From assembly GCA_020161265.1 (NCBI GenBank), contig JAIUOC010000009.1:186001-250000 (forward strand): a stretch of 64,000 bases of DNA, in the 5' to 3' direction. The position numbers were made by a program, and so were the translations under genes. Position 1 is the stretch's first letter. Every line of letters begins with the position of its first letter. Source of the stretch: Chloroflexota bacterium (GTDB taxonomy: Bacteria; Chloroflexota; Chloroflexia; Chloroflexales; Herpetosiphonaceae). This document shows, in pieces, positions 1-64,000 of this stretch. Below the pieces are notes generated by a model. The model was not told the origin of the DNA, searched no databases, and saw only the letters and a list, made by a program, of their open reading frames with translations.

Positions 1-737
1 TCGTCGGTGTGCCATCGGGCGTGACCGACGTGGAAAAACGCGCCGCCCGTGATGCCGCAATGAATGCTGGCGCTCGCGAAGCCTATGTGATCGAAGAACC
101 AATGGCGGCGGCTGTTGGTGCAGGCTTGCCTGTGACCGAACCAACTGGCTCAATGGTTGTCGATATTGGTGGTGGTACAACGGAAGTGGCCGTCATCTCG
201 CTGGGCGGGATTGTGATTAACCACTCGTTGCGCACCGCTGGCGACGAAATCGACGAGGCTGTAATTGCTTTTTCGCGGCGTGAATATAACTTGCTGATTG
301 GCGAGCGCATGGCCGAGAAAGCCAAAATTGCCGCTGGCTCAGCCTACCCGCTTGAAGAAGAAATCAAAGTTACCCTGCGTGGCCGCGATTTGCTAACAGG
401 CTTGCCCAAAGCGATTGAAATTAGCAGCATTGAGTTGCGTGAAGGGATCGCTGGCCCAGTTGCCAATATTGTTTCTGAGGTGCGCACGGCCTTGGAAGAA
501 ACCCCGCCAGAATTGGTCGCTGATATTATGGAGCATGGCATTACCTTGGCTGGTGGTGGCTCAATGCTGCGTGGCCTTGATCGGCGGATCGCTGCTGAAA
601 CCAAAATGCCAGTGCATATCGCCGAAGATCCGTTGTCGTGTGTGGCACGCGGCACAGGCAAAATGATCGAGGAATTTGATAAATACCGTGACACGATTCG
701 GCGTTCGCAGGAATCGCGTCGCATCAAACGTGGGTAG
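1..737 (+). CDS. mreB: Rod shape-determining protein MreB (5' end outside the window)
   Basis: This is the C-terminal two thirds of an actin-like ATPase that forms membrane-associated filaments directing lateral cell-wall synthesis. The frame is open from base 3, so the gene starts upstream; the GTG at 9 is internal, in the conserved [14 protein letters not shown] stretch. Visible MreB/actin motifs are the phosphate-2 loop [13 protein letters not shown], the [14 protein letters not shown] segment before it, and the adenosine-binding [14 protein letters not shown]. The C-terminus is ordinary and ends 2 bp before mreC. Its position ahead of mreC, mreD and mrdA is the classic elongasome operon. 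Confident from family conservation and context. Confidence 0.96.
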
Positions 738-739
738 TC

Positions 740-1630
740 ATGTTAAGTCGCTCAGGCAACGCCCAACGGGCAACCAAGCTAATTGTTTGGCTGGCATGTT
801 TTGTGGTTGTGCTGTTATTGCTCGATCAACAAGGAATTCTCACGCCGGTTACCGACAATACGGCTCGCGTTTTGACTCCAGTTACCCGCACACTGACGAA
901 TATTCGTTTAGCAATTAGCGATACCTTCGGCGGTATTTTTGGCTCGTCGCAGGCCGCCCAAGATTTGGCGGCCTTGCAAGAACGCGTCACCGAACTTGAA
1001 AACGAAAATGTCCAATTGCGCAGCGCTGCCGCTGAAAACACAACCTTGCGCCGCACTGCTGGCATGCGCGAACGCTATGGCTGGCGCACAGTCATTGGCA
1101 ATGTGGTCAGTCGCTCCGCCGATGCTGGCAATCGGGTAATTAGCATCGATCGTGGTACGGTTGATGGTTTGGCCGTGGGCATGCCTGTGGTTTCACACGT
1201 CAATGGCAGCCCCGATGCGCTAATTGGCTTGGTCGATACGGTCAGCCAACATAACGCCACAGTTTTGCTCATTACCGATGCGCGTTCGGTAGTGAGCGGC
1301 CAGGTGTTATCGCAGGTAACCAGCGAACAAGAAAGCGGCAGCATTAGCCAACCAATGGGCGATGTGCTTGGTCAATGGCAGCTTGGCTCACGCCTGATTA
1401 TGCGCCATATCGATCGTGACGCTAAATTCAGCGTTGGCGACGATGTGTTGACCGCTGGCATTAGCAAAGCACTGGCCTTCGATGCACCTGCTGCGCGGAT
1501 TCCGCCCGACGTGCCAATTGGTCGGGTCAGCGCAATTCGCCCCGACGGCCACGGCCAACAAGCCGATATTGAACCATATTTTGATCCTGATGTGGTGCGG
1601 ACTGTATGGATTATCGTCGGCGAAGATTAA
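740..1630 (+). CDS. mreC: Rod shape-determining protein MreC
   Basis: A 296-residue bitopic protein that links MreB filaments to the periplasmic or outer-face wall synthases (PBP2/RodA). Residues about 12-33 form one membrane segment. A coiled coil (about 70-100, LAALQERVTELENENVQL) mediates dimerisation and is followed by the two beta-barrel domains of the MreC family, with the typical DRGTVDGLAVGMPVV and GLVDTVSQHNATVLLITD segments. The start ATG lies 2 bp after the mreB stop, suggesting translational coupling. Length is normal. The 3' end overlaps mreD by 25 bp. Confidence 0.93.
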   Translation: MLSRSGNAQRATKLIVWLACFVVVLLLLDQQGILTPVTDNTARVLTPVTRTLTNIRLAISDTFGGIFGSSQAAQDLAALQERVTELENENVQLRSAAAENTTLRRTAGMRERYGWRTVIGNVVSRSADAGNRVISIDRGTVDGLAVGMPVVSHVNGSPDALIGLVDTVSQHNATVLLITDARSVVSGQVLSQVTSEQESGSISQPMGDVLGQWQLGSRLIMRHIDRDAKFSVGDDVLTAGISKALAFDAPAARIPPDVPIGRVSAIRPDGHGQQADIEPYFDPDVVRTVWIIVGED

Positions 1631-2115
1631 GCGAACGGCTGCGCGGGCAGCTTTGGTTGGCCCTGATCGTTGGATTAACCGTGATTATTCAGACCACCCT
1701 ATTGCCAACGATCTTTAATGCGCACTTAAATTTGGTGTTGTTGGCGGTGGTTTGTTGGACCTTGCTAGCCGATGCTGCCAAGGGTGCTGCCATCGCCATG
1801 TATGGTGGCTTGCTGATTGATGTGGTGGGCTACTCGCCGTTTGGCAGCCATGCCTTGGCTTTATTGCTGGTTACTTGGGTTTGTAGCCTTGCTGCCGAGC
1901 GCTTCCCACCCGATACATGGCCAACATCGCTCTTACTAACCATCGGCTTGACCCCGCTGTATCACTTAGTTACCCAAGTGTTTCGCGGTGGCACCGACGA
2001 TTGGCTGAGTTGGGCGATTGTGGTGCTTGTGCCAGCCATGATTATCAATGCAATTGCGGTTTTGCCAACCTTCCTCGTTTTGCAATGGTGGAACGAGCGC
2101 AAAATCCGCCACTAA
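1606..2115 (+). CDS. mreD: Rod shape-determining protein MreD
   Basis: A 169-residue polytopic membrane protein of the elongasome. After a basic N-terminus (MDYRRRRLSERLRG) there are about five hydrophobic segments (about 15-35, 38-58, 60-80, 85-105, 135-160), as in MreD. A characteristic MreD segment is visible around LNLVLLAVVCWTLLADAAKG and GGLLIDVVGYSPFG. The gene starts inside the 3' end of mreC, so translation is probably coupled. MreD proteins diverge strongly, so the identification rests on topology, these short matches and the operon position. Confidence 0.9.
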   Translation: MDYRRRRLSERLRGQLWLALIVGLTVIIQTTLLPTIFNAHLNLVLLAVVCWTLLADAAKGAAIAMYGGLLIDVVGYSPFGSHALALLLVTWVCSLAAERFPPDTWPTSLLLTIGLTPLYHLVTQVFRGGTDDWLSWAIVVLVPAMIINAIAVLPTFLVLQWWNERKIRH

Positions 2116-2138
2116 ACTTTATCATCAAGGAGAACCCT

Positions 2139-4391
2139 ATGCGCGGTCGCTTGATCGGCTTACGGGTCGTGAGCTTAATTATTTTTGTGGTCTTGCTCGC
2201 ACGATTGCAGCAATTGCAATTTGGCAGTAGCGCCGCAACTTCACGCGCTTCAATTGAGCAAAATATTACCCGCCGCGATTATGTTGCCCCTCAACGTGGC
2301 GAGATTTTTGCCAGCGATGGCACAACCCTGCTAGCAGCCTCGGTTCCAACCTCGATCTTGGGGATTCAAGCCGAATCGCTGCCGCGCAAACGCGCTGAGC
2401 GCAATGCGGTGTATATGCGGCTGAGCATGTTGTTGCCTTTCAGCGATACCTTCACGCTCTCGCCAACCACCAAATTACAAGAAGATCCAGCTTTAGCCGC
2501 AGCAATTTATGGCATCTCGCCAATTTTACCTGCCGATACCAACTTCGCCCCAGCGCAATCGATCACGGTGACAGTGCCGATGGGTAAGGCATTGACCGCG
2601 CTGCAATTGAGCCAAGCCTACACCGATGTGATTACCCTGCAACCTGGGGTTGAAAAGGTATTAGCCAAAGCCAATCTGCCTGGTTATTTGGTTGTGCCAG
2701 TCGCCAAAAATATTCCTGATGATGTGGCCTTGGCGATTCGCGAAAACGCGCTGGCCTTGCCCGGTGTGCGGGTGGTCGATGGCTTCCAGCGCGATTACCC
2801 ACTGAGCGCCGAAGTCCAATCGCTCTCGCATTTATTAGGCTATATGATTCGGATTAACGATAAGCAACTGGCTCGTTATAATCCCACTAATGATGCTGAC
2901 GGCCCGCGTCAATATCTCGAAAGCGATTTGATTGGGGTTGATGGGATCGAAAATTATTATGAATCGACCTTGCGCGGCAAACTAGGCACGAATCAAATTT
3001 CGGTTGATGTTTGGGATCGGATTGTCGGCGAACCAACAGTGTTACAGCCAATGGAAGATGGCAAAAATCTGATTTTGAATATTGATATGAATTTGCAGCG
3101 AGCCAGCGAAGCAATTTTACAAAAATGGCTCGATGTTGCAGATCAACGCCGCGTGCGTTTAGCCAACACGCCGGGCAAAGATCAAGCCAAATATGCCTCA
3201 TATGATCGCATTAATAAAGGCGTGATTATGGTGATGGATGTCAACACGGGGGCGGTTTTGGCCTCGGTCAGCTTGCCAGCCTATGATAACAACGCCTTTA
3301 ATCGCGGTGAGGTTGAAGAAATTACCGATTTATTTACCGATGAAGAAAATACGCCATTGCTGCATCGGGCAATTGCTGGTAAATATCCACCTGGCTCGAC
3401 CTTCAAGCAATTTACTGCTGCCGCAGCCCTAGATAGCGATATCATCAATCCTGGCACGCAGATTCAAGACCCAGGCTTTTTGATTGTGCGCAACGAATAT
3501 AACGAAGCCTTGACCAACCAATATCCTAACTCCAACCGTCGCGCCAATGGCCTGATCAACGTTTCCGATGCTTTGAAAGTTTCATCGAACGTCTTTTTCA
3601 ACACGGTTGCTGGCGGTACCGATTATGTTACCAATCTCAAACCAACCGATCCGCAAATCAAAGGCGGTTTGGGGATTGATCGGTTGTATGAGACGGTTTC
3701 GGGCGAATTTGGTTTCGATAAATTGACTGGAATCGATTTGCCGGGCGAAGATTCGGGGATTATTCCGAATAAAGAGTGGAAGAAACAGCGCCGCGAACGT
3801 TGGGGCGTTGGCGATACCTATATCGCCGCAATTGGTCAGGGCGATGTGCAAGTTACCCCACTGCAATTGCTACGGGCTACCGTCGCCACCGCCAATCGTG
3901 GTTCAGTTTATCAACCACAAGTCGTCAAAGCGATCACCGATTTGAACCGCACCGACACGATCACGCTCACCCCAGTGATTGAACACACGATTGAACTTGC
4001 CCCAGAGCATTGGGCGATTATTCGCGAAGGCATGCGGCGCTCAGTCCGTGATTCCGATGCCTACAATCGGATCGCCAACGGCAACAACAAACCAGCAGGC
4101 GCAATTTTGGCCGATATCGATCGGCTGGATTTGGCAGGCAAAACCGGAACCGCCGAATATGCCGAAGGGCCATATTTGCGTTCGCACTCATGGTTTGTTG
4201 GCTTTGCGCCGTTCGATAATCCTAAAGTAGCAATTTTGGCAATGCTCGAAGGCACTGGCGATTTGGGCGACGGCTCGGGGACATTGGCCTTGCCAGCGGT
4301 GGTTGATGTGCTACGAGCCTATAATGGCGAGGCCTTTCCCGATATCAATGGTAATTTGCCTGCGCCTGCTGCTGGCAGCACTGGCCAATAG
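2139..4391 (+). CDS. mrdA: Penicillin-binding protein 2 (MrdA), elongasome transpeptidase
   Basis: A class B penicillin-binding protein of 750 residues that cross-links peptidoglycan during elongation on the outer face of the membrane. The start at 2139 is chosen because AAGGAG lies 8 bp upstream; the open frame continues into mreD without a better start. There is one N-terminal membrane segment (about 5-25), then the pedestal domain starting near RRDYVAPQRGEIFASDG. The transpeptidase domain has catalytic S420 and K423 (PPGSTFK), S482-S483-N484, and K668-T-G-T. It closes the mreBCD cluster; no rodA follows, unlike many genomes. A nitrilase-family gene begins 11 bp after the stop and may be cotranscribed. 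Confidence 0.95.
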   Translation: MRGRLIGLRVVSLIIFVVLLARLQQLQFGSSAATSRASIEQNITRRDYVAPQRGEIFASDGTTLLAASVPTSILGIQAESLPRKRAERNAVYMRLSMLLPFSDTFTLSPTTKLQEDPALAAAIYGISPILPADTNFAPAQSITVTVPMGKALTALQLSQAYTDVITLQPGVEKVLAKANLPGYLVVPVAKNIPDDVALAIRENALALPGVRVVDGFQRDYPLSAEVQSLSHLLGYMIRINDKQLARYNPTNDADGPRQYLESDLIGVDGIENYYESTLRGKLGTNQISVDVWDRIVGEPTVLQPMEDGKNLILNIDMNLQRASEAILQKWLDVADQRRVRLANTPGKDQAKYASYDRINKGVIMVMDVNTGAVLASVSLPAYDNNAFNRGEVEEITDLFTDEENTPLLHRAIAGKYPPGSTFKQFTAAAALDSDIINPGTQIQDPGFLIVRNEYNEALTNQYPNSNRRANGLINVSDALKVSSNVFFNTVAGGTDYVTNLKPTDPQIKGGLGIDRLYETVSGEFGFDKLTGIDLPGEDSGIIPNKEWKKQRRERWGVGDTYIAAIGQGDVQVTPLQLLRATVATANRGSVYQPQVVKAITDLNRTDTITLTPVIEHTIELAPEHWAIIREGMRRSVRDSDAYNRIANGNNKPAGAILADIDRLDLAGKTGTAEYAEGPYLRSHSWFVGFAPFDNPKVAILAMLEGTGDLGDGSGTLALPAVVDVLRAYNGEAFPDINGNLPAPAAGSTGQ

Positions 4392-4402
4392 AGGAAAAAC
4401 CA

Positions 4403-5182
4403 ATGCAGTTAACCGTGGCACTTGCTCAAATCGATTTAGTCTTGGGTGATCGTGAAGCCAATTTAGCGACGATACGCCAAATTGCTGCGCGTGCCGAGAT
4501 GGCGGGCGCAGATCTATTGGTGCTGCCAGAGTTATGGGGCACTGGCTATCTGCTTGAGCAAGCTCACAAGCTGAGCGATGCGCTGGGCAAGGGCTTGTTT
4601 GAAGAAGTCGCGGTTTTAGCAGCCCGCCATCATTTGGCGATTGTTGGCTCACTGCTTGAGCGTGATGGCGAACAAGTTTATAACACGGCCACGCTGTATG
4701 ATGCACAGGGCAAACGGTTGCATAGCTATCGCAAAACCCATCTGATTGGCTTAATGCAAGAAGATCGCTATCTGGGTGCTGGCCAGCAAGCCGAAGTTTT
4801 TGAAACTGCTTGGGGCACAAGTGCATGCGCCATTTGTTACGATTTGCGCTTTCCTGAGTTGTTTCGGCGTTACGCCTTGGCTGGCGCAGGAGTCATAATT
4901 ATTCCGGCTGAATGGCCAACCGCACGAATTGAGCATTGGCGAACCTTGCTGCGAGCGCGGGCTATCGAAAACCAAGCTGTGGTCATCGCCTGCAATCGGG
5001 TTGGCAGCGACCGTGCTAATCAATTTGGTGGCCATTCAGTGGTGATTGATCCTTGGGGCAATATCTTGGTTGAGGGCGATGATCAAGCTAGCCTATTGAC
5101 TGCAAGCATTGATCTCGACAGCATTGCCAAAGCCCGCGACTTCCTGCCAGTCTTCCGTGATCGGCGGGTTGAATTGTACTAA
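4403..5182 (+). CDS. Carbon-nitrogen hydrolase (nitrilase superfamily, omega-amidase-like)
   Basis: A 259-residue cytoplasmic hydrolase that cleaves a C-N bond in an amide by a Glu-Lys-Cys triad. The triad is visible as Glu in LPELWGTGY (about 47), Lys in YRKTHLIG (about 113) and Cys in ACAICYDLRFPELFR (about 147). The general form, single domain and CYDLRFPELFR signature match the NIT2/YafV omega-amidase branch, which repairs transamination products such as alpha-ketoglutaramate, but the substrate cannot be fixed from sequence. It starts 11 bp after mrdA and shares its direction, so it is probably the last gene of that operon. It is followed by a 512-bp repeat-rich gap. Confidence 0.88.
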   Translation: MQLTVALAQIDLVLGDREANLATIRQIAARAEMAGADLLVLPELWGTGYLLEQAHKLSDALGKGLFEEVAVLAARHHLAIVGSLLERDGEQVYNTATLYDAQGKRLHSYRKTHLIGLMQEDRYLGAGQQAEVFETAWGTSACAICYDLRFPELFRRYALAGAGVIIIPAEWPTARIEHWRTLLRARAIENQAVVIACNRVGSDRANQFGGHSVVIDPWGNILVEGDDQASLLTASIDLDSIAKARDFLPVFRDRRVELY

Positions 5183-5694
5183 AACGAGGGGGAGGGATCA
5201 GGGGCTAGAGTTCAGGGGTCAGATTTTGATCCACGAAGGACACGAAGAGCACAAAAACCGAAACCGCGAAGGGCGCAAAGCACGCGAAGGACGTTTTTGG
5301 CCACGAATTGCACGAATTGAACGAATGATTATTTTAGCCACAGATTCCACAGATTTGTTTGATTCTTGTTCCCATAGCCAAAAGCCTTCAGCCAATAGCC
5401 ATGGGTTCTCTGCGCCTCTGCGTTAAGCTCTCTATGCTCTATGTTCTATGCTCTATGTTCTTTTTGGCTTTCCCTCATCCCTCATAATTCATCCTTCATC
5501 CTTCCAACGGGTGGTTGCGTAGTTCCCCTGAATGGTGGATAATCAACCAGCAGAATGGTGGCATCGACAAGTGTTGGAATCGTGTTAACATTGTGATGCA
5601 ATGGAATGGCCCTCTGCCATGCGCGAGGTTTTTCGGGTAGACTAGAAGCATCGACCGAAGTGCGCCGATGCGCACCGTTGCAAGGAGGCTTGCT
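5183..5694. repeat. Intergenic gap filled with degenerate repeat modules
   Basis: This 512-bp gap has no credible gene. It holds a run of imperfect 9-mers of the CACGAAGGA type (about 5230-5295), a GCCACGAATTGCACGAATT module (about 5299-5320), a CTCTGCGCCTCTGCGTTAA module (about 5408-5427), repeated CTCTATGTTCTATG units (about 5431-5462) and a CCCTCATCC/TTCATCCTT module (about 5471-5503). The same modules recur at four other intergenic places in the window. The last ~190 bp (5505-5694) is unique sequence carrying the clpP promoter region; a weak TTGGAA-N17-TGCAAT pair at 5574-5602 is the best candidate I see. Confidence 0.8.
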
Positions 5695-6351
5695 ATGTCC
5701 TGGTTTCAATGGCTCTCACCTGCTCACGACATTGTGGCAGCGAAATCGCCCTCGATGGTTGTTCCCTACGTTGTAGAAACAAGCAGCCGTGGCGAACGAG
5801 TTTATGACATCTACTCACGTTTGCTCAAAGAGCGGATCATCATTCTCGGTACGCCGATTGATTCGCAAATTGCGAATGTGTTGGTGGCTCAATTATTGTT
5901 CTTGCAACACGATGACCCCGATCGCGATATTTCAATCTATATCAACAGCCCAGGCGGCGAAGTGAACGCTGGCCTTGCGATCTATGATACGATGCAGATG
6001 GTTTCGCCCGATATTGCGACCTGGTGTGTTGGTTTTGCTGGCAGTATGGCTACGCCAGTTCTGGCTGGTGGCACCAAAGGCAAGCGCTATTCCTTGCCTA
6101 ATTCAACCATCCACATGCACCCAGCTGGTGGTGGTGCTCGCGGCTATGCGCCTGATGTCGAAATTCAAATTAAAGAATTGTTGCGCTTGCAAAATATTGT
6201 GCGTGGCTTGCTATCGAAAGATACTGGTCAGCCAATCGAACGCATCGCCCGCGACTTCGACCGCGATTTGTTTATGACACCAGAACAAGCTAAAGAATAT
6301 GGTATCATTGACGAAATTACGACCCACATTGAAGCTGGGCAACAAGATTAA
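5695..6351 (+). CDS. clpP: ATP-dependent Clp protease proteolytic subunit ClpP
   Basis: A 218-residue self-compartmentalising serine peptidase that degrades substrates unfolded by ClpX. The start at 5695 follows AGGAGG by 7 bp; the upstream in-frame ATG at 5668 has no such site. Counting from this start the triad is S117 (GFAGSMA), H142 (second His of HMHPAGG) and D191 (DFDRDLFM), with the usual spacing to one another. GFAGSMA replaces the common GxAASMG, and the following [14 protein letters not shown] handle region is slightly divergent, so this may be one of several ClpP paralogues. clpX starts 64 bp downstream after a strong hairpin. Confidence 0.95.
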
Positions 6352-6365
6352 TTGAGCAACAAGGA

Positions 6366-6397
6366 TGATGACGCGAGCAACGAAGCTCGCGTCGTCA
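6366..6397 (+). promoter_or_regulatory. Strong hairpin between clpP and clpX
   Basis: The arms TGATGACGCGAG (6366-6377) and CTCGCGTCGTCA (6386-6397) pair over 12 bp with a single G-T wobble, around an 8-base loop. No T-run follows, so it is not an ordinary intrinsic terminator. It ends 5 bp before the ribosome-binding site of clpX, and could set the clpP:clpX ratio by RNA processing, decay protection or partial termination. Confidence 0.7.
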
Positions 6398-6415
6398 CCA
6401 ATGGGAGCAATTCCA

Positions 6416-7714
6416 ATGGCGCAATCCGCCTTTATGCCACCGACCTATTACTGCTCGTTTTGCGGGCGGAACCAAGATGAAGTCGATCGCTTGGTTTCAG
6501 GTCCGGGGGCATTGTTTATTTGCAACGAATGCATTGAGCTGTTAAGCGCAATTATTGCTAACGAGGAGCGTAAAGATGCTCCAAATGCCCCAACCCTACC
6601 ACCAACGCTGCCGATTCCGCACGCCATTCGCGATCATCTCGATGAATATGTGATTGGCCAAGATCGGGCGAAAAAGGTGATGGCGGTGGCGGTGTACAAC
6701 CACTACAAGCGCTTGCGTGCCCAAGCTCAAGGCGATACCGATGTCGAAATTCAAAAGAGCAATATTTTGTTAGTTGGGCCAACTGGCTCAGGCAAAACGC
6801 TGCTAGCCCAAACCCTAGCACGCATGCTTGATGTGCCATTTGCCATCGCTGATGCCACTGCATTAACCGAGGCTGGTTATGTTGGCGAAGATGTCGAGAC
6901 GATTCTGCTGCGCCTAATTCAGGCCGCCGATGGCGACGTTGAGCGTGCTCAAATGGGCATTTTGTATATCGACGAAATCGATAAAATCGCCCGCAAAGCC
7001 GATAATCCATCGATCACGCGCGATGTTTCGGGCGAAGGCGTGCAACAAGCTTTGCTGAAAATCCTTGAGGGTGGGGTGGTCAATGTGCCGCCAATGCCAG
7101 GCCGCAAGCATCCTCAGCAAGAATTTATTCCCTTTGATACCACCAATGTGCTGTTTATTTGTGGTGGGGCGTTCGAAGGCTTAGAACACCATATCGCTCA
7201 ACGTTTGGGTAGTGGCGGCACCTTAGGCTTTGGCAAGGCGATTGTTAAAGAAGAGCGGATCGAACGTTCCAAGAAATTGTTATCGCTGGTTAACCCCGAT
7301 GATTTGCTGCACTTTGGCTTTATTCCTGAGTTTATCGGGCGCATGCCCGTCGTTGCTGCGCTCACACCACTCGATAAAGATGCCATGATGCGGATTTTGA
7401 CCGAGCCACGCAACGCAATCATCAAGCAATATCAAAAAATGTTGGCGCTTGATCATGTGCAACTCGAAGTCAGTGGCGATGCCATGGAAGCAATTGTTGA
7501 GCGAGCATTGGCTGGCAAAACAGGCGCTCGTGGTTTGCGCACTGCCGTCGAGGAAATTTTGCTCGATGTGATGTTTGATTTGCCGTCGGAAACCGATGTG
7601 GTGCGCTGCGTGATCACTGCTGAAACTGTGCGTGATGGTGCAATGCCAACCCTGATTCGGCGAACAAGCACCCGCAGCCGAGCTGGCAAACAACCAACCA
7701 CCAAAGCTAGTTAA
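6416..7714 (+). CDS. clpX: ATP-dependent Clp protease ATP-binding subunit ClpX
   Basis: A 432-residue AAA+ unfoldase that feeds proteins to ClpP. The start at 6416 is preferred because GGGAG sits 8 bp upstream; upstream in-frame ATGs at 6365 and 6401 are alternatives, but the first would place coding sequence across the hairpin. In order: zinc-binding domain (CSFCG...CNEC), Walker A GPTGSGKT, pore loop GYVGED, Walker [11 protein letters not shown], the [18 protein letters not shown] segment, the ClpP-region GRKHPQQEF loop, GFIPEFIGR and sensor-2 GARGLR. All key residues are present. It forms an operon with clpP and ends in a terminator. Confidence 0.96.
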
Positions 7715-7733
7715 ACGCTATTTTGATGTCATG

Positions 7734-7770
7734 ATGCCTCGTTCTCGTTGAGAGCGGGGCATTTTGTTTT
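7734..7770 (+). terminator. Intrinsic terminator of clpPX
   Basis: Arms ATGCCTCGTTCTC and GAGAGCGGGGCAT (7734-7746 and 7751-7763) pair with two G-T wobbles around a 4-base loop and are followed by TTTGTTTT. It lies 19 bp after the clpX stop. Confidence 0.85.
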
Positions 7771-7857
7771 AGCGTTTGTTGCCATGGCTTGACACACTGC
7801 GTAAATCGCGGCATCCTGCTAGTAGCACATGTACTTTGTGGCTTTTATGGAGGCACT

Positions 7858-8715
7858 ATGAAAGGTAAAGTTTGTTTGGTCACCGGGGCAACGGGTGGTA
7901 TCGGCAAGGTAACAGCCTTAGAACTGGCGCGTCAAGGTGCGACGGTCGTGATTATTGGGCGGCATCCATTGCGCACCGAAGGCGTTACCGAGATGATCAA
8001 ACGCGAGACTGGCAATCCCAATGTTAGCTATATTTTGGCCGATTTATCCAAGCAAGCTGAGGTACGACGGGCTGCCGCTGAATTTTTGAGCAAGCATAAT
8101 CAATTACATATTTTGGTCAATAATGCTGGAGCATTTTATAGCTCGCGCCAAGAAAGCGCCGATGGCATCGAATTAACCATGGCGCTCAATCATTTGGCCT
8201 ATTTTCTATTAACCGATTTACTGTTAGATACGATCAAAGCTAGCGCTCCAGCGCGAATTATCAATGTCTCATCCGAGGCCCATCGAATGGGCGCGATGGA
8301 TTTCAACGATCTTGAAGGCAAGCGCAAATGGGGCGGCTGGCGCATGTATGGTCGTTCCAAATTGGCCAATATTCTGTTTACCAAAGAGCTAGCACGACGT
8401 TTGGCAGGCACCGATGTCACGGTCAACTGCTTGCATCCAGGTGTGGTTTCAACGGGCTTTGCTGCCAACAACGGCTTCTTTGGTATTGCCATGCGCAAGT
8501 TGATGGATCTTGGTTCGATCAGCGCCGAAAAAGGTGCCGAAACCACCTTGTACCTCGCGACATCGCACGAAGTTGAGCATCTCACGGGCTTGTATTTCGA
8601 TAAAAAGAAACCGCGTGAATCCAGCCCAGCTTCGCATGATCAAGCTGCCGCTGAAAAGCTCTGGGAGTGGAGCGAAGCCAAAGTTAAGCAAATTAACGAG
8701 CAACAAGCAGCGTAA
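7858..8715 (+). CDS. Short-chain dehydrogenase/reductase (retinol dehydrogenase-like)
   Basis: A 285-residue NAD(P)-dependent oxidoreductase of the classical SDR family. The cofactor motif TGATGGIG (about 9-16), the NNAG motif, the catalytic Ser in INVSSEAH and the YGRSK pair are all present, and the PGVVSTGF segment after the active site is typical of retinol/WW-domain oxidoreductase-like SDRs. The substrate cannot be predicted. The start at 7858 has GGAGG 5 bp upstream; the frame is open further upstream to 7789 but without a site. A TTGACA with a poor CATCCT at 17 bp (7789-7817) is a possible promoter. It is monocistronic. Confidence 0.88.
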   Translation: MKGKVCLVTGATGGIGKVTALELARQGATVVIIGRHPLRTEGVTEMIKRETGNPNVSYILADLSKQAEVRRAAAEFLSKHNQLHILVNNAGAFYSSRQESADGIELTMALNHLAYFLLTDLLLDTIKASAPARIINVSSEAHRMGAMDFNDLEGKRKWGGWRMYGRSKLANILFTKELARRLAGTDVTVNCLHPGVVSTGFAANNGFFGIAMRKLMDLGSISAEKGAETTLYLATSHEVEHLTGLYFDKKKPRESSPASHDQAAAEKLWEWSEAKVKQINEQQAA

Positions 8716-8879
8716 AAAGAGAACATAGAGCAAAGAACATCGAACATACCACTATTAACCGCGAAGAACCCGAAGGCCACAAAGGGGAATAATAGCATCC
8801 TTCGTGCCCTTCGCGTCCTTCGCGGTTTCGTCCTTCGTGCCCTTCGTGCTCTTCGTGGATCAAAATCTATCGTGGTTCA
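8716..8879. repeat. Intergenic repeat block between SDR and membrane synthase genes
   Basis: Convergent gene ends enclose a block made of the same modules as at 5215-5503. GAACATAGAGCAAAGAACA (inverted relative to the 5430 copy) comes first, then an ACCGCGAAGAACCCGAAGG run, then the inverse-orientation run CCTTCGTGCCCTTCGCGTCC and CTTCGTGGATCAAAATCT. Because both orientations are present the block can form a long imperfect hairpin and might serve as a terminator for both genes. No coding potential. Confidence 0.75.
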
Positions 8880-11054
8880 TTACTGCCACGCATACAACGT
8901 GGTAATAATGCTTGAATAATCGTCAGTCCATAAACGATCGTTAGGAAGATTTTGTAAGGCTTGCCATTGATATTGATCGATAAATTGTTGATATAAGGCT
9001 TGATTCTTGGTAAAAACCACCCACTTGGTACTAATATTGCCCTCTTCGAGCACTGATTGGTCGGTGTTATATTCATGAACTAAAGCCAATAAACCAAGCT
9101 CTGCCGCTAAATCATGTAAAACTGGCTCTAAATTGAGATAGCGATTTGAAATATGAAAAGCGATAATTCCATCGGGTTTAACCTTGCTCAGATATAATTC
9201 AATTGCCTCAACCGTGATTAGGTGGGTTGGAATTGCATCGGAGCTATAGGCATCCATCATCAACAAATCAAATGGCTGAGTTTCATAGGCTAAAGAAATT
9301 CGGGCATCGCCCACAATCACTGGTGCTTGCGGCGTGCATTGGCTCAGAAAACTGAAAAATCGCTGGTTTTGGGCAATCTCAATCACCACAGGATCAATTT
9401 CAAAATAGCGCCAAGTATCTTGCGGTTTGGCATAACAAGCGGTTGCCCCACTACCCAAACCAACAACTCCAATCGTTTTTGTGGCTGGTTGTTGATTTAC
9501 AATTTGAAAAATCTCGTTCAGCGGCCCATTCAAACTATAATAGGTCAATGGGCGTTTGCTTAACGCTGGATCAAGAAATTGCATGCCATGCAGGGTAGTT
9601 CCATGCATCAATAAATGCAAACGATTGGCTGAATTAACGACCCGATTGACTCCAAAAAAGCTGCGTTCTTGATAAATAACGGTCGACTGACTAAAACCAA
9701 TGATTGAGACAACACTAAAAAATCCACCAAGGCTCAAACCAAACGCTAAAGGATTACGCGATTGGGTATAGGCAACCAGCATTGCCACCGAAAATAAGAT
9801 TGCATAGCCAACCGATTGACCATGATAATCAAAGGCCTTAATCCCCAAAACTAACCCGATACTTAATAAAACCATCAATCCAGGTACACGCAATAATTTA
9901 AGCCATTCTTGACGATTCGTGGGCTTAGGTTTGCGCCATGGCGCAAGCATCAGCGCCAAACATAACATCAATGGATATTCCCAAACTGCATCGAAGATTA
10001 ACGGTGCAATTAAACCATTGAAGATACCACCAATTACACCACCCAACGACATTAAGAGATAGAATTCGGTTAATTTTTGTGGTTCAGGTCGATCATCAGC
10101 TAGTTGTTGATGTAAGACCATCGTGACTACAAATAAGCTCAGCAAGTGCAAAATCAAAAGCAATAGAATTGGGCTATTGGCTTCGGAAATCATCGTTAGA
10201 ATAATTAACATTACTAGAATTGGCATTAGCCAAATTAATGCTTGTTTTGGAATAATAGCCTTATTGGCAAAAACAAAAATAAATGTCAACAGATATAAAG
10301 CCAAGGGAATAACCCATAGCAAAGGCATTGCCACAATATCGGTGGTAATAAACGTTGTAACACTCACTAATAAGCTTGAGGGTACTGCTGACCATGCAAT
10401 CCATTTGATCCGACGTTGCCAATCAATTGATTGCGTTGGCTGCGTATTTTGGCTTATAACTGCTTGGGGTGCGCGTTGCCAAACCCGTATGCCACAACCA
10501 ATAAACAACAATACCAACAGCAAATAGCCCCAGCGCCAACTAGAGCTTTGAAGCGCAAGGCTGGTATTTGGCTCGATAATCAACGGATATGATAGAAGTG
10601 CCAACATACTGCCAACATTGCTCATCGCATATAACACATAGGGATTACGGTTTTGCTCACTTGTGCCAAACCATGCTTGCAACAATGGGCTACTAGCTGA
10701 AACGACAAAAAATGGTAAACCTAAGGCAACTGCAAACAAATTCAACAGCCAAGCAATTGGAAAATCAGTGGTCGGTGCTTGCCAACCAACAGGAATTGCA
10801 ATCGGCAATACCAACAAAGGCATTAATAATAATCCACAATGAATTAATACTTGTTGGCGTGGCTTGAAATATTTGGTTAGCAAGTGCGAATAGCCATAGC
10901 CTAGCAATAGCATGGTTTGATAAAATACGAGTGCTGTATTCCAAACAGATGGCGCACCACCAAGCAATGGTAAAGCCATTCGGGCAAACATCGGCTGAAT
11001 TACAAATAATAGGCTGGCACTGGTAAAAATGGTTAATGCAAATAATAATGGCAT
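8880..11054 (-). CDS. Membrane protein fused to a spermidine synthase-like domain
   Basis: A 724-residue protein with two halves. Residues 1 to about 475 contain about a dozen hydrophobic segments resembling the transporter-like N-terminus of fused spermidine synthase-like proteins. The C-terminal part (about 480-724) has a Rossmann methyltransferase/aminopropyltransferase fold, with VVGLGSGATACYA (cofactor loop), YFEIDPVVIEIAQ (acidic strand 2), GDARISLA and the LLMMDAYSSDAIPTHL segment. The polyamine-synthase catalytic Asp is plausible within DAYSSDAIP, but the substrate is unknown; many such fusions are simply annotated as fused MFS/spermidine synthase. The start has a GGAA site. Monocistronic. 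Confidence 0.8.
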   Translation of the reverse strand: MPLLFALTIFTSASLLFVIQPMFARMALPLLGGAPSVWNTALVFYQTMLLLGYGYSHLLTKYFKPRQQVLIHCGLLLMPLLVLPIAIPVGWQAPTTDFPIAWLLNLFAVALGLPFFVVSASSPLLQAWFGTSEQNRNPYVLYAMSNVGSMLALLSYPLIIEPNTSLALQSSSWRWGYLLLVLLFIGCGIRVWQRAPQAVISQNTQPTQSIDWQRRIKWIAWSAVPSSLLVSVTTFITTDIVAMPLLWVIPLALYLLTFIFVFANKAIIPKQALIWLMPILVMLIILTMISEANSPILLLLILHLLSLFVVTMVLHQQLADDRPEPQKLTEFYLLMSLGGVIGGIFNGLIAPLIFDAVWEYPLMLCLALMLAPWRKPKPTNRQEWLKLLRVPGLMVLLSIGLVLGIKAFDYHGQSVGYAILFSVAMLVAYTQSRNPLAFGLSLGGFFSVVSIIGFSQSTVIYQERSFFGVNRVVNSANRLHLLMHGTTLHGMQFLDPALSKRPLTYYSLNGPLNEIFQIVNQQPATKTIGVVGLGSGATACYAKPQDTWRYFEIDPVVIEIAQNQRFFSFLSQCTPQAPVIVGDARISLAYETQPFDLLMMDAYSSDAIPTHLITVEAIELYLSKVKPDGIIAFHISNRYLNLEPVLHDLAAELGLLALVHEYNTDQSVLEEGNISTKWVVFTKNQALYQQFIDQYQWQALQNLPNDRLWTDDYSSIITTLYAWQ

Positions 11055-11110
11055 AGATTAATTCCTATTGCTGAGCATGGCGAATCAAACATTGCCGTAA
11101 TCCAAACTCC

Positions 11111-11152
11111 AACCAGCCGATTGAGCCAGTTTCTCGACTCAATCGGCTGGTT
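11111..11152. terminator. 15-bp perfect inverted repeat downstream of the molybdopterin oxidoreductase
   Basis: AACCAGCCGATTGAG (11111-11125) pairs perfectly with CTCAATCGGCTGGTT (11138-11152) around a 12-base loop. It begins 7 bp past the end of the minus-strand oxidoreductase gene. No long T-run follows on either strand, but the stem is very stable; a terminator or 3' stabiliser is the simplest reading. Confidence 0.7.
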
Positions 11153-11158
11153 CGCGAT

Positions 11159-13231
11159 TTAGCTGACGATTCGTTCAACTTCGACCAAATTATCGTAGAA
11201 CGTTGCACCGCCGCCCATATCCGAAAGCGCTTGGGGCGTAGTATGGTTGACGTTGCGGCCATCAACGGTTAGCTCCGACCACCAAATTGATGGCGCAACC
11301 ACCACAGCTTGACGCACCCGATCAGTCACCACTGCTGTTGCCACAAAACCGCCACGATCATTGCGAATCAACACTTGATCGCCATCGTCGATATTGCGTT
11401 CAATCGCATCAAGTGGATTAATTTCTAGGGTCGGGCCACTTTCATAGCGCTGCAAAATATTGCCAAAGGTGCTATTCAAAAAGTGATGAGCCGGCGGTGA
11501 AATCAGGGTCAAGGGATAGCGCTCAGCCAAACGTGGGTTGGTAGTCGGGCTTTCGTAGGGCGCGGTGTAGGTCGGCAATGGATCAAAACCATCAGCCAGC
11601 ATCCGTTCAGAATAGAGTTCACACTTGCCCGATGGCGTGAGAAAATTGCCCTCAGCAAACGGTGCCCAATCACTTGGCACGTTCAAACGCAGCCAACCCT
11701 CTTGTTGCAAACGTTCGAGCGTGATGCCCGCCAAAGCTGGGTGCTCTGAATCGAGTGCTTGACGAGCGATCGTCTGATCATCATCGCCAAAACATGGCTC
11801 AGTAAAGCCCATTTTGGCCGCCAAGCGCCGAAACAACTCGGTATTCGGAATCGCCTCGCCCAGCGGCTCGATTGCTTGGTTGCTCCAGGCCAAATACCAG
11901 TGACCATAGGCTTTATGTAAATCAACATGCTCTAGTTGGGTGGTCGCAGGCAGAATAATATCAGCGTAGCGTGTCGTGTCGGTATAAAATTGCTCGTGCA
12001 CCACCGTGAACAAATCTTCACGCTCCAAACCACGCTTGACTGCTTCCAAATCGGGGGCCACACTCGCTGGATTGGAATTGTAGACAAACAAGGCTTGGAC
12101 TGGCGGATCGTTTACTTCGGTCAGCGCATCACCAAGCTGATTCATATTGATCATGCGGGTTCCAGCAGGAATCAGATCGGGGCGTTCCAAGGCCGCATTA
12201 TTAATTGGAAACGTGCCGCTGGTGGAAAGCAAAATACCGCCTGCTCGCTCGCGCCACGAGCCGATTACCGCAGGTAAACAAGCCAAGGTACGCACGGCCA
12301 TACCGCCGCCAGCGTGGCGTTGCAACCCATAGTTAATCCGAATCGCAGCAGGGGTGGTCGTGGCATATTCGTGGGCCAATTGCTCAAGCGTCGCCACATC
12401 CAAACCTGTTAATTCGGCCACCCGCGCTGGCGGATATTCCTGCACCCGCTGGCGCAATTGCTCGCCGCCAATACAATATTGATCAAGATAGGCTTGATCG
12501 TGCAAGCCATCGCGAAAAATAATATGCATCATGCCGAGGGCCAGGGCTGCGTCGGTGCCTGGCAAGGGGGCAATATGCCAATCGCATTGGGCAGCGGTGC
12601 GCGAACGCCAAGGATCGATCGCAATCACCCGTGCGCCAGCCTTGCGTGCCGCCTTGATGAACGTCCACAGGTGCACATTCGACGTGAGCGTGTTGGTTCC
12701 CCACAAAATAATTAATTTGGCATCAACATAGGCTTCGGGGTCAGTACCAACACTCGCACCAACCGTATAGCGATAGCCAGTTGCCCCAGCGCTGGCACAA
12801 ATCGTGCGGTCGAGCAATGAAGCGCCCAAGCGATGGAAAAAGCGTCGATCCATCGAGCCATAATGCAGCAATCCCATCGTACCAGCATAGGAGTAGGGCA
12901 AAATAGCTTGTGGGCCATGGCTAGCGCTGATTGCCTGCAAACGTTCGGTGATCGTGGTTAGGGCTTCTTCCCACGAGATCCGTTCGAATTGGCCTGCACC
13001 TTTGGGGCCAACTCGCTTGGCTGGATACAACAAACGGCCTTGATGGTAGGTGCGCTCAACATAGCGCGAGACTTTGGTGCACAAAAAACCATTGGTTATA
13101 GGGTGCTCAGGGTTGCCCTGAATTTTAATCGCCTTGCCGTCTTGCACAGTTACAAGCATCGAGCAGGTATCGGGGCAATCGTGAGGGCAAACCGCATGAA
13201 TAATCTGCTGATCAAGCGCAATCGTTGTCAT
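11159..13231 (-). CDS. Molybdopterin-dependent oxidoreductase (formate dehydrogenase/polysulfide reductase superfamily)
   Basis: A 690-residue catalytic subunit of the Mo/W-bis-MGD enzyme superfamily. The start at 13231 (MTTIALDQQ) is preferred over the longer frame to 13306. The N-terminal [4Fe-4S] cluster ligands are C15, C19, C23 and C51 (CPHDCPDTC...FLC). Next come the cofactor-binding domains, with ILWGTNTLTSNVHLW and YNSNPASVAPD, then the C-terminal dinucleotide-binding domain with HHFLNSTFGN. The molybdenum ligand region is TICASAGATGY, so a Cys or Ser could coordinate the metal. No twin-arginine signal and no partner iron-sulfur or membrane subunit lie nearby, suggesting a soluble enzyme of unknown substrate. 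Confidence 0.85.
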   Translation of the reverse strand: MTTIALDQQIIHAVCPHDCPDTCSMLVTVQDGKAIKIQGNPEHPITNGFLCTKVSRYVERTYHQGRLLYPAKRVGPKGAGQFERISWEEALTTITERLQAISASHGPQAILPYSYAGTMGLLHYGSMDRRFFHRLGASLLDRTICASAGATGYRYTVGASVGTDPEAYVDAKLIILWGTNTLTSNVHLWTFIKAARKAGARVIAIDPWRSRTAAQCDWHIAPLPGTDAALALGMMHIIFRDGLHDQAYLDQYCIGGEQLRQRVQEYPPARVAELTGLDVATLEQLAHEYATTTPAAIRINYGLQRHAGGGMAVRTLACLPAVIGSWRERAGGILLSTSGTFPINNAALERPDLIPAGTRMINMNQLGDALTEVNDPPVQALFVYNSNPASVAPDLEAVKRGLEREDLFTVVHEQFYTDTTRYADIILPATTQLEHVDLHKAYGHWYLAWSNQAIEPLGEAIPNTELFRRLAAKMGFTEPCFGDDDQTIARQALDSEHPALAGITLERLQQEGWLRLNVPSDWAPFAEGNFLTPSGKCELYSERMLADGFDPLPTYTAPYESPTTNPRLAERYPLTLISPPAHHFLNSTFGNILQRYESGPTLEINPLDAIERNIDDGDQVLIRNDRGGFVATAVVTDRVRQAVVVAPSIWWSELTVDGRNVNHTTPQALSDMGGGATFYDNLVEVERIVS

Positions 13232-13362
13232 GGCATCAATCGGGCTGAAAAACCCGCCTCCTTCGCAGTTGTTGCCAAATACTATACATCGTTTCGTTTT
13301 TTTCAACGAATTATCAGTTGCATGTTATGGAAACTTCACCCCCAATGTGCTTGAATAGGGTA

Positions 13363-13391
13363 TTGAATCGCAGATCTATCCGTGATATAGT
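13363..13391 (+). promoter_or_regulatory. Sigma-70 promoter of the RpoD-like sigma gene
   Basis: TTGAAT (13363-13368), a 17-bp spacer and TATAGT (13386-13391) form a good housekeeping-type promoter about 47 bp before the predicted start codon. Confidence 0.6.
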
Positions 13392-13437
13392 GGTCTATCA
13401 TTAGGCTTTTCTATAGCAGTAGAAAGTCGGTGCTTAC

Positions 13438-14589
13438 TTGAAAAACGTACTTGAAGTTCTGATGGGGGCAGCCCGTCAGCATCGTTATCTAACGCACGAC
13501 CAAGTGCTGCTCCACCTTCCTCCCTCCGACAAAAACACAGCGCTGTTCGACGAATTGTGTGTCCGCTGCCAAGCAGAAGATATTCCAATTTTGGAAGAAC
13601 CGCCAACCGCTGCAGTACATCTCCGTTCACGCGATGTCGATGACGACGATCTCGAACGGTCTCTGATTCGGGAAGGGGTAAGCCTCGATGATCCGGTGCG
13701 CATGTATTTGCGCGAAATTGGCCAAGTGCATCTCCTAACCGCCCACGAAGAAACCATGTTGGCCAAACAATTGGAACGCGGCGAACGTGCGATGATTCGG
13801 CTCGCCCGCCACGAATATCTCCTCGAAGAAAAAGCCCGCCTACAACAGCAAGTTCTCGAAAGCGAAGCCGCCCGTCAACATCTCATCCAAGCCAATTTAC
13901 GCCTGGTGGTGTCGATTGCCAAAAAATATGTTGGCCGCGGCATGTCGTTTTTAGATTTAATTCAAGAGGGCAATATTGGCCTGATGCGGGCAACCGAGAA
14001 GTTCGATTATCACAAGGGCTTTAAGTTCTCAACCTATGCCACTTGGTGGATTCGCCAAGCAATTACGCGCTCGATCTCTGATCATAGTCGCACTATTCGC
14101 CTGCCAGTTCACGTGGGCGAGACGATTAATCGCGTCAAACGCACGGCCCACAAGTTGCAACAAGCCTTGGAGCGTGAGCCAAGCGCCGAGGAGATTGGCG
14201 AAGCGCTTGGGTTGCCTGCCGATAAAGTGCGGCGGGTGCTCGAAGTGGCGCGTCAGCCAGTTTCGCTCGAAACGCCTGTTGGCAACGAGGGCGATAGCGT
14301 GCTCGGCGATTTTATCGAAGATGATCGTTCATCCGAGCCGCTTGATCACGCTACCGAGCATTTATTGCGCGAACAACTTGATGAAGTGCTGTGCAAGCTC
14401 GATGAGCGTGAACGGCGGATTATTGAGCTACGCTATGGCTTGGTCGATGGCAAATATCGCACGCTTGAAGAAGTTGGCCGCGAGTTTGGCATTACCCGCG
14501 AACGAATTCGCCAAATCGAGGCCAAAGTTCTGCGAAAATTGCGCCACCCAGCTTTTGGTGGGCGTAAATTGCGAGCCTATCTTGAATAA
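13438..14589 (+). CDS. RNA polymerase sigma factor, RpoD/SigA family
   Basis: A 383-residue primary-type sigma factor. Region 1.1-like sequence is visible at the N-terminus ([19 protein letters not shown]), which supports the TTG start at 13438 over the ATG at 13462. Region 1.2 follows ([17 protein letters not shown]), then region 2 with [38 protein letters not shown] and IRQAITR for core binding and -10 recognition, region 3 and region 4 with the helix-turn-helix [21 protein letters not shown]. It could be the housekeeping sigma or one of several RpoD paralogues usual in Chloroflexota. Single gene with its own promoter and terminator. Confidence 0.92.
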
Positions 14590-14615
14590 CTAAGTTGCAG
14601 ATTGAACGGCAAAGC

Positions 14616-14666
14616 AACACACGCGTAGCGCGGGCACCATGCCGTGATGCGCGTGTGTTAGTTTTT
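14616..14666 (+). terminator. Intrinsic terminator after the sigma factor gene
   Basis: AACACACGCG (14616-14625) pairs with CGCGTGTGTT (14650-14659), followed by AGTTTTT. It lies 26 bp after the stop codon. Confidence 0.85.
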
Positions 14667-14694
14667 AATCAACACCACAATCGGAGGTTGTCAG

Positions 14695-15054
14695 ATGGAA
14701 ACGATTCAAGCTGATGCTGCATTGACCCAACTCGCCAATTTATGCCATGCCCTCGGCCATCCATTGCGCTTAGGCATTGTGCGCTACATCGCTCAGCATC
14801 CTCGCTGTATCTGCAACGATATTGTGCAGCGAACCAATCGTGCTCAATCGACAATCTCCGAACATTTGCGGGTGTTGGCTCAAGCTGGTGTGGTAGAAAG
14901 CGAGCAGGAAGGCCAAGCCACGGTCTATTGGCTGGCTCCGCAGACACTCAAACTGCTAGAGCAAGAAGTTGAGCAACTTTGTGATTCTGCCCAACAAAAA
15001 ACGGTCGCTGAGCGCAGTGCTCAACGACCGTTGTGGTATCAGCTCAATCGTTAG
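14695..15054 (+). CDS. ArsR/SmtB family transcriptional regulator
   Basis: A 119-residue winged-helix repressor. The fold is recognisable from ALGHPLRLGIVRYIAQHP, the recognition region AQSTISEHLRVLAQAGVVESEQEG and the wing QATVYWL. Cysteines at RCICND lie where ArsR-type metal-binding ELCVCDL motifs sit, so a metal or metalloid ligand is possible but not assured. A GGAGG site lies 7 bp before the start. No obvious target gene is adjacent downstream on the same strand: it ends 1 bp before the convergent PspC gene, so its target may be elsewhere or itself. Confidence 0.88.
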   Translation: METIQADAALTQLANLCHALGHPLRLGIVRYIAQHPRCICNDIVQRTNRAQSTISEHLRVLAQAGVVESEQEGQATVYWLAPQTLKLLEQEVEQLCDSAQQKTVAERSAQRPLWYQLNR

Positions 15055-15055
15055 A

Positions 15056-15487
15056 TTAGTCGTTTAATGGCTGACCAGTGTATGGGTCAAACCGTGGTTT
15101 TTCTGGTTGGGCTGGAGCTGGATTGATTGGTTGGCCCGTTTGTGGGTCGAACTTCCAATTGCTTTGTGGTGCAGCCGAGTTAGCATTGCTGGTTTGAGCA
15201 TTGTTAACCGCAGTTTTGACCTTGTTGAACACATTTTGGGCTTGATTACGCATTTCATCAATGCCGCTGTTGATGCCTGGGCTTGGCAAGCCAGGTGCGG
15301 TTACCACTGGCAACACGGCCCACAAAATGATGTAGAGCAATATGCCCGAACCACCAGCCAAGGTCACCAGCACAAAGGCCAAGCGCACCAAGGTTACGTC
15401 AAAAGCGAAATATTGAGCTAAGCCCGTACAAACACCAGCAATCATTTGATCTTGTTGAACACGCACTAAGCGATTTGAATTTTGCAT
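15056..15487 (-). CDS. PspC domain membrane protein
   Basis: A 143-residue protein with an N-terminal PspC domain (QQDQMIAGVCTGLAQYFAFD, then one strong membrane segment LVRLAFVLVTLAGGSGILLY). The cytoplasmic tail is low-complexity and carries two copies of a FDPxTGQP(I/L)N unit (FDPQTGQPINP and FDPYTGQPLND). PspC proteins belong to envelope-stress responses; no pspA is nearby. The start at 15487 follows AAGGAG by 6 bp; an upstream in-frame start at 15511 lacks a site. It converges on the ArsR gene with a 1-bp gap. Confidence 0.86.
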   Translation of the reverse strand: MQNSNRLVRVQQDQMIAGVCTGLAQYFAFDVTLVRLAFVLVTLAGGSGILLYIILWAVLPVVTAPGLPSPGINSGIDEMRNQAQNVFNKVKTAVNNAQTSNANSAAPQSNWKFDPQTGQPINPAPAQPEKPRFDPYTGQPLND

Positions 15488-15597
15488 TGTAAACTCCTTA
15501 TTTGGCTGCAACTTGTGGTTGCTTATCTGCTAACTAGGACGCAGGCCAGCAAAAAATTGTTGCAGCAATCATGCTTAGATTGTCAAGCAAACCAGCG

Positions 15598-15650
15598 AAA
15601 AGCCCTGCTTCGCGTTCTTCGTGCCCTTCGTGGTTCCGTCTTTCATCGTT
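15598..15650. repeat. Short block of CTTCGTG-type intergenic repeat
   Basis: GCTTCGCGTTCTTCGTGCCC and TTCGTGGTTCCG is the inverse orientation of the CACGAAGG module seen at 5230, 8770, 8820 and 21613. It lies between the PspC and TetR genes. Confidence 0.7.
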
Positions 15651-15670
15651 GGCGCACCAAAGATTCATGC

Positions 15671-15700
15671 TTGCATAAAATACGAACGTATGGTATTTTA
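15671..15700 (+). promoter_or_regulatory. tetR promoter with operator in its spacer
   Basis: TTGCAT (15671-15676), a 17-bp spacer and TATTTT (15694-15699) form a promoter. The spacer contains the inverted repeat AATACGAACGTATGGTATT, whose ACGAACGT core recurs before the metallo-hydrolase gene at 16322. This arrangement fits autorepression by the TetR protein encoded next. Confidence 0.65.
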
Positions 15701-15705
15701 TCAAT

Positions 15706-16299
15706 ATGAGTCGCAAAGATAGTGCCAAAGAACTTATTTTGAATAAAGCAGTGCAGATGGCTTCGGTCGCTGGCTTGAATGGCTTGACGATTGGTAGTTT
15801 GGCTGAGGCTGTCGCCATGTCCAAGGGCGGCATCAGCGCTCACTTCAAGTCCAAGACCGAGCTGCAAGTTGCGGCGGTTGATCGAGCCTCTGAGCTGTTT
15901 CAAGCCGCCGTGATTGGCCAAGTGCTGGCCGAGCCAGCCGGAATTGCTCGCCTTAGCAAGCTTTGCGATTCGTGGTTTAGCTATTTGCAGCAGGGCATTT
16001 TTCTGGGCGGCTGTTTTTTTACCAATGCCGTGCTTGAGCTTGATGATTTGGATAACTCGGAAGTGCGGGCGGCTGTGCTGCGCTATTATCACAATTATCT
16101 AAATTTTATTGAGCAATGCATCGCCGAAACCGTGCAACTCGGCCAGTTTCGCCCAGATACACCCATTGCCGAGGTTGCGCTGCAATTCCATGGCATCGAA
16201 ATCGCCGCACTGGTTTGGCGAGCAGTCCGTTCTCACGAAGCTCAATTTGCGACCGCCCGCGCCGCCATCGACAATTTAATCATAAACTATCGCAGCTAA
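15706..16299 (+). CDS. TetR/AcrR family transcriptional repressor
   Basis: A 197-residue regulator. The N-terminal helix-turn-helix is typical (ASVAGLNGLTIGSLAEAVAM then SKGGISAHFKSKTELQ), and the C-terminal part has the TetR_C ligand-binding helices with GGCFFTNAVLELDD. It resembles the YxaF/LmrA-like or TetR_C_6 group. The start ATG is 7 bp after the promoter -10 element, giving a nearly leaderless transcript with no clear ribosome-binding site. A shared operator before the downstream metallo-hydrolase suggests that gene is its target. Ligand unknown. Confidence 0.9.
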   Translation: MSRKDSAKELILNKAVQMASVAGLNGLTIGSLAEAVAMSKGGISAHFKSKTELQVAAVDRASELFQAAVIGQVLAEPAGIARLSKLCDSWFSYLQQGIFLGGCFFTNAVLELDDLDNSEVRAAVLRYYHNYLNFIEQCIAETVQLGQFRPDTPIAEVALQFHGIEIAALVWRAVRSHEAQFATARAAIDNLIINYRS

Positions 16300-16313
16300 A
16301 ATTTTTTAGCATC

Positions 16314-16340
16314 AATAAAACACGAACGTCCGTATTTATA
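16314..16340 (+). promoter_or_regulatory. Second TetR-type operator, before the MBL-fold hydrolase
   Basis: AATAAAACACGAACGTCCGT followed by ATTTATA matches the tetR operator over ATAAAA(T/C)ACGAACGT(A/C)(T/C)G. It is 11-37 bp before the hydrolase start and overlaps its likely -10 region. The two copies 640 bp apart support one regulator acting on both genes. Confidence 0.6.
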
Positions 16341-16350
16341 AGGAGTTGTT

Positions 16351-17151
16351 ATGCAGATCAATGTAACCTACATCGGCACAGCCACGGTATTATTGGAAAT
16401 TGACGGCTTGCGGATTTTGACTGATCCGGTGTTTGATCCGGCTGGTAGTTCACGGGTTTATCAGGTGCGGCCACAGGTTGAATTTGCGCTGTACAAGCAA
16501 GCGCCAGCGGCCTTGCCAGCAACTGAAATTGGCGCGATTGATCTAGTTTTACTTTCGCACGACGATCATTATGATAATTTGGATGATGCAGGCCGCGCCT
16601 TGTTACCGAACGCAGGCCATGTATTAACCACCGAATCGGGCCGCCAGCGCTTGCAACAGCAGGGCGCAACCAATGTGCAAGGTCTAGCCGAATGGCAATC
16701 GATTACCATTAACACCCCCCAAGGCTTGCCGCTAACGATCACTGCCGTGCCAGCGCAACATGGCCCGGTTGAGTTGCTACCGATTATTGGCGAGGTACTT
16801 GGCTTTGTGTTGGAATACCCAGCCTTTGAGCATGGGCCAATTTATATTTCTGGCGACACCGTTTTGTTTGATGGAATTACGACAATTGCTGAACGCTACG
16901 CGGTTGGCACGGTCTTTTTGCATGTTGGGGCAGCCCAATTTGCGCCAACCGGCCCAACTTTATTTACCTTTGATGCAACTCAAGCCTATCAAGCGACGCA
17001 ACTACTCAAACCCCAAAGCTTGATTCCAATTCACTTTGATGGTTGGCAGCACTTTAGCCAAGGTCAAGCAGAAATTGATCAAGCGTTTGCTGGGAGCGAC
17101 ATTCAACCACGTTGGTTAGAGCCAGGCATGGCAACCAAACTCACGGTTTAA
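16351..17151 (+). CDS. MBL-fold metallo-hydrolase (UlaG-like)
   Basis: A 266-residue metallo-beta-lactamase-fold hydrolase of the UlaG/COG2220 group. The N-terminus TYIGTATVLLEIDGLRILTD followed by DPVF is characteristic. The metal site is LSHDDHYDNLD (about 69-79), the third ligand region is AVPAQHGP, then ISGDTVLFDG and the final PIHFDGW. One histidine of the usual HxHxDH is Asp here, so the metal arrangement may differ. The substrate is unknown. It has AAGGAG 7 bp before the start and follows a TetR operator, so induction by the TetR ligand is likely. Confidence 0.85.
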   Translation: MQINVTYIGTATVLLEIDGLRILTDPVFDPAGSSRVYQVRPQVEFALYKQAPAALPATEIGAIDLVLLSHDDHYDNLDDAGRALLPNAGHVLTTESGRQRLQQQGATNVQGLAEWQSITINTPQGLPLTITAVPAQHGPVELLPIIGEVLGFVLEYPAFEHGPIYISGDTVLFDGITTIAERYAVGTVFLHVGAAQFAPTGPTLFTFDATQAYQATQLLKPQSLIPIHFDGWQHFSQGQAEIDQAFAGSDIQPRWLEPGMATKLTV

Positions 17152-17204
17152 TTTCCTTATATCCAGCTAATTCCCATCGCAAAGGGAGCCTACAATATCA
17201 AACG

Positions 17205-17231
17205 CCCTTCTCCCGTTTGGTGGGAGAAGGG
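17205..17231. repeat. CCCTTCTCCC palindrome, REP-like element
   Basis: CCCTTCTCCC (17205-17214) and GGGAGAAGGG (17222-17231) form a perfect 10-bp stem with a 7-base loop, followed by TTGGGTATAAGGG. It lies between convergent gene ends and can act as a terminator for both. Palindromes with this CCCTCTCCC...GGGAGAGGG core and trailing TTGGG...AGGG occur as dispersed repeats in many bacterial genomes, which I recall rather than searched. Confidence 0.65.
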
Positions 17232-17257
17232 TTGGGTATAAGGGAAGCCTTTGTTGA

Positions 17258-17848
17258 TCAAATCACGCCTTTGGTGCTGGGAATCGCATCGCCCAAACGT
17301 GGATCATGTTTGGTGGCGCTATCGAGTGCCCGCGCCAAAGCTTTGAATAAGGCTTCGGCCTTGTGGTGGTCGTTGCGGCCATATTCGATTTTCGCATGCA
17401 AATTCATTCGGGCATGAATCGCAATGCTCTCAAACACATGCTCAACCAAATCGCAGGTCAAGCCACCAATGCTGGGGTTTGTCCAGCTAAAGTTGAGCAC
17501 ATGAAACGGTCGGCCACTCAGATCAAGCGCAACAAACGCTAGTGCCTCATCCATCGGCACATAGGCATGGGCGGTGCGGGTGATGCCAGCTTTATCGCCG
17601 AGCGCCCGATCAATCGCCATGCCCAAGCAAATTGCTACATCTTCAACCGAGTGATGGTCGTCGATATGCAAATCGCCATTGCAGGTCACTGCTAAATCAA
17701 ATTGACCATGACGAGCGAAACTCTCCAACATATGGTTATACATCCCGATTCCCGTATTGATCGCTACTTGACCAGAGCCATCGAGATTGAGCGTGAGCTT
17801 AATTTGGGTTTCACGGGTGTTACGTTCGATCGTTGCAATCCGAACCAT
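17258..17848 (-). CDS. hisB: Imidazoleglycerol-phosphate dehydratase
   Basis: A 196-residue enzyme for the sixth step of histidine synthesis, converting imidazole-glycerol phosphate to imidazole-acetol phosphate. The duplicated manganese-binding motifs are [14 protein letters not shown] and [12 protein letters not shown], and the conserved segments [16 protein letters not shown] and [23 protein letters not shown] match the family. Length is exactly that of monofunctional HisB. The start at 17848 places AGGA 9 bp upstream; the ATG two codons earlier is too close to it. No other his genes are in the window, so it appears to be detached from a his operon. Confidence 0.95.
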
Positions 17849-18044
17849 AATCATGCATCCTTTCGCTAAAGCTGCCTGATCGTACCTGCTCTGGCGATTT
17901 TTGCCAACCAGCCTTGATAACGATTTCACGCTGATAGCTCATCGCCATCTCATCAAATTTTCATCAGAATTTCAGATTAGCGCAGCATACTAGATTGGCC
18001 TGAATCATTGTTCAGGCATTAATTTGTGAAATGGATGCGCAATT

Positions 18045-18515
18045 ATGAAGGTTAGCCTCAATCGTCGCTGGTTCCCGTTGTTGGGAGCTTTTGCTGCCTA
18101 CATCGCTTGGGATCTCGTCGATCATCAAGTTCTCACGCCGCGCTCGCCAGTGTGGCTGTGTTATTTGATCGATTGGGGCGTGGCTGGGATGGCAGGTTGG
18201 TCGATTTTTATCCTGCTCGAACGTCAATATCAGCATAAAAAACCGCTGATCGATGCCAGCACGATCAACTTGCCGCCAGCGGTGTTTGCCCAATTAACCC
18301 AAGCCGCCCAAGGCTTGCAGGGTGAAATTCACGAACTGCAACAAGCAATCGGCAATTCGATCAACGAAGAGGGCATTCAACAACAGCGCAGTTTGCGGCA
18401 GGCTTTGGTTGCCAGCTATCGCGCTCAAGCAATTCTTGAGGAAGTTAGCGGGATTGTTGATAAGCCGCAAGTTGCCCCGCCGCCAGTTGAACAATTGATC
18501 ACCCAGCGCTCTTAG
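18045..18515 (+). CDS. Unknown membrane protein with coiled-coil tail
   Basis: A 156-residue protein of no family I recognise. Two hydrophobic segments (about 9-27 and 39-59) are followed by a charged, Gln-rich stretch (about 75-135) likely to be helical or coiled coil, then a Pro-rich end. The C-terminal part is predicted to be cytoplasmic if both N- and C-termini are inside. It is divergent from hisB and precedes a glycosyltransferase gene by 42 bp, with which it may be cotranscribed. Codon use looks like its neighbours. Confidence 0.65.
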   Translation: MKVSLNRRWFPLLGAFAAYIAWDLVDHQVLTPRSPVWLCYLIDWGVAGMAGWSIFILLERQYQHKKPLIDASTINLPPAVFAQLTQAAQGLQGEIHELQQAIGNSINEEGIQQQRSLRQALVASYRAQAILEEVSGIVDKPQVAPPPVEQLITQRS

Positions 18516-18557
18516 GCTGTGGTAGCATAACGATCATATTTTGCTACGAGGCCGCTA

Positions 18558-19670
18558 ATGATTGCGATTGATGCTCGTTTGAATGCCTACCGCCATGGTG
18601 GCATTGCCCAATACACCCAAAAATTGCTGACCTATTTGCCCAAGATCGCGCCTGAGCAACAATGGTTGGTACTAGAGCATCGCAAAAGCCCTAAACCTTT
18701 GGCGCTTGGCCCCAACATTCAGCGAGCACGCTTATTCACCCCGCCCCATCACCGCTTAGAACAAGTGCTTTTGCCCTTGGAAATTGGCCTGCGCCGCCCC
18801 AAACTGCTACACTCGCCTGATTTTATTCCACCGCTGTATCGCCCATTTCCTGCGGTGATCACCGTGCATGACTTAGCATTTAAATTGTTTCCTGAAATTT
18901 TGGATGCCAACGCCAGCCGTTATTATGGCCAAATTGAGCGAGCGCTGGCCTCAGCCAATGCAATTATTGCCGATTCGCAGAGCACCGCCAACGATCTCAC
19001 CAACTTGTTAAATGTTGATCCGAGGCGAATTGATGTGATTCATCTAGCAACCGATATCCAGCCAATCGCACTCGTCAGCGATGCTCAACGCCACATTGGC
19101 GATAAAACCTGGCAGGCTGATCAATTTATGCTGTTTGTTTCAACCCTAGAGCCACGCAAAAATATCCCAATGTTGCTACGAGCCTTACGAATTGCAGTTG
19201 ATCGCAAGCCGCACGCTGGCTATCGCTTGGCGTTGGCGGGGCGGCGCGGCTGGCTCGATGGCGAAATTTGGCAAACCCTCGCTGAATTACACTTAGAAGA
19301 TGTTGTAACTTGGATCGATAGCCCAAGCGATGAGGAAATTCGCTGGCTGCTGAGTGCCTGTCGCTTATATCTCAACCCTTCGCGCTATGAAGGCTTCGGC
19401 TTACCAGCCTTAGAAGCTTTGGCTTGTGGCGCGGCGGTAGTGGTAGCCGATGCCTCAAGTTTGCCTGAAGTGGTCGGCGATGCTGGCCTCAAATTGCCAG
19501 TTGCCGACCCGCTGGCATGGGCTGATGCGATTGAACATTTATGGGATGATCAAACTGCTCGGCAAGTTTTGCGTGATCAAGCTCCGGCGCAGGCCGCCAA
19601 ATTTTCGTGGCAACGCACCGCTGAGCAAACATTGGCAGTTTATCAGCGCGTGCTTGAGCGCGTTAGTTAG
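18558..19670 (+). CDS. Glycosyltransferase family 4 (GT-B fold)
   Basis: A 370-residue retaining glycosyltransferase. The N-terminal acceptor half begins MIAIDARLNAYRHGGIAQYT, a typical glycine-rich start, and the donor-binding half contains FVSTLEPRKNIPMLLRAL, SPSDEEIRWLLSACRLYLNP and the E-x7-E motif in YEGFGLPALEALACGAAVV. It has no membrane segment and probably works at the inner membrane face on a lipid- or protein-linked sugar. The donor and acceptor are unknown, and no sugar pathway neighbours help. Its end overlaps the convergent kinase gene by 8 bp. Confidence 0.9.
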   Translation: MIAIDARLNAYRHGGIAQYTQKLLTYLPKIAPEQQWLVLEHRKSPKPLALGPNIQRARLFTPPHHRLEQVLLPLEIGLRRPKLLHSPDFIPPLYRPFPAVITVHDLAFKLFPEILDANASRYYGQIERALASANAIIADSQSTANDLTNLLNVDPRRIDVIHLATDIQPIALVSDAQRHIGDKTWQADQFMLFVSTLEPRKNIPMLLRALRIAVDRKPHAGYRLALAGRRGWLDGEIWQTLAELHLEDVVTWIDSPSDEEIRWLLSACRLYLNPSRYEGFGLPALEALACGAAVVVADASSLPEVVGDAGLKLPVADPLAWADAIEHLWDDQTARQVLRDQAPAQAAKFSWQRTAEQTLAVYQRVLERVS

Positions 19671-20904
19671 CGGGAGTTTGCAGGGTAAAGACAAAGCGTG
19701 CGCCATGCTGGGGCTGGCTTTCAACCCAAACGTTGCCACCATGAGCCTCAATAATCGCCCGCACAATCGCCAAGCCCAAACCTGCCCCGCCATAATCACG
19801 CGAACGCGATTTCTCGCCGCGATAGGTGCGCTCGAAAATATGTGGCAAATCGTCGGGCTGAATGCCTTCGCCAGTATCGCTGACTTCAACATGCACGGTT
19901 TGGTTGATTGTTTGGGCTTGAATCGCGATTGTGCCATCGCTCGGCGTGTGGCGCAGCGCGTTGCTAATCAAGTTATACAACACTCGTTGCAATTTGGGCG
20001 CATTCATCAACACCAAATCGGCTTCGGGCGCAACGCTGCCACGCAATTGCACGCCATGGGCTGCGGCATGCGGCTGCAAGTTGCTCAGTGTATCAGAGAT
20101 TAAATCGCCCAGCGAGGCACGTTCTAATTCCAAGCGCAACACCCCAGCATCAAGCTGGGCCATCTCGAATAAATCATCAACTAAGGTGCTTAGGTTGGTC
20201 AATTGGGCATTGGCCGAATTGAGATAGCGCTGCTGCATGGCTGGCTCAGTTACCACGCCATCAGCCAAGGCCTCGATCATCGCCCGCACCGCCGTTAGTG
20301 GGGTACGTAAATCGTGCGAGATCGCCGCAATCAAATCGCGGCGCGATTGTTCAAGCTCGTGCTGACGCTCAGCACTTTGGGCTAAGGCATCAGCCATCTG
20401 ATTAAAATCGGCGGCCAAGATACTGACTTCATCGTTGCCATGCTCAGGAATGCGCAAAGCCAAATCGCCCTTGGCCAGCGCGGCGGCTCCTGCGCGAACC
20501 TCGGCCAAACGGGCTACCAAAACATTGCCTACCGCAATACTAAACCCCAAAGCCAGCACCAACATAAAAATCAAAACCAATAAGAGCAAGGGCAAATCGT
20601 GGTCGGTGCTGATGAACATGGCTCGCGCTACACCTTGCAACAAGGCTGCGACCAAAATTCCGCCAAGGCCAATCGCGGCGATAATTTGCGCCCGCAAACT
20701 GCGCAATAGCGAGAGCATTCGGCTTTGTAAGGCGACGATTGCCACGATGCCAGCGCCAAAGCCCAACGAGCCAAACAGCTTGACGATGCCTTCTAATTCG
20801 CTCATTGGCAGCATCAAGCCAAAGTGACCGACCAAGCTTACCAAACCCAGCGCAATCGCCAAGGTCAGCAATAAGAGGCTTGATTGATGCAAAAAACGTC
20901 TCAT
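19663..20904 (-). CDS. Sensor histidine kinase (HAMP-HisKA-HATPase)
   Basis: A 413-residue membrane kinase paired with the OmpR-type regulator just upstream. Four or more hydrophobic segments occupy about 5-135, with little extracellular sequence, so the signal may be sensed in the membrane. A HAMP domain (about 135-190) follows, then the H-box ISHDLRTPLTAVRAMIEALA, the N-box VLYNLISNALRHTP, DTGEGIQPDDLPHIFER and GGAGLGLAIVRAIIE. The ATGA overlap with the regulator (20901-20904) fixes the start and implies translational coupling. It overlaps the convergent glycosyltransferase by 8 bp. Confidence 0.92.
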   Translation of the reverse strand: MRRFLHQSSLLLLTLAIALGLVSLVGHFGLMLPMSELEGIVKLFGSLGFGAGIVAIVALQSRMLSLLRSLRAQIIAAIGLGGILVAALLQGVARAMFISTDHDLPLLLLVLIFMLVLALGFSIAVGNVLVARLAEVRAGAAALAKGDLALRIPEHGNDEVSILAADFNQMADALAQSAERQHELEQSRRDLIAAISHDLRTPLTAVRAMIEALADGVVTEPAMQQRYLNSANAQLTNLSTLVDDLFEMAQLDAGVLRLELERASLGDLISDTLSNLQPHAAAHGVQLRGSVAPEADLVLMNAPKLQRVLYNLISNALRHTPSDGTIAIQAQTINQTVHVEVSDTGEGIQPDDLPHIFERTYRGEKSRSRDYGGAGLGLAIVRAIIEAHGGNVWVESQPQHGARFVFTLQTPAN

Positions 20905-21599
20905 TGTTCGCCTGCGCTGAGTTTGTAGCCCACGCCCCAAACCGTTTGCAAATAGCGCGGTGCGGTTGGATCATCTTCGATTTTTTCGCGCAAACGCCGA
21001 ATGTGCACAGTTACGGTGCTGGTATCAGCAGAAAATGTATAGCCCCACACCAATTCCATCAACTGGTCGCGGGTAAACACGCGCTCACGATGGCGGGCCA
21101 AAAAATAGAGCAAATCAAACTCACGCGCAGTTAGGCTGATCGATTTACCCGCCACTTGCACATCGCGAGTGCGCGGATCGACCCGCAGTGAGCCAAGCTC
21201 AATCGGGCGTTCGTCAGGTGGCGGAGCATCGGGCTGCGGCTGAACACGGCGCAACACCGCTTCAACTCGCGCCACCAATTCGCGTGGGCTAAATGGCTTG
21301 ACCACATAATCATCAGCGCCAACCCCCAAGCCAATAATGCGATCGTTCTCCTCACTCTTGGCGGTGAGCATAATCACTGGCGTGCGGCGATCGCTCTGTA
21401 AGCGCCGACAAACTTCCAAGCCAGTCACTTTGGGCAACATCAGATCAAGCACGACCAAATCGGGTGGTTGTTGCCGCGCCAAGCGCAAAGCGGCCTCGCC
21501 ATCGCTGGCCTCAAGCACCGTATGGCCTTCGCGCCGCAAATACAAGCCTACCACTTCGCGAATATTCGGTTCGTCATCAACCACCAAAATATTGGCCAT
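20901..21599 (-). CDS. OmpR/PhoB-family response regulator
   Basis: A 232-residue two-component regulator. The receiver domain has the acidic pair D8-D9, the phospho-accepting D52 (VVLDLMLPKVTG), and the conserved Thr and Lys in VIMLTAKS and DDYVVKPFSPREL. The C-terminal winged helix has LTAREFDLLYFLARHRERVF and VTVHIRRLREKIEDDP, and ends with the standard VWGVGYKL. The start has AAAGGA 6 bp upstream. It is the first gene of the pair with the sensor kinase at 19663-20904. The dispersed repeat block begins about 11 bp upstream of the start codon, so its 5' untranslated region may consist of repeat. Confidence 0.94.
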   Translation of the reverse strand: MANILVVDDEPNIREVVGLYLRREGHTVLEASDGEAALRLARQQPPDLVVLDLMLPKVTGLEVCRRLQSDRRTPVIMLTAKSEENDRIIGLGVGADDYVVKPFSPRELVARVEAVLRRVQPQPDAPPPDERPIELGSLRVDPRTRDVQVAGKSISLTAREFDLLYFLARHRERVFTRDQLMELVWGYTFSADTSTVTVHIRRLREKIEDDPTAPRYLQTVWGVGYKLSAGEQ

Positions 21600-21610
21600 A
21601 CCTAATCCTT

Positions 21611-21898
21611 TAATTGATCCACGAAGGACACGAAGGGCACGAAGGTTGCAAGCGCGAAGAACGCTAAGAGCATTTTTTAGCCACGAATTGCACGAATGGC
21701 ATTTATAGGCCTTTTCTAATGATAGATCCCCGATCCCTCATCCTATGCTCTATGTTCTATATTCTTCATCCCTCATCCTTCTCATCGCTCTGCGCCTCTG
21801 GGTTAAATCCCGATCCCCAACCCCCAGCAACCAATCCCCAATTCTATGTTCTTTTTAACTTCATCCCTCATAATTCATCCTTCATCCTTACAAACATT
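21611..21898. repeat. Intergenic repeat block upstream of the OmpR-type regulator
   Basis: This 290-bp gap carries CACGAAGG-type 9-mers (21618-21660), a GCCACGAATTGCACGAATGG module (about 21679), CTCTATGTTCTATATTCTTC and CCCTCATCCTTCTCATC units, a CTCTGCGCCTCTGGGTTAA module (about 21788), and CATCCCTCATAATTCATCC. All have counterparts in 5215-5503 and in a similar order, so the two blocks look like copies of one composite element. No gene is visible. Confidence 0.8.
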
Positions 21899-22627
21899 CT
21901 ACTGGATTGGCGCAACTGCCATCAAGACTTGATATTTTTCGCACCAAATCACCACATTGGCATAGAGTGCAGGATCGAAATCGGCGGGCAGGCTGTAGTT
22001 TTGGTTGCCCTCGGAGCCTTTGAGTTTGCCTAATTCAAGGTAGCCCGCTTGTAAATCGCTGGGTTGGTTAATTTCGGCTGCCTTAGCGACAAAAATATAC
22101 ATATCTGGCCCTGCTTCAACGAAGAAATCGCTGAGGCGCAACAAATTGCTGCCATCGGGCTGCTGATAGAGCGTCGCCATCCCGCCACTTTTGTGATCGA
22201 TGCCGCGAAAACTGCCAGCACCCAAGACCACTGGCTCGGCTGGAACGGCAGTTGGCTCAACCCGCGATTCGGTGGTTGGCATTGCGGTTGGTTGGATCAT
22301 CGTATCAACTGTTGGCATTGCGGTTGGTTGCATCGTATCGTCGGTCATGGGCATGTCAGTCGGCTGCATCATATCGTCGGTCATTGACATCGCATCGGTC
22401 GGTTGCATCATATCATCAGTCATCGTCATCGCATCGGTTGGTTGCATCATATCATCGGTCATTGTCATGGCATCAGTTGGTTGCATCATGCTATCCATGG
22501 TTGGTTGAGCTGTAGCCATGGCTGCCCTGCTGGTGGTTGGAAAAGGCTCATCGACCTTGGTTGGAGCCGTGCCACAGGCCGTTAACAACCCAAAAATAAT
22601 AATCGTTGCTGAATATCGCAATTTCAT
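21899..22627 (-). CDS. Lipoprotein with tandem Met/Thr-rich repeats and a DM13 domain
   Basis: A 242-residue secreted protein. A signal peptide ends in the lipobox LLTAC (Cys about 18). A linker of tandem 13-residue units MMQPTDAMTMTDD (about 45-125; unit 39 bp) follows. The C-terminal DM13 domain (about 135-242) has its hallmarks: GAGSFRGIDHKSGGMATLY, LRLSDFFVEAGPDMYIFVAK, LKGSEGNQNYSLP, and the conserved Cys in VVIWCEKYQVL. DM13 domains are proposed to bind haem or mediate redox through the conserved Cys, but their function is not settled. The copy number of the Met-rich repeat probably varies between strains. Confidence 0.85.
   Translation of the reverse strand: MKLRYSATIIIFGLLTACGTAPTKVDEPFPTTSRAAMATAQPTMDSMMQPTDAMTMTDDMMQPTDAMTMTDDMMQPTDAMSMTDDMMQPTDMPMTDDTMQPTAMPTVDTMIQPTAMPTTESRVEPTAVPAEPVVLGAGSFRGIDHKSGGMATLYQQPDGSNLLRLSDFFVEAGPDMYIFVAKAAEINQPSDLQAGYLELGKLKGSEGNQNYSLPADFDPALYANVVIWCEKYQVLMAVAPIQ
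22345..22495. repeat. 39-bp tandem repeat within the DM13 lipoprotein gene
   Basis: About four in-frame copies of a 39-bp unit encode MMQPTDAMTMTDD. Sense-strand units begin ATGATGCAACC. Copies differ by a few silent or conservative changes, and a shortened copy precedes the DM13 domain. Confidence 0.85.
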
Positions 22628-22814
22628 CGCCGCTAGCCTCCATAAAATGTCATAGTCTAGTTATAACCGTCAGCACTTAACCAAGCCTTGCCAAAAACTT
22701 ACAAAACCCTAAACAAACCCATCCTAGAACTAAAGACTGATATGCAATTATTGGCATAGCGATATACTAATTCAATCAACATTCCAACTTCAAGCATAAC
22801 CAAAAGGAGCCGTA

Positions 22815-24179
22815 ATGGCTGAAGCAACCCGCAAGCAACCGAGCGGCATGCTCGCATTTAGCATTATGTGGTTCGGCCAAGTCGTTTCATTGCTTGGTAG
22901 CTCCATGAGCAGCTTTGCCCTGACGATTTGGGCTTGGCAAATTACAGGTCAAGCCACGGCCTTGGCGCTCGTAGGCTTTTTCTCGTTTGCCCCAAGCATT
23001 ATTGTTAGCCCCTTTGCCGGAGCCTTGGTCGATCGCTGGAATCGTAAGCTGGTGCTGATTTTGAGCGATTTAGCCACAGGCTTATCGACGATCGCTATTT
23101 TATTGCTCTACCACAACGATGCACTGCAAATTTGGCATCTGTATGTGGCCGGAGCCTTTGCCAGCATTTTTCAATCGTTTCAATGGCCAGCCTATTCGGC
23201 GGCAGTTTCGACGATGTTGCCCAAACAGCACTATGCCCGAGCCAGCGGCATGATGTCGATGGCCGAATCGGCAGCAGGGATTGTCGCGCCAGCCCTAGCC
23301 GGTTTTTTGCTGACCGTGATGGGCATCGGCGGCATCTTGATTATTGATATTGTGACCTTTGTATTTGCTGTTAGCGCCGTGCTCTTTGTTAATATTCCCC
23401 AACCAACGCAGAGCGAGGCGGGGGCGCAAGGCAAGGGCAGTTTATGGAGCGAGGCAGGCTTTGGCTTTCGCTATATTTTGGCACGCCCCAGCCTCTTGGG
23501 ATTGCAACTGACCTTTTTTATGATTAACTTCGTTGGCTCGTTTGAAGCCACCATGACCGCCCCCATGATTCTGGCCCGCACCGATAGTAACTCGGCCATT
23601 ATGGGCACGGTACAATCGGCAATGGGCATTGGCGGCGTGATCGGCGGCTTGATCCTGAGTGTGTGGGGTGGCCCGAAGCGCAAAGTTCATGGCGTGCTCG
23701 GTGGCATGGCACTCTCCAGTTTTTTTGGCGGCATTCTCATGGGGTTGGGGCAAAATACGCTTGTTTGGTCGATTGCAGGCTTTGGTTTGCTATTCGTGCT
23801 GCCAATGTTGAATGGCTCGAATCAAGCGATTTGGCAAGCCAAAGTACCACCCGATATTCAAGGGCGGGTGTTCGCGGTGCGACGTATGATCGCCCAAATT
23901 TCGGGGCCAATCGCAATTTTGATCGTTGGACCATTGGCCGATAAGCTATTTGAGCCACGCATGGCGGTTGGCGGCGCTTGGGTCGATATGTTCGGCAGTT
24001 GGGTTGGCAGTGGCAAAGGGGCGGGTATCGCCTTAATTATGGTCTTGAGTGGCATCGTTGGCATTGCCGTAGCCGTGATCGCTTATGGCGTGCGGGTCGT
24101 GCGCCATGCCGAGGATCTGATTCCTGACCATCAAGATAGCCCAAGCAGCAGCCCTGAACTGCAAGCCGAACCAGCCTAA
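22815..24179 (+). CDS. MFS transporter (major facilitator, EntS/macrolide efflux-like)
   Basis: A 454-residue inner-membrane protein with about 12 hydrophobic segments. The first helix pair and the cytoplasmic loop carry SLLGSSMSSFALTIWAWQ and the MFS signature GALVDRWNRKLVLILSD, typical of the DHA3/EntS exporter branch (MFS_3). Substrate unknown; such genes often export siderophores or drugs. The ribosome-binding site AAAGGAG is 6 bp before the start. It is monocistronic and oriented with the following S10 peptidase gene but separated from it by a plausible promoter. Confidence 0.88.
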   Translation: MAEATRKQPSGMLAFSIMWFGQVVSLLGSSMSSFALTIWAWQITGQATALALVGFFSFAPSIIVSPFAGALVDRWNRKLVLILSDLATGLSTIAILLLYHNDALQIWHLYVAGAFASIFQSFQWPAYSAAVSTMLPKQHYARASGMMSMAESAAGIVAPALAGFLLTVMGIGGILIIDIVTFVFAVSAVLFVNIPQPTQSEAGAQGKGSLWSEAGFGFRYILARPSLLGLQLTFFMINFVGSFEATMTAPMILARTDSNSAIMGTVQSAMGIGGVIGGLILSVWGGPKRKVHGVLGGMALSSFFGGILMGLGQNTLVWSIAGFGLLFVLPMLNGSNQAIWQAKVPPDIQGRVFAVRRMIAQISGPIAILIVGPLADKLFEPRMAVGGAWVDMFGSWVGSGKGAGIALIMVLSGIVGIAVAVIAYGVRVVRHAEDLIPDHQDSPSSSPELQAEPA

Positions 24180-24203
24180 AATTGACAATCAATGAGACAA
24201 AAC

Positions 24204-24231
24204 TTGTTACAATCAAATCGATTGATATGCT
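24204..24231 (+). promoter_or_regulatory. Candidate promoter of the S10 peptidase gene
   Basis: TTGTTA (24204-24209), a 16-bp spacer and TATGCT (24226-24231), ending 24 bp before the start codon. A TTGACA at 24182 is too far from any -10 element. Confidence 0.4.
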
Positions 24232-24255
24232 TCTAGTGTGAGGATATGCAACCCT

Positions 24256-25740
24256 ATGGCAGATGCAGGTAGCGCTGAAAAACGCAGCGATTCGGAAAGC
24301 CCCAAGCCGCCGCAAGAGATTGTGAGCGTGACTCATGGGCGCGTGAAAATCAAGGGCGACGATGTGCCCTACACCGCCACCGCCGGAACAATCGTGCTCT
24401 ACGAAGAAGATTCGGAGTTTAAGCAAGCGCCCAAGGCCAAAGCGACGGTATTTTATGTAGCCTACACCCGCAGCGATGTTGATGATCAAACCACCCGCCC
24501 AATCACCTTTTCGTTCAACGGCGGGCCAGGTTCGGCCTCAGTTTGGATGCACCTTGGCTTGTTGGGGCCAAAACGGGTTTTGATGGCCGATGAAACTGGT
24601 AATTTGCCAGCACCACCATTTCGCTTGGTCGAAAACGAATATTCTTTGCTCGATCAAAGCGATTTAGTCTTTATCGATCCGATTAGCACGGGCTATAGTC
24701 GTGCGGCAACTGGCGAAAATCCCAACCAATTCCATCAATTTACCAAAGATATTGAATCGATCAGCGATTTTATTCGGCTCTATACCACCCGCGCCAAGCG
24801 TTGGCTCTCGCCCAAATATATTATTGGCGAAAGCTATGGCACAACTCGCGGCTCTGCCATCACCAACTATCTGCAAAATCGCTACGGTATGTATCTGAAT
24901 GGGATTATGCTGATCTCCTCGATTCTCGATTTTCAAACCGTGGAGATGGACCCAGGCAACGATATTTCCTATGTGGTAATTTTGCCAACCTACGCCGCGA
25001 CTGCCTGGTATCACAACCAGCTTGATGCCAAATTACAATTGAGTTTGAGCGATACCTTGGCCGAAGTTGAGGCCTTTGCTGCTGGCGAATATGCTACGGC
25101 ATTGTTGCAAGGCGATAGTTTGGCCGAGGGCAAACGCCGCTCAGTTGTGCGTAAATTGGCTCGCTATACCGGTTTGAGCGAACGCTTTATCGATCAAAGT
25201 AATCTACGAATCGATCTTTTTCGCTTTCTCAAAGAATTGCTGCGCGATCAGCAACGTACGGTTGGTCGCTTGGATAGCCGCTTCGTTGGCATCGACCGCG
25301 ATCCAACCCGTGAATCCTTTGAGTATGACCCAAGCTATGCGGTGATTCATGGGCCATACAGCGCCACCTTCAACGATTATGTGCGGCGCGAACTCAAATT
25401 TGAGAGCGACGAACCCTACGAAATTCTAACTTCAAAAGTTCGGCCTTGGAAATACGATAAACACGAAAATCAATATGTGAGCGTCACCGAAGCGTTGCGC
25501 TCGGCCATCTCGCAAAATCCCTATCTCAAGGTGTTTGTGGCCAGCGGATTTTTCGATTTTGCCACACCCTACTATGCTACCTTACATACGTTCAACCATC
25601 TTGGGCTTGACCAAACCCTGCGCAACAATATCGTAATCAAGCATTATGAGGCTGGGCATATGATGTATACCCATTTGCCGTCGCTAGCCGAGCTAAAAAG
25701 CGACCTTGAAGCCTTTATCAGCCAAACCAAAAACGTCTAA
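24256..25740 (+). CDS. Peptidase S10 family protein (serine carboxypeptidase-like)
   Basis: A 494-residue alpha/beta-hydrolase of the serine carboxypeptidase family. The oxyanion-region motif FNGGPGSASVWMHLGLLGPK, the nucleophile GESYGTTRG, the catalytic Asp in FVASGFFDFATPY and His in HYEAGHMMY are all present. It lacks a signal peptide, so it is probably cytoplasmic, unlike eukaryotic vacuolar relatives. The start at 24256 is the first ATG; the frame extends to a GTG at 24238. It is bounded by a strong terminator shared with the convergent protoporphyrinogen oxidase gene. Confidence 0.9.
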   Translation: MADAGSAEKRSDSESPKPPQEIVSVTHGRVKIKGDDVPYTATAGTIVLYEEDSEFKQAPKAKATVFYVAYTRSDVDDQTTRPITFSFNGGPGSASVWMHLGLLGPKRVLMADETGNLPAPPFRLVENEYSLLDQSDLVFIDPISTGYSRAATGENPNQFHQFTKDIESISDFIRLYTTRAKRWLSPKYIIGESYGTTRGSAITNYLQNRYGMYLNGIMLISSILDFQTVEMDPGNDISYVVILPTYAATAWYHNQLDAKLQLSLSDTLAEVEAFAAGEYATALLQGDSLAEGKRRSVVRKLARYTGLSERFIDQSNLRIDLFRFLKELLRDQQRTVGRLDSRFVGIDRDPTRESFEYDPSYAVIHGPYSATFNDYVRRELKFESDEPYEILTSKVRPWKYDKHENQYVSVTEALRSAISQNPYLKVFVASGFFDFATPYYATLHTFNHLGLDQTLRNNIVIKHYEAGHMMYTHLPSLAELKSDLEAFISQTKNV

Positions 25741-25746
25741 AATAGC

Positions 25747-25782
25747 AAGCCCACGGCAAATCTAAATGCCGTGGGCTTTTTA
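25747..25782. terminator. Bidirectional intrinsic terminator
   Basis: AAGCCCACGGCA (25747-25758) and TGCCGTGGGCTT (25767-25778) pair perfectly around an 8-base loop and are followed by TTTT. It separates the convergent S10 peptidase and protoporphyrinogen oxidase genes. Confidence 0.9.
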
Positions 25783-25784
25783 AA

Positions 25785-27215
25785 TTAAGCGTTAGCTGTA
25801 GCGAACAATTGGCTGATCGCTTGAGCGGTTGCTTGGCCTTGACGGACACAATCTGGGATGCCAACCCCACGAAAGCCGCTGCCACACAACAACAAACCTT
25901 CTGGACACAAGGCCTCAAGCTGATCCATACGCTGGAAGTGACCAACATCATATTGAGGATTGGCCTCGTTCCAACGGGCAACCCCGCTCCAAACTGGCTC
26001 GGCGGTCAGGCCAAAAATCGATTTAAGCTGATCACGCACCAATTGAGTTAATGCCTGATCATCCAAGCGCAGCACTTCGGGATGCTTCGAACCGCCTACA
26101 AAGGCCCGCAACAACATATAATCGGCGGGAGCACGCCCAGCAAATTTGCGTGAGTTGATCGTTACAGCATTAATCAGGCGATATTCGCTGCGCGGAATCA
26201 CTAAGCCATAACTATCAAAGGCCATGGTGGTTTCGCTGCGCCGAAATGCCAACGAAACTGTGCCAGTGCTAACATAGCGAATCGCCTTCAAACGCTCGGC
26301 CAAGGCTTCAGCCCAAGGTGCGACCAACTCGGCAGCCACAAAACTAGGAACTGCCAACACCACTGCATCAGCGTCAATCTTCGTGCCATCATCGAGGGTT
26401 AGTTGATAGGCTGAGGCATTGGTTGGGTCGTAGCGCAGCGCTTTTACCCCGCAATTTGTCCGAATTTCAACGTTGAGCTGCTCGACAAGTGTGGTGATTA
26501 ATTGCTCGATCCCGCCGCGCAAGCTGATAAATGGGCTAAGTTGCTGGCCTTTAGGCTTGCCTGCCTTAAGTTTGGCCGCCAGAATTCCACGAATCACGCT
26601 GCCATGGGTGCGTTCAGCCTCGATAAAGCGCGGAAAGGTCGCTTCGAGGCTTTGGCGATCCGATTCGGCATTGTGAATGCCTGCCATCAACGGCTCGGCC
26701 AATTTATCTAGCGCTTCGGCCCCAAATCGGCGGCGCACAAAATCGGCCAGCGATTCGTCAGTGTTACTTTTTCGCGCAGGCAAGACCAAATCGAGCAACA
26801 TACGCAATTTGCCTGGCAGCGAAAGAATCGGCGTGCGCAGCAATGGCCAAAGCTCGGTTGGTACCACCAAATTAATGCCATCGGGCAAGGGTTCGGGCTT
26901 GCCACGATGCAACACAAACACTTTATGACGAGCTGGCTCAGTTGAGATTAACTGATCTTCCAAGCCCAACTCACGCGCCAATTGCAAGCCCCAAGGCTTT
27001 TGGCTGATAAAGGCATCGGGGCCAGCTTCGACCAGCAATTCGCCAGCGCCATCGGGCAAGGCAACATGGCTGGTGCGCAATTTGCCACCCAACCGTTGAT
27101 CACGCTCAAAAAGCTGAATATTCGTGAGACCTTGTTGTTGTAAATACCATGCTGTACTAAGGCCAGCGATACCACCGCCAATAATGGCAATGCGTGGCTG
27201 ATCAGCAACATCCAT
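25785..27215 (-). CDS. hemY: Protoporphyrinogen oxidase (HemY type)
   Basis: A 476-residue FAD-dependent oxidase that converts protoporphyrinogen IX (or coproporphyrinogen III in the transitional pathway) to the porphyrin. The FAD-binding fold is at the N-terminus (IAIIGGGIAGLSTAWYL), followed by VEAGPDAFISQKPWGLQLA and GGIEQLITTL, and closed by LLLCGSGFRGVGIPDC. Sequence alone does not decide between proto- and coproporphyrinogen. The start at 27215 has GAGG 6 bp upstream; longer frames to 27275 lack a site. No other haem genes are near. It could be the last gene of the minus-strand kinase operon but is 87 bp from it. Confidence 0.9.
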   Translation of the reverse strand: MDVADQPRIAIIGGGIAGLSTAWYLQQQGLTNIQLFERDQRLGGKLRTSHVALPDGAGELLVEAGPDAFISQKPWGLQLARELGLEDQLISTEPARHKVFVLHRGKPEPLPDGINLVVPTELWPLLRTPILSLPGKLRMLLDLVLPARKSNTDESLADFVRRRFGAEALDKLAEPLMAGIHNAESDRQSLEATFPRFIEAERTHGSVIRGILAAKLKAGKPKGQQLSPFISLRGGIEQLITTLVEQLNVEIRTNCGVKALRYDPTNASAYQLTLDDGTKIDADAVVLAVPSFVAAELVAPWAEALAERLKAIRYVSTGTVSLAFRRSETTMAFDSYGLVIPRSEYRLINAVTINSRKFAGRAPADYMLLRAFVGGSKHPEVLRLDDQALTQLVRDQLKSIFGLTAEPVWSGVARWNEANPQYDVGHFQRMDQLEALCPEGLLLCGSGFRGVGIPDCVRQGQATAQAISQLFATANA

Positions 27216-27302
27216 TGCAAACCTCATCGTAGTGAAAACTAGGCTTAGTTTGCCGGGGTTGGCGAATTCTGTCAATCGGTTATTGAATGGATCTGGTGGA
27301 GA

Positions 27303-29804
27303 TTAGGCAACGTTAAGCGGTAAGCTTCTTCGCCCGCGCAAGCCACTGAGCAGAATAGCTAGCCCGCCCGCCAGCAACCAAAGCATTTGGCCGCCCGACA
27401 TCGGCGGTAACCCTGAACTTTGGCCAATTACTGGCAGGGTTGGTTCGAGCGTCGCTTTTGGCTCAGCTGTTGGTTGATCGGTTGGCATAGCGGTTGGCGC
27501 AACAGTGGCGGTTGGTTCAGCGGTAGCCGTAGCCGTTGCCGTGGCAGTCGAGGTAGCCGTGGCAGTTGCAGCAATCGCTGGTTGATTTAGTGCGGTATTG
27601 ACCACAGTAAAACTACTATCAACACTGACGGTATTGGCGTTGCTGGCACTAAATTGGGTGCGGAATGAACATGAGCCAGCAGCATTGCCCGTCACAATGA
27701 CTGATAACGAGCGATTTACGCCGCCATTCAAATCGCTTGAATCGCTTGAGCCAGGCTGAGCGCTAATACAAGCCCCACCACTGAAACTGAAATTCAAACC
27801 AGTTGCTCGCGAGCCGCTAGCATTATTGCCAAACACAACCGTCACATTTTCTTGCGCCCCAGCCGCCAACGTCATCGAGCCTGCTGGATTAACCACACCA
27901 TTGATGATGTGGAATACAAACAGATCTGGCGTTGGTGTTGGCGTACTAGTTGGTGTTGGCGTTTCGCTTGGTGTTGGCGTTTCACTTGGCGTTGGTGTTT
28001 CGCTTGGTGTTGGCGTTTCACTTGGCGTTGCTGTATCAACGGGCGTATTCGTCGCTGTTGGCGTATTGGTTGGCGTTGGTGTGTTGGTCAACGTAGGCGT
28101 GTTGCTTGGCGTTGGCGTGTGAGTAATTGTTGGTGTATTGGTTGGCGTGCGCGTATTGGTCACCGTTGGCGTGTTGCTCGGCGTTGGCGTGTTGGTTGGC
28201 GTATTGCTTGGTGTTGGCGTGTTGGTGACCGTTGGCGTATTGCTTGGCGTTGGCGTATAGGTCAAGGTTGGAATCGTCGTTGGCGTATGGGTATTGGTCG
28301 CCGTTGGCGTGTTGCTTGGCGTTGGCGTGTTCGAAGGAGTCGCGGTATTGGTTGGCGTTGGTGTGCGGGTTGGCGTGTTGGTTGGTGTACGGGTTGGCGT
28401 ATTGGTTGGTTGTGGAGTTACCGTAGCACAACCATCACACACAATCGTCCAATTCAAGGTTGCTTGAACTGGCGTTTGACCAATTGCCGTCAATATTGCG
28501 GTAATCGAACAATTGCCAACATTATTGGCTGAAATGGTGGGCGAAAGCGTAAAGCCTTGATGCGCCCCAAGCGTAATCGGTACGCCACTGCTACTGATAC
28601 TCGAGCTAATACAGGTTCCAGTTACGCTAATATTAACTTGTGCGCCCGATGCAGGAGCATCGCCAGCATTGCCAAACACCACGAATACCTGTTTAGTATC
28701 GTTATTTTCCATCGATGGATTAACTGGATTGACAATCGCATCGACGCGCCAAGCAATATACAGCTCTGGCGCTGGCGTGGCAGTTGGCGTAGCCGTATCG
28801 GTTGGCGTTGGTGTGTTCGATGGTGTAGCCGTGTTGCTCGGTGTCACTGTATCGGTGGGCGTGTTGCTCGGCGTATTGGTCGGTGTCACCGTATTGGTTG
28901 GCGTATTGCTAGGCGTATTGGTCGCCGTATTGGTTGGCGTGTTGCTCGGCGTAGTAAAAATTGGAATTGGCGTATTGGTCGCCGTAACGATCACCGGCGT
29001 ATTGGTTGGCACGTCAGTTGGCGTGTTGCTCGGCGTTGCTGGCACTGGCGTGATCGTTGCTACGTCGGTTGGCGTGTTGGTCAGCGTCGCTGGCACTGGC
29101 GTGATCGTTGGCACGCGCGTGTTGGTTGGCGTTGACGTTGGAATTGCAGTATTGGTTGAGGTTGCACTCGCTGGCACAACCGTAGTAGCCACCACAACAC
29201 TGGTTCGGGTTGGCGTGCTCGTAAAGGTTGGTTCGAAGGTTGGCCGAGTTGGATTAATCGTTGGATTCAGGGTTGGCGTGCGCGTACCAGCCGTCGAGCT
29301 TGGATTAACCCGTGGCGTTGAGCTTGGTTCGGCAGTTAATTCGATAGTTGGCTCAGTTGTTGCCGCCGTTGCGCTGCCGATTGGAATACCTTCATCCTTG
29401 GTTGGCGTAGGTGTATTGGTTGTGGTTGAAGTTGCAATGGCCTGGTTGGCTGGCGTAGGTCGGCCAGTGGGCGTGGCGGTTGGCAACAAATCAACAATCC
29501 CAATTGGAATTGGCGTTTCAGCTGCAACTAAATTTGGGTTAGCAGGCTGATCGCTAATTTTGCTGCGAATCGCTTCTTGGCCAATCGGAAATGGTGCTGT
29601 GCCATTCCAAGCCTCATAATTGGCAAATGGTGGCAGCAAAACCTCAGGCCCAGAAGCATTAACCGGAGTTGTCCAGCGCACAACCATTAATGATGAGCAG
29701 CCCATCACCAACAACACCGCTAAAATCACAATCGAACCGATAGTTAACAACAATCGGTCGCGTGGCTCTTGGGTATTTGGTTGTGGTAATGCGCTATTGC
29801 TCAT
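27303..29804 (-). CDS. Thr/Pro-repeat surface protein with membrane anchors
   Basis: An 833-residue exported protein. A membrane segment at about 20-42 anchors the N-terminus or serves as a signal. Most of the rest is low-complexity SNTPTPTNTPTPS-type repeat (about 90-345 and 460-615). Two beta-rich modules interrupt it (about 350-455 and 625-730) with similar beginnings (IVNPVNPSMEN and VVNPAGSMTLA) and AxGxxxVTVVFGN-like strands. A C-terminal hydrophobic segment followed by RGRRS (about 798-825) resembles a wall-sorting or tail-anchor signal, but the motif before it is GLPPMSGG rather than LPxTG. The protein is probably a rod-like, possibly glycosylated, surface stalk. It overlaps the preceding kinase by 4 bp. 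Confidence 0.8.
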   Translation of the reverse strand: MSNSALPQPNTQEPRDRLLLTIGSIVILAVLLVMGCSSLMVVRWTTPVNASGPEVLLPPFANYEAWNGTAPFPIGQEAIRSKISDQPANPNLVAAETPIPIGIVDLLPTATPTGRPTPANQAIATSTTTNTPTPTKDEGIPIGSATAATTEPTIELTAEPSSTPRVNPSSTAGTRTPTLNPTINPTRPTFEPTFTSTPTRTSVVVATTVVPASATSTNTAIPTSTPTNTRVPTITPVPATLTNTPTDVATITPVPATPSNTPTDVPTNTPVIVTATNTPIPIFTTPSNTPTNTATNTPSNTPTNTVTPTNTPSNTPTDTVTPSNTATPSNTPTPTDTATPTATPAPELYIAWRVDAIVNPVNPSMENNDTKQVFVVFGNAGDAPASGAQVNISVTGTCISSSISSSGVPITLGAHQGFTLSPTISANNVGNCSITAILTAIGQTPVQATLNWTIVCDGCATVTPQPTNTPTRTPTNTPTRTPTPTNTATPSNTPTPSNTPTATNTHTPTTIPTLTYTPTPSNTPTVTNTPTPSNTPTNTPTPSNTPTVTNTRTPTNTPTITHTPTPSNTPTLTNTPTPTNTPTATNTPVDTATPSETPTPSETPTPSETPTPSETPTPTSTPTPTPDLFVFHIINGVVNPAGSMTLAAGAQENVTVVFGNNASGSRATGLNFSFSGGACISAQPGSSDSSDLNGGVNRSLSVIVTGNAAGSCSFRTQFSASNANTVSVDSSFTVVNTALNQPAIAATATATSTATATATATAEPTATVAPTAMPTDQPTAEPKATLEPTLPVIGQSSGLPPMSGGQMLWLLAGGLAILLSGLRGRRSLPLNVA
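27930..28425. repeat. Repeat tract encoding Thr/Pro repeats (first block on the chromosome)
   Basis: Imperfect tandem 12-bp and 18-bp units such as GTTGGCGTGTTGGT encode NTPTPS-type repeats on the minus strand. Different frames of the repeat give long spurious open frames on the plus strand. A second block lies at about 28770-29520. Confidence 0.8.
28770..29520. repeat. Repeat tract encoding Thr/Pro repeats (second block)
   Basis: Related but less regular GTTGGCGTATTGGT-type units continue the Thr/Pro linker of the surface protein gene, nearer its 5' end. The separation from the block at 27930-28425 corresponds to one beta-rich module. Confidence 0.75.
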
Positions 29805-32482
29805 GCGTTGGTTGCCGTTGCATTCACTAAGTTATATTCGCTTGGCTCAAGCTGCATCAGCGGAAATTGCATAATAAAGCTTGAACCAACTCCTTGCTCG
29901 CTCTCAACCCAAATTTTACCATTATTCTGCTCGACCAATTGCTTGGTAATTGCCAAGCCAAGGCCAATCCCGCGCTCTTTGGAAGTCAGGCCGCTTTGCT
30001 CACCGCCACGTTGGAAGCGCTCAAACAAACGCTCAAAATCTTGGCTAGCAATCCCAGGCCCAGTATCGATCACGGCAATTTGAATTCGCTGCTCAACCGC
30101 TTTGGCCTGCACCGTCACCGTGCCAGTTTGGGTATAGCGACGGGCATTTTCCAGCAGTTGGGTCAACATAATTTTGAAGTGGTCGCGATCTACTACAATG
30201 TACGGCATGTTCTCAGGCAGGTCAATGATCAATTTGAGTTGCTTTTGATCAAAGCCTTTTTGCAAAGCTTGGGCAATTGGCGGCAACAACTCGTCCAACG
30301 AATGCTGCTCAATTTGTGGTTCCATATTTCCAGCTTCGATACTGGCAATCACAATCACATTTTGCAGCACTTCGACCATGCTCTGGCCTTGCTGGCGAAT
30401 CGTGTTCATAAATTGGGTTTGTTCGTCGGTCAATGGCCCAACAAAACCGCGCAACAGCAAATCGGCATAACCACAAATTGAGGTCAATGGCGTGCGCAGT
30501 TCGTGCGAAATTGTGGCGATAAAATCAGTTTTGGCGCGATCCATCGCCCGTTCTTCGGTCACATCGTGCAGCACCAACACTTCGCCCGATTGCAAGCCTT
30601 CGCGCTCAACTGGCGCTGCATTCACGGTCAAAATGCGCTGCGAAGTTGTTTCATAGAAGGTTGTGGCCGTGGGCGTGGCAAATAATTCAGCGCCGCCCGA
30701 CAATGGCGTAAGCTGGAATTCAGCAAAACTTTTGCCTAGCAAATCAGCTTCGCTGGCTCCAAGCATAGCCGTGGCCGTGTGGTTGACCAAAATTACTTTG
30801 CCATCAGGGTCAAGCACAATCACACCATCGGCGATACTTTGCAGAATTGCCTGTTTACGGCTAGCTTCATCTTGGACGGTGGTGTAGAGCACTGCATTTT
30901 GCATGGCCGTGGCGGTCATGCTAGAAATCGCGCTGAGTGGTTCGCGAATGCTACTTGCTGGCGGCAGCGCCCGATCATTCTTAACCAACAAGCTGCCAAT
31001 CACTTGTTGTTGGGTGCGTAATGGCAACACCAACTGCAGATTTGGTGCAAGTGGCCGCAAGGCGCTATCCAAGGCTGGATTTTCGGTAATCGTCACCATT
31101 GGCGCAAGCGTTTCAAGGCTGGTTGCGGGGAAGGGCCGCTCGATTTCGCGCACGCTGTCAGTCGTGACATAATGCCAAATGCCTTGCTCAACCACCAAGG
31201 CATCAACTTGCGAATCGGGAATCAAGCGTTGAACCGCAGCGGTGGTTTGGGTCAAAACGCCATCAAGGGTGAGTTCTGTGCCCAGCTGGCGGCTGGTGCG
31301 ATACAAATCGAGCAAGCGATCAGTCATATCATTTAAGACTGTCGCCAATGTACCAAGCTCGTTTTCCTCGGAAACAAAACTACGACCTTCTAAATCGCCA
31401 CTTTTAATCCGCAAAGCAGTATTGACCAACTCGCCCAGCGGAACCGTAATCCCACGGGTTACCCGCACGCTAATCCAAATAATTGAAATTAACGAAAGCA
31501 CGCCGAACAGGAAAATCAGCACTCGCGCTTGTTGCCAAGCCCGATCAATATTGCTACGGGGCAAACCAACCGCAAAATAGCCATTCAGCGCCCGCCGAAT
31601 CCGCATTGGGCTATACATCACTTGATAGCTGGTGTCGCCGCGTTGAATCGTGGTAAACAAAGTTCCACGAGTTTCGGGATCGGGGTTAGTTTGGCTGGCC
31701 TTGATTTGCTCGATTTGGTTGGCATCAATCAGCAATTCATCAGCTTCTTGCGGTGGGTTGCTGGTGAGCACACTGCCATCGCTATTGAGGATGGCGGTGA
31801 TGGTTGCGCCGTTACGTGGCGGTAATTCTTCGTTGACAATCCGCTCAAGTGGCTCGGCATAAATAATTGCCCCAACCACTTTTTCACTGCTGCCGACCGT
31901 TAATTTAACTGGAGCAACCACAAAAAACATCGTATAAGGCGGATTCGCGCCGATGCGCAAGAGACTAGCATATTTATCGCCATAATCATCAACTTGGCCG
32001 CGCAGCACCGCCTGAATCAAGGAATCTTTGGCGAGCTCGGTGCTACCAACCAAGGAAGGGCTACGGCTCAGCACGGTTGAACTAGCAGCATCGACCAGCA
32101 CTTGACCATCAGCATTCAGCGCAATCAAGCGTGAGGGCTTGAAATAGTTAAAAGCATTGTTAACGATCTTCTCGACCTGATCAACATCGTTTTTGCTAAA
32201 TGCCTCGGCGGTGCTTAGTAAGGCTTCTTTTTCGTTGGCAGGCGAAGTGACGATCAACCGCAAATTATCGAGAATTTGGGCTTCGATGGTTTCCAAGCCC
32301 ACGCCAGTATTGGTGGCGCTGGTGCGCAGCGATTGATTAAGTTGGTTCTGCAAGCTCTGAGCATACAGCCAAAAAATAATCACAATCAATAAGCCCGACA
32401 AAAATGCTAGCAAGAGCAAATATGGCAGGGTGATTTTATACCGAATGCGACTTTTTAGCCGTCGCCGCAGGTTGACAAACAT
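29801..32482 (-). CDS. Membrane sensor histidine kinase (Cache-HAMP-GAF-PAS-HisKA-HATPase)
   Basis: An 893-residue sensor. A membrane segment at about 20-42 and a second at about 316-338 flank a ~270-residue extracellular domain of dCache form. Then come HAMP (about 340-392), a divergent GAF-like domain (about 395-545), PAS (about 555-665, including ADGVIVLDPDGKVILVN), HisKA with ATISHELRTPLTSICGYADL, and the ATPase domain with QLLENARRYTQTG, DTGPGIASQDFERLFER and GIGLGLAITK. No receiver domain. It begins 6 bp after the other kinase gene and overlaps the surface-protein gene by 4 bp, so the three form an operon. Confidence 0.9.
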   Translation of the reverse strand: MFVNLRRRLKSRIRYKITLPYLLLLAFLSGLLIVIIFWLYAQSLQNQLNQSLRTSATNTGVGLETIEAQILDNLRLIVTSPANEKEALLSTAEAFSKNDVDQVEKIVNNAFNYFKPSRLIALNADGQVLVDAASSTVLSRSPSLVGSTELAKDSLIQAVLRGQVDDYGDKYASLLRIGANPPYTMFFVVAPVKLTVGSSEKVVGAIIYAEPLERIVNEELPPRNGATITAILNSDGSVLTSNPPQEADELLIDANQIEQIKASQTNPDPETRGTLFTTIQRGDTSYQVMYSPMRIRRALNGYFAVGLPRSNIDRAWQQARVLIFLFGVLSLISIIWISVRVTRGITVPLGELVNTALRIKSGDLEGRSFVSEENELGTLATVLNDMTDRLLDLYRTSRQLGTELTLDGVLTQTTAAVQRLIPDSQVDALVVEQGIWHYVTTDSVREIERPFPATSLETLAPMVTITENPALDSALRPLAPNLQLVLPLRTQQQVIGSLLVKNDRALPPASSIREPLSAISSMTATAMQNAVLYTTVQDEASRKQAILQSIADGVIVLDPDGKVILVNHTATAMLGASEADLLGKSFAEFQLTPLSGGAELFATPTATTFYETTSQRILTVNAAPVEREGLQSGEVLVLHDVTEERAMDRAKTDFIATISHELRTPLTSICGYADLLLRGFVGPLTDEQTQFMNTIRQQGQSMVEVLQNVIVIASIEAGNMEPQIEQHSLDELLPPIAQALQKGFDQKQLKLIIDLPENMPYIVVDRDHFKIMLTQLLENARRYTQTGTVTVQAKAVEQRIQIAVIDTGPGIASQDFERLFERFQRGGEQSGLTSKERGIGLGLAITKQLVEQNNGKIWVESEQGVGSSFIMQFPLMQLEPSEYNLVNATATNA

Positions 32483-32488
32483 AGAAGG

Positions 32489-34522
32489 CTATTTCACTGC
32501 TGGCTCATACGGAATTGTAAACGAGAATGTACTACCTTCGCCCTCAACGCTTTCAACCCAAATCCGCCCGCCGTGGGCTTCTGATGCAAGCTTGGCAAAG
32601 GCCAGGCCCAAGCCTGTACCCTTTTTCTGGCCAGCAACCTGCACAAATTTATCGAAAATCTTAGCACGATAGCTTTCGGGAATGCCCGGTCCGGCATCAA
32701 TCACACTCCAGCAGATCGTCTGCTTTTCATTATCAGTTAATTGGCGCACGCGGATTGTAACACTTCCGCCAACTGGCGTAAATTTAATCGCGTTATCCAG
32801 CAGGTTTTGCAAGATCCGCACAATTTTATCTTGATCAGCATCGATAATTGGCAAATTCAGGGCCATATCAAGATTGATGCTGATATCAACGCTGCGAGCC
32901 GAGTTAATCAAACGTTCCGAAGCACGATCAACAATTTCGTAGGCTGAGCATGGCGCACGATTCAGCACCAATTCGCCAGCTTCCATCTTGCTAATATCCA
33001 GCAAGGTATTGATCATACCAACCATTTCTTGGCTGCTATTGTTGGCGATATCCAGCAATTCGCGTTGTTGCTCGTTGATCGGACCAGCAAAACCGCGCCG
33101 CACCATGGTCATACCATTAATGATCGCCGTTAGTGGAGCACGCAAATCGTGCACCAACATGCCCATATAATCTTCGCGAATTTGGGCTAGCTGATATTCC
33201 TCGGTAATATCGTGGAACACAATCAGCGTGCCAATCACATTGCCAAAATTATTGCGCACTGGCAATGGCTCTTGGCGCACATAGCGAGTACGAGGCCGTA
33301 GCACTTCAATTTCGCAAGTTTCGCTATTGGGCAACTCGTTGACCACCCGCGATTGCTCTTTGATGCGAGCCAGAATATCGCTGCCAGCCTCGCCGATGAT
33401 ATTGCGCCATTCCCAGCCAAACAACTCACCGAGCATTGGATTCGCAGTCAACACCACATCATCAGGGTCGATCATCAAAATACCGTCGGTGGTGGAGTTG
33501 AGCAAGGCTTGGAGGCGATTGCGGTTTTGCGAAACTTCGTGAAACAGATTAGCGTTATCGATCGCCACGCCCACCGTGTTAGCCATGGCTTGTAGGCGTT
33601 GGGTATCCTCAGTGTTAAATACGCCTTCGAGCTTATTCAACAACTGAATCACGCCAATTTCACGATTTTTCACCAACATGGGCACGCACAAGACTGAACG
33701 TGTCACAAACCCAACATCCTCGCTAACCCGCCGATAAAAGCGTGGGTCGTTTTGGGCATCGAGCACAACAACTGGCTGGCGGGTAGTAATTGCCGCCCCA
33801 ACCAAACCTTGGCCAGGGGGAACCCGCACGCCCGCCAATTTTTCTTCGCCCGCCTCAAGCGTCATCACAAAGACCAATTCGTTGGTTACGGGATCGAGCA
33901 GTAGCAACGAACCAGCCTCAACCTGAAAATATTCATTGATCTTTTTGACCACCAAGCGATAGACTTGGCGTGGATCAAGCGATGAAGTGATTGTAGCGGC
34001 GATATCGTTGAGCGTATTAATTTCTTGATTACGTTTGGCAGTGTATTCTTTAAGCTGAACCGCTGAAATCGCTAGAGCCAAATTATGCGCCAACAACTGA
34101 GCAGCCTCGATCGCTTCAGCCGACCAACGGCCTTTTTTGGGCAAGAGCAAGGCCAAAAAGCCAACTAATTGTTGGCTAGCCAATAACGGCAGCACCAACA
34201 ATTGGGCTTGGCCACTCTCGTCATTGCTTGGCAACAGGGCAGTTTTTTGTTCGATGGTTTGGGCAATCGCTTGATCGAGCAATTTTTGGGTGGCTTTGCT
34301 GGGATTGCCATAAAGATAGGGCGTGGACGAACCGCTGTGATGTTCGTTAGCGAGCAGCCCCAACTTAACGACTTCAACCCCAAAACCAGTAGCACATAAC
34401 TCGGCCACTGTAGCTAACAAAGAACCAAGATTTGCTGCGTTGTTGATTGCCTCGGCAATTGCCAACAACTGAAAACCGCTGATTGGACGTGCGTGATTTT
34501 GGGTAGTTGCAACGTCAGCCAT
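32489..34522 (-). CDS. Soluble sensor histidine kinase (GAF-GAF-PAS-HisKA-HATPase)
   Basis: A 677-residue kinase without membrane segments. A first GAF-like domain spans about 20-165, a second, better conserved GAF about 190-330 (GSLLLLDPVTNELVFVMTLE), and PAS about 340-450 (TTDGILMIDPDDVVLTANPM). HisKA has MLVHDLRAPLTAIINGMTM and the ATPase domain has NLLDNAIKFTPVGG and KGTGLGLAFAKLASEAHGG. The ATG at 34522 is chosen; a TTG at 34537 is an alternative. It is the first gene of the operon kinase-kinase-surface protein; no response regulator is encoded alongside. Confidence 0.9.
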   Translation of the reverse strand: MADVATTQNHARPISGFQLLAIAEAINNAANLGSLLATVAELCATGFGVEVVKLGLLANEHHSGSSTPYLYGNPSKATQKLLDQAIAQTIEQKTALLPSNDESGQAQLLVLPLLASQQLVGFLALLLPKKGRWSAEAIEAAQLLAHNLALAISAVQLKEYTAKRNQEINTLNDIAATITSSLDPRQVYRLVVKKINEYFQVEAGSLLLLDPVTNELVFVMTLEAGEEKLAGVRVPPGQGLVGAAITTRQPVVVLDAQNDPRFYRRVSEDVGFVTRSVLCVPMLVKNREIGVIQLLNKLEGVFNTEDTQRLQAMANTVGVAIDNANLFHEVSQNRNRLQALLNSTTDGILMIDPDDVVLTANPMLGELFGWEWRNIIGEAGSDILARIKEQSRVVNELPNSETCEIEVLRPRTRYVRQEPLPVRNNFGNVIGTLIVFHDITEEYQLAQIREDYMGMLVHDLRAPLTAIINGMTMVRRGFAGPINEQQRELLDIANNSSQEMVGMINTLLDISKMEAGELVLNRAPCSAYEIVDRASERLINSARSVDISINLDMALNLPIIDADQDKIVRILQNLLDNAIKFTPVGGSVTIRVRQLTDNEKQTICWSVIDAGPGIPESYRAKIFDKFVQVAGQKKGTGLGLAFAKLASEAHGGRIWVESVEGEGSTFSFTIPYEPAVK

Positions 34523-34617
34523 ATGTATTGTGCTCAAATCGTAGATTTCAGGCTTCTCTGAGGAAAATTATACTGTAGAGCATGCCCCAAACGCAAGGAG
34601 TTTTACCAACAAACTTA

Positions 34618-34649
34618 GCTCCACGCCAGTACGTCAACCAGCGTGGAGC
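34618..34649 (-). terminator. Terminator hairpin after the acidic protein gene
   Basis: GCTCCACGC (34618-34626) and GCGTGGAGC (34641-34649) form a perfect 9-bp stem 20 bp after the minus-strand gene end. The T-run is weak. Confidence 0.6.
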
Positions 34650-34668
34650 CAAGCGATTTAGGCGCTAA

Positions 34669-35310
34669 TTACCACAAAATCAAGGGTAAATTGTTTTCAA
34701 TACTATGTTGGGCAGCAGCGCGCAATTCGTGCAACGCTTGGTGAGCAGCCTGGCCTTCGGCCCCACGCAAATCGCGTACATGGCCTTCGAGTTCAGTCAA
34801 TTCGCGGGCCAAAGCAACCGATGAGCCAAATGAGACTACATCTTCGCTGCCTTCTTCCCATTCTTCTTCGTCAGCTTCTTCGCCTTCGTAGCTCAGCCAA
34901 ATTGGCTCAGCGAAATCGACTGGCAAATAATAGCCACCTTCACCTTGATGGTTGATCAAGTGAGGATATTTGGTTTGGCTTTCGCCTTCCCAAATATTTG
35001 CCAACACTGGGTCAACTTCATCATCTTCGAGGTTCGCTGGCAAGTTATCCAAATCGCTGCCTTTTTCCGAGTGAGCAGCTAAGCGGCGCAAATTATAGAG
35101 ATCGGCAAATGTCGCAATGCCGCCGTTGTAAACTTCTGCTCCAGGCATTGAAAGCAGATCAACCTCAACGCCTTCTTCGCGCAGCAGGTCTTGAACATCT
35201 TCAACCCAAGCTTTTTCTTCTTCAAACATTGCTCGATCATCTTCTGGGCTGACGGTGATCATCGAGCCTACTACTAAATCTAGCTCATGAGTTGGCATGC
35301 CATCGGACAT
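34669..35310 (-). CDS. Unknown acidic cytoplasmic protein
   Basis: A 213-residue soluble protein with no family I recognise and no signal or membrane segment. It is strongly acidic, especially around EGEEADEEEWEEGSED (about 150-168). The N-terminal segment HELDLVVGSMITVSPEDD and EEEKAWVEDVQDLLREEGVEVDLLS look like a compact alpha/beta domain, and the last 45 residues are helical. The start at 35310 follows AAGGAG by 7 bp; the frame runs on to 35352 without a site. Single gene between hairpins. Confidence 0.7.
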   Translation of the reverse strand: MSDGMPTHELDLVVGSMITVSPEDDRAMFEEEKAWVEDVQDLLREEGVEVDLLSMPGAEVYNGGIATFADLYNLRRLAAHSEKGSDLDNLPANLEDDEVDPVLANIWEGESQTKYPHLINHQGEGGYYLPVDFAEPIWLSYEGEEADEEEWEEGSEDVVSFGSSVALARELTELEGHVRDLRGAEGQAAHQALHELRAAAQHSIENNLPLILW

Positions 35311-35334
35311 GAGAGAATCTCCTTGTATGTGCAA

Positions 35335-35365
35335 ACACGCCCCTAAGTGCAACTTAGGAGCGTGT
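35335..35365 (-). terminator. Hairpin after the RDD-family gene
   Basis: ACACGC-C-CCTAAG and CTTAGG-A-GCGTGT pair over 6 plus 6 bp with one mismatch and a 5-base loop. On the minus strand it follows the RDD gene and ends just before the ribosome-binding site of the acidic protein gene. Confidence 0.6.
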
Positions 35366-35390
35366 CCATTATACCATGCTCGTTGTCAGG

Positions 35391-36185
35391 TTATGCCCGA
35401 ACAACCAAGGTGTCAGCAATTTTATCATGCAAGGCTTGCTTCTGCCCATCCCACAATGGCCACAGATAATCCAAAAGGGTGGCAATCCCAATTACAAAAC
35501 TAATAATCCCCAAAAAGCCAATCGATGCTGTTGCAGCACCAAGATTACCAGCAGCAATATCATCGATACTGTTAAAGCTGATCATCCCAATCACCAAATT
35601 TATAACTGTGGATGCAATAGTAATCGCCAAACGCTTCCCTGCCACCACAAAATCCATTGGTTGATTAGTGCGCCGAATAACCCGAATTTTCACGATTTTT
35701 TTACCGATAGTTTGGCCAGTTGTGCCATGGAAATAGGCAAAGTAGCCAATATTAATAACGAGATTCAAAAGCGAACCAATAATATACATGCCAAGGCTTG
35801 ATGCTGAGCTGGTGCTTCCGGTGAGATTAAAGTTTGCAGTAACACCAATCCCTGTAACGAGATTTATTATAAAGCTCGGGATAAGCAAGATCAAAACATC
35901 CAAGAAATATGCACCAAAACGAATACCCCAACTGGCATACATTCCGGCAGCACTAGGCACTGCATAGCCACCTTGGACAAATGGTTGTTGACCGTAAGGC
36001 TGTTGACCATACGGTTGCTGACCATACGGTTGTTGTGGTTGTTGACCATACGGTTGCTGACCATATGGCTGTTGTGGTTGTTGACCATACGGTTGCTGAG
36101 GTTGTTGGCCATACGGCTGTTGTGGCTGTTGTGGTTGTTGGCCGTAAGGATTGTTAGGGTCTTGTGGTTGGTATGGATTACTCAT
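35391..36185 (-). CDS. RDD-family membrane protein with a Gln/Pro/Tyr repeat N-terminus
   Basis: A 264-residue protein. The first ~72 residues are repeats of [13 protein letters not shown], disordered and cytoplasmic. The RDD domain follows (about 85-264): [17 protein letters not shown] with the defining Arg and Asp, several membrane segments, [20 protein letters not shown] and a final [22 protein letters not shown] proteins are membrane proteins of mostly unknown function, with some described as ion exchangers. Such Gln/Pro/Tyr prefixes are common in Chloroflexota and Actinobacteria membrane proteins and may form condensate-like interactions. Confidence 0.85.
35970..36150. repeat. PYGQQ-encoding short tandem repeats
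   Basis: Imperfect 15-24-bp units of the CATACGGTTGTTG type on the plus strand encode PYGQQPQQ on the minus strand, near the 5' end of the RDD gene. Likely length-variable. Confidence 0.75.
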
Positions 36186-36238
36186 AAGGGCGTTCCTTTC
36201 AACACAATCAACGACTACTTACTTCAACTAAATCTTCT

Positions 36239-36649
36239 CTAACGACGACGGCGTTCGCGTTGATCGTCACCATCGCTGACAACAGCGGTCAATACAATAC
36301 TAATCAACGAAATAACAATTGATCCAAGCAATGCTGTGCCAAAATCTTCAACGTAAAATTGTAAACCTAAATCTTGCGAGATTGCCGATGTGAGCATCAG
36401 CATCGCCGCATTGATTACAAAGATAAACAAACCGAGCGTCAAAAATACGAGCGGACATGATAAAAGTTTCAGAATTGGTCGCACTAATGCATTGATCAGG
36501 CCAAAAATCAAACTTACTGCCAATAAAGTCTTAATATCAATCCCAAATAGCTGATTAGCAGAGTCACCCCCAACACTAATACCAGGCACAAAATAGACGG
36601 TCACGGCTATTGCAACTGCATTAATTAGCCAACGAACAATCAGACTCAT
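36239..36649 (-). CDS. Phage holin family 4-like membrane protein
   Basis: A 136-residue protein with about four hydrophobic segments, a basic RRRR end, and the conserved LLAVSLIFGLINALVRPILK segment of the Mycobacteriophage D29-like/PF04020 family. Despite the holin name, these are ordinary chromosomal membrane proteins of unknown function; no phage genes are nearby. It lies 53 bp upstream of the RDD gene on the same strand and could share an operon with it. Confidence 0.82.
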   Translation of the reverse strand: MSLIVRWLINAVAIAVTVYFVPGISVGGDSANQLFGIDIKTLLAVSLIFGLINALVRPILKLLSCPLVFLTLGLFIFVINAAMLMLTSAISQDLGLQFYVEDFGTALLGSIVISLISIVLTAVVSDGDDQRERRRR

Positions 36650-36717
36650 TCAACGAACCTTCCTATGCCAAACCAAATTTACAGCTAGTTCGATTATCGC
36701 ATGTCGCCTACGCCATA

Positions 36718-39678
36718 TCAAGGGTTTGCCAACGGATTACTAATCACAATCGTATTGGCGTATGTTTGATATGGCGCTAGTTGCAACCCTACGCTGGCGG
36801 TTATTTCACGTTGTGGCTGGCGCGGATCGTTGCTATTAATCTGGACAACGCTGACTGCCGGCTGTTGCAACCAACTAATTGCCCCAAAACCATTAAGCTG
36901 TACCAGTAATGTTGCTTGTTGATTCGGTGCAATCGTCAGGCTACTTGGCGTAGCACTCAGCCATTGTTGGCTATTTGACTGATTAAGTAATTGCCAATTG
37001 TGGGCCGCCAAATATTCATGGCTTTGATGACAACCCAAGGCTTGCCCAACACTACTATTGGTATGCGTGCCAACTCCCCAGCGACCTGGCAAATAGCCCA
37101 TCGGTCCATAACGATATTCAACCCGCCCACTGCGCTCAATAATTAATTGGAAGGTATAGGTCGGCGCAGCCGTTGGCAGATTTTCATCTTGCCAGAGTGG
37201 TACCTGCTCATAACTCGCCACAAAGGTATCAGCATTGACGCTACCAGCACGGATAATGCCACCCTCTGAAGGATCAAGATCGGTCCAGAAGGCTGCAAGC
37301 GTGGCATTAGGTAGGTTGTTGGCCGGAAAACAGTTAGAACTAGGGGCGGCACTCCGCGATGGATTCAATGAAACCCAGCCATTTGAGCTTAGATAAACCT
37401 TATTTGCCAAGGTGCCAAACAACGGCGCACTAAAGCCCAAATCCAAGGCATCGGTATAAATTTGGTCATCATCGAGCTTTAATTCGGCGAGGCCAGTGGC
37501 ATCGTATAGGGCGGCACTTGGGGTTGGGGTAATTTGCCATTCACGCTTGGGCACATGGGGCGTAATCACCAACGGCTGGGTGCCTATATTGGTCAATGTT
37601 ACCGGAAACGTGCGTTGTTCAGCGAAAGCCAAACTGGCACTGATCGGCGGAATTTCAGCTAGCATATGCGGAATATCGGGGGTTAATGTCAGTACATTGG
37701 TCTGCTGGAGTGTTAAATTAACCGTCGTTGTTTGGGGATGATAGCCCGTGGCCTGAGCTGCAAGCTGATGAGTATCGGTTGTCAGTGTCATAGTGTAATG
37801 GCCAGTTGGATCGGTATAACTAGAAGGCCCACCCCCAATGCTGACCCGTCCATAAACCCCGCGCCCATGCCATCGATCGATTAATTGGCCAGTAAATTGG
37901 CTGGTGTTAGCAGCAGCCTCGACGATCAGTTCTAATTCGATTGTGCTTGTGCCTGAGCTAGCCACTACCAGCACATTGGCTCGATAGCTCCCCGCTGCGC
38001 TGACTTGGCGCGTATCCAAGGTAATCGGAATCGTAACGAGCGTATTAGCAGGAACAACCAACTGCTCGGGCAAACTTAGCCAAGCCACATCAACCCGCGC
38101 ATTACGCACCGCTGCATAGGCATCAGCACTGCCCCAACCATAGACATTATTGGGCCGAGCCGTCGGTGCATCGCCACATTGAGCCGAATAACGGGCTGCG
38201 CTGGTGTTGGTTAACAAAGCTTGAGTGGCCGCTAAATCGCCAATATACTGTGGGTTGGCCGACCAAATTAGCGCAGCAATTCCGCTCACATGGGGAGCCG
38301 CCATCGATGTACCATCAAGCAACGCCGTCAAGCCGTTTGGCCATGCCGAAGGAATTCGCACGCCAGGCGCACTCAGATCGGGATTGGTTCGGCCATCGCT
38401 GGTTGGCCCACGCGAAGAAAAATCGGCGATCAGATTGTTGCTATCAACCGCGCCAACACTAAATACATTGGCATTATTGCCTGGCGCAGTGCTGGTATAG
38501 CAACCAGAACGCCCGAAATTACCCGCCGCAAAGACACTCAAAATACCCGCAGCATCCCAGGCGGTAATGTAACCGCTATACCATGTGCTTTCGCCTGGGC
38601 CACCCCACGAATTATTAATGATATGTGGGCGCAAATCAGGTCGCGGATCACAGGGGATTTGCTGATTGCGTTCGCAGCCAACGCGGGTTGGGGCAAGCAT
38701 CCATTGGGCGCTTCTGATCAAACTTAATTCATCGCAAGTCAACGCACCACAGGCGCGGGCGGCAATCCAACGGGCGGCTGGAGCAACTCCTAACGCCATC
38801 CCTTCTTGATCATTAGCTCCCACCAAACTGCCCATCGTGTGGGTGCCATGGCCAGCAGGATCGGTTGGCAAACGATATTGATAGATTGGATCAAACCAGT
38901 TGTAATCATTGTTAAAACCATTGGACGACCAACCACGATAATTGTTGAGCAAGGCCGTGTGGCTAACGGCAACTCCAGTATCAATATTAGCAACCACAAT
39001 TCCCTGCCCACGCACGCCCCAATCGGCCCAAACTTGGGGCGCATCGACTGCCGCCACGCCCCAAGCTATATTCTCAGGCTCAGTCACTGGCATAGCCGTT
39101 AAACTTGGGTTACTAAAAACTTGGTTAGCACTAATGCTAGCAACCGCTGGATGTTGCGCCAAATTCAAGGCCAACCGCTGATCGCCCTCAACAATCAAAC
39201 TATTCACAATCCATAACGATTGTGGGTTGTGGCCTTGCATTCGTAATTCGTTCAGCAAAGGGGTTTGGGTGCGTTGAGCATGGTCAGTCAGGGTTTTGTA
39301 GACGTAATCGCCCCGTTCAGCCCAATCATCAAAGGTGCTGGCCAAGCTCAAATCGGCTTGCTCAGCCAAAAATACCAGCATTGTTTGCGGCTGGCTCGGA
39401 GCATCATGCCAATAGTTTTGTAAATTTGGGTCAATTTTTTGGGGAAAGCTTGGCACAGCCACCCGTAACAGTGGATCAGGCTGGCGGTTGGCTTGGGTTG
39501 CAGGCCACGCTTCGTACAGCTGAAGCGTGCGTTGAGGCAAGCCACGATTATCGAAACTCAGCCCGCGATTGGTTACGCTAGCAATTGGAACGACAAATTG
39601 AATTGGTAGGGTTGTTCGAGCACTAACCGAGGGTAACAGGCAAAAAATGAGCAGGCCGATCGCGAAAACACGCCACAT
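36718..39678 (-). CDS. Secreted subtilisin-like serine protease (S8)
   Basis: A 986-residue exported protease. A signal peptide (about 1-22) is followed by a pro-region. The S8 domain (about 225-530) has catalytic Asp in VVANIDTGVAVSH, His in DPAGHGTHTMGS and Ser in LLDGTSMAAPHVSGIAAL. Downstream are Ig-like/carboxypeptidase-regulatory modules (about 545-655, including GVYGRVSIGGGPSSYTDPTG) and a long beta-rich C-terminal part. It probably degrades proteins outside the cell, in keeping with a gliding predatory lifestyle, which is inference. It is preceded by no obvious partner gene. Confidence 0.93.
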   Translation of the reverse strand: MWRVFAIGLLIFCLLPSVSARTTLPIQFVVPIASVTNRGLSFDNRGLPQRTLQLYEAWPATQANRQPDPLLRVAVPSFPQKIDPNLQNYWHDAPSQPQTMLVFLAEQADLSLASTFDDWAERGDYVYKTLTDHAQRTQTPLLNELRMQGHNPQSLWIVNSLIVEGDQRLALNLAQHPAVASISANQVFSNPSLTAMPVTEPENIAWGVAAVDAPQVWADWGVRGQGIVVANIDTGVAVSHTALLNNYRGWSSNGFNNDYNWFDPIYQYRLPTDPAGHGTHTMGSLVGANDQEGMALGVAPAARWIAARACGALTCDELSLIRSAQWMLAPTRVGCERNQQIPCDPRPDLRPHIINNSWGGPGESTWYSGYITAWDAAGILSVFAAGNFGRSGCYTSTAPGNNANVFSVGAVDSNNLIADFSSRGPTSDGRTNPDLSAPGVRIPSAWPNGLTALLDGTSMAAPHVSGIAALIWSANPQYIGDLAATQALLTNTSAARYSAQCGDAPTARPNNVYGWGSADAYAAVRNARVDVAWLSLPEQLVVPANTLVTIPITLDTRQVSAAGSYRANVLVVASSGTSTIELELIVEAAANTSQFTGQLIDRWHGRGVYGRVSIGGGPSSYTDPTGHYTMTLTTDTHQLAAQATGYHPQTTTVNLTLQQTNVLTLTPDIPHMLAEIPPISASLAFAEQRTFPVTLTNIGTQPLVITPHVPKREWQITPTPSAALYDATGLAELKLDDDQIYTDALDLGFSAPLFGTLANKVYLSSNGWVSLNPSRSAAPSSNCFPANNLPNATLAAFWTDLDPSEGGIIRAGSVNADTFVASYEQVPLWQDENLPTAAPTYTFQLIIERSGRVEYRYGPMGYLPGRWGVGTHTNSSVGQALGCHQSHEYLAAHNWQLLNQSNSQQWLSATPSSLTIAPNQQATLLVQLNGFGAISWLQQPAVSVVQINSNDPRQPQREITASVGLQLAPYQTYANTIVISNPLANP

Positions 39679-39766
39679 AGCACCACCTCACAGCTACAGC
39701 ATAGCCATGATTAAACCATGAATAAGGATGCGGGGCTATATTCCAATTGGCCTATTTTGTGGGCGA

Positions 39767-39793
39767 CAGCCACACCCAAGCCGAGTGTGGCTG
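39767..39793 (-). terminator. Hairpin after the anti-sigma gene
   Basis: CAGCCACAC (39767-39775) and GTGTGGCTG (39785-39793) form a perfect 9-bp stem 7 bp after the minus-strand stop. No strong T-run. Confidence 0.6.
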
Positions 39794-39799
39794 TGAAAT

Positions 39800-40588
39800 T
39801 TAGAGGTTACCAGCTAAAACGGTCGTACCAGGGGCAGTCTGCGAACCACCAGCCACCTCGATCGTCACCATCACCTGTTGAAAATCGTTAACTTGGCTAT
39901 CGGCGGTGATGACTAATTGAGCATGCCCAGCAGCATTTACCGAAAACTGATCGCTTGGAATTGGCTCTTGGCCAGCGCGGGCTAGCCAAAATTGGTAAAC
40001 TTGGCCTTCAGGCAATGGTGATAGGCCATCGACAACTAAAACTGCTGTCTGGTTGCCTGGCTGCATATACATTGTGCCAACTGCTTTGGGCGATTGCTCA
40101 GTGCCCGCCAATTGACGCGAAGTTGTAGTTTGAGCCACCACAAACGCCACTGCTCGCTCGGCTTGGGCAATCTGCTCGTCGGCCTGCACGCGCCGCAACC
40201 GTTCGCTGGCAACTTCGCGTTCAAGCCCAGCCACATTGGTGCGCAATTGAGTATTTTCGCTGCGCAAGCCAATATTCCAGCCGCCAAGCGCAATCAACAA
40301 CGCTAAGGCTGCCGTCCATGCCAAGGAAAGCCGTCGGGTTGCCGGGCGATTTAATCCACTTACCTGCTTGCTAGCACTGGCCCGCGCCAATAACTGTTGC
40401 TTGACAATTGGCGTTGGTTGGACTCGTGGCGCAGCCAAAGCCAATTGATGCACAGTGCGTTGCAACTGCTGAATTTTCGTGCGCAGCAGTGGATTATTGG
40501 CGATTTGAATTTCGACCGATTGTTGCTCATCGAGACTCAAAATGCCAAGCGCGTAACCAATCAAGAGTTCTTCTAATTGTGTATCCAT
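39800..40588 (-). CDS. Anti-sigma factor, RskA family
   Basis: A 262-residue membrane regulator that holds its ECF sigma factor inactive. The cytoplasmic anti-sigma domain occupies the first ~80 residues (LEELLIGYALGILSLDEQQSVE), the membrane segment about 90-108, and the extracellular RskA domain the rest (GTMYMQPGNQTAVLVVDGLS, LPEGQVYQFWL). The start at 40588 overlaps the sigma stop by one base (TAATG), which fixes it and couples translation. The extracellular half probably senses redox or envelope conditions; which is unknown. Confidence 0.9.
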   Translation of the reverse strand: MDTQLEELLIGYALGILSLDEQQSVEIQIANNPLLRTKIQQLQRTVHQLALAAPRVQPTPIVKQQLLARASASKQVSGLNRPATRRLSLAWTAALALLIALGGWNIGLRSENTQLRTNVAGLEREVASERLRRVQADEQIAQAERAVAFVVAQTTTSRQLAGTEQSPKAVGTMYMQPGNQTAVLVVDGLSPLPEGQVYQFWLARAGQEPIPSDQFSVNAAGHAQLVITADSQVNDFQQVMVTIEVAGGSQTAPGTTVLAGNL

Positions 40589-41325
40589 TATTCGTTCCAC
40601 TGTTGTGTACCCAAAAGATCACGCAGTTTCAAGAGGCCAAGCCGCACGCGAGTTTTGATCGTGCCCAAGGGATTGCCTAATTTATCGGCAATTTCACGTT
40701 GAGTCAACCCACTAAAATAGGCTAACTCCAAAGCTTCGCGTTGTTCGGCAGAGAGCGCCTGCATCGCCGAGCGCACAACTGAACGTTGTTCACCCAGCCA
40801 CACCACTTCTTCCACATTGGCTTCGTCGGCAATCGCCTCAAGCAATGGTCTTTCAGGGTCTTCGTAGGCAGCTTGAGGGCGGGCTGCACGACGGCGCAAT
40901 TCGTCGATGCTCAAGTTGCGAGCAATGCCAAAAAGCCAAGGGGCAAAATTGCCACGGCTATTATCAAACGTGCTTGCCCGTTGCCAAACCCGCCAAAAAG
41001 CTTCTTGGGTAATTTCTTCGGCGATCTCACGCTGACGCACGATTTTGAGGGCAACCCCCATCACCGTAGCGGCATACCGATCGTAAAGCTGCGATAGTGC
41101 CTGCTCATCGCCCTGGGCAATTCGGCGAATTAACACATTATCGCCCAGTGGATCACCAGGCAGCGGGCGTTGATTATCGTTAAATGGTACTACGTCCGAA
41201 GCATCCGAACGGATGGTTGAAGCAGCCCACCATAATTGAACCCGTTGAACAATTTGGGCAAACCATGAAGGGCTTGAGGTCGCCTTAACCTCGCCTAAGT
41301 GCATGTTTGGTCGTGCAAACACCAT
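40588..41325 (-). CDS. ECF sigma factor (SigK-like)
   Basis: A 245-residue extracytoplasmic-function sigma factor. After a longer than usual N-terminus (about 1-70, with a second possible start MHLGEVK at residue 8), region 2 appears (LSQLYDRYAATVMGVALKIV, EEITQEAFWRVWQRA, FAPWLFGIARNLSIDELRRR) and region 4 (ALSAEQREALELAYFSGLTQ, REIADKLGNPLGTIKTRVRLG). It is followed by its anti-sigma factor. GAGG lies 5 bp before the ATG at 41325. Its regulon may include the surface genes nearby, which is inference. Confidence 0.92.
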   Translation of the reverse strand: MVFARPNMHLGEVKATSSPSWFAQIVQRVQLWWAASTIRSDASDVVPFNDNQRPLPGDPLGDNVLIRRIAQGDEQALSQLYDRYAATVMGVALKIVRQREIAEEITQEAFWRVWQRASTFDNSRGNFAPWLFGIARNLSIDELRRRAARPQAAYEDPERPLLEAIADEANVEEVVWLGEQRSVVRSAMQALSAEQREALELAYFSGLTQREIADKLGNPLGTIKTRVRLGLLKLRDLLGTQQWNE

Positions 41326-41483
41326 TAGTACCTCAACTTTGGGTGATGAGTACGCGCAGCATTAAACACGAAAATCTGGAATTGGTACTCAGCAACATTT
41401 GGTTTCATGATGAATCATTGTATCATACTGATTAGGCATTGCATGGGGCGCTTTGGCCGCTCCCCTTGTGGCTTGAAACTCAG

Positions 41484-41492
41484 TGTTATAAT
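41484..41492 (+). promoter_or_regulatory. Extended -10 promoter element of the GAF-PAS kinase gene
   Basis: TGTTATAAT is a perfect extended -10 element 33 bp before the kinase start codon. A TTGTGG lies at a suboptimal 15-bp spacing. Confidence 0.5.
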
Positions 41493-41525
41493 TCTCAAAC
41501 AATACGCATATCTGTGGAGTACCCA

Positions 41526-43127
41526 ATGGCCGCGAATGAACCTGGTCAGGTGACAAGCCCCGAAGATTCATATCAGCGTTTGCGAACCGAGTATGAACGG
41601 TTGCAGTTACTCTATAGCCTCGCTCAACAGTTTGCGACGATGTTAAGTTTACCCAATGTTTTGCAGCATGTGCTTTCGGCTACAACGCGCTTTACCAACG
41701 CTGTGCGTGGTAGCATTTTCCTCTATGGCGAGTACGATGAAGTTCAAATGCATTTGCTTTCTGAGCGTTTTCAACAAGCTCGCTTGACTCCTTTTACTAA
41801 TCGTATTTTACGCGAAGGGCTGGCGAGCTGGGTGCTCAAGCATCGCCAAAGTGCCTTAATCGCCGATACCAATCTCGACGAACGCTGGATCGATTATCCT
41901 AGCGATACCTTGGATGTGCGCTCAGTGCTGTGTGTGCCGCTTTTGCGCGGGCGACGAGTGCGCGGCGTGCTGACCTTGGTGCATCCTGAAATTGGTTTTT
42001 TTACCATGGATGATGAGGCACTGCTGAATGTGATTGCCCAACATGCCGCCATGGCGATTGAAAATGCCCAGCTGATTGCTGATATTAATGATGAGCGGCG
42101 CAAGTTCGAGGGAGCCTTCACCGCTATGGAAGAAGGCTTGATTTTGGTCGATGGCGATGGTCGGATTCACTTTGTCAATCCTCAAGCCTTGGCCTTTTTT
42201 GCAGTCACACCACCAGTGCCCGAACACCTGAACGAGCTTTCGCAGCAAGTTTTGGGCTTATTCAAAGAGGCCCAACAAACTGGTGATAGTGTGCGAGCCG
42301 AGATTGTGCTTGAGCAGAATCCCACCACCGATCTGGCCATCCACATTGCCTACATCCCCATTTTCAGCGAGCAAGAAGATTGGTGGACGATTGTACTCCA
42401 CGATATTACGCGACTGAAGGAGTATGATCGGCTCAAAACCCAGTTTGTCGCCAATGCTTCGCATGAATTGCGCACGCCTTTGGCTAATATTAAGTTGTAT
42501 GCCCGTTTGGCCCAGCAAGTCAAAGCTAAAACCAAGCTGCCCCAATATCTCGAAACTATTGCCAGCGAAGCAGGCCGCTTAGAAGCAATCGTTGAAGATT
42601 TATTGACCCTGACCCGCTTGGATAGTGGCTTGATGCATAGTAATCCTGAGTGGGTTGATATTATTGAATTGTTGCGCAACTTAGCCCAAACCTATCGCCC
42701 ATTGGCCGAAGCGCGGGAACAACGCTTGATTTTTCAAGAATGTACCAGCAATTTGCCTAAGCTTTGGTTAGCCCCCGATCAATTTATGCGGGTGGTCGTG
42801 AACTTGCTAAGCAATGCCCTAAAATTCACACCTACTGGCGGCACAGTCACGCTATCGGTTGATCGGCAAATCCAAGCGGGGCAGGCGGGCACGCTTATCA
42901 CCGTAGCCGACACTGGGCCAGGCATCGCACCTGAACATCAGCAACGCTTATTTGAACGTTTTTATCGCGGTAGTAACCCAACCGAGAGTGGTAGCGGTTT
43001 AGGTTTAGCCATTGTGCGTGAGTTGTTGGCCTTGATGGGAGGCACAATTTCGGTAGCCAGCACCGTTGGTCAAGGTTCACAATTCACCTGTTGGTTGCCC
43101 TTAGAACAACACACTCACACCGCATGA
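41526..43127 (+). CDS. Sensor histidine kinase (GAF-PAS-HisKA-HATPase)
   Basis: A 533-residue soluble kinase. GAF about 25-185 (VLSATTRFTNAVRGSIFLYG), PAS about 195-300 (AMEEGLILVDGDGRIHFVNP), HisKA with ANASHELRTPLANIKLYARL, ATPase with NLLSNALKFTPTGG, DTGPGIAPEHQQRLFER and SGLGLAIVRELL. The start at 41526 has GGAG 8 bp upstream; the frame extends to 41439 without a site and across the promoter. It is followed 106 bp later by a NarL-type regulator that may be its partner, although such kinases more often pair with OmpR-type regulators. Confidence 0.91.
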   Translation: MAANEPGQVTSPEDSYQRLRTEYERLQLLYSLAQQFATMLSLPNVLQHVLSATTRFTNAVRGSIFLYGEYDEVQMHLLSERFQQARLTPFTNRILREGLASWVLKHRQSALIADTNLDERWIDYPSDTLDVRSVLCVPLLRGRRVRGVLTLVHPEIGFFTMDDEALLNVIAQHAAMAIENAQLIADINDERRKFEGAFTAMEEGLILVDGDGRIHFVNPQALAFFAVTPPVPEHLNELSQQVLGLFKEAQQTGDSVRAEIVLEQNPTTDLAIHIAYIPIFSEQEDWWTIVLHDITRLKEYDRLKTQFVANASHELRTPLANIKLYARLAQQVKAKTKLPQYLETIASEAGRLEAIVEDLLTLTRLDSGLMHSNPEWVDIIELLRNLAQTYRPLAEAREQRLIFQECTSNLPKLWLAPDQFMRVVVNLLSNALKFTPTGGTVTLSVDRQIQAGQAGTLITVADTGPGIAPEHQQRLFERFYRGSNPTESGSGLGLAIVRELLALMGGTISVASTVGQGSQFTCWLPLEQHTHTA

Positions 43128-43233
43128 TTACTCAATTAATCGTAATTTTGTTCGTAAACTCTCACCCCTAGAGTGGATATGCATTGTCCATTTTTTGACC
43201 GTTTTCGCATCTGTTCTGAAGAAGGAGTACCCC

Positions 43234-43893
43234 ATGCGGATCCTGATTGTTGATGATCATCCGGTGTTTCGGGAGGGGGTACGTGCCCTACTCGAAACCC
43301 ACGATGAGATGGAAGTTGTTGGCGTGCTTGGGCATGGGCGCGACGCTGCTGTAGTTGCAAAAGATCAATTTGTTGATGTGGCACTGCTCGATGTGAGCTT
43401 GCCCGATATGCCTGGCTATGAAGTTTGTCGCTCAATTGTGGAAGCGTCGCCACGCACTCGCGTGTTGATGTTGACCGCCAACGACACCAACGATGTGATT
43501 CGCCAATCGCTGGCCGCTGGGGCCGCTGGCTATGTGCTCAAAACCGAAGATCCCTCCCGCTTGATCAGCCACATTAGTGCAGTTGCTCAAGGTGAAACGG
43601 TTTTGGCTGGCCCAATTGCTCAAAAAGTTGTGCGCCAACTGTTGGAAGGCCCACAGCCAACCGTCTCGACCAAAACCAATGATGCCCTGAATGCCTTGAC
43701 CGAGCGCGAACGCCAAGTCTTTTTCTTGGCAGCCGAAGGGCGGCGCAACAGCGATATTGCCCAACAATTAATTCTGAGTGAAGAAACGATCAAAACTCAC
43801 TTGCGCAATATTTATAGCAAATTAGGTTTAGGCAATAAAGCTGAATTACGCTTGTTCGCGGTGCAAGCTCGACTCGCACCACCCCAAATCTAA
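43234..43893 (+). CDS. NarL/FixJ-family response regulator
   Basis: A 219-residue regulator. The receiver domain begins MRILIVDDHPVFREGVRALL and carries D53 (VALLDVSLPDMPGYE), the conserved Thr in LMLTANDTND and Lys in GYVLKTEDP. The C-terminal LuxR-type helix-turn-helix has ALTERERQVFFLAAEGRRNS and LSEETIKTHLRNIYSKLGL. The start at 43234 follows GAAGGAG by 6 bp. Lying 107 bp before the RiPP locus on the same strand, it could control that locus, but a separate promoter candidate sits between. Confidence 0.93.
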   Translation: MRILIVDDHPVFREGVRALLETHDEMEVVGVLGHGRDAAVVAKDQFVDVALLDVSLPDMPGYEVCRSIVEASPRTRVLMLTANDTNDVIRQSLAAGAAGYVLKTEDPSRLISHISAVAQGETVLAGPIAQKVVRQLLEGPQPTVSTKTNDALNALTERERQVFFLAAEGRRNSDIAQQLILSEETIKTHLRNIYSKLGLGNKAELRLFAVQARLAPPQI

Positions 43894-43928
43894 GCTAAAA
43901 TTCCCACAATCGAGGGATAAAACAGGGC

Positions 43929-43958
43929 TTGGACGTGGAGATCAGTTCATGCTAAGAT
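43929..43958 (+). promoter_or_regulatory. Candidate promoter of the RiPP operon
   Basis: TTGGAC (43929-43934), an 18-bp spacer and TAAGAT (43953-43958) form a weak sigma-70-like promoter, 42 bp before the PqqD-like gene. Both hexamers match the consensus only partly. Confidence 0.35.
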
Positions 43959-44000
43959 GAAAATCATTGCAATTGACCCTTGTGGTTTGAGTACACACTT

Positions 44001-44297
44001 ATGAATGAGCACGCTCCACAACGATTTGTCCGTGATCCGGCGATTGTTACCCGTAGCATTGGGAGTGAAACGGTGTTGGTTCCTGTGCGACCAAATACCG
44101 CTGCCCTCAATGCTATTTTTGCGCTTAACGAGACTGCCGCGCTAGTTTGGCAAGCTTTGGCAACACCCCAAAGTCTGGCCGAATTAATCGACCTCGTGTG
44201 TGCTGAATACGATGTTGAGCCTCGGGCCGCCCAAGCCGATCTGATTCCGTTGTTGGAATCGATGCTTGAGGTCGCTGTTATTCAGGAGGTTGCCTAA
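44001..44297 (+). CDS. PqqD-like RiPP recognition element protein
   Basis: A 98-residue protein of the PqqD family, the small winged-helix domain that binds the leader of a precursor peptide and presents it to a modifying enzyme. The start region FVRDPAIVTRSIGSETVLVP, the strand AIFALNETAALVWQALATPQ and the helix LAELIDLVCAEYDVE followed by QADLIPLLESMLE are typical of PqqD domains. ATG 44001 is chosen over a TTG at 43980. It ends 2 bp before the radical SAM gene, so the two are coupled. It is the first gene of the RiPP locus. Confidence is high for the fold, moderate for a role in peptide maturation. Confidence 0.88.
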   Translation: MNEHAPQRFVRDPAIVTRSIGSETVLVPVRPNTAALNAIFALNETAALVWQALATPQSLAELIDLVCAEYDVEPRAAQADLIPLLESMLEVAVIQEVA

Positions 44298-44299
44298 GC

Positions 44300-45415
44300 A
44301 TGGAACTATGTGCTGAAACCAACGATGCGGCGTTCAATGTCCGATTAGCAGCTTTAGGTCGTGTGCCGGTTTCGATGTCGTTCGAGTTAACCGAGCGCTG
44401 CAACTTAAATTGCCAGCATTGCTATATCAACTTACCAGTTAATCACCAAGCTGCCCGCCAACGTGAGCTTTCGACCGACGAATGCAAACGGCTTTTCGAC
44501 GAAATGGCGGCAGCAGGCACGCTTTGGTTGCTGCTGACTGGCGGCGAAATTATGGTGCGGCGCGATTTTGAAGAGCTGTATCTCTACGCGCGTAACCTTG
44601 GCTTTGTGATTTCGATCTACAGCAACGCCACAATGATCACCCGCCAACGCGCCGAATTTTTGAGCCAATATAAGCCGCATTTGGTCGAAGTAACTTTGTA
44701 TGGAGCCACCGCCGAAACCTACGAAACTGTAACCCGCGTGCCTGGCTCGTTTGCCAAGTGTATGCAAGGTTTGGCGCTGTTGGCCGAATATGAGATTGAT
44801 GTGGTGCTCAAAACCGTCTTGCTGAACATCAATTCACACGAATTTTTGGCAATGAAGGCCGTTGCCGAGCACTATGGCTGGGATTTCCGCTACGATGGCA
44901 TGATTCACCCACGCTTAAATGGCGATCGTTTTCCAACCACCTTACGGCTTAGCCCCGAAGAGCTGATCGAAATTGAAAAACTCGATCCGCAGCGGGTCGA
45001 AGAATGGCAAGATTACTGCAACGGGTTTTTGGGCTACCAAATGAAGGGTGGCGAAAAAACCTTCACCTGTGGCGCAGCCAATAAATCGGGCCATGTTGAT
45101 GCCTATGGGATGGTCAGCCCGTGTATGATTACCCGTACCCGCGCTGTCGATTGGCGAGCAACCAATTTTATGGAAGTCTGGGATGGCTACTTGGCCGATG
45201 TGCGCGAAACCCGCAACACCGAAGCCACTGCCTGCCACTCCTGCGAAATGTCTTTGGTCTGTACCAATTGTCCAGGTTGGTCGGCCTTAGAACGTAACAC
45301 GTTGGAAAATCGCCCCATTGAGTGGGTGTGTGATAGTACGAAGGCGCGAGTTTCTGCTTTTGCCGAAAATGCCGACCGTTGGATCAATAATGCAATTTGT
45401 CTAGAGGTTCGCTAA
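44300..45415 (+). CDS. Radical SAM/SPASM peptide-modifying enzyme
   Basis: A 371-residue radical S-adenosylmethionine enzyme with a C-terminal SPASM domain. The first cluster is bound by C34, C38 and C41 (ERCNLNCQHCYIN). Later segments LLTGGEIMVRRDF and EVTLYGATAETYETVTRVPG follow the fold of PqqE/AnSME-type peptide enzymes. Auxiliary-cluster cysteines lie in FTCGAANKSGHVDAYGMVSP and its following Cys, and in CHSCEMSLVCTNCPGW. Neighbouring PqqD-like protein, precursor peptide and kinase genes make a peptide substrate very likely. The chemistry (thioether, carbon-carbon or carbon-oxygen bond, or epimerisation) cannot be read from sequence. The precursor gene starts 22 bp after it. Confidence 0.93.
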   Translation: MELCAETNDAAFNVRLAALGRVPVSMSFELTERCNLNCQHCYINLPVNHQAARQRELSTDECKRLFDEMAAAGTLWLLLTGGEIMVRRDFEELYLYARNLGFVISIYSNATMITRQRAEFLSQYKPHLVEVTLYGATAETYETVTRVPGSFAKCMQGLALLAEYEIDVVLKTVLLNINSHEFLAMKAVAEHYGWDFRYDGMIHPRLNGDRFPTTLRLSPEELIEIEKLDPQRVEEWQDYCNGFLGYQMKGGEKTFTCGAANKSGHVDAYGMVSPCMITRTRAVDWRATNFMEVWDGYLADVRETRNTEATACHSCEMSLVCTNCPGWSALERNTLENRPIEWVCDSTKARVSAFAENADRWINNAICLEVR

Positions 45416-45437
45416 CCTCGTACCGGGAGGATGTCTC

Positions 45438-45608
45438 ATGGCACAACAATCATCAAGCCAGCCCGAGCGCAAGCCACGCAAAGCCTACGTCAAACCAACG
45501 ATCGAAACGGTTGGCTTGCGGATCAAAGAAGATGTGTTGGCAGTTTGTCGCACGACCAGCAGTGCTACATCAGGCGCAAATTGTAAAATTACACCCTGTT
45601 TTACCTAG
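45438..45608 (+). CDS. Putative RiPP precursor peptide
   Basis: A 56-residue open frame, smaller than usual gene-calling cut-offs, with GGGAGG 7 bp before its ATG. The basic N-terminal leader contains Y17-V-K-P20-T-I22-E-T-V-G26, matching the YxxPx(L/I)xxxG motif that RRE domains bind in lasso-peptide and related leaders. The C-terminal 20 residues (CRTTSSATSGANCKITPCFT) are Ser/Thr-rich with C37, C49 and C54, and form the probable core. Its position between the radical SAM gene and an HprK-like kinase gene supports this. The product, cleavage site and modifications are unknown. Confidence 0.8.
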   Translation: MAQQSSSQPERKPRKAYVKPTIETVGLRIKEDVLAVCRTTSSATSGANCKITPCFT

Positions 45609-45622
45609 GCGTTATTTTCACC

Positions 45623-46453
45623 ATGGTTATGCTTACAATTGGCGGTTGTCGGCTGGCACTTGATCTGCCAACTTGGCCAGCAATGGTCGATCAACAATTT
45701 CAAACGACCAACACAACCGCCGATCTGACGATTCTTAGCTGTGCTGCCGCTGACCGCTACCCGCTTGGTCAGCGGCTTTTTCAGGCCGATCAAGTTTGGG
45801 CGCTCTGGCAATCTGCGCATGTTCGCAGCATTGTTGGCCACCCACCAACCCATGCTGAGCCATTGTGGGTGCTGCAACAAACCGCCAGCGATACATGGTT
45901 ATTAAGCCATGATCCCAGCATTAGTGCCGCCGAAGTGCTGTTCGATTACCCCGCTTTGCAGCTGATTTTGATCGAATGGCTCAGCACCAATCAAGGTGGC
46001 TTATTGCATGCTTGCGGCCTGATCGATGGTGAACAAGGCTTACTCTTAGTTGGTCCACCAGGTGTGGGCAAATCGACTTCAGCCCGCTTATGGCATAGCG
46101 CTGGAGCCTGCATTTTGAGCGACGATCGCGTGATTGTGCGCTGGCAAAATGGGCAGCTTTGGGCTTATGGCACACCTTGGTATAGCAGCGCTGGCTTGAT
46201 CGCGGCCCAAGCTGCCCCAGTTCGGGCGATTTGCTACCTCAGCCACGGACAAACTAATCGAGCCACCAGTTTGAGTAGCGCTCAGGCCTTGCGCCATTGG
46301 TTGCCAGAACAATTTCTACCCTTGTGGAATCCGATCGCACTTGATCAGTCCTTGCAGGTTGCCGATTATGCTACTAGCAAGCTGGACCAATGGCACTTGG
46401 CGTTTGTGCCCGATTCTGAGGTAATTAGTTATGTGCGCCAACAGCTTGGCTGA
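45623..46453 (+). CDS. HprK-like kinase of the RiPP locus
   Basis: A 276-residue protein of the HPr kinase/PEP carboxykinase-like group found in peptide-modification clusters. The variable N-terminus (about 1-110) is followed by LLHACGLID, the P-loop GPPGVGKST (144-152), and ILSDDRVIVRW (about 164-174), which in HPr kinases carries the Asp pair near the active site. In lasso-peptide clusters, related kinases phosphorylate a Ser of the peptide; here Ser/Thr in the precursor core are candidates. It starts 14 bp after the precursor gene and overlaps the next gene by 23 bp. Role inferred from context. Confidence 0.82.
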   Translation: MVMLTIGGCRLALDLPTWPAMVDQQFQTTNTTADLTILSCAAADRYPLGQRLFQADQVWALWQSAHVRSIVGHPPTHAEPLWVLQQTASDTWLLSHDPSISAAEVLFDYPALQLILIEWLSTNQGGLLHACGLIDGEQGLLLVGPPGVGKSTSARLWHSAGACILSDDRVIVRWQNGQLWAYGTPWYSSAGLIAAQAAPVRAICYLSHGQTNRATSLSSAQALRHWLPEQFLPLWNPIALDQSLQVADYATSKLDQWHLAFVPDSEVISYVRQQLG

Positions 46454-46871
46454 ACGAGTGCTAAGCGCCGCCGAGGCTTATGATTTGGCGCAGATCGTGG
46501 TGCAGGCTGGTGGGCAATTAGAACTTCAAGTTGCGGGCCGCAGCATGCATCCCATCTTACCCGACCAAACGTTAGTAACAATTGCAGGCTTGCCCAATCG
46601 TATCCCACTAGGCAGCGTGGTTTTGGCCAAAGTTGGTCAACGGGTGGTTATTCATCGCTTGCTTTGGCGTAAACAAGCACACTATTTGATTGCTGGCGAT
46701 GCTTGCCCCTATTTCGATGGCTGGATCGAACGCTCGGCAATTGTGGCTCAAGCAGTAACCTGGCAGGCTGCCGAAAAATCATTGAGCATGAGTAATGGTT
46801 GGCGTTGGTATCAATGGAGTTTGGCGTGGTTGCGCCATGCACGGCGTTGGTTAATTCATCATTTGAGGTAA
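46431..46871 (+). CDS. S24/S26 signal peptidase-like protein
   Basis: A 146-residue protein resembling the catalytic core of ER/SipW-type signal peptidases. S38 lies in AGRSMHPIL (nucleophile), H75 in QRVVIHRLLW (ER-type catalytic base in place of Lys) and D90 in LIAGDACPYF. There is no clear N-terminal membrane anchor; the C-terminal part (WRWYQWSLAWLRHARRW) is aromatic and basic and might touch the membrane. Genes like this accompany several radical SAM and lasso-type RiPP loci and could remove the leader or process an exported product. It starts inside the 3' end of the kinase gene. Confidence 0.75.
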   Translation: MCANSLAERVLSAAEAYDLAQIVVQAGGQLELQVAGRSMHPILPDQTLVTIAGLPNRIPLGSVVLAKVGQRVVIHRLLWRKQAHYLIAGDACPYFDGWIERSAIVAQAVTWQAAEKSLSMSNGWRWYQWSLAWLRHARRWLIHHLR

Positions 46872-46873
46872 GT

Positions 46874-49800
46874 ATGCTACAACGTTGGTTAATTGGTTGT
46901 TTGGTTGTGTCGCTGATGCTGATTCGGCAGCCCGTGGTTGCCCAAATTACCACGGCAACGCTTACGCTGCAACGCCACGACCAACAACTGTATATCAACG
47001 TGCAATTACCTAAACCAACCCTGCAAACCAATAGCATCAACATTGCAGGCTGGCAAAATGATGCCACGCCTGATCAGCCCGCCTTACCGCGATCAACCCA
47101 CTGGTTAGTTGTGCCAGCAGGCTACCAACTCAGACTAAAATCGATTAATCCCCAACAGCTACAACGCTATCATCAACAACTAAGCCTCAATCCCAGCAGT
47201 GGTTGGCAGGTTGATCCACTCGCACCAAGCAAGGCCATAGCGCTAAGCGCACCCAGCGCAGCCGTCAAACAAGCTCAATATCCAACAACATGGGCCAGCC
47301 TTGGTCAGAGCGTCCAAGTGCGCGAGCAACAACTTGTGCCGCTAACGATTTTTGGGGCGCAATGGCAACCAAGCAAACAGCAAGTAGTTGTACCAAGCTC
47401 AATCGATATAGCTCTAGAATTCGTGGCAAGTGCCGAGCAACGCAGCTTGCGAGCTGATCCATTTTGGAATCAACTGCTGCGCCAACAAGTGCTCAATCCT
47501 AGCGATCTACAAAATCCAGCATTACGCCCAACCTTTACCACCACCACGCCAGTAACCAATGGGGTGCGAGTGAGTTTTGCCAACCCTGGTATCAGCGAAA
47601 TTCGTTGGAGCGATTTGCAAGCGGCGGGCGTACCAAGCCAATGGCTCAATCAATCGGCCAATTTACAACTATGGCAAGGGCGTAATCAACTGCCACGGTT
47701 GCTGACTGCGACTGGCATGATTTTTTATCTACCGCCCTACAATCGCGATCAAAGCCACCAAGGCAGAGTGATTGTGCGCTGGAATGCGCAGCAACCAGGC
47801 AATGTATTAGTTAGCGAATCAGTCAATTCGGCCAACCCAAACCTGAGCTACTACAGCGAAACCTTGCGCTTGGAAGAGCAAAAACTCTATCTGAGCGCCT
47901 TTCCGGCCAGCGGCACAAATCGTTGGTGGTGGCAATATTGGTATAGCCCAGGCTCCGGCCAAAGCGCTCAGCCTTTACAGATTAATTGGAATTTGGATAA
48001 TGCAGCTCGCTTCGATCAGCCAGCCCGTTTGCGGTTGCGCTTGCATGGCGGCAAACTTGGCAATCGGCATCAAGCCGAAATTCGCCTGAACAATCGTTTG
48101 CTCACAACAGTCACAATGACCGGCTTTCAACTGCTTGAGCCAACGATTAACCTGCCAAGTGGCTGGCTTAGCACAACCAACCAACTCACAATTACCCCAA
48201 TGAGCACCGAGCGCGAAACCAGCTTTCTCGATTGGGTTGAGCTAGAGTATCAGCGTCAAGCGCAGGCAGTCGCGGGCCAATTGCAATGGTCAAGCAGCCA
48301 AGCCAACCAAAGCATTAGCAATATCACCAGCGAAAATCCGTTGCTATTTGATGTGCAAACGCCCTTGGCTCCGCGCCGCTTGATTGGCTGGAACTTGCAG
48401 CAAGGCCAATTAAGCTGGCAAACCAGTGGCAATCGCCGCTATCTTGTGCAAAGCCAACGCCAAACACCGTTGAGCAGCGTTTGGTTTAGCCAGCCCGATT
48501 TGAGCAGCAGCCAGCAAGCCGATTATTTGCTGATTAGCTATAACCCAGCCAACTCCACGAGTTGGAGTGATGCATTGCAACCATTAATTGCTCAACGCGC
48601 CAGCCAAGGCCTCAAGCCGTTATTAATTGATGTGCAGCAGATTTACGATCAATTTGGCGACGGGCGCGTTGATCAACAGGCGATCGCCGATTTTATCAAG
48701 TATGCCTATCGCAACTGGCAAGCACCAGCGCCTAGTTTTGTGGTGTTGGTTGGCGATGGCACGGCTGATCCGCACGATTATGCTGATATTATTGGCCGAC
48801 CCGTGACCAATTTTATTCCGCCCTATTTGGCTGATGTTGACCCGTGGTTGCGCGAAACTGCTGCCGACAATCGCTATGTGACAGTTGCTGGCAACGATAA
48901 TTTGCCCGATTTGTTTTTGGGGCGAATTCCAGCGCGTTCGCTGAGCGATGTTGAACATGTAGTTGCGAAAATATTAAGCTACGAAGCCACGCCCGACAAC
49001 GCCGATTGGCTGGACAAGCTGTTGTTTATCGCCGATGATCCAGATGTATCGGGCGATTTTCCCTGGCTTTCAAACGAGGTGGTGGAAATTTTGCCGCCAA
49101 CGGTTGACGATCAACAACTCTATTACACACCCAACACCAATCTGACGAATTTTCGGGCAGAAATCGTTAATCAGATCAACGCTGGCCAATTTTTGGTGAA
49201 TTATGTTGGCCATGCGGGCATCGATGTCTGGGCTGATCCGACGATTTTCAATCAGCAATCGATAGCAAGTTTAAGCAATAGCGCCTTGCCGTTGATGCTC
49301 TCACTGAGTTGCTACGCTGGTCATTATCAACAAAACGACCTTGAATCGTTGGCCGAAATGCTGGTGTTGAAGCCTGAGCATGGAGCAGTTGGCATGTGGG
49401 CGGCCAGTGGTTTAGGCATCGCCCATGGTCATGATTATCTGAATCGTGGGTTTGTAAACTCCATAATCAACGATGGTTGGCGTTTGGTTGGCCCAGCAAC
49501 AATTCAAGGCAAGCTTGATTTAGCAGCGGCTAATATCTCGCCCGATTTGCTCGACACCTTTACTTTTTTTGGTGATCCGGCGCTGCGTTTGCCCTTACCG
49601 ACCAGCAATACTTGGCAACCACAGGCCGATTATTACGAAGTTTTGCAATATTCGCAGGCCAATCGGCTAACCCCATTAGCGAATGATCAAGCCAATTTTA
49701 GCCAAATTATCAGCCTTGAACAACCACAGCATGGCCAGGTTTGGCTCGATGCAGATCAACGCAGCGTTCGCTACACGCCTGATCCCGTTTATAATGGGCT

Positions 49801-49924
49801 TGATTCATTTCGCTATCAGGTGCGCAATTTAAGCTTGAATCAAACCCTAAGTGCAACAGTGACGATTAGCGTAACCGCGATTGCGCCGCAGCTCTACCTA
49901 CCATTAGCCATCGCAGATTATTAA
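46874..49924 (+). CDS. Gingipain-like cysteine peptidase (C25)
   Basis: A 1016-residue exported protein. A signal peptide (LIGCLVVSLMLIRQPVVAQ) is followed by a long beta-rich N-terminal half, then the C25 domain (about 555-910) with FVVLVGDGTADPHDY, catalytic H780 (NYVGHAGIDVW) and C813 (LSLSCYAGHY). The C-terminal ~85 residues are a cadherin/Big-like module (LANDQANFSQIISLE...YTPDPVYNG). The start at 46874 has GAGG 5 bp upstream and lies 2 bp after the S26-like gene, so it is probably cotranscribed with the RiPP genes. Its substrate is unknown; Type IX or other secretion signals are not evident. Confidence 0.88.
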   Translation: MLQRWLIGCLVVSLMLIRQPVVAQITTATLTLQRHDQQLYINVQLPKPTLQTNSINIAGWQNDATPDQPALPRSTHWLVVPAGYQLRLKSINPQQLQRYHQQLSLNPSSGWQVDPLAPSKAIALSAPSAAVKQAQYPTTWASLGQSVQVREQQLVPLTIFGAQWQPSKQQVVVPSSIDIALEFVASAEQRSLRADPFWNQLLRQQVLNPSDLQNPALRPTFTTTTPVTNGVRVSFANPGISEIRWSDLQAAGVPSQWLNQSANLQLWQGRNQLPRLLTATGMIFYLPPYNRDQSHQGRVIVRWNAQQPGNVLVSESVNSANPNLSYYSETLRLEEQKLYLSAFPASGTNRWWWQYWYSPGSGQSAQPLQINWNLDNAARFDQPARLRLRLHGGKLGNRHQAEIRLNNRLLTTVTMTGFQLLEPTINLPSGWLSTTNQLTITPMSTERETSFLDWVELEYQRQAQAVAGQLQWSSSQANQSISNITSENPLLFDVQTPLAPRRLIGWNLQQGQLSWQTSGNRRYLVQSQRQTPLSSVWFSQPDLSSSQQADYLLISYNPANSTSWSDALQPLIAQRASQGLKPLLIDVQQIYDQFGDGRVDQQAIADFIKYAYRNWQAPAPSFVVLVGDGTADPHDYADIIGRPVTNFIPPYLADVDPWLRETAADNRYVTVAGNDNLPDLFLGRIPARSLSDVEHVVAKILSYEATPDNADWLDKLLFIADDPDVSGDFPWLSNEVVEILPPTVDDQQLYYTPNTNLTNFRAEIVNQINAGQFLVNYVGHAGIDVWADPTIFNQQSIASLSNSALPLMLSLSCYAGHYQQNDLESLAEMLVLKPEHGAVGMWAASGLGIAHGHDYLNRGFVNSIINDGWRLVGPATIQGKLDLAAANISPDLLDTFTFFGDPALRLPLPTSNTWQPQADYYEVLQYSQANRLTPLANDQANFSQIISLEQPQHGQVWLDADQRSVRYTPDPVYNGLDSFRYQVRNLSLNQTLSATVTISVTAIAPQLYLPLAIADY

Positions 49925-49988
49925 GAATTTGCTTTACAATCAGCGGGCAAAATAACGCTTTAATGCGATATGTAGCCTTTTAGTCCTA

Positions 49989-50017
49989 TTGCGCAATTGT
50001 AAAGAGAGCTATATAAT
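49989..50017 (+). promoter_or_regulatory. Sigma-70 promoter of the sortase gene
   Basis: TTGCGC (49989-49994), a 17-bp spacer and a perfect TATAAT (50012-50017) lie 21 bp before the predicted TTG start. A very short leader is implied. Confidence 0.6.
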
Positions 50018-50037
50018 TTGCGCCATTCTAGGGATGA

Positions 50038-50946
50038 TTGAAGCATATAGAGTACGAGTTTGTAGTGGTACAACCGCCAACCATCGATTCGACACACGAC
50101 GATTTGGGCTTGCTTCAAGAATTGCTGGCAGCACCACCACCAGTGCGTTCGTCATTGCATCGGCCAGCCCAACTCCGTTCGCTCAAAGAAGAGCGGAAGA
50201 CTGCACTTCAGGGTTATCGTTTCCGTGGGGTGCTTGACGCTATTTTAGTGCGCTCGGAACGTTTGTTGATTGTTGGGGTAATCATCTTTTTTGGTTATTG
50301 GGTGGTCAACATCTACGGACGAGATTGGTGGTATGCCCGTAACAATCCGGCGGCTCCAGCTGTGGCTTGGGAAGCACTCGCCCCGGGAGCTAGTGCCGCT
50401 GAACTTGATCGAGTACTAGGCCAACAATTACCAGTAATTGCTCCCGCCATCAGTGCGGCTGCACCCGATTATCTTGTGCCTGCTCAGGCGTTTATTTTGC
50501 CACCTGCATCGCCAACCCCAACGCCTGATCCCATGAGCTTTATTCCCAAACGGATGATCGTGCCAACAATGGAGCTTGATAGTCCGGTGCGTGAAGTATT
50601 TTTGCGCGATGGTATTTGGGAAGTTGCCGATTATGCTGTGGGTTATCATCATGGCACGGCCTTACCAGGCAAAGGGAATAGCGTTTTTGCTGGGCATGCA
50701 GGTATTCGTGGTAGTGTTTTCGCCCGCCTGAATGAACTTCAGATTGGTCAAGATATCTACGTCGAAACTGCCGATACCCGTTATCATTATCAAGTCCAAA
50801 CAATTCAACAAGTTTGGCCAAACCAAGTCGAAGTTATGTATCCAACCGAGCAAGCAATTATCACGATGATCACATGTACTGCGTGGGACACCCAACGGTT
50901 GGTGGTCAAAGCTCGGCTGATTGATCAGGCAGCGCTCTCCTCTTAA
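50038..50946 (+). CDS. Class E-like sortase
   Basis: A 302-residue transpeptidase that anchors secreted proteins through a C-terminal sorting signal. A cytoplasmic Pro-rich N-terminus of ~75 residues is followed by a membrane segment (about 76-93) and an extracellular sortase barrel. The catalytic triad is H220 (NSVFAGHAGIRGS), C280 (ITMITCTAWD) and R287 (TQRLVVKAR). The TTG start at 50038 has no strong ribosome-binding site; GTG codons at about 50063 are alternatives. The next gene, 30 bp downstream, encodes a protein ending in an IPATG sorting signal and is the likely substrate. Confidence 0.88.
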   Translation: MKHIEYEFVVVQPPTIDSTHDDLGLLQELLAAPPPVRSSLHRPAQLRSLKEERKTALQGYRFRGVLDAILVRSERLLIVGVIIFFGYWVVNIYGRDWWYARNNPAAPAVAWEALAPGASAAELDRVLGQQLPVIAPAISAAAPDYLVPAQAFILPPASPTPTPDPMSFIPKRMIVPTMELDSPVREVFLRDGIWEVADYAVGYHHGTALPGKGNSVFAGHAGIRGSVFARLNELQIGQDIYVETADTRYHYQVQTIQQVWPNQVEVMYPTEQAIITMITCTAWDTQRLVVKARLIDQAALSS

Positions 50947-50976
50947 TTGCGGAGGCAATAGATCGAGGGGTTTCGC

Positions 50977-53442
50977 ATGAAATCTTTTTTTCGTCGGCAA
51001 CGCCCGACATCCCTCCGCGAACGAGGTAAAGGCAAAGTTCGCTGGACAATCTGGGAGTTAACAGCGCTGGTTGTTAGCATCATTATGATGGCAACCCCAT
51101 TGTTAGCCGCGATTAGCAGTGCTATTTTTCCGTTTAATGCTCAGGCGCAAACCACGCCTCGGCCAACATCAATTCCTACGCCAATAACACCGCTGCCAGC
51201 AACTGCAACCCAGACCTATCCGGTGCCAACCGAAACACCGATTGCCACACCGTGTCCAACGTTCGCACCAACCGACACACCAACCGAGACTGCCACAACC
51301 TATCCAACACCAGGCACACCAGGCACACCAACCGATACACCAAGTGTGACGGATACTCCCAGTGTCACGGATACACCAACGACGATTATTACGTCTACCA
51401 ATACACCAAGTGTGACTGACACTCCTAGCGCACCAACTGACACGCCCAGCGTGACTGATACACCAAGCGCTCCAACAGCAACCACGGTTGTGACACCAAC
51501 AGTAACCAGTGTGGTAAGCCCAACCATACCACGCGGAGGCATGGGGAGTAGCACGCGTTTGCAACGACCTTTGGCTCAAACGCCAGATCCATGTGCAACT
51601 CCACCAACAATTGTGCTTCCGCCAACCGATACCATCCCGCCCGAGGAAACTCCAACCGGCACGATTACTGGCTCAATCACCCTGACTCCAGATACTCCAA
51701 CGGTTGATCCATGTGTGATTGCAAGTTGTACGCCAGTTGCAACCATCCCAACCGATATTGCAACAGCGACCGAAACCACCTTGCCTGCCGATGAACCGAT
51801 TGCAGTGGCGAAGAGTAGTTCTCGTTCGTTGCTTCAGCCTGGAGAGACATTTAGTTATATCATCACGGTGAGTTTCCAAGATAACGGTGATGGGCAAACG
51901 TCACGTTCAGTGACGATTAGCGACCCATTGCCAAGCCAAGTGACATTCATTGCGGTGCAACAGCTTGGCTCAGCTACCTGTGTTGGTGGCACAACTGTCA
52001 ACTGTAATGGTACAGTTAGCGCTGGCAACCCAATCGTGGTTACCATTCAGGTTCAGGTTAATGCTAGCGTGGCCTTGGGCACAAATATCGTAAATACGGT
52101 CAGCGCCTCGGCTGCTAATCGCACGTTGCAAGCAAGCGATACCGTGATTGTGCCAGATACCTTGCCAACGATTACAATTGGCACGGCAGGCCCAAGCTTT
52201 ACGCCAATTATTGTGACCAATACCCCTGGCGGCAATTCAACCGTAACTCCTGGGGGTGGTTCGACTGTTACGCCTGGCGGCAACTCAACCGTAACCCCAA
52301 TCATCGTAACCAATACGCCAGGCGGTGGTTCAACCGTAACCCCAATTATTATCACTAACACACCTGGTGGCTCAACCAGCGTGCCTGTTACAACTGGCCC
52401 AAGCAACACGCCACGGCCAAATCAGCCGAGCAACACGCCACGGCCAAACCAGCCAACTAACACGCCACGGCCAAATCAGCCGAGCAACACGCCACAACCA
52501 AATCAGCCGAGCAATACGCCACGACCTGATATCACGTCAGTGCCTGCGACCAATGTGCCAGTTGCTACGGTTGTGCCACCAAGCAACCCAACTGCCACGC
52601 CACGCCCAGGCGCACCAGTGCCTTCAGCAACTCAACGCCCAGGCGGTGGTTCAAATCCAAGTGCTACGCCACGTCCAGGTGCACCAGTGCCTTCAGCCAC
52701 CAATGCACCTGCTGGAAACCCACCAACCAATGCACCAGTTCCAGCGACGGCAACACCAACCAATCCAGCTGGCTTCGTCACCGATCCAATCGTGACTGGC
52801 TTGCAGTTCCAAAAGAAGAGCGATTGGGGCAGCCGCTTTGCAGGCGAAAGTTTGATTTACACAATCACGATCATCAGTCCAACCAATTCATTGAATGCTG
52901 GTACGATGCGTGATGTGGTGGTCGTTGATCAATTGCCAAGCAACTTGGAAACCAATGGCCCAATCAAGGTCAGCGACCAAAATGCACGGGTTGAACAACA
53001 AGGCAACCAAATTACCGTGCGGGTCGGGGTCTTGCCAGCAGGCCAAACCTTAACGATCATGATTCCAGTCAAGATCAAAGATGGAGTGGCTGCTCAAACC
53101 CGGATCGTCAACCAAGCACAGTTGAACTTCGCTGGCCTGGCCCAGCCAATCTACTCGAATATTTCGAGCGTGTTGGTGGTCGGCGAAGCCCCAGCAGTCA
53201 GTGCCACAGCAATTCCTAAGGGTAATGTTGGTGGCGGTGCTGCAACTGCCAATCCAGCCACCGTCACGCCAAATACTGGCATTGGCGGCGGCCAAGGTAG
53301 TGGTGACGGTACTGGAGCAACCGATGTTGGAACGATCAACCCAGCTACTAACATGGGTATTCCAGCAACAGGCTTGGTACTCTTTGCCCTAACCATGGCA
53401 GTCCACGTTGTGCGGGTTCGCCGCGAAATGACGCGGATCTAA
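50977..53442 (+). CDS. Surface protein with DUF11-like domains and an IPATG sorting signal
   Basis: An 821-residue exported protein. A signal/anchor segment at about 20-45 leads into Thr/Pro-rich linkers. Two DUF11-like beta domains are recognisable: one at about 270-385 (KSSSRSLLQPGETFSYIITV) and one at about 610-730 (GESLIYTITIISPTN and VVDQLPSNLETNG). Between them are repeats, including SNTPRPNQP 9-mers. The C-terminus has IPATG (about 794-798), a hydrophobic stretch and RVRREMTRI, the layout of a sortase substrate. It begins 30 bp after the sortase gene. A terminator follows. Confidence 0.88.
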   Translation: MKSFFRRQRPTSLRERGKGKVRWTIWELTALVVSIIMMATPLLAAISSAIFPFNAQAQTTPRPTSIPTPITPLPATATQTYPVPTETPIATPCPTFAPTDTPTETATTYPTPGTPGTPTDTPSVTDTPSVTDTPTTIITSTNTPSVTDTPSAPTDTPSVTDTPSAPTATTVVTPTVTSVVSPTIPRGGMGSSTRLQRPLAQTPDPCATPPTIVLPPTDTIPPEETPTGTITGSITLTPDTPTVDPCVIASCTPVATIPTDIATATETTLPADEPIAVAKSSSRSLLQPGETFSYIITVSFQDNGDGQTSRSVTISDPLPSQVTFIAVQQLGSATCVGGTTVNCNGTVSAGNPIVVTIQVQVNASVALGTNIVNTVSASAANRTLQASDTVIVPDTLPTITIGTAGPSFTPIIVTNTPGGNSTVTPGGGSTVTPGGNSTVTPIIVTNTPGGGSTVTPIIITNTPGGSTSVPVTTGPSNTPRPNQPSNTPRPNQPTNTPRPNQPSNTPQPNQPSNTPRPDITSVPATNVPVATVVPPSNPTATPRPGAPVPSATQRPGGGSNPSATPRPGAPVPSATNAPAGNPPTNAPVPATATPTNPAGFVTDPIVTGLQFQKKSDWGSRFAGESLIYTITIISPTNSLNAGTMRDVVVVDQLPSNLETNGPIKVSDQNARVEQQGNQITVRVGVLPAGQTLTIMIPVKIKDGVAAQTRIVNQAQLNFAGLAQPIYSNISSVLVVGEAPAVSATAIPKGNVGGGAATANPATVTPNTGIGGGQGSGDGTGATDVGTINPATNMGIPATGLVLFALTMAVHVVRVRREMTRI
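52400..52530. repeat. 27-bp tandem repeat in the sortase-substrate gene
   Basis: Four to five copies of a 27-bp unit (CAACACGCCACGGCCAAATC core) encode SNTPRPNQP. Differences are mostly third-base. Confidence 0.8.
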
Positions 53443-53463
53443 ACGACAATTTCAAGCAAACAA

Positions 53464-53498
53464 AAAACCCCGCTCGTTTGAGCGGGGTTTTGGTTTTA
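53464..53498. terminator. Bidirectional intrinsic terminator
   Basis: AAAACCCCGCTC (53464-53475) and GAGCGGGGTTTT (53480-53491) pair perfectly around a 4-base loop, followed by GGTTTT. It separates the surface protein gene and the convergent RusA-like gene. Confidence 0.9.
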
Positions 53499-53500
53499 GC

Positions 53501-53917
53501 TTATTTAATCAATACTTGGCGATCATGTTCAAATTGCCAATCGCTGAGCGCTTCTAGCTCCACTTCTAAGCGCGGATGCAACGGGTCAATTCGTTTGACC
53601 AGATGAATATCGACAACCCGATTATCGTTGATCCCAAGGCTAGTACAGATACTATCTTGAGTAATTTTCAGACCGCCATCAAGATCACGGCGTAATGGCG
53701 TTTCAAAATAAAAATCGAGGAACATTGCCAAATAGCCTTGGTGGGCGAGGGCCAGAAATTGCTCGGAGATGGTGTCGCGTTGTTGTAAGAGCGCTAGTTG
53801 GCGTTTAACTTGGCGTTTGAAAACTTGGGCTTCGCGACTCAGCACACGGCGATTGCCAACCGTCACATATTGGCTGTTGATTGATGGTGGTAATGGCAAA
53901 CTAAATTGAACAACCAC
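53501..53917 (-). CDS. RusA-like endonuclease
   Basis: A 138-residue protein resembling RusA Holliday-junction resolvases. The N-terminal LPLPPSINSQYVTVGNRRVL corresponds to the RusA PPSxN...Y start, and RRDLDGGLKITQDSICTSLG followed by INDNRVVDIHLVKR carries the Asp residues and Lys expected for metal binding. The GTG at 53917 is chosen because GGAGGGG lies 3 bp upstream of the CAT codon before it; an upstream TTG at 53929 overlaps that site. RusA is usually phage-derived, but no phage neighbours are here. Confidence 0.72.
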   Translation of the reverse strand: MVVQFSLPLPPSINSQYVTVGNRRVLSREAQVFKRQVKRQLALLQQRDTISEQFLALAHQGYLAMFLDFYFETPLRRDLDGGLKITQDSICTSLGINDNRVVDIHLVKRIDPLHPRLEVELEALSDWQFEHDRQVLIK

Positions 53918-54024
53918 ATGCCCCTCCAAACAACATCAAGCGCAAACACAAGCTTAGTATAGCACATGCTTGCCAAACATTTGTGTTATTCGATTAAAAA
54001 TTTGATCAAATAGCCTAAAAAGCT

Positions 54025-54053
54025 TTGACTTATCGCCTAGAATATGCTATAGT
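54025..54053 (+). promoter_or_regulatory. Promoter of the infC-rpmI-rplT operon
   Basis: TTGACT (54025-54030), a 17-bp spacer and TATAGT (54048-54053). It lies just before the structured leader. Confidence 0.65.
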
Positions 54054-54061
54054 TGGCGGGC

Positions 54062-54122
54062 CAACACCCTAACGCTGATGAGGTCGCGTTTAGGGCTTTG
54101 TTGTGTTTTGATGTCCTTTTTT
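54062..54122 (+). promoter_or_regulatory. Structured infC leader, possible L20-type attenuator
   Basis: CAACACCCTAACGC (54062-54075) pairs with GCGTTTAGGGCTTTGTTG (54086-54103), with small bulges, followed by TGTTTTG and a T-run at 54117-54122, then the infC ribosome-binding site. This is the layout of a ribosomal-protein-controlled attenuator. L20 autoregulates this operon in several bacteria; that it does so here is inferred. Confidence 0.5.
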
Positions 54123-54136
54123 GGAAGGAGCCTCCT

Positions 54137-54748
54137 ATCAGAGACAAGCTACGAATCAATAATCGGATTCGCGTGCGTGAAGTGCGTCTGATCGACGAAA
54201 ACGGGACCCAAGTTGGGATCATCACCACCCGTGATGCGCTCGACATGGCACATGACCGCGATCTCGACTTAGTTGAGGTTGCCCCGAATGCTAGCCCGCC
54301 GGTTTGCCGCCTTATGGATTACGGCAAATACCGCTACGAGCAAACCAAGAAAGAACGCGAAGCCCGCAAGAATCAAAAACAGGTCGAACTGAAAGAGATT
54401 CGCATGCAGCCGCGCACCGACACCCATGACTTGCAGGTTAAGGTGAACAATGCTCGCCGTTTCCTCGAAGAAGGGCACAAAGTGAAGTTCTCGGTACGTT
54501 TCCGTGGGCGCGAAATCACTCACCCTGAAATTGGCCGCGAAATGCTCGAGCAAATTGCCGAGGATTTACGCGATCATGGGGTGCTTGAGCAAAAACCTAC
54601 GCTCGAAGGTCGGGCCTATTCGTTGATCATGGCCCCATCACCAAGCAAAACGCAGCCCGCGAAACGTAGCGATAAACCGGCTCCACCATTATCATCATTA
54701 GGAGATATTGATTTCGATGCCGAAGATGAAGACCAACAAGCAGGCTAA
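54137..54748 (+). CDS. infC: Translation initiation factor IF-3, apparent AUC start
   Basis: A 203-residue initiation factor that blocks premature subunit joining and checks start-codon pairing. The family start RDKLRINNRIRVREVRLIDE follows an AUC codon at 54137-54139, 6 bp after AAGGAG; there is no ATG, GTG or TTG in frame between the site and the conserved sequence, and the next in-frame start candidates upstream lie in the leader. IF-3 genes typically start with AUU, AUC or AUA, which allows self-regulation. The N-domain, linker (YEQTKKEREARKNQKQ) and C-domain (KEIRMQPRTDTHDLQVKV) are complete. An acidic C-terminal tail (DIDFDAEDEDQQAG) is extra. Overlaps rpmI by 32 bp. Confidence 0.93.
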   Translation: MRDKLRINNRIRVREVRLIDENGTQVGIITTRDALDMAHDRDLDLVEVAPNASPPVCRLMDYGKYRYEQTKKEREARKNQKQVELKEIRMQPRTDTHDLQVKVNNARRFLEEGHKVKFSVRFRGREITHPEIGREMLEQIAEDLRDHGVLEQKPTLEGRAYSLIMAPSPSKTQPAKRSDKPAPPLSSLGDIDFDAEDEDQQAG

Positions 54749-54920
54749 ACGCCGCTTTAAAATCACTGGCACCGGTAAGATTATGCGCACCAAGGGTGGC
54801 AAAAGCCACTTCCGCCGCCGCAAATCAACCCGCGTCAAGCAGGCTCTCGATAAGATGTTCCCAGTGAGTGCATCAGACGTGAAGCGTCTGCAACGCTCAT
54901 TGCCTTACGGCCTGAAGTAG
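54717..54920 (+). CDS. rpmI: 50S ribosomal protein L35
   Basis: A 67-residue basic ribosomal protein of normal length. It begins MPKMKTNKQAKRRFKITGTG and contains GGKSHFRRRKSTRVKQAL. The start lies inside the 3' end of infC (32-bp overlap), with AGGAG 12 bp upstream, so translation is presumably coupled. rplT follows after 114 bp. Confidence 0.95.
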   Translation: MPKMKTNKQAKRRFKITGTGKIMRTKGGKSHFRRRKSTRVKQALDKMFPVSASDVKRLQRSLPYGLK

Positions 54921-55034
54921 TTCGCCCGTCGGAAAATTGGTGCTGGTTGGTAGCGGGATCAGGGTTATAAGCTTTGCAATGCTCCTGTACCGTCTCGCCA
55001 GCATTTTGTAGCTACTCTTTCTGGAGGTATCTCG
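54921..55034 (+). promoter_or_regulatory. rpmI-rplT spacer with possible RNA structure
   Basis: The 114-bp gap contains complementary segments TGCTGG (54942-54947) and CCAGCA (54998-55003), with CAGG/CCTG inside, which could form a long imperfect stem-loop upstream of rplT. It could be a ribosomal protein L20 binding site, but the match is weak. CTGGAGG precedes rplT. Confidence 0.3.
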
Positions 55035-55391
55035 ATGGCACGTATCAAACGTGGCATTATGACGCACAAGCGTCACAAGAAGCTTTTGAAGCAAGCCAAG
55101 GGTTTCCGTGGCAGTCGTTCTCACAACTATAAGACCGCTCACGAAGCAGTGATGAAGGCGCTCTCATACGCCTTCCGCGACCGCCGCAACCGCAAACGCG
55201 ATTTCCGCCGCTTGTGGATCGTGCGGATCAACGCTGCCGCTCGCTTGAACGGCGTAAGCTATAGCAATTTGATCAATGGCTTGAACAAGGCTGGGATCGT
55301 GATCGATCGCCGCCAATTGGCCGACTTGGCTGTCCGCGATGCTGCCGCTTTCACGGCAATTGTCGCTCAAGCTAAGCAAGCATTGGCCTAG
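55035..55391 (+). CDS. rplT: 50S ribosomal protein L20
   Basis: A 118-residue rRNA-binding protein needed early in large-subunit assembly. [20 protein letters not shown] and [19 protein letters not shown] are the family N-terminus; [20 protein letters not shown] and the globular C-terminal domain are complete. GGAGG lies 7 bp before the start. Last ribosomal gene of the operon; the methyltransferase gene follows 18 bp later. Confidence 0.97.
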
Positions 55392-55409
55392 TTCAAGGCA
55401 CGGTGCTGT

Positions 55410-56195
55410 GTGATTGACCTCATTACCAGCACTGCTAATCATCACGTTAAATACCTGCGTTCGTTGTTGCGCTCCCGCAAGGATCGCCATAATGAACGCA
55501 GGTTTGTTGTTGAAGGGGTACGCTTGGTTGGTGAAGCGCTCAATTTTGCTACACCAAGTTTGCTGCTCTATGTGACTGAGCAGTTGGCTAGCACCGAACG
55601 CGGCCAGCACTTGCTCGATCAAATTCCTCAATTGCCCAATGCTTTCGCCACAACCCCAGCAATTTTGGCTGGCCTCAGCGATGTTGAGACCCCCCAAGGC
55701 ATCATCGCGGTTGTACCAATGCCGCAATTCACCCGCCAATCAGCCTCATTAATCTTGATGCTCGATGGCGTGCAAGATCCTGGCAATGTTGGCACGTTAT
55801 TGCGTTCAGCCGAAGCCGCTGGCGTTGGCCAAGTGTTGTGTTTGCAGGGCACTGCCGATGTGTGGAGTCCTAAAGTTGTGCGTTCGGGCATGGGCGTGCA
55901 TTTTCGGCTGCCAATCGTCGATGGCTTAAATTGGGAAACAGCCTTGCCGCTGATTGAGCATTGCCAACAACGCTTCGCGGCGGTGCAGGATTCAGCATTG
56001 GCCTACGATCAAGCTGATTTGACCCAACCAACGCTGTTGATTATCGGCAACGAGGCTAATGGCGTTTCAGCCACCACCCTCAGCTATGCCAGCACGATCA
56101 CCATCCCCATGCTTGGCTCGCTCGAATCGTTGAATGCCGCCGTTGCTGGCAGCGTGCTATTATTCGAGGCCGCCCGCCAACGCCGACTAAAGTAA
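55410..56195 (+). CDS. SpoU/TrmH-family RNA 2'-O-methyltransferase
   Basis: A 261-residue methyltransferase of the SPOUT superfamily. An N-terminal substrate-binding domain (LRSLLRSRKDRHNERRFVVE) is followed by the three SpoU motifs: LMLDGVQDPGNVGTLLRSAEAAG, LLIIGNEANGVS and IPMLGSLESLNAAVAGSVLL, which form the knotted SAM site. It modifies a ribose in rRNA or tRNA; which nucleotide is not evident. The GTG start at 55410 is 18 bp after rplT, so it is probably cotranscribed with it. Length fits the TrmH/RlmB-like group. Confidence 0.88.
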   Translation: MIDLITSTANHHVKYLRSLLRSRKDRHNERRFVVEGVRLVGEALNFATPSLLLYVTEQLASTERGQHLLDQIPQLPNAFATTPAILAGLSDVETPQGIIAVVPMPQFTRQSASLILMLDGVQDPGNVGTLLRSAEAAGVGQVLCLQGTADVWSPKVVRSGMGVHFRLPIVDGLNWETALPLIEHCQQRFAAVQDSALAYDQADLTQPTLLIIGNEANGVSATTLSYASTITIPMLGSLESLNAAVAGSVLLFEAARQRRLK

Positions 56196-56234
56196 AAAGT
56201 CAGAAATCAAAAGGCAAAATAATAAACATGCAAT

Positions 56235-56327
56235 AGAAGGCTTTAACACAACGAACCATGATTCGTGTAATTCGTGCAATTCGTGGCTAAAAATAGCTCC
56301 GTGCTCTTCATGGTTAAATGTCACTCC
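56235..56327. repeat. Short intergenic repeat block before the esterase gene
   Basis: ATTCGTGTAATTCGTGCAAT then TCGTGGCTAAAAATAGCTCC is the inverse orientation of the GCCACGAATTGCACGAATT module, followed by CGTGCTCTTCATGGTTAAA. It fills most of the gap between convergent genes. Confidence 0.7.
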
Positions 56328-56957
56328 TCATGCAAACTGCTGCTCAATTAATGCCCACAACTCGGCCACATGCCCAAGCATACCGTGATCCCAACGGGGC
56401 GTATGCAAGCGCACATACTCACGCGACTGAGCAAACCGCTGGCTTTGGGTGTGGCTCACGCTCGCATCTTCAGTGCCATGCACAATCAAAATCGGCATGC
56501 TACGCGAAAACGTATCGCTATTATAGCTTTCAGCATCTTCAATTAAGCCATAATGCACTCTTCGCATAGCCTGATTGTGATAGTTATAAAATTCCAGCCA
56601 GCCCGCGGTTTGCCATTGGTTGATAGTTGTCGCACCCATCATTAACCGCCGATTTTGGGCAAAATAGAGCGCCGGAGCCAATAAAATCAAGCGTTCGATT
56701 TGCGGAATAGTTGCGGCGGCATGCAATGCCACCAAGCCGCCCAAACTCGAACCAAGCACACACCAAGGCTCATCTGAAATACCAATTAATTGTTGCAAAT
56801 AGGCAATTTGAGCACTGATGGTTAAGTATTCAAACGATGGCCGATTCAAATCGGGGATGATTAATTCGTGGCCCAAGGCCGCAAATTGCTGGGCAAACCA
56901 GCTGGCCTTTTGCGAGTTTGGCCCCGAAGCAAAACCATGGCAATAGAGATAGCGCAT
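56328..56957 (-). CDS. YqiA/YcfP-like alpha/beta-hydrolase (esterase)
   Basis: A 209-residue small esterase-like hydrolase. The N-terminal YLYCHGFASGPNSQKASWFA is typical of the YqiA/UPF0227 group, the nucleophile elbow is LGSSLGGLVALHAA, the acid is in ILIVHGTEDASVSH and the base probably His in DHGMLGHV. The physiological substrate is unknown. The GNAT-free neighbourhood gives no hint. The start is the first ATG of the frame. Confidence 0.85.
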   Translation of the reverse strand: MRYLYCHGFASGPNSQKASWFAQQFAALGHELIIPDLNRPSFEYLTISAQIAYLQQLIGISDEPWCVLGSSLGGLVALHAAATIPQIERLILLAPALYFAQNRRLMMGATTINQWQTAGWLEFYNYHNQAMRRVHYGLIEDAESYNSDTFSRSMPILIVHGTEDASVSHTQSQRFAQSREYVRLHTPRWDHGMLGHVAELWALIEQQFA

Positions 56958-57094
56958 ACTCCATCCTCAGAATTTCAAGCAGCAGGCCAATTGTAAACGA
57001 TGCGGGGAATACTACCGAACAGTTGTATAATGATTACACGATCCGTCGCACGACGCGGCGACAACCGTAGCTTGGAATCAAGGAAGGGCTAACC

Positions 57095-58501
57095 ATGTTC
57101 AGTGATTCGCCCCACGAGGAATGCGGCGTTTTTGGGATTTACGCTCCCAGCGAAGATGTAGCACGCATCACATTTTTCAGTTTATACGCTTTGCAGCACC
57201 GTGGTCAGGAAAGCGCAGGGATTGCGGTTTCCGATGGCAAGACCATCAATACTCACAAAGAAATGGGCTTGGTATCGCAGATTTTCGATGAGCGTTCGCT
57301 GCGCCATCTCAAAGGTCATATTGCGATTGGCCATACCCGCTATTCAACTACTGGTTCATCACAAGTAATCAATGCCCAACCATTTACAATGCACACGTTG
57401 CTTGGCCCACTGGCAGTTGGCCACAACGGCAACCTGACCAATGCTGCCTCGCTGCGCCGTCAATTGATGGAACGTGGTGTCGGGTTAATGACATCTTCTG
57501 ATAGTGAAGTGGCAACGATGCTGCTTGCTGGCCTTGAAGGCAATACCTGGTCGCAACGCATCGATGCCTTTACCAATTGTGTCGAAGGTGCTTATTGTCT
57601 GACAGTCTTGACCCGCGATGCGCTTTATGCAGTACGCGACCCGTGGGGCTTGCGGCCATTATGCCTTGGGCGTTTTGGCGATGCCGGCTGGGTCGTGGCC
57701 TCGGAATCATGCGCCTTCGATACAATTGGCGCTGAATTTATCCGCGAGATCGATCCTGGCGAAGTTTTGCAGATTGATCGTGATGGCCCACGCACGATTG
57801 CCAAACATCCTGCTCAGCAGCAAGCCTTTTGTTTATTTGAATATATTTATTTCTCGCGTCCCGATAGCTATCTGCAAGGCCAATTAATCCATGAAGTGCG
57901 CATGCGCTTAGGCCATGAATTGGCGCGGGAAGCCCCAGCTGATGCCGATTTAGTAATTGGCGTGCCCGATTCGGCCTTGCCAGCAGCGCTAGGTTTTTCG
58001 CAGGCCAGCGGCATTCCCTATGGCGACGGCTTGATCAAAAATCGCTATATTGGCCGCACGTTTATTCAGCCCGATCAACGTTTGCGCCAGCAAGGCGTTG
58101 CGCTCAAGCTCAATCCATTGCCAAATGTACTCAATGGCAAGCGGGTAATTTTAATCGATGATACGATTGTACGCGGCACAACCAGCGGGCCAATTATCAA
58201 GCTTTTGCGCAAAGCTGGGGCTACCGAAGTGCATATGCGGGTGTCTGCGCCGCCAATTCGCCACCCATGTTTTATGGGCGTAGATATGGCGACTCAGCCC
58301 GAACTGATTGCCTTCAACAAAACTGAGGCCGAAATTTGCGAGACGATCGGGGCTGATTCGTTGGCGTATCTTTCGATGGAAGGGCTGCTGCGAGCTACCC
58401 GCCGCGATCCCAATGGCTTCTGTGGGGCATGTTTCAGTGGCAAGTATCCTTTCCCAATCCACGAAGCTGGCAAGGAAATTTTCGAACTGACCAGCGTCTA
58501 A
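57095..58501 (+). CDS. purF: Amidophosphoribosyltransferase
   Basis: A 468-residue enzyme that starts purine synthesis by transferring ammonia from glutamine to PRPP. The glutamine amidotransferase domain begins after a 9-residue propeptide at nucleophile C10 (HEECGVFGIY), and the phosphoribosyltransferase half carries VILIDDTIVRGTTSGPIIKL. Cysteines FCLFEYIYF, HPCFMG and CGACFSGKYPF match the B. subtilis-type [4Fe-4S] enzyme. No other pur genes are nearby. GGAAGGG lies 6 bp before the start. Confidence 0.96.
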   Translation: MFSDSPHEECGVFGIYAPSEDVARITFFSLYALQHRGQESAGIAVSDGKTINTHKEMGLVSQIFDERSLRHLKGHIAIGHTRYSTTGSSQVINAQPFTMHTLLGPLAVGHNGNLTNAASLRRQLMERGVGLMTSSDSEVATMLLAGLEGNTWSQRIDAFTNCVEGAYCLTVLTRDALYAVRDPWGLRPLCLGRFGDAGWVVASESCAFDTIGAEFIREIDPGEVLQIDRDGPRTIAKHPAQQQAFCLFEYIYFSRPDSYLQGQLIHEVRMRLGHELAREAPADADLVIGVPDSALPAALGFSQASGIPYGDGLIKNRYIGRTFIQPDQRLRQQGVALKLNPLPNVLNGKRVILIDDTIVRGTTSGPIIKLLRKAGATEVHMRVSAPPIRHPCFMGVDMATQPELIAFNKTEAEICETIGADSLAYLSMEGLLRATRRDPNGFCGACFSGKYPFPIHEAGKEIFELTSV

Positions 58502-58521
58502 GCAAAATCCTTTGAATCAAG

Positions 58522-58560
58522 CAATGGCCCATGGCACACACGTTGCACCATGGGCCATTG
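58522..58560. terminator. Bidirectional terminator between purF and the M14 peptidase gene
   Basis: CAATGGCCCATGG (58522-58534) and CCATGGGCCATTG (58548-58560) pair perfectly around a 13-base loop. It lies between the convergent ends; the following GAATTTTA is weakly T-rich. Confidence 0.85.
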
Positions 58561-58565
58561 GAATT

Positions 58566-60239
58566 TTAGATTTCGAGTTTGGCGCGGGCAGTACCACCGC
58601 GACCGCCTTGGATGGTCAATTCAATCACCCCAGGATTGGGCACATGCACCACCCATTCGACTTTGCTACGATCAGTGGTTGAGCCATTGCTAAAGCCAAA
58701 GAACGAAACCCGTCCAGAGCGACCTTCCAAATCGCCAATCGTTGTTTTGGCTTGGCCTAGTTTGAGGCTTGCTCCTTCAGGCAAGTTCAGCAAGGCTTCG
58801 AGTGGCAAGGTGGCTTTACGTTCGCGGCCTTTTTGCGAACCATAACTTGGCAAATAACCCTCATTTTGCACCACTGCTTGCAGCCGATAGACATTATCGC
58901 CCAAGGCCTCAAGCTCAAAGCTGCTAATCGTGGTGAATGGAGCAATCGCGGCATGAGCTAAGGCAAATTGGGTTACAGGCGCAATCGTTTCAAGCAATTT
59001 GGCTGGTGGTGGATTACGGAAGGCATACATCGGATGCCAGCCGCCGATTTCAACTGGGCCAAGTTGAGGATGCTCGAAAGCTGTCCAATTGTAGAAGCAC
59101 AAGCCCTCGCCATGCTGATCAACCCATTGCATAATTTTAAGATCATCTTCTTCAGGGTGCTCTTTGAACCACTCGATAAATTTGCGATCTTTGATCCCTG
59201 CCGAACCAACTAAATCCCAAAATTCGACTGTCCAGGCAAACATACCCAAGTGATCGTAGACCCAATCATCAAACACCCCGGTAATCACATCTTTGGGGTG
59301 GTAACGAAAATCGTGGTAGACCGAAACGCTAGGCCAGCCAGTTAACTCGGTTCCATGCTTGCCCAACGCCTTAAACACATCAAGATCGTGCAAATTCATC
59401 TGATCATCAGCGCGGTCGCCATACGGTCGTAGTAGCACGCCCGAATAGGTGTGGTAGGTCAAGCCACTATGAATTTCGGGGTGATCGACGATAAATTGCA
59501 CCACAGCACGGATTTCTGGCTCAGAGGTTGGGTAGGGGCCAGCGCCATATTGCTCAGCTTCAGGCCGCCAATCAACTGGAAAGTTACGGTTGATATCCAA
59601 GCCTTCGACTGCACGACTCAGTTTGATATTGACCCCATCGTAATTTTGAATCAAGCCTTCGGGCAGAATTCGATAGTAGGTGCCGCCAATTTCATGGGGC
59701 TTGCGTTTGACCATCACCCGTGGATCATGCTCGGAAACCCGCCAATCGCCGTTGGGATCAACCAAGCGCATCTGCAAAATAATCCCATCGCCGTTGATGT
59801 CTTCTTGATACAAGCCATCGATGCGTTCAGCATAGGGATAAGGCCGCACGCTCGAACGCACCACATAGGGCGTGGTTAAGGCGCGTTCAGCTCCATCAGG
59901 ATTGAAGCGTGGCAAAATGTAAAAGGTCGTGCGATCAAGCAACCGCGTACATTCGGCATCGTTGCCATAACCTTTGAGCAGCGTATCGATCAAATGCAAG
60001 CCAGCCATTGCGCCAGTTACTTCGCTGGCATGAATATTGGCATCAACCCAAAAGGCTGGCTTTTCGCGTGGCCCGCCAGTTGCAGCATTAGTAATGGTCG
60101 CTAACCACAAATCACGGCCTTCATAACTTTTACCAATCGATTGCAAACTAATCAAATCGGGATATTCGGCGGCAAAGCCTTCTAGCGCTTCCACCAACTC
60201 AGCAAACCGATAATAGCGTGTGTAATCAATCTCTGGCAT
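58566..60239 (-). CDS. M14-family zinc carboxypeptidase
   Basis: A 557-residue metallopeptidase. The carboxypeptidase domain starts with YYRFAELVEALEGFAAEYPD; zinc ligands are H70 and E73 (NIHASEVTG) and the third His is in GLTYHTYSG; the catalytic Glu is probably in WTVEFWD. The typical GADxSRNWP-like segment reads GLDINRNFPVDW, with the Arg involved in substrate binding. A C-terminal beta domain (about 440-557) is extra. No signal peptide is evident, so it may be cytoplasmic or exported without one. Start 60239 follows GGAG by 5 bp. It is controlled by the palindromic region upstream. Confidence 0.9.
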   Translation of the reverse strand: MPEIDYTRYYRFAELVEALEGFAAEYPDLISLQSIGKSYEGRDLWLATITNAATGGPREKPAFWVDANIHASEVTGAMAGLHLIDTLLKGYGNDAECTRLLDRTTFYILPRFNPDGAERALTTPYVVRSSVRPYPYAERIDGLYQEDINGDGIILQMRLVDPNGDWRVSEHDPRVMVKRKPHEIGGTYYRILPEGLIQNYDGVNIKLSRAVEGLDINRNFPVDWRPEAEQYGAGPYPTSEPEIRAVVQFIVDHPEIHSGLTYHTYSGVLLRPYGDRADDQMNLHDLDVFKALGKHGTELTGWPSVSVYHDFRYHPKDVITGVFDDWVYDHLGMFAWTVEFWDLVGSAGIKDRKFIEWFKEHPEEDDLKIMQWVDQHGEGLCFYNWTAFEHPQLGPVEIGGWHPMYAFRNPPPAKLLETIAPVTQFALAHAAIAPFTTISSFELEALGDNVYRLQAVVQNEGYLPSYGSQKGRERKATLPLEALLNLPEGASLKLGQAKTTIGDLEGRSGRVSFFGFSNGSTTDRSKVEWVVHVPNPGVIELTIQGGRGGTARAKLEI

Positions 60240-60260
60240 AGCCACTCCATTGCTAACTCT

Positions 60261-60289
60261 ATGCATGATATTGCATATTATGCATTATA
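60261..60289 (-). promoter_or_regulatory. 25-bp near-perfect palindrome and -10 element before the M14 peptidase gene
   Basis: ATGCATGATA (60261-60270), TTGCA (60271-60275) and TATTATGCAT (60276-60285) form a palindrome with one mismatched pair. On the minus strand TATAAT (60289-60284) abuts it, so the palindrome covers the transcription start. This is the position of an operator for a dimeric repressor. Confidence 0.55.
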
Positions 60290-60322
60290 GTACCAAGCTG
60301 ATGCAAGCCCTAATTAAACCAA

Positions 60323-60357
60323 AAAACCCTTGGACGAGTAATTCATCCAAGGGTTTT
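60323..60357. terminator. Terminator of the respiratory operon
   Basis: AAAACCCTTGGA (60323-60334) and TCCAAGGGTTTT (60346-60357) pair perfectly around an 11-base loop. On the minus strand it is followed by TTTTTT and ends the operon after the 226-residue membrane protein. Confidence 0.9.
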
Positions 60358-60375
60358 ACGGGAAATTTCAGCAAT

Positions 60376-61056
60376 TTAGACAGTTGCCGGAGTTTCGCTT
60401 CGCTTACGCAAATTCGAACCAAGCCCACCACCGAGGAACAAGCCCCAGAGCAAGCCCAAGCTCATGGCATGGACAAACACAACCCCACGTACTTCGTCGT
60501 CCCAGCGTGGCAAGAACACAATCACGAAGAATTGGACAACCGGAATAACCATTAAGGCTACGCCCAAGCGCACAAAGCCTTGAGCTACTGGTTGACCGCG
60601 TAAATGATTGCTAAATCCGGTCACAATCCAAGCGATAAAGAAGAAGATTGTAGCAGTCACGATTGGCAACAGCACCAAAATATCGCCGATCGCAATACTG
60701 ACTACTTTGGTTGAGGCCGGAATCGTATCGGCAAGTGCTTGGGTGCCAAAGGTCAAGCCAAAGAACACTGCAACCATGACACCGAGCGTAATCACAAAGG
60801 CAATCAAACCACCGCGAGCAGCTTTGCCCCACAAAACCGCAGTATTGGCCAATACGGCATAGCCGATTGAACAAGCCCACAGCAAGTAGTACATAATATC
60901 TTTTTTAATTTGCAAGCCGGTGGCGAGATCGCCAGCCATATACGGGCCACTGCTGGTCGTCCAGATTGCCCCAAAGATCGTATAGATCAAGGCAAATGGC
61001 ACAAAAATGACCAGATCAAGCATGCTCACGCCTATGTTATTCAACCATTTTTTCAC
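60376..61056 (-). CDS. Unknown polytopic membrane protein of the cytochrome operon
   Basis: A 226-residue protein with about six hydrophobic segments and a short basic C-terminus (RKRSETP). I do not recognise a family. Segments such as LTFGTQALADTIPASTKVVS suggest an extracytoplasmic loop. It is the last gene of the minus-strand operon Rieske-cytochrome b-cytochrome c and lies 60 bp after the cytochrome gene, so it is probably an accessory or subunit of the quinol-cytochrome c reductase. Codon use is as in its neighbours. Confidence 0.7.
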   Translation of the reverse strand: MKKWLNNIGVSMLDLVIFVPFALIYTIFGAIWTTSSGPYMAGDLATGLQIKKDIMYYLLWACSIGYAVLANTAVLWGKAARGGLIAFVITLGVMVAVFFGLTFGTQALADTIPASTKVVSIAIGDILVLLPIVTATIFFFIAWIVTGFSNHLRGQPVAQGFVRLGVALMVIPVVQFFVIVFLPRWDDEVRGVVFVHAMSLGLLWGLFLGGGLGSNLRKRSETPATV

Positions 61057-61116
61057 TGAATGGCCTCCTTAGAAGGCTTTTAGGCTGGCGACAGCATGCC
61101 ATCGCCAGCTCATGCT

Positions 61117-61977
61117 TTAACGAGTCAATGTCTTCAAGTAGGCGATAACTTCGAGAATCTTATCTTCGCTGAGGATCTGGCCTTGAGCAGGCATGACCCC
61201 ATACGAAGCGCCATCTTGAGGATCTGGGCCAACGCCTGGGCCACCACCACCATTCTTGATCCAATCTAGGACGTTTGCTTCATCAACTGGATTGCCGTTG
61301 GGTAGGGTTGTACCAAAGGCTTTAGTGCCACTTTCGCCGAACAAGCCAGCTAAGCCAGGGCCAGCACCGCTTGCATCGGTTTTGCTGTGGCAGCTAATAC
61401 AATAGGTATTAAAGGTTTGCTTGCCAGCTTCTGCCAATGGATCATCCAACGGTGGTTCATTGGGAGTAGCGGTTGGTGGCAAACCAGCTTCAGTTGTGGC
61501 AGACCATGATTTGGCTGAGTCAAGCGCGGATGGAGCGACTGCACCACCTTGCATTGACATCACATATGAGGCAATTGCCTTGATTTGGTCATCGCGCATG
61601 CCTTGCAATTTCCAAGCAGGCATAGCCGTGCCAGTTTTGCCATAGGCAATAATGGCTTCAACATAGTTGCGCAACGAGCCATATTTTTTCTGAATACCGT
61701 TTTCGCGGGTGAAGGCTTCGGTGCCTGGGCCTAAGCGCCCTTGCAAATCCGAAAGCTTTGGCGCGGCCTTATTGCCTGGGCCTTGGCCTTCGCCAGCCAA
61801 GCCGTGGCAGGTGGCACAATATTGTTCGTAGTTGCGCTGCCCGAACTCCAATTGCAAAGCGTCTTGGCGTAAATTGGTAGCATCCAAACGAGCATTGGTT
61901 TGGCCAAACCAGATAAAGCCAAGCAAGGCAACTGTTGCGAGGGTAAACAGCAGCGAAACTGCAATGTTTTTCGTCAT
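61117..61977 (-). CDS. Membrane-anchored dihaem cytochrome c
   Basis: A 286-residue electron carrier. One N-terminal membrane segment (about 5-25) anchors two cytochrome c domains facing outside. Haem-binding motifs are CATCHGLAGEG (domain 1) and CISCHSKTDASG (domain 2); the axial Met residues are probably in GTAMPAWK and YGVMPAQG. It likely plays the role of cytochrome c1, taking electrons from the Rieske protein. The start at 61977 has AAGGAA upstream; a GTG at 62001 is an alternative. Genes on either side are cytochrome b and the unknown membrane protein. Confidence 0.9.
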   Translation of the reverse strand: MTKNIAVSLLFTLATVALLGFIWFGQTNARLDATNLRQDALQLEFGQRNYEQYCATCHGLAGEGQGPGNKAAPKLSDLQGRLGPGTEAFTRENGIQKKYGSLRNYVEAIIAYGKTGTAMPAWKLQGMRDDQIKAIASYVMSMQGGAVAPSALDSAKSWSATTEAGLPPTATPNEPPLDDPLAEAGKQTFNTYCISCHSKTDASGAGPGLAGLFGESGTKAFGTTLPNGNPVDEANVLDWIKNGGGGPGVGPDPQDGASYGVMPAQGQILSEDKILEVIAYLKTLTR

Positions 61978-62037
61978 AGGACGTGTTTCCTTATTCGACA
62001 CGGCCCAAGCAGCAACCTTAGGCCGTGGATAAAAAAC

Positions 62038-63726
62038 TTAGTTTCTTGGTTTCGTATCGCCAACGTGAACAATTCCATTGCGATTCAGGAATTTATATTG
62101 GGTATAGCGGCTCTTTTCGGGAGTTTCAACCAAATTACCTTCGGCATCATAACCCGCCGTTGTCCATTCCATATCCAAGGTCACACGTTTTTGCAGAAGC
62201 CCATCGACTGCTGTTGAGAATCCGGCAGCATCAGTTTTTTGTTGATAGAGCCATGGCTCAATCGTCAAAGTTACCGTTGGGCGAACAAACAACACGTCAT
62301 ATTCAGCCCATTTTTGCACATCGTGCTTGAGTTCGAGCAACATTTCTTTGAAGACGGGCGATAGTGCTTCTGGCAACGGACCTTCGGCTACGCCAAACTC
62401 ACCATCAACAAACGCATCTTTGGTTGCATCGTAATAGACTTTATAGACAAATTTTTCTTGCGGCACTTGGTCGAATGGCACTTCCATGACCCGACCTTCG
62501 CCTTCAACCGGTACATACGACACGGCCAATTCGTTCGAACCGACTTTTTGAATCCCGAAGGCGGGCAAGCCACCATACGAAACTACAATAAAGACGATCA
62601 ACGAAACGATCCCGCCAGCAACCGCAAATTTGCGATCTTTGAAGCGGCGTGAAGGGTTGCGGTCGATGTACGGCAAGAGGAACAGTGCGCCGAAGATGAT
62701 CCCAGCGATGCCCAAGCCCCAAACGATCTTATCACCAAGTTTCAACATCCCTTGCAACCAGAAGAAATACCATGGTGCTTGGGTGTGTTGCGGGGTTTCC
62801 AAAGCGTTGGCGTGATTTTCCAGCTTGGCATCCCAGAAGAAGTTGTTGATAAAGATAAAGGCAAAGGTCAAAACCACAATCACTGCCAATTCAAAGAACA
62901 CTTGATCTGGCAAGAAAGGAATTTTGCGCTTGGTTGGTTTTTTGTTTTCAAACAATTCGTGAATTGGCGAGATTTCTTGCTTGCGCACTGCATAGTAGTG
63001 AATACTGATGAAAATAATCGTCAGCATTGGCAACATAAAGATGTGCAGCAAGTAGAAGCGCAAGAGTGCGCCCGCGCCAATTTCAGCGCCACCACGGAGC
63101 AAGCGGCCAATTGCCGGCCCAACCCCAGGTGCAGCATCGGCCATCGACGAACCAATCGTCACCGCCCAAAACGCCAATTGGTCCCATGGCAAGAGATAGC
63201 CAGAGAACGACAACAATAGCGTCATAAAGAGCAGGATCATCCCCGTAAACCAGATAAACTGGCGCGGAGCTTTATACGAGGCCGTAAAGTAGGTTCGCAG
63301 CATGTGAAGAATCACCACTGCAACCATAAAGTGCGCCCCTAAGCGGTGAACATTCCGCATCAGGCCGCCCAACGGCACATCGTTCATAATCTGGGTCATG
63401 GTGGCGTAGGCTTCGTTGGGCGATGGCGAATAATAGATCATCAAAACGAGACCAGTAATCGCCTCAAGCACAAAGAAGAAAAACGACATCCAGCCAAGCC
63501 CCATGGTGTAGTACCATGCGGTGGCTTCTTCAGATAACGAACGTGGGCGAATGTGATACCAAAAACTATTTGAGTGCACCCGCATCCGTGGGTTTGGGCG
63601 TGGTGCTGGCTCACCACGGAGCGTTTCACGCCACTCCCGTGCCCCCATCGAAGGGAAGAATGAGCGGCCAACCTCGGTTAGCCAGCCACCGAAGCCCTTG
63701 CGCTTGCTTTCAGGCGATACAGCCAT
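62038..63726 (-). CDS. Cytochrome b of a quinol-cytochrome c reductase, fused b6/subunit IV with C-terminal extension
   Basis: A 562-residue membrane protein with both the b6-type four-helix core and the subunit IV part. Haem-ligand histidines are in NVHRLGAHFMVAVVILHMLR and FYLLHIFMLPMLTIIFISIH. The Qo-site motif, usually PEWY, is APWYFFWLQGML here, without the Glu. After the last membrane segment (about 400) comes a ~170-residue soluble tail (with KVYYDATKDAFVDGEFGVAE) not usual in QcrB. It follows the Rieske gene by 27 bp. Quinol is probably menaquinol. Confidence 0.9.
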   Translation of the reverse strand: MAVSPESKRKGFGGWLTEVGRSFFPSMGAREWRETLRGEPAPRPNPRMRVHSNSFWYHIRPRSLSEEATAWYYTMGLGWMSFFFFVLEAITGLVLMIYYSPSPNEAYATMTQIMNDVPLGGLMRNVHRLGAHFMVAVVILHMLRTYFTASYKAPRQFIWFTGMILLFMTLLLSFSGYLLPWDQLAFWAVTIGSSMADAAPGVGPAIGRLLRGGAEIGAGALLRFYLLHIFMLPMLTIIFISIHYYAVRKQEISPIHELFENKKPTKRKIPFLPDQVFFELAVIVVLTFAFIFINNFFWDAKLENHANALETPQHTQAPWYFFWLQGMLKLGDKIVWGLGIAGIIFGALFLLPYIDRNPSRRFKDRKFAVAGGIVSLIVFIVVSYGGLPAFGIQKVGSNELAVSYVPVEGEGRVMEVPFDQVPQEKFVYKVYYDATKDAFVDGEFGVAEGPLPEALSPVFKEMLLELKHDVQKWAEYDVLFVRPTVTLTIEPWLYQQKTDAAGFSTAVDGLLQKRVTLDMEWTTAGYDAEGNLVETPEKSRYTQYKFLNRNGIVHVGDTKPRN

Positions 63727-63753
63727 ACGGAAACTCCTTCGTGACTGGGTAAA

Positions 63754-64000
63754 CTAGCCGTGAGTTAGACCCGTCTTCTTTTTCCCAGTGTCTACAACCA
63801 ATGCGCCATTTTCTAATGTAACCGGAAACTGATCAAGGTTTCGGGGCGCAGGACCAAGCACATAATGGCTGTTACGTTCAAACGTCGAGCCATGACATGG
63901 GCAGATAAAGCGATTTTGTGAAGCTTGGAAGGGAATCAAACAGCCTAAGTGGGTACATACTTGATAGATCGCAATCAAATAGGCACCATCGCCGGTTTCG
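63754..64000 (-). CDS. Rieske iron-sulfur protein (5' end outside the window)
   Basis: The C-terminal 82 residues of a Rieske protein. The [2Fe-2S] ligands are Cys and His in CTHLGC and CPCHGS, at usual spacing. The frame is open to the window edge, so the gene starts beyond 64000, with its membrane anchor presumably there. It would pass electrons from quinol at the cytochrome b Qo site to the dihaem cytochrome c. First visible gene of the operon running leftwards. Confidence 0.93.
   Translation of the reverse strand, partial: ETGDGAYLIAIYQVCTHLGCLIPFQASQNRFICPCHGSTFERNSHYVLGPAPRNLDQFPVTLENGALVVDTGKKKTGLTHG

Follow-up and report, generated by a model that had tools for sequence, protein, structure and literature searches.

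The window analysed here, a stretch of 64,000 nucleotides, belongs to a 6.04-Mb Herpetosiphon genome and carries a compact run of genes on the + strand. A preliminary description had listed five open reading frames on one strand, separated by gaps of 2, 22 and 14 bp and then by a 23-bp overlap; all five lie where it placed them, and their coordinates match that spacing exactly. They encode a PqqD-like discrete RRE of 98 aa (44001..44297; PF05402, E 1.7e-14), a radical SAM/SPASM peptide maturase of 371 aa (44300..45415; PF04055, Radical_SAM, E 2.5e-19), a precursor peptide of 56 aa (45438..45608), an HprK-like kinase of 276 aa (45623..46453), recognised by its predicted fold and invariant active-site residues, and a soluble S24/S26 (signal peptidase-like) peptidase of 146 aa (46431..46871), whose match to PF00717 (E 8.9e-5) falls just below the cut-off. 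A sixth gene, missed in that description, starts 2 bp past the S26 stop and encodes a secreted C25 (gingipain/PorU-like) cysteine peptidase of 1016 aa with a propeptide and an Ig domain (46874..49924; PF01364, E 4.4e-91). Strong ribosome-binding sequences are present for the precursor gene (GGGAGG) and the radical SAM gene (AGGAGG); a scan for promoters and terminators found no more sites than in shuffled sequences. Together the genes very likely form a RiPP operon.

The precursor, MAQQSSSQPERKPRKAYVKPTIETVGLRIKEDVLAVCRTTSSATSGANCKITPCFT, has no family match above cut-off in Pfam or NCBIfam, and a match to the BrnA antitoxin (E 0.19) was rejected as chance. Its gene differs between the window and H. 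giganteus by 17 synonymous and three non-synonymous changes; since dN/dS is only 0.04, it is a real gene under purifying selection, and homologues occupy the same slot across loci. Over residues 31-56 the same comparison gives 10 synonymous changes and one non-synonymous change, terminal Thr to Ser, which is the sole core replacement in Herpetosiphon and retains the hydroxyl. The leader contains Y17-V-K-P20-T-I22 (YxxPxI; 45486..45503), the presumed RRE-binding motif and an instance of the [YW]xxP motif of the precursors collected below, after which it runs on as ETVGLRIKEDVLAVC.

The five genes are kept in all Herpetosiphon genomes found and in a Herpetosiphonaceae MAG of a second genus (OHK22). 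With a radical SAM relative as query, hits came from 32 of the 249 genomes searched in a single class of Chloroflexota and from 15 of 350 drawn across the Chloroflexota phylum (E limit 1e-40 in both searches). At an E limit of 1e-50, there were hits in 41 of 297 genomes of the phylum to which an Aminicenantes genome belongs, and in 46 of 237 of that which includes an Omnitrophota genome. About 130 loci were retrieved and annotated with HMMs built from the first loci. Since these seeds come from the same family, the counts describe that family and are no unbiased census; that every locus has a radical SAM enzyme is in part a consequence of searching with one. Of the loci, 32 show the order PqqD>rSAM>precursor>HprK>S26; they are spread over Chloroflexota and the phyla of the Aminicenantes and Omnitrophota genomes, and each has a [Y/W]xxP precursor. 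This goes against the refuting case named in the preliminary description, in which radical SAM homologues would adjoin unrelated genes and lack a conserved small peptide.

Three layouts occur. Type A is PqqD>rSAM>precursor>HprK(>S26), comprising the 32 complete loci and 13 more precursors (12 loci) where S26 was not detected; in type B, where several radical SAM genes are present, one of these is fused to the HprK domain; and type C runs HprK>PqqD>rSAM>precursor. ABC transporter genes, not C25, stand at several loci of the Omnitrophota set, and NTP_transf_5-like genes lie near 19 loci.

Precursor candidates were chosen by a [YWF]xxP leader motif, by length and by position beside the radical SAM gene; their ends were not used. 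This rule gave 107 candidate ORFs, from which 17 that were cut or not precursor-like were dropped by eye to leave 90; because whole peptides, ends included, were visible during this step, the curation was not blind. One dropped candidate (L178) ends in Leu, has no kinase in view and may be real. The collected precursors share [YW]xxP, often continue into EAVL[GAST]xCK and then usually have two further Cys. Among 83 non-redundant peptides, exactly three Cys are found in 47 cores, Lys directly follows the first Cys in 46, and 64 have a small residue (G, T, A or S) two positions ahead of the first Cys. This small residue fits a signal-peptidase-like cut and sets the predicted core of the window precursor as VCRTTSSATSGANCKITPCFT (45543..45605), with three Cys and a C-terminal Thr56; judged from the recurrent V-L-[AGST]|x-Cys pattern, the leader is likely to be cut after A35.

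The PqqD-like RRE also matches lasso-type PqqD models of Pfam/NCBIfam below threshold, and its closest solved structures by sequence are the lasso B1 proteins TbiB1 and TfuB1. The radical SAM enzyme has the motif CxxxCxxC (C34, C38, C41) and a SPASM pattern of seven Cys (C257-x12-G270-x4-C275 ... C312-x2-C315-x5-C321-x2-C324 ... C344), the Cys being invariant in both alignments (A1 and A2), and it matches the SPASM model below threshold. It scores highest, though far short of every cut-off, with models for heme biosynthesis and mycofactocin, a point against thioether formation; the closest solved structure is SkfB, a thioether-forming maturase. An aryl or cyclophane crosslink was rejected as the general chemistry: 17 of the 83 cores are devoid of W, Y, F and H and therefore could not carry one. 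A thioether in the product is plausible because of this exclusion of other chemistry and because of family resemblance, a SPASM maturase with a complete Cys set and a Cys-containing core, as in sactipeptides and ranthipeptides, being present here.

SPASM enzymes catalyse many different reactions. Given that breadth, the enzyme might instead form an aliphatic C-C link or an ether, or carry out epimerisation or backbone cleavage, with the Cys paired only as disulfides, and the frequent Lys after the first Cys would be another possible target. We regard such non-thioether chemistry as unlikely, albeit a serious contender, since Cys predominates among the conserved reactive residues, the 17 cores just mentioned have no aromatic residue, and the closest structure is that of a thioether maturase.

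The kinase matches HprK models of Pfam/NCBIfam below threshold. It contains H129, a P-loop (GPPGVGKST) and the pair D167-D168, with H129, K150, D167 and D168 invariant in the alignment. Its structural model has a mean pLDDT of 58.9 overall and is confident only in the C-terminal half, which aligns with HprK/P (1jb1) over 118 residues at 2.8 Å (Z 11.3); HprK/P and PEPCK match this half about equally (Z 11-12). The model points to a catalytic fold like that of HprK/P, P-loop and Asp pair included.

Where the kinase has an intact Asp-Asp pair after its P-loop, the last residue of the precursor is Ser in 62 cases and Thr in 7, which accounts for all 69 such precursors, the background being 10.5% terminal Ser/Thr among 821 long ORFs from these loci and 6-31% Ser/Thr at precursor positions -2 to -15. 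Where the pair is altered to ED or DE, 8 of 16 precursors end in Ser or Thr, as does one of the four with no kinase seen; one further kinase has no recognisable P-loop, and its precursor ends in Thr. The conservation of the terminal hydroxyl beside intact kinases is thus strong: it is without exception, over very different cores and in three phyla. The association of the Asp pair with terminal Ser/Thr gives a Fisher p of 4.6e-9 for all precursors and 8.6e-7 with similar peptides removed, ancestry being ignored in both. The kinase tree shows just seven changes of the Asp pair and four of the terminal residue, too few for an independent-pairs test of kinase motif against C-terminal residue to be significant; the link is therefore not claimed as proven and is only suggestive.

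Kinases of the paeninodin type phosphorylate the C-terminal Ser of their precursor (PMC9266682). Judged by residue conservation, terminal phosphorylation is also probable here, with Thr56 (codon 45603-45605) as predicted acceptor. The conserved Ser/Thr could conceivably serve another step, such as recognition or attachment to a sugar or the cell surface, the kinase acting elsewhere: eight precursors retain a terminal Ser/Thr although the pair of their kinase is altered, and the C25 protein has an NCBIfam match, below cut-off, to the sortase PorU. Yet the hydroxyl is retained in loci of the Omnitrophota phylum without C25 and in loci without detected S26, and other ends are limited to loci with an altered or unseen kinase, which makes this a rather poor bet.

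Together with paeninodin-type lasso peptides, the closest known parallel is the pathway of linear polyphosphorylated peptides (LPP), in which experiments showed that an HprK-like kinase phosphorylates a precursor carrying a [Y/W]xxP motif and that LppS, a signal-peptidase-like S/H/D enzyme, cuts the RRE-presented leader (Popov et al. 2026, PMC13381572). The window operon likewise combines a discrete RRE, an HprK-like kinase and a signal-peptidase-like Ser/His/Asp peptidase, and its YxxPxI fits the LPP leader motif [Y/W]xxPx[L/V/I/F/A] (PMC13381572). An alternative reading would be that it belongs to the LPP family by this shared logic of enzymes and YxxP precursor, phosphate being the chief modification and the radical SAM enzyme having a minor task or having taken the place of the NTP transferase. 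This is improbable on several counts. The LPP leader reads YxxPxVLxHQxIxFETxxS, whereas the window has the YxxPxI part only; FETxxS is absent, and Cys and a C-terminal Ser/Thr are conserved instead. The LPP core set includes an NTP transferase and an MsbA-like transporter, neither of which is in the window operon: NTP_transf_5 was found elsewhere in the genome, outside the operon, and no transporter was recognised in a scan of the adjoining genes or among the further window ORFs, which were read by eye and partly scanned. PMC13381572 makes no mention of radical SAM enzymes, in contrast to the present set of loci, for which such an enzyme was the query. LPP differs in other respects too: its kinase acts on Ser3, near the cleavage site and not at the C-terminus, which counts against terminal phosphorylation in the window precursor; its loci are from Bacillota; and its described core set has no C25 peptidase (PMC13381572).

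Other known systems share parts of the set. Paeninodin-type lasso loci have an RRE (B1), an HprK-like kinase and a C-terminal Ser (here Thr56, with Ser in relatives); in contrast, the operon and its adjoining genes have no asparagine-synthetase-like macrolactam synthetase and no B2 cysteine peptidase, and a radical SAM enzyme and an S26 peptidase are present instead. With sactipeptides and ranthipeptides the locus shares a SPASM maturase and a Cys-rich core, the thioether being only predicted here; we know of no kinase and no signal-peptidase-like leader peptidase in described members of these groups. The SynChlorMet (Scm) cassette (NCBIfam TIGR04248-TIGR04251) also unites a PqqD relative, an HprK-like protein and radical SAM/SPASM enzymes. 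Membership was rejected, as neither the window nor the tested relatives come anywhere near the cut-offs of the models ScmC/D/E/F (ScmE at best 83.5-92.8 bits against 400, ScmC 20-21.8 against 125, ScmD 14-18 against 100); a literature search on SynChlorMet found nothing. No publication joining HprK, radical SAM and RiPP was found in the searched literature, which lies mostly outside subscription papers, so that absence is no proof. The preliminary description knew of no described family with this exact set. The combination with a radical SAM enzyme is without precedent in the literature searched, and for the kinase, RRE and signal-peptidase half LPP (PMC13381572) provides the precedent. Taken as a whole, the set puts known RiPP logic together in a new way.

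The alignment of the S26 enzyme shows no variation at S38, H75 or D96, which occur in the same order as S29, H68 and D93 of LppS and at roughly similar distances. Relatives match the archaeal-type signal peptidase I model TIGR02228 just below cut-off. The structural model (pLDDT 78) has as top fold matches SpsB (a signal peptidase I), the human signal peptidase complex and LexA, with weak E values of at least 2.7e-3, and no transmembrane segment was found in the sequence. By analogy with LppS, signal-peptidase-like leader cleavage by this enzyme is probable. Against it, 17 precursor loci that have kinase and RRE, some of them cut by contig ends, showed no S26. A 2023 review on RiPP leader proteases mentions none of S26, signal peptidase and C25.

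The C25 protein begins with a hydrophobic segment resembling a signal peptide, and its gene follows the five genes in all Herpetosiphonaceae loci where the retrieved stretch reaches far enough, the Herpetosiphon genome having two C25 genes in total. A C25 gene lies near 38 of 84 precursor loci, always on the same strand, including 29 of 42 in Chloroflexota and 9 of 21 in the Aminicenantes phylum (L144-L178); none was found near the 19 precursor loci of the Omnitrophota set (L179-L215). That S26 is a signal peptidase for this adjoining C25 protein, with its signal-peptide-like start, and not a leader peptidase is the least probable of the alternatives, given that S26 lacks a transmembrane segment, that LppS offers a precedent, and that many of the 19 Omnitrophota-phylum loci have a clustered S26 with no nearby C25.

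We therefore favour, with moderate confidence, a product that is a radical SAM-modified, probably thioether-containing, C-terminally phosphorylated RiPP whose leader is removed by a signal-peptidase-like enzyme. In the proposed pathway the PqqD-like RRE would bind the YxxPxI leader and offer the precursor to the enzymes, a role that is established in lasso and LPP pathways. The radical SAM/SPASM enzyme would then alter the core, most likely by thioether links from the three conserved Cys, and the kinase would add phosphate to the C-terminal Thr/Ser. The soluble S26 enzyme would cut the leader at V-L-[AGST]|x-Cys, after Ala35 in this precursor, and the secreted C25 peptidase may act outside the cell, in some manner, on or with the product. 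The preliminary description had proposed a RiPP locus with radical SAM modification, possible phosphorylation and an S26 leader peptidase, and each of these parts gains support. More tentatively, and short of an even wager, the loci may constitute a separate RiPP class of at least three phyla, defined by a radical SAM crosslink plus a C-terminal phosphate and by cytosolic signal-peptidase-like release, with a C25 partner in Chloroflexota and the Aminicenantes phylum and with sub-types that include the radical SAM-HprK fusion.

Several predictions follow from sequence: phosphate on the last residue, leader cleavage two residues before the first core Cys, and crosslinks at Cys; a kinase whose Asp pair is altered might not act on the terminal residue. 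If the proposal is true, radical SAM chemistry and HprK-type phosphorylation would be joined in one pathway, no described pathway with both having been found, and this would concern phyla with few characterised peptide products. It would also mean that a gingipain-like secreted protease is recurrently linked to a RiPP.

Type B clusters, which hold several radical SAM genes, join the radical SAM/SPASM domain to the HprK-like kinase domain in single proteins, encoded at 3795-5831 in L008, 7032-8999 in L010, 373-2535 in L061 and 12746-14869 in L118 (L-numbers are fetched loci). Close to the first cluster of L008, from an Aminicenantes genome, lies a second radical SAM/PqqD set with a small Cys/Gly-rich ORF (9389-9586 and 10296-12929); this set looks unlike that of the first cluster.

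The Asp pair that follows the kinase P-loop is replaced by GED in one kinase sub-clade (L057, L058, L108, L110, L140 and L142), and five of the six precursors at these loci have lost the terminal Ser/Thr, the predicted phosphoacceptor.

Besides the C25 gene of the window's operon, the Herpetosiphon genome has a single other, at L219 6766-9372, in whose surroundings no RiPP genes were detected. Downstream (3′) of the operon's copy, the window encodes a sortase (50038-50946) and a Thr/Pro-rich surface-type protein (50977-53442) with an IPATG-like C-terminal signal; the beginning of a matching pair is visible in L007, the locus of Herpetosiphonaceae MAG OHK22. Just upstream of the cluster, on its strand, are genes for a sensor histidine kinase (41439-43127) and a NarL-type response regulator (43195-43893), and such genes likewise precede the OHK22 cluster. 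The RiPP cluster may be regulated by this upstream pair.
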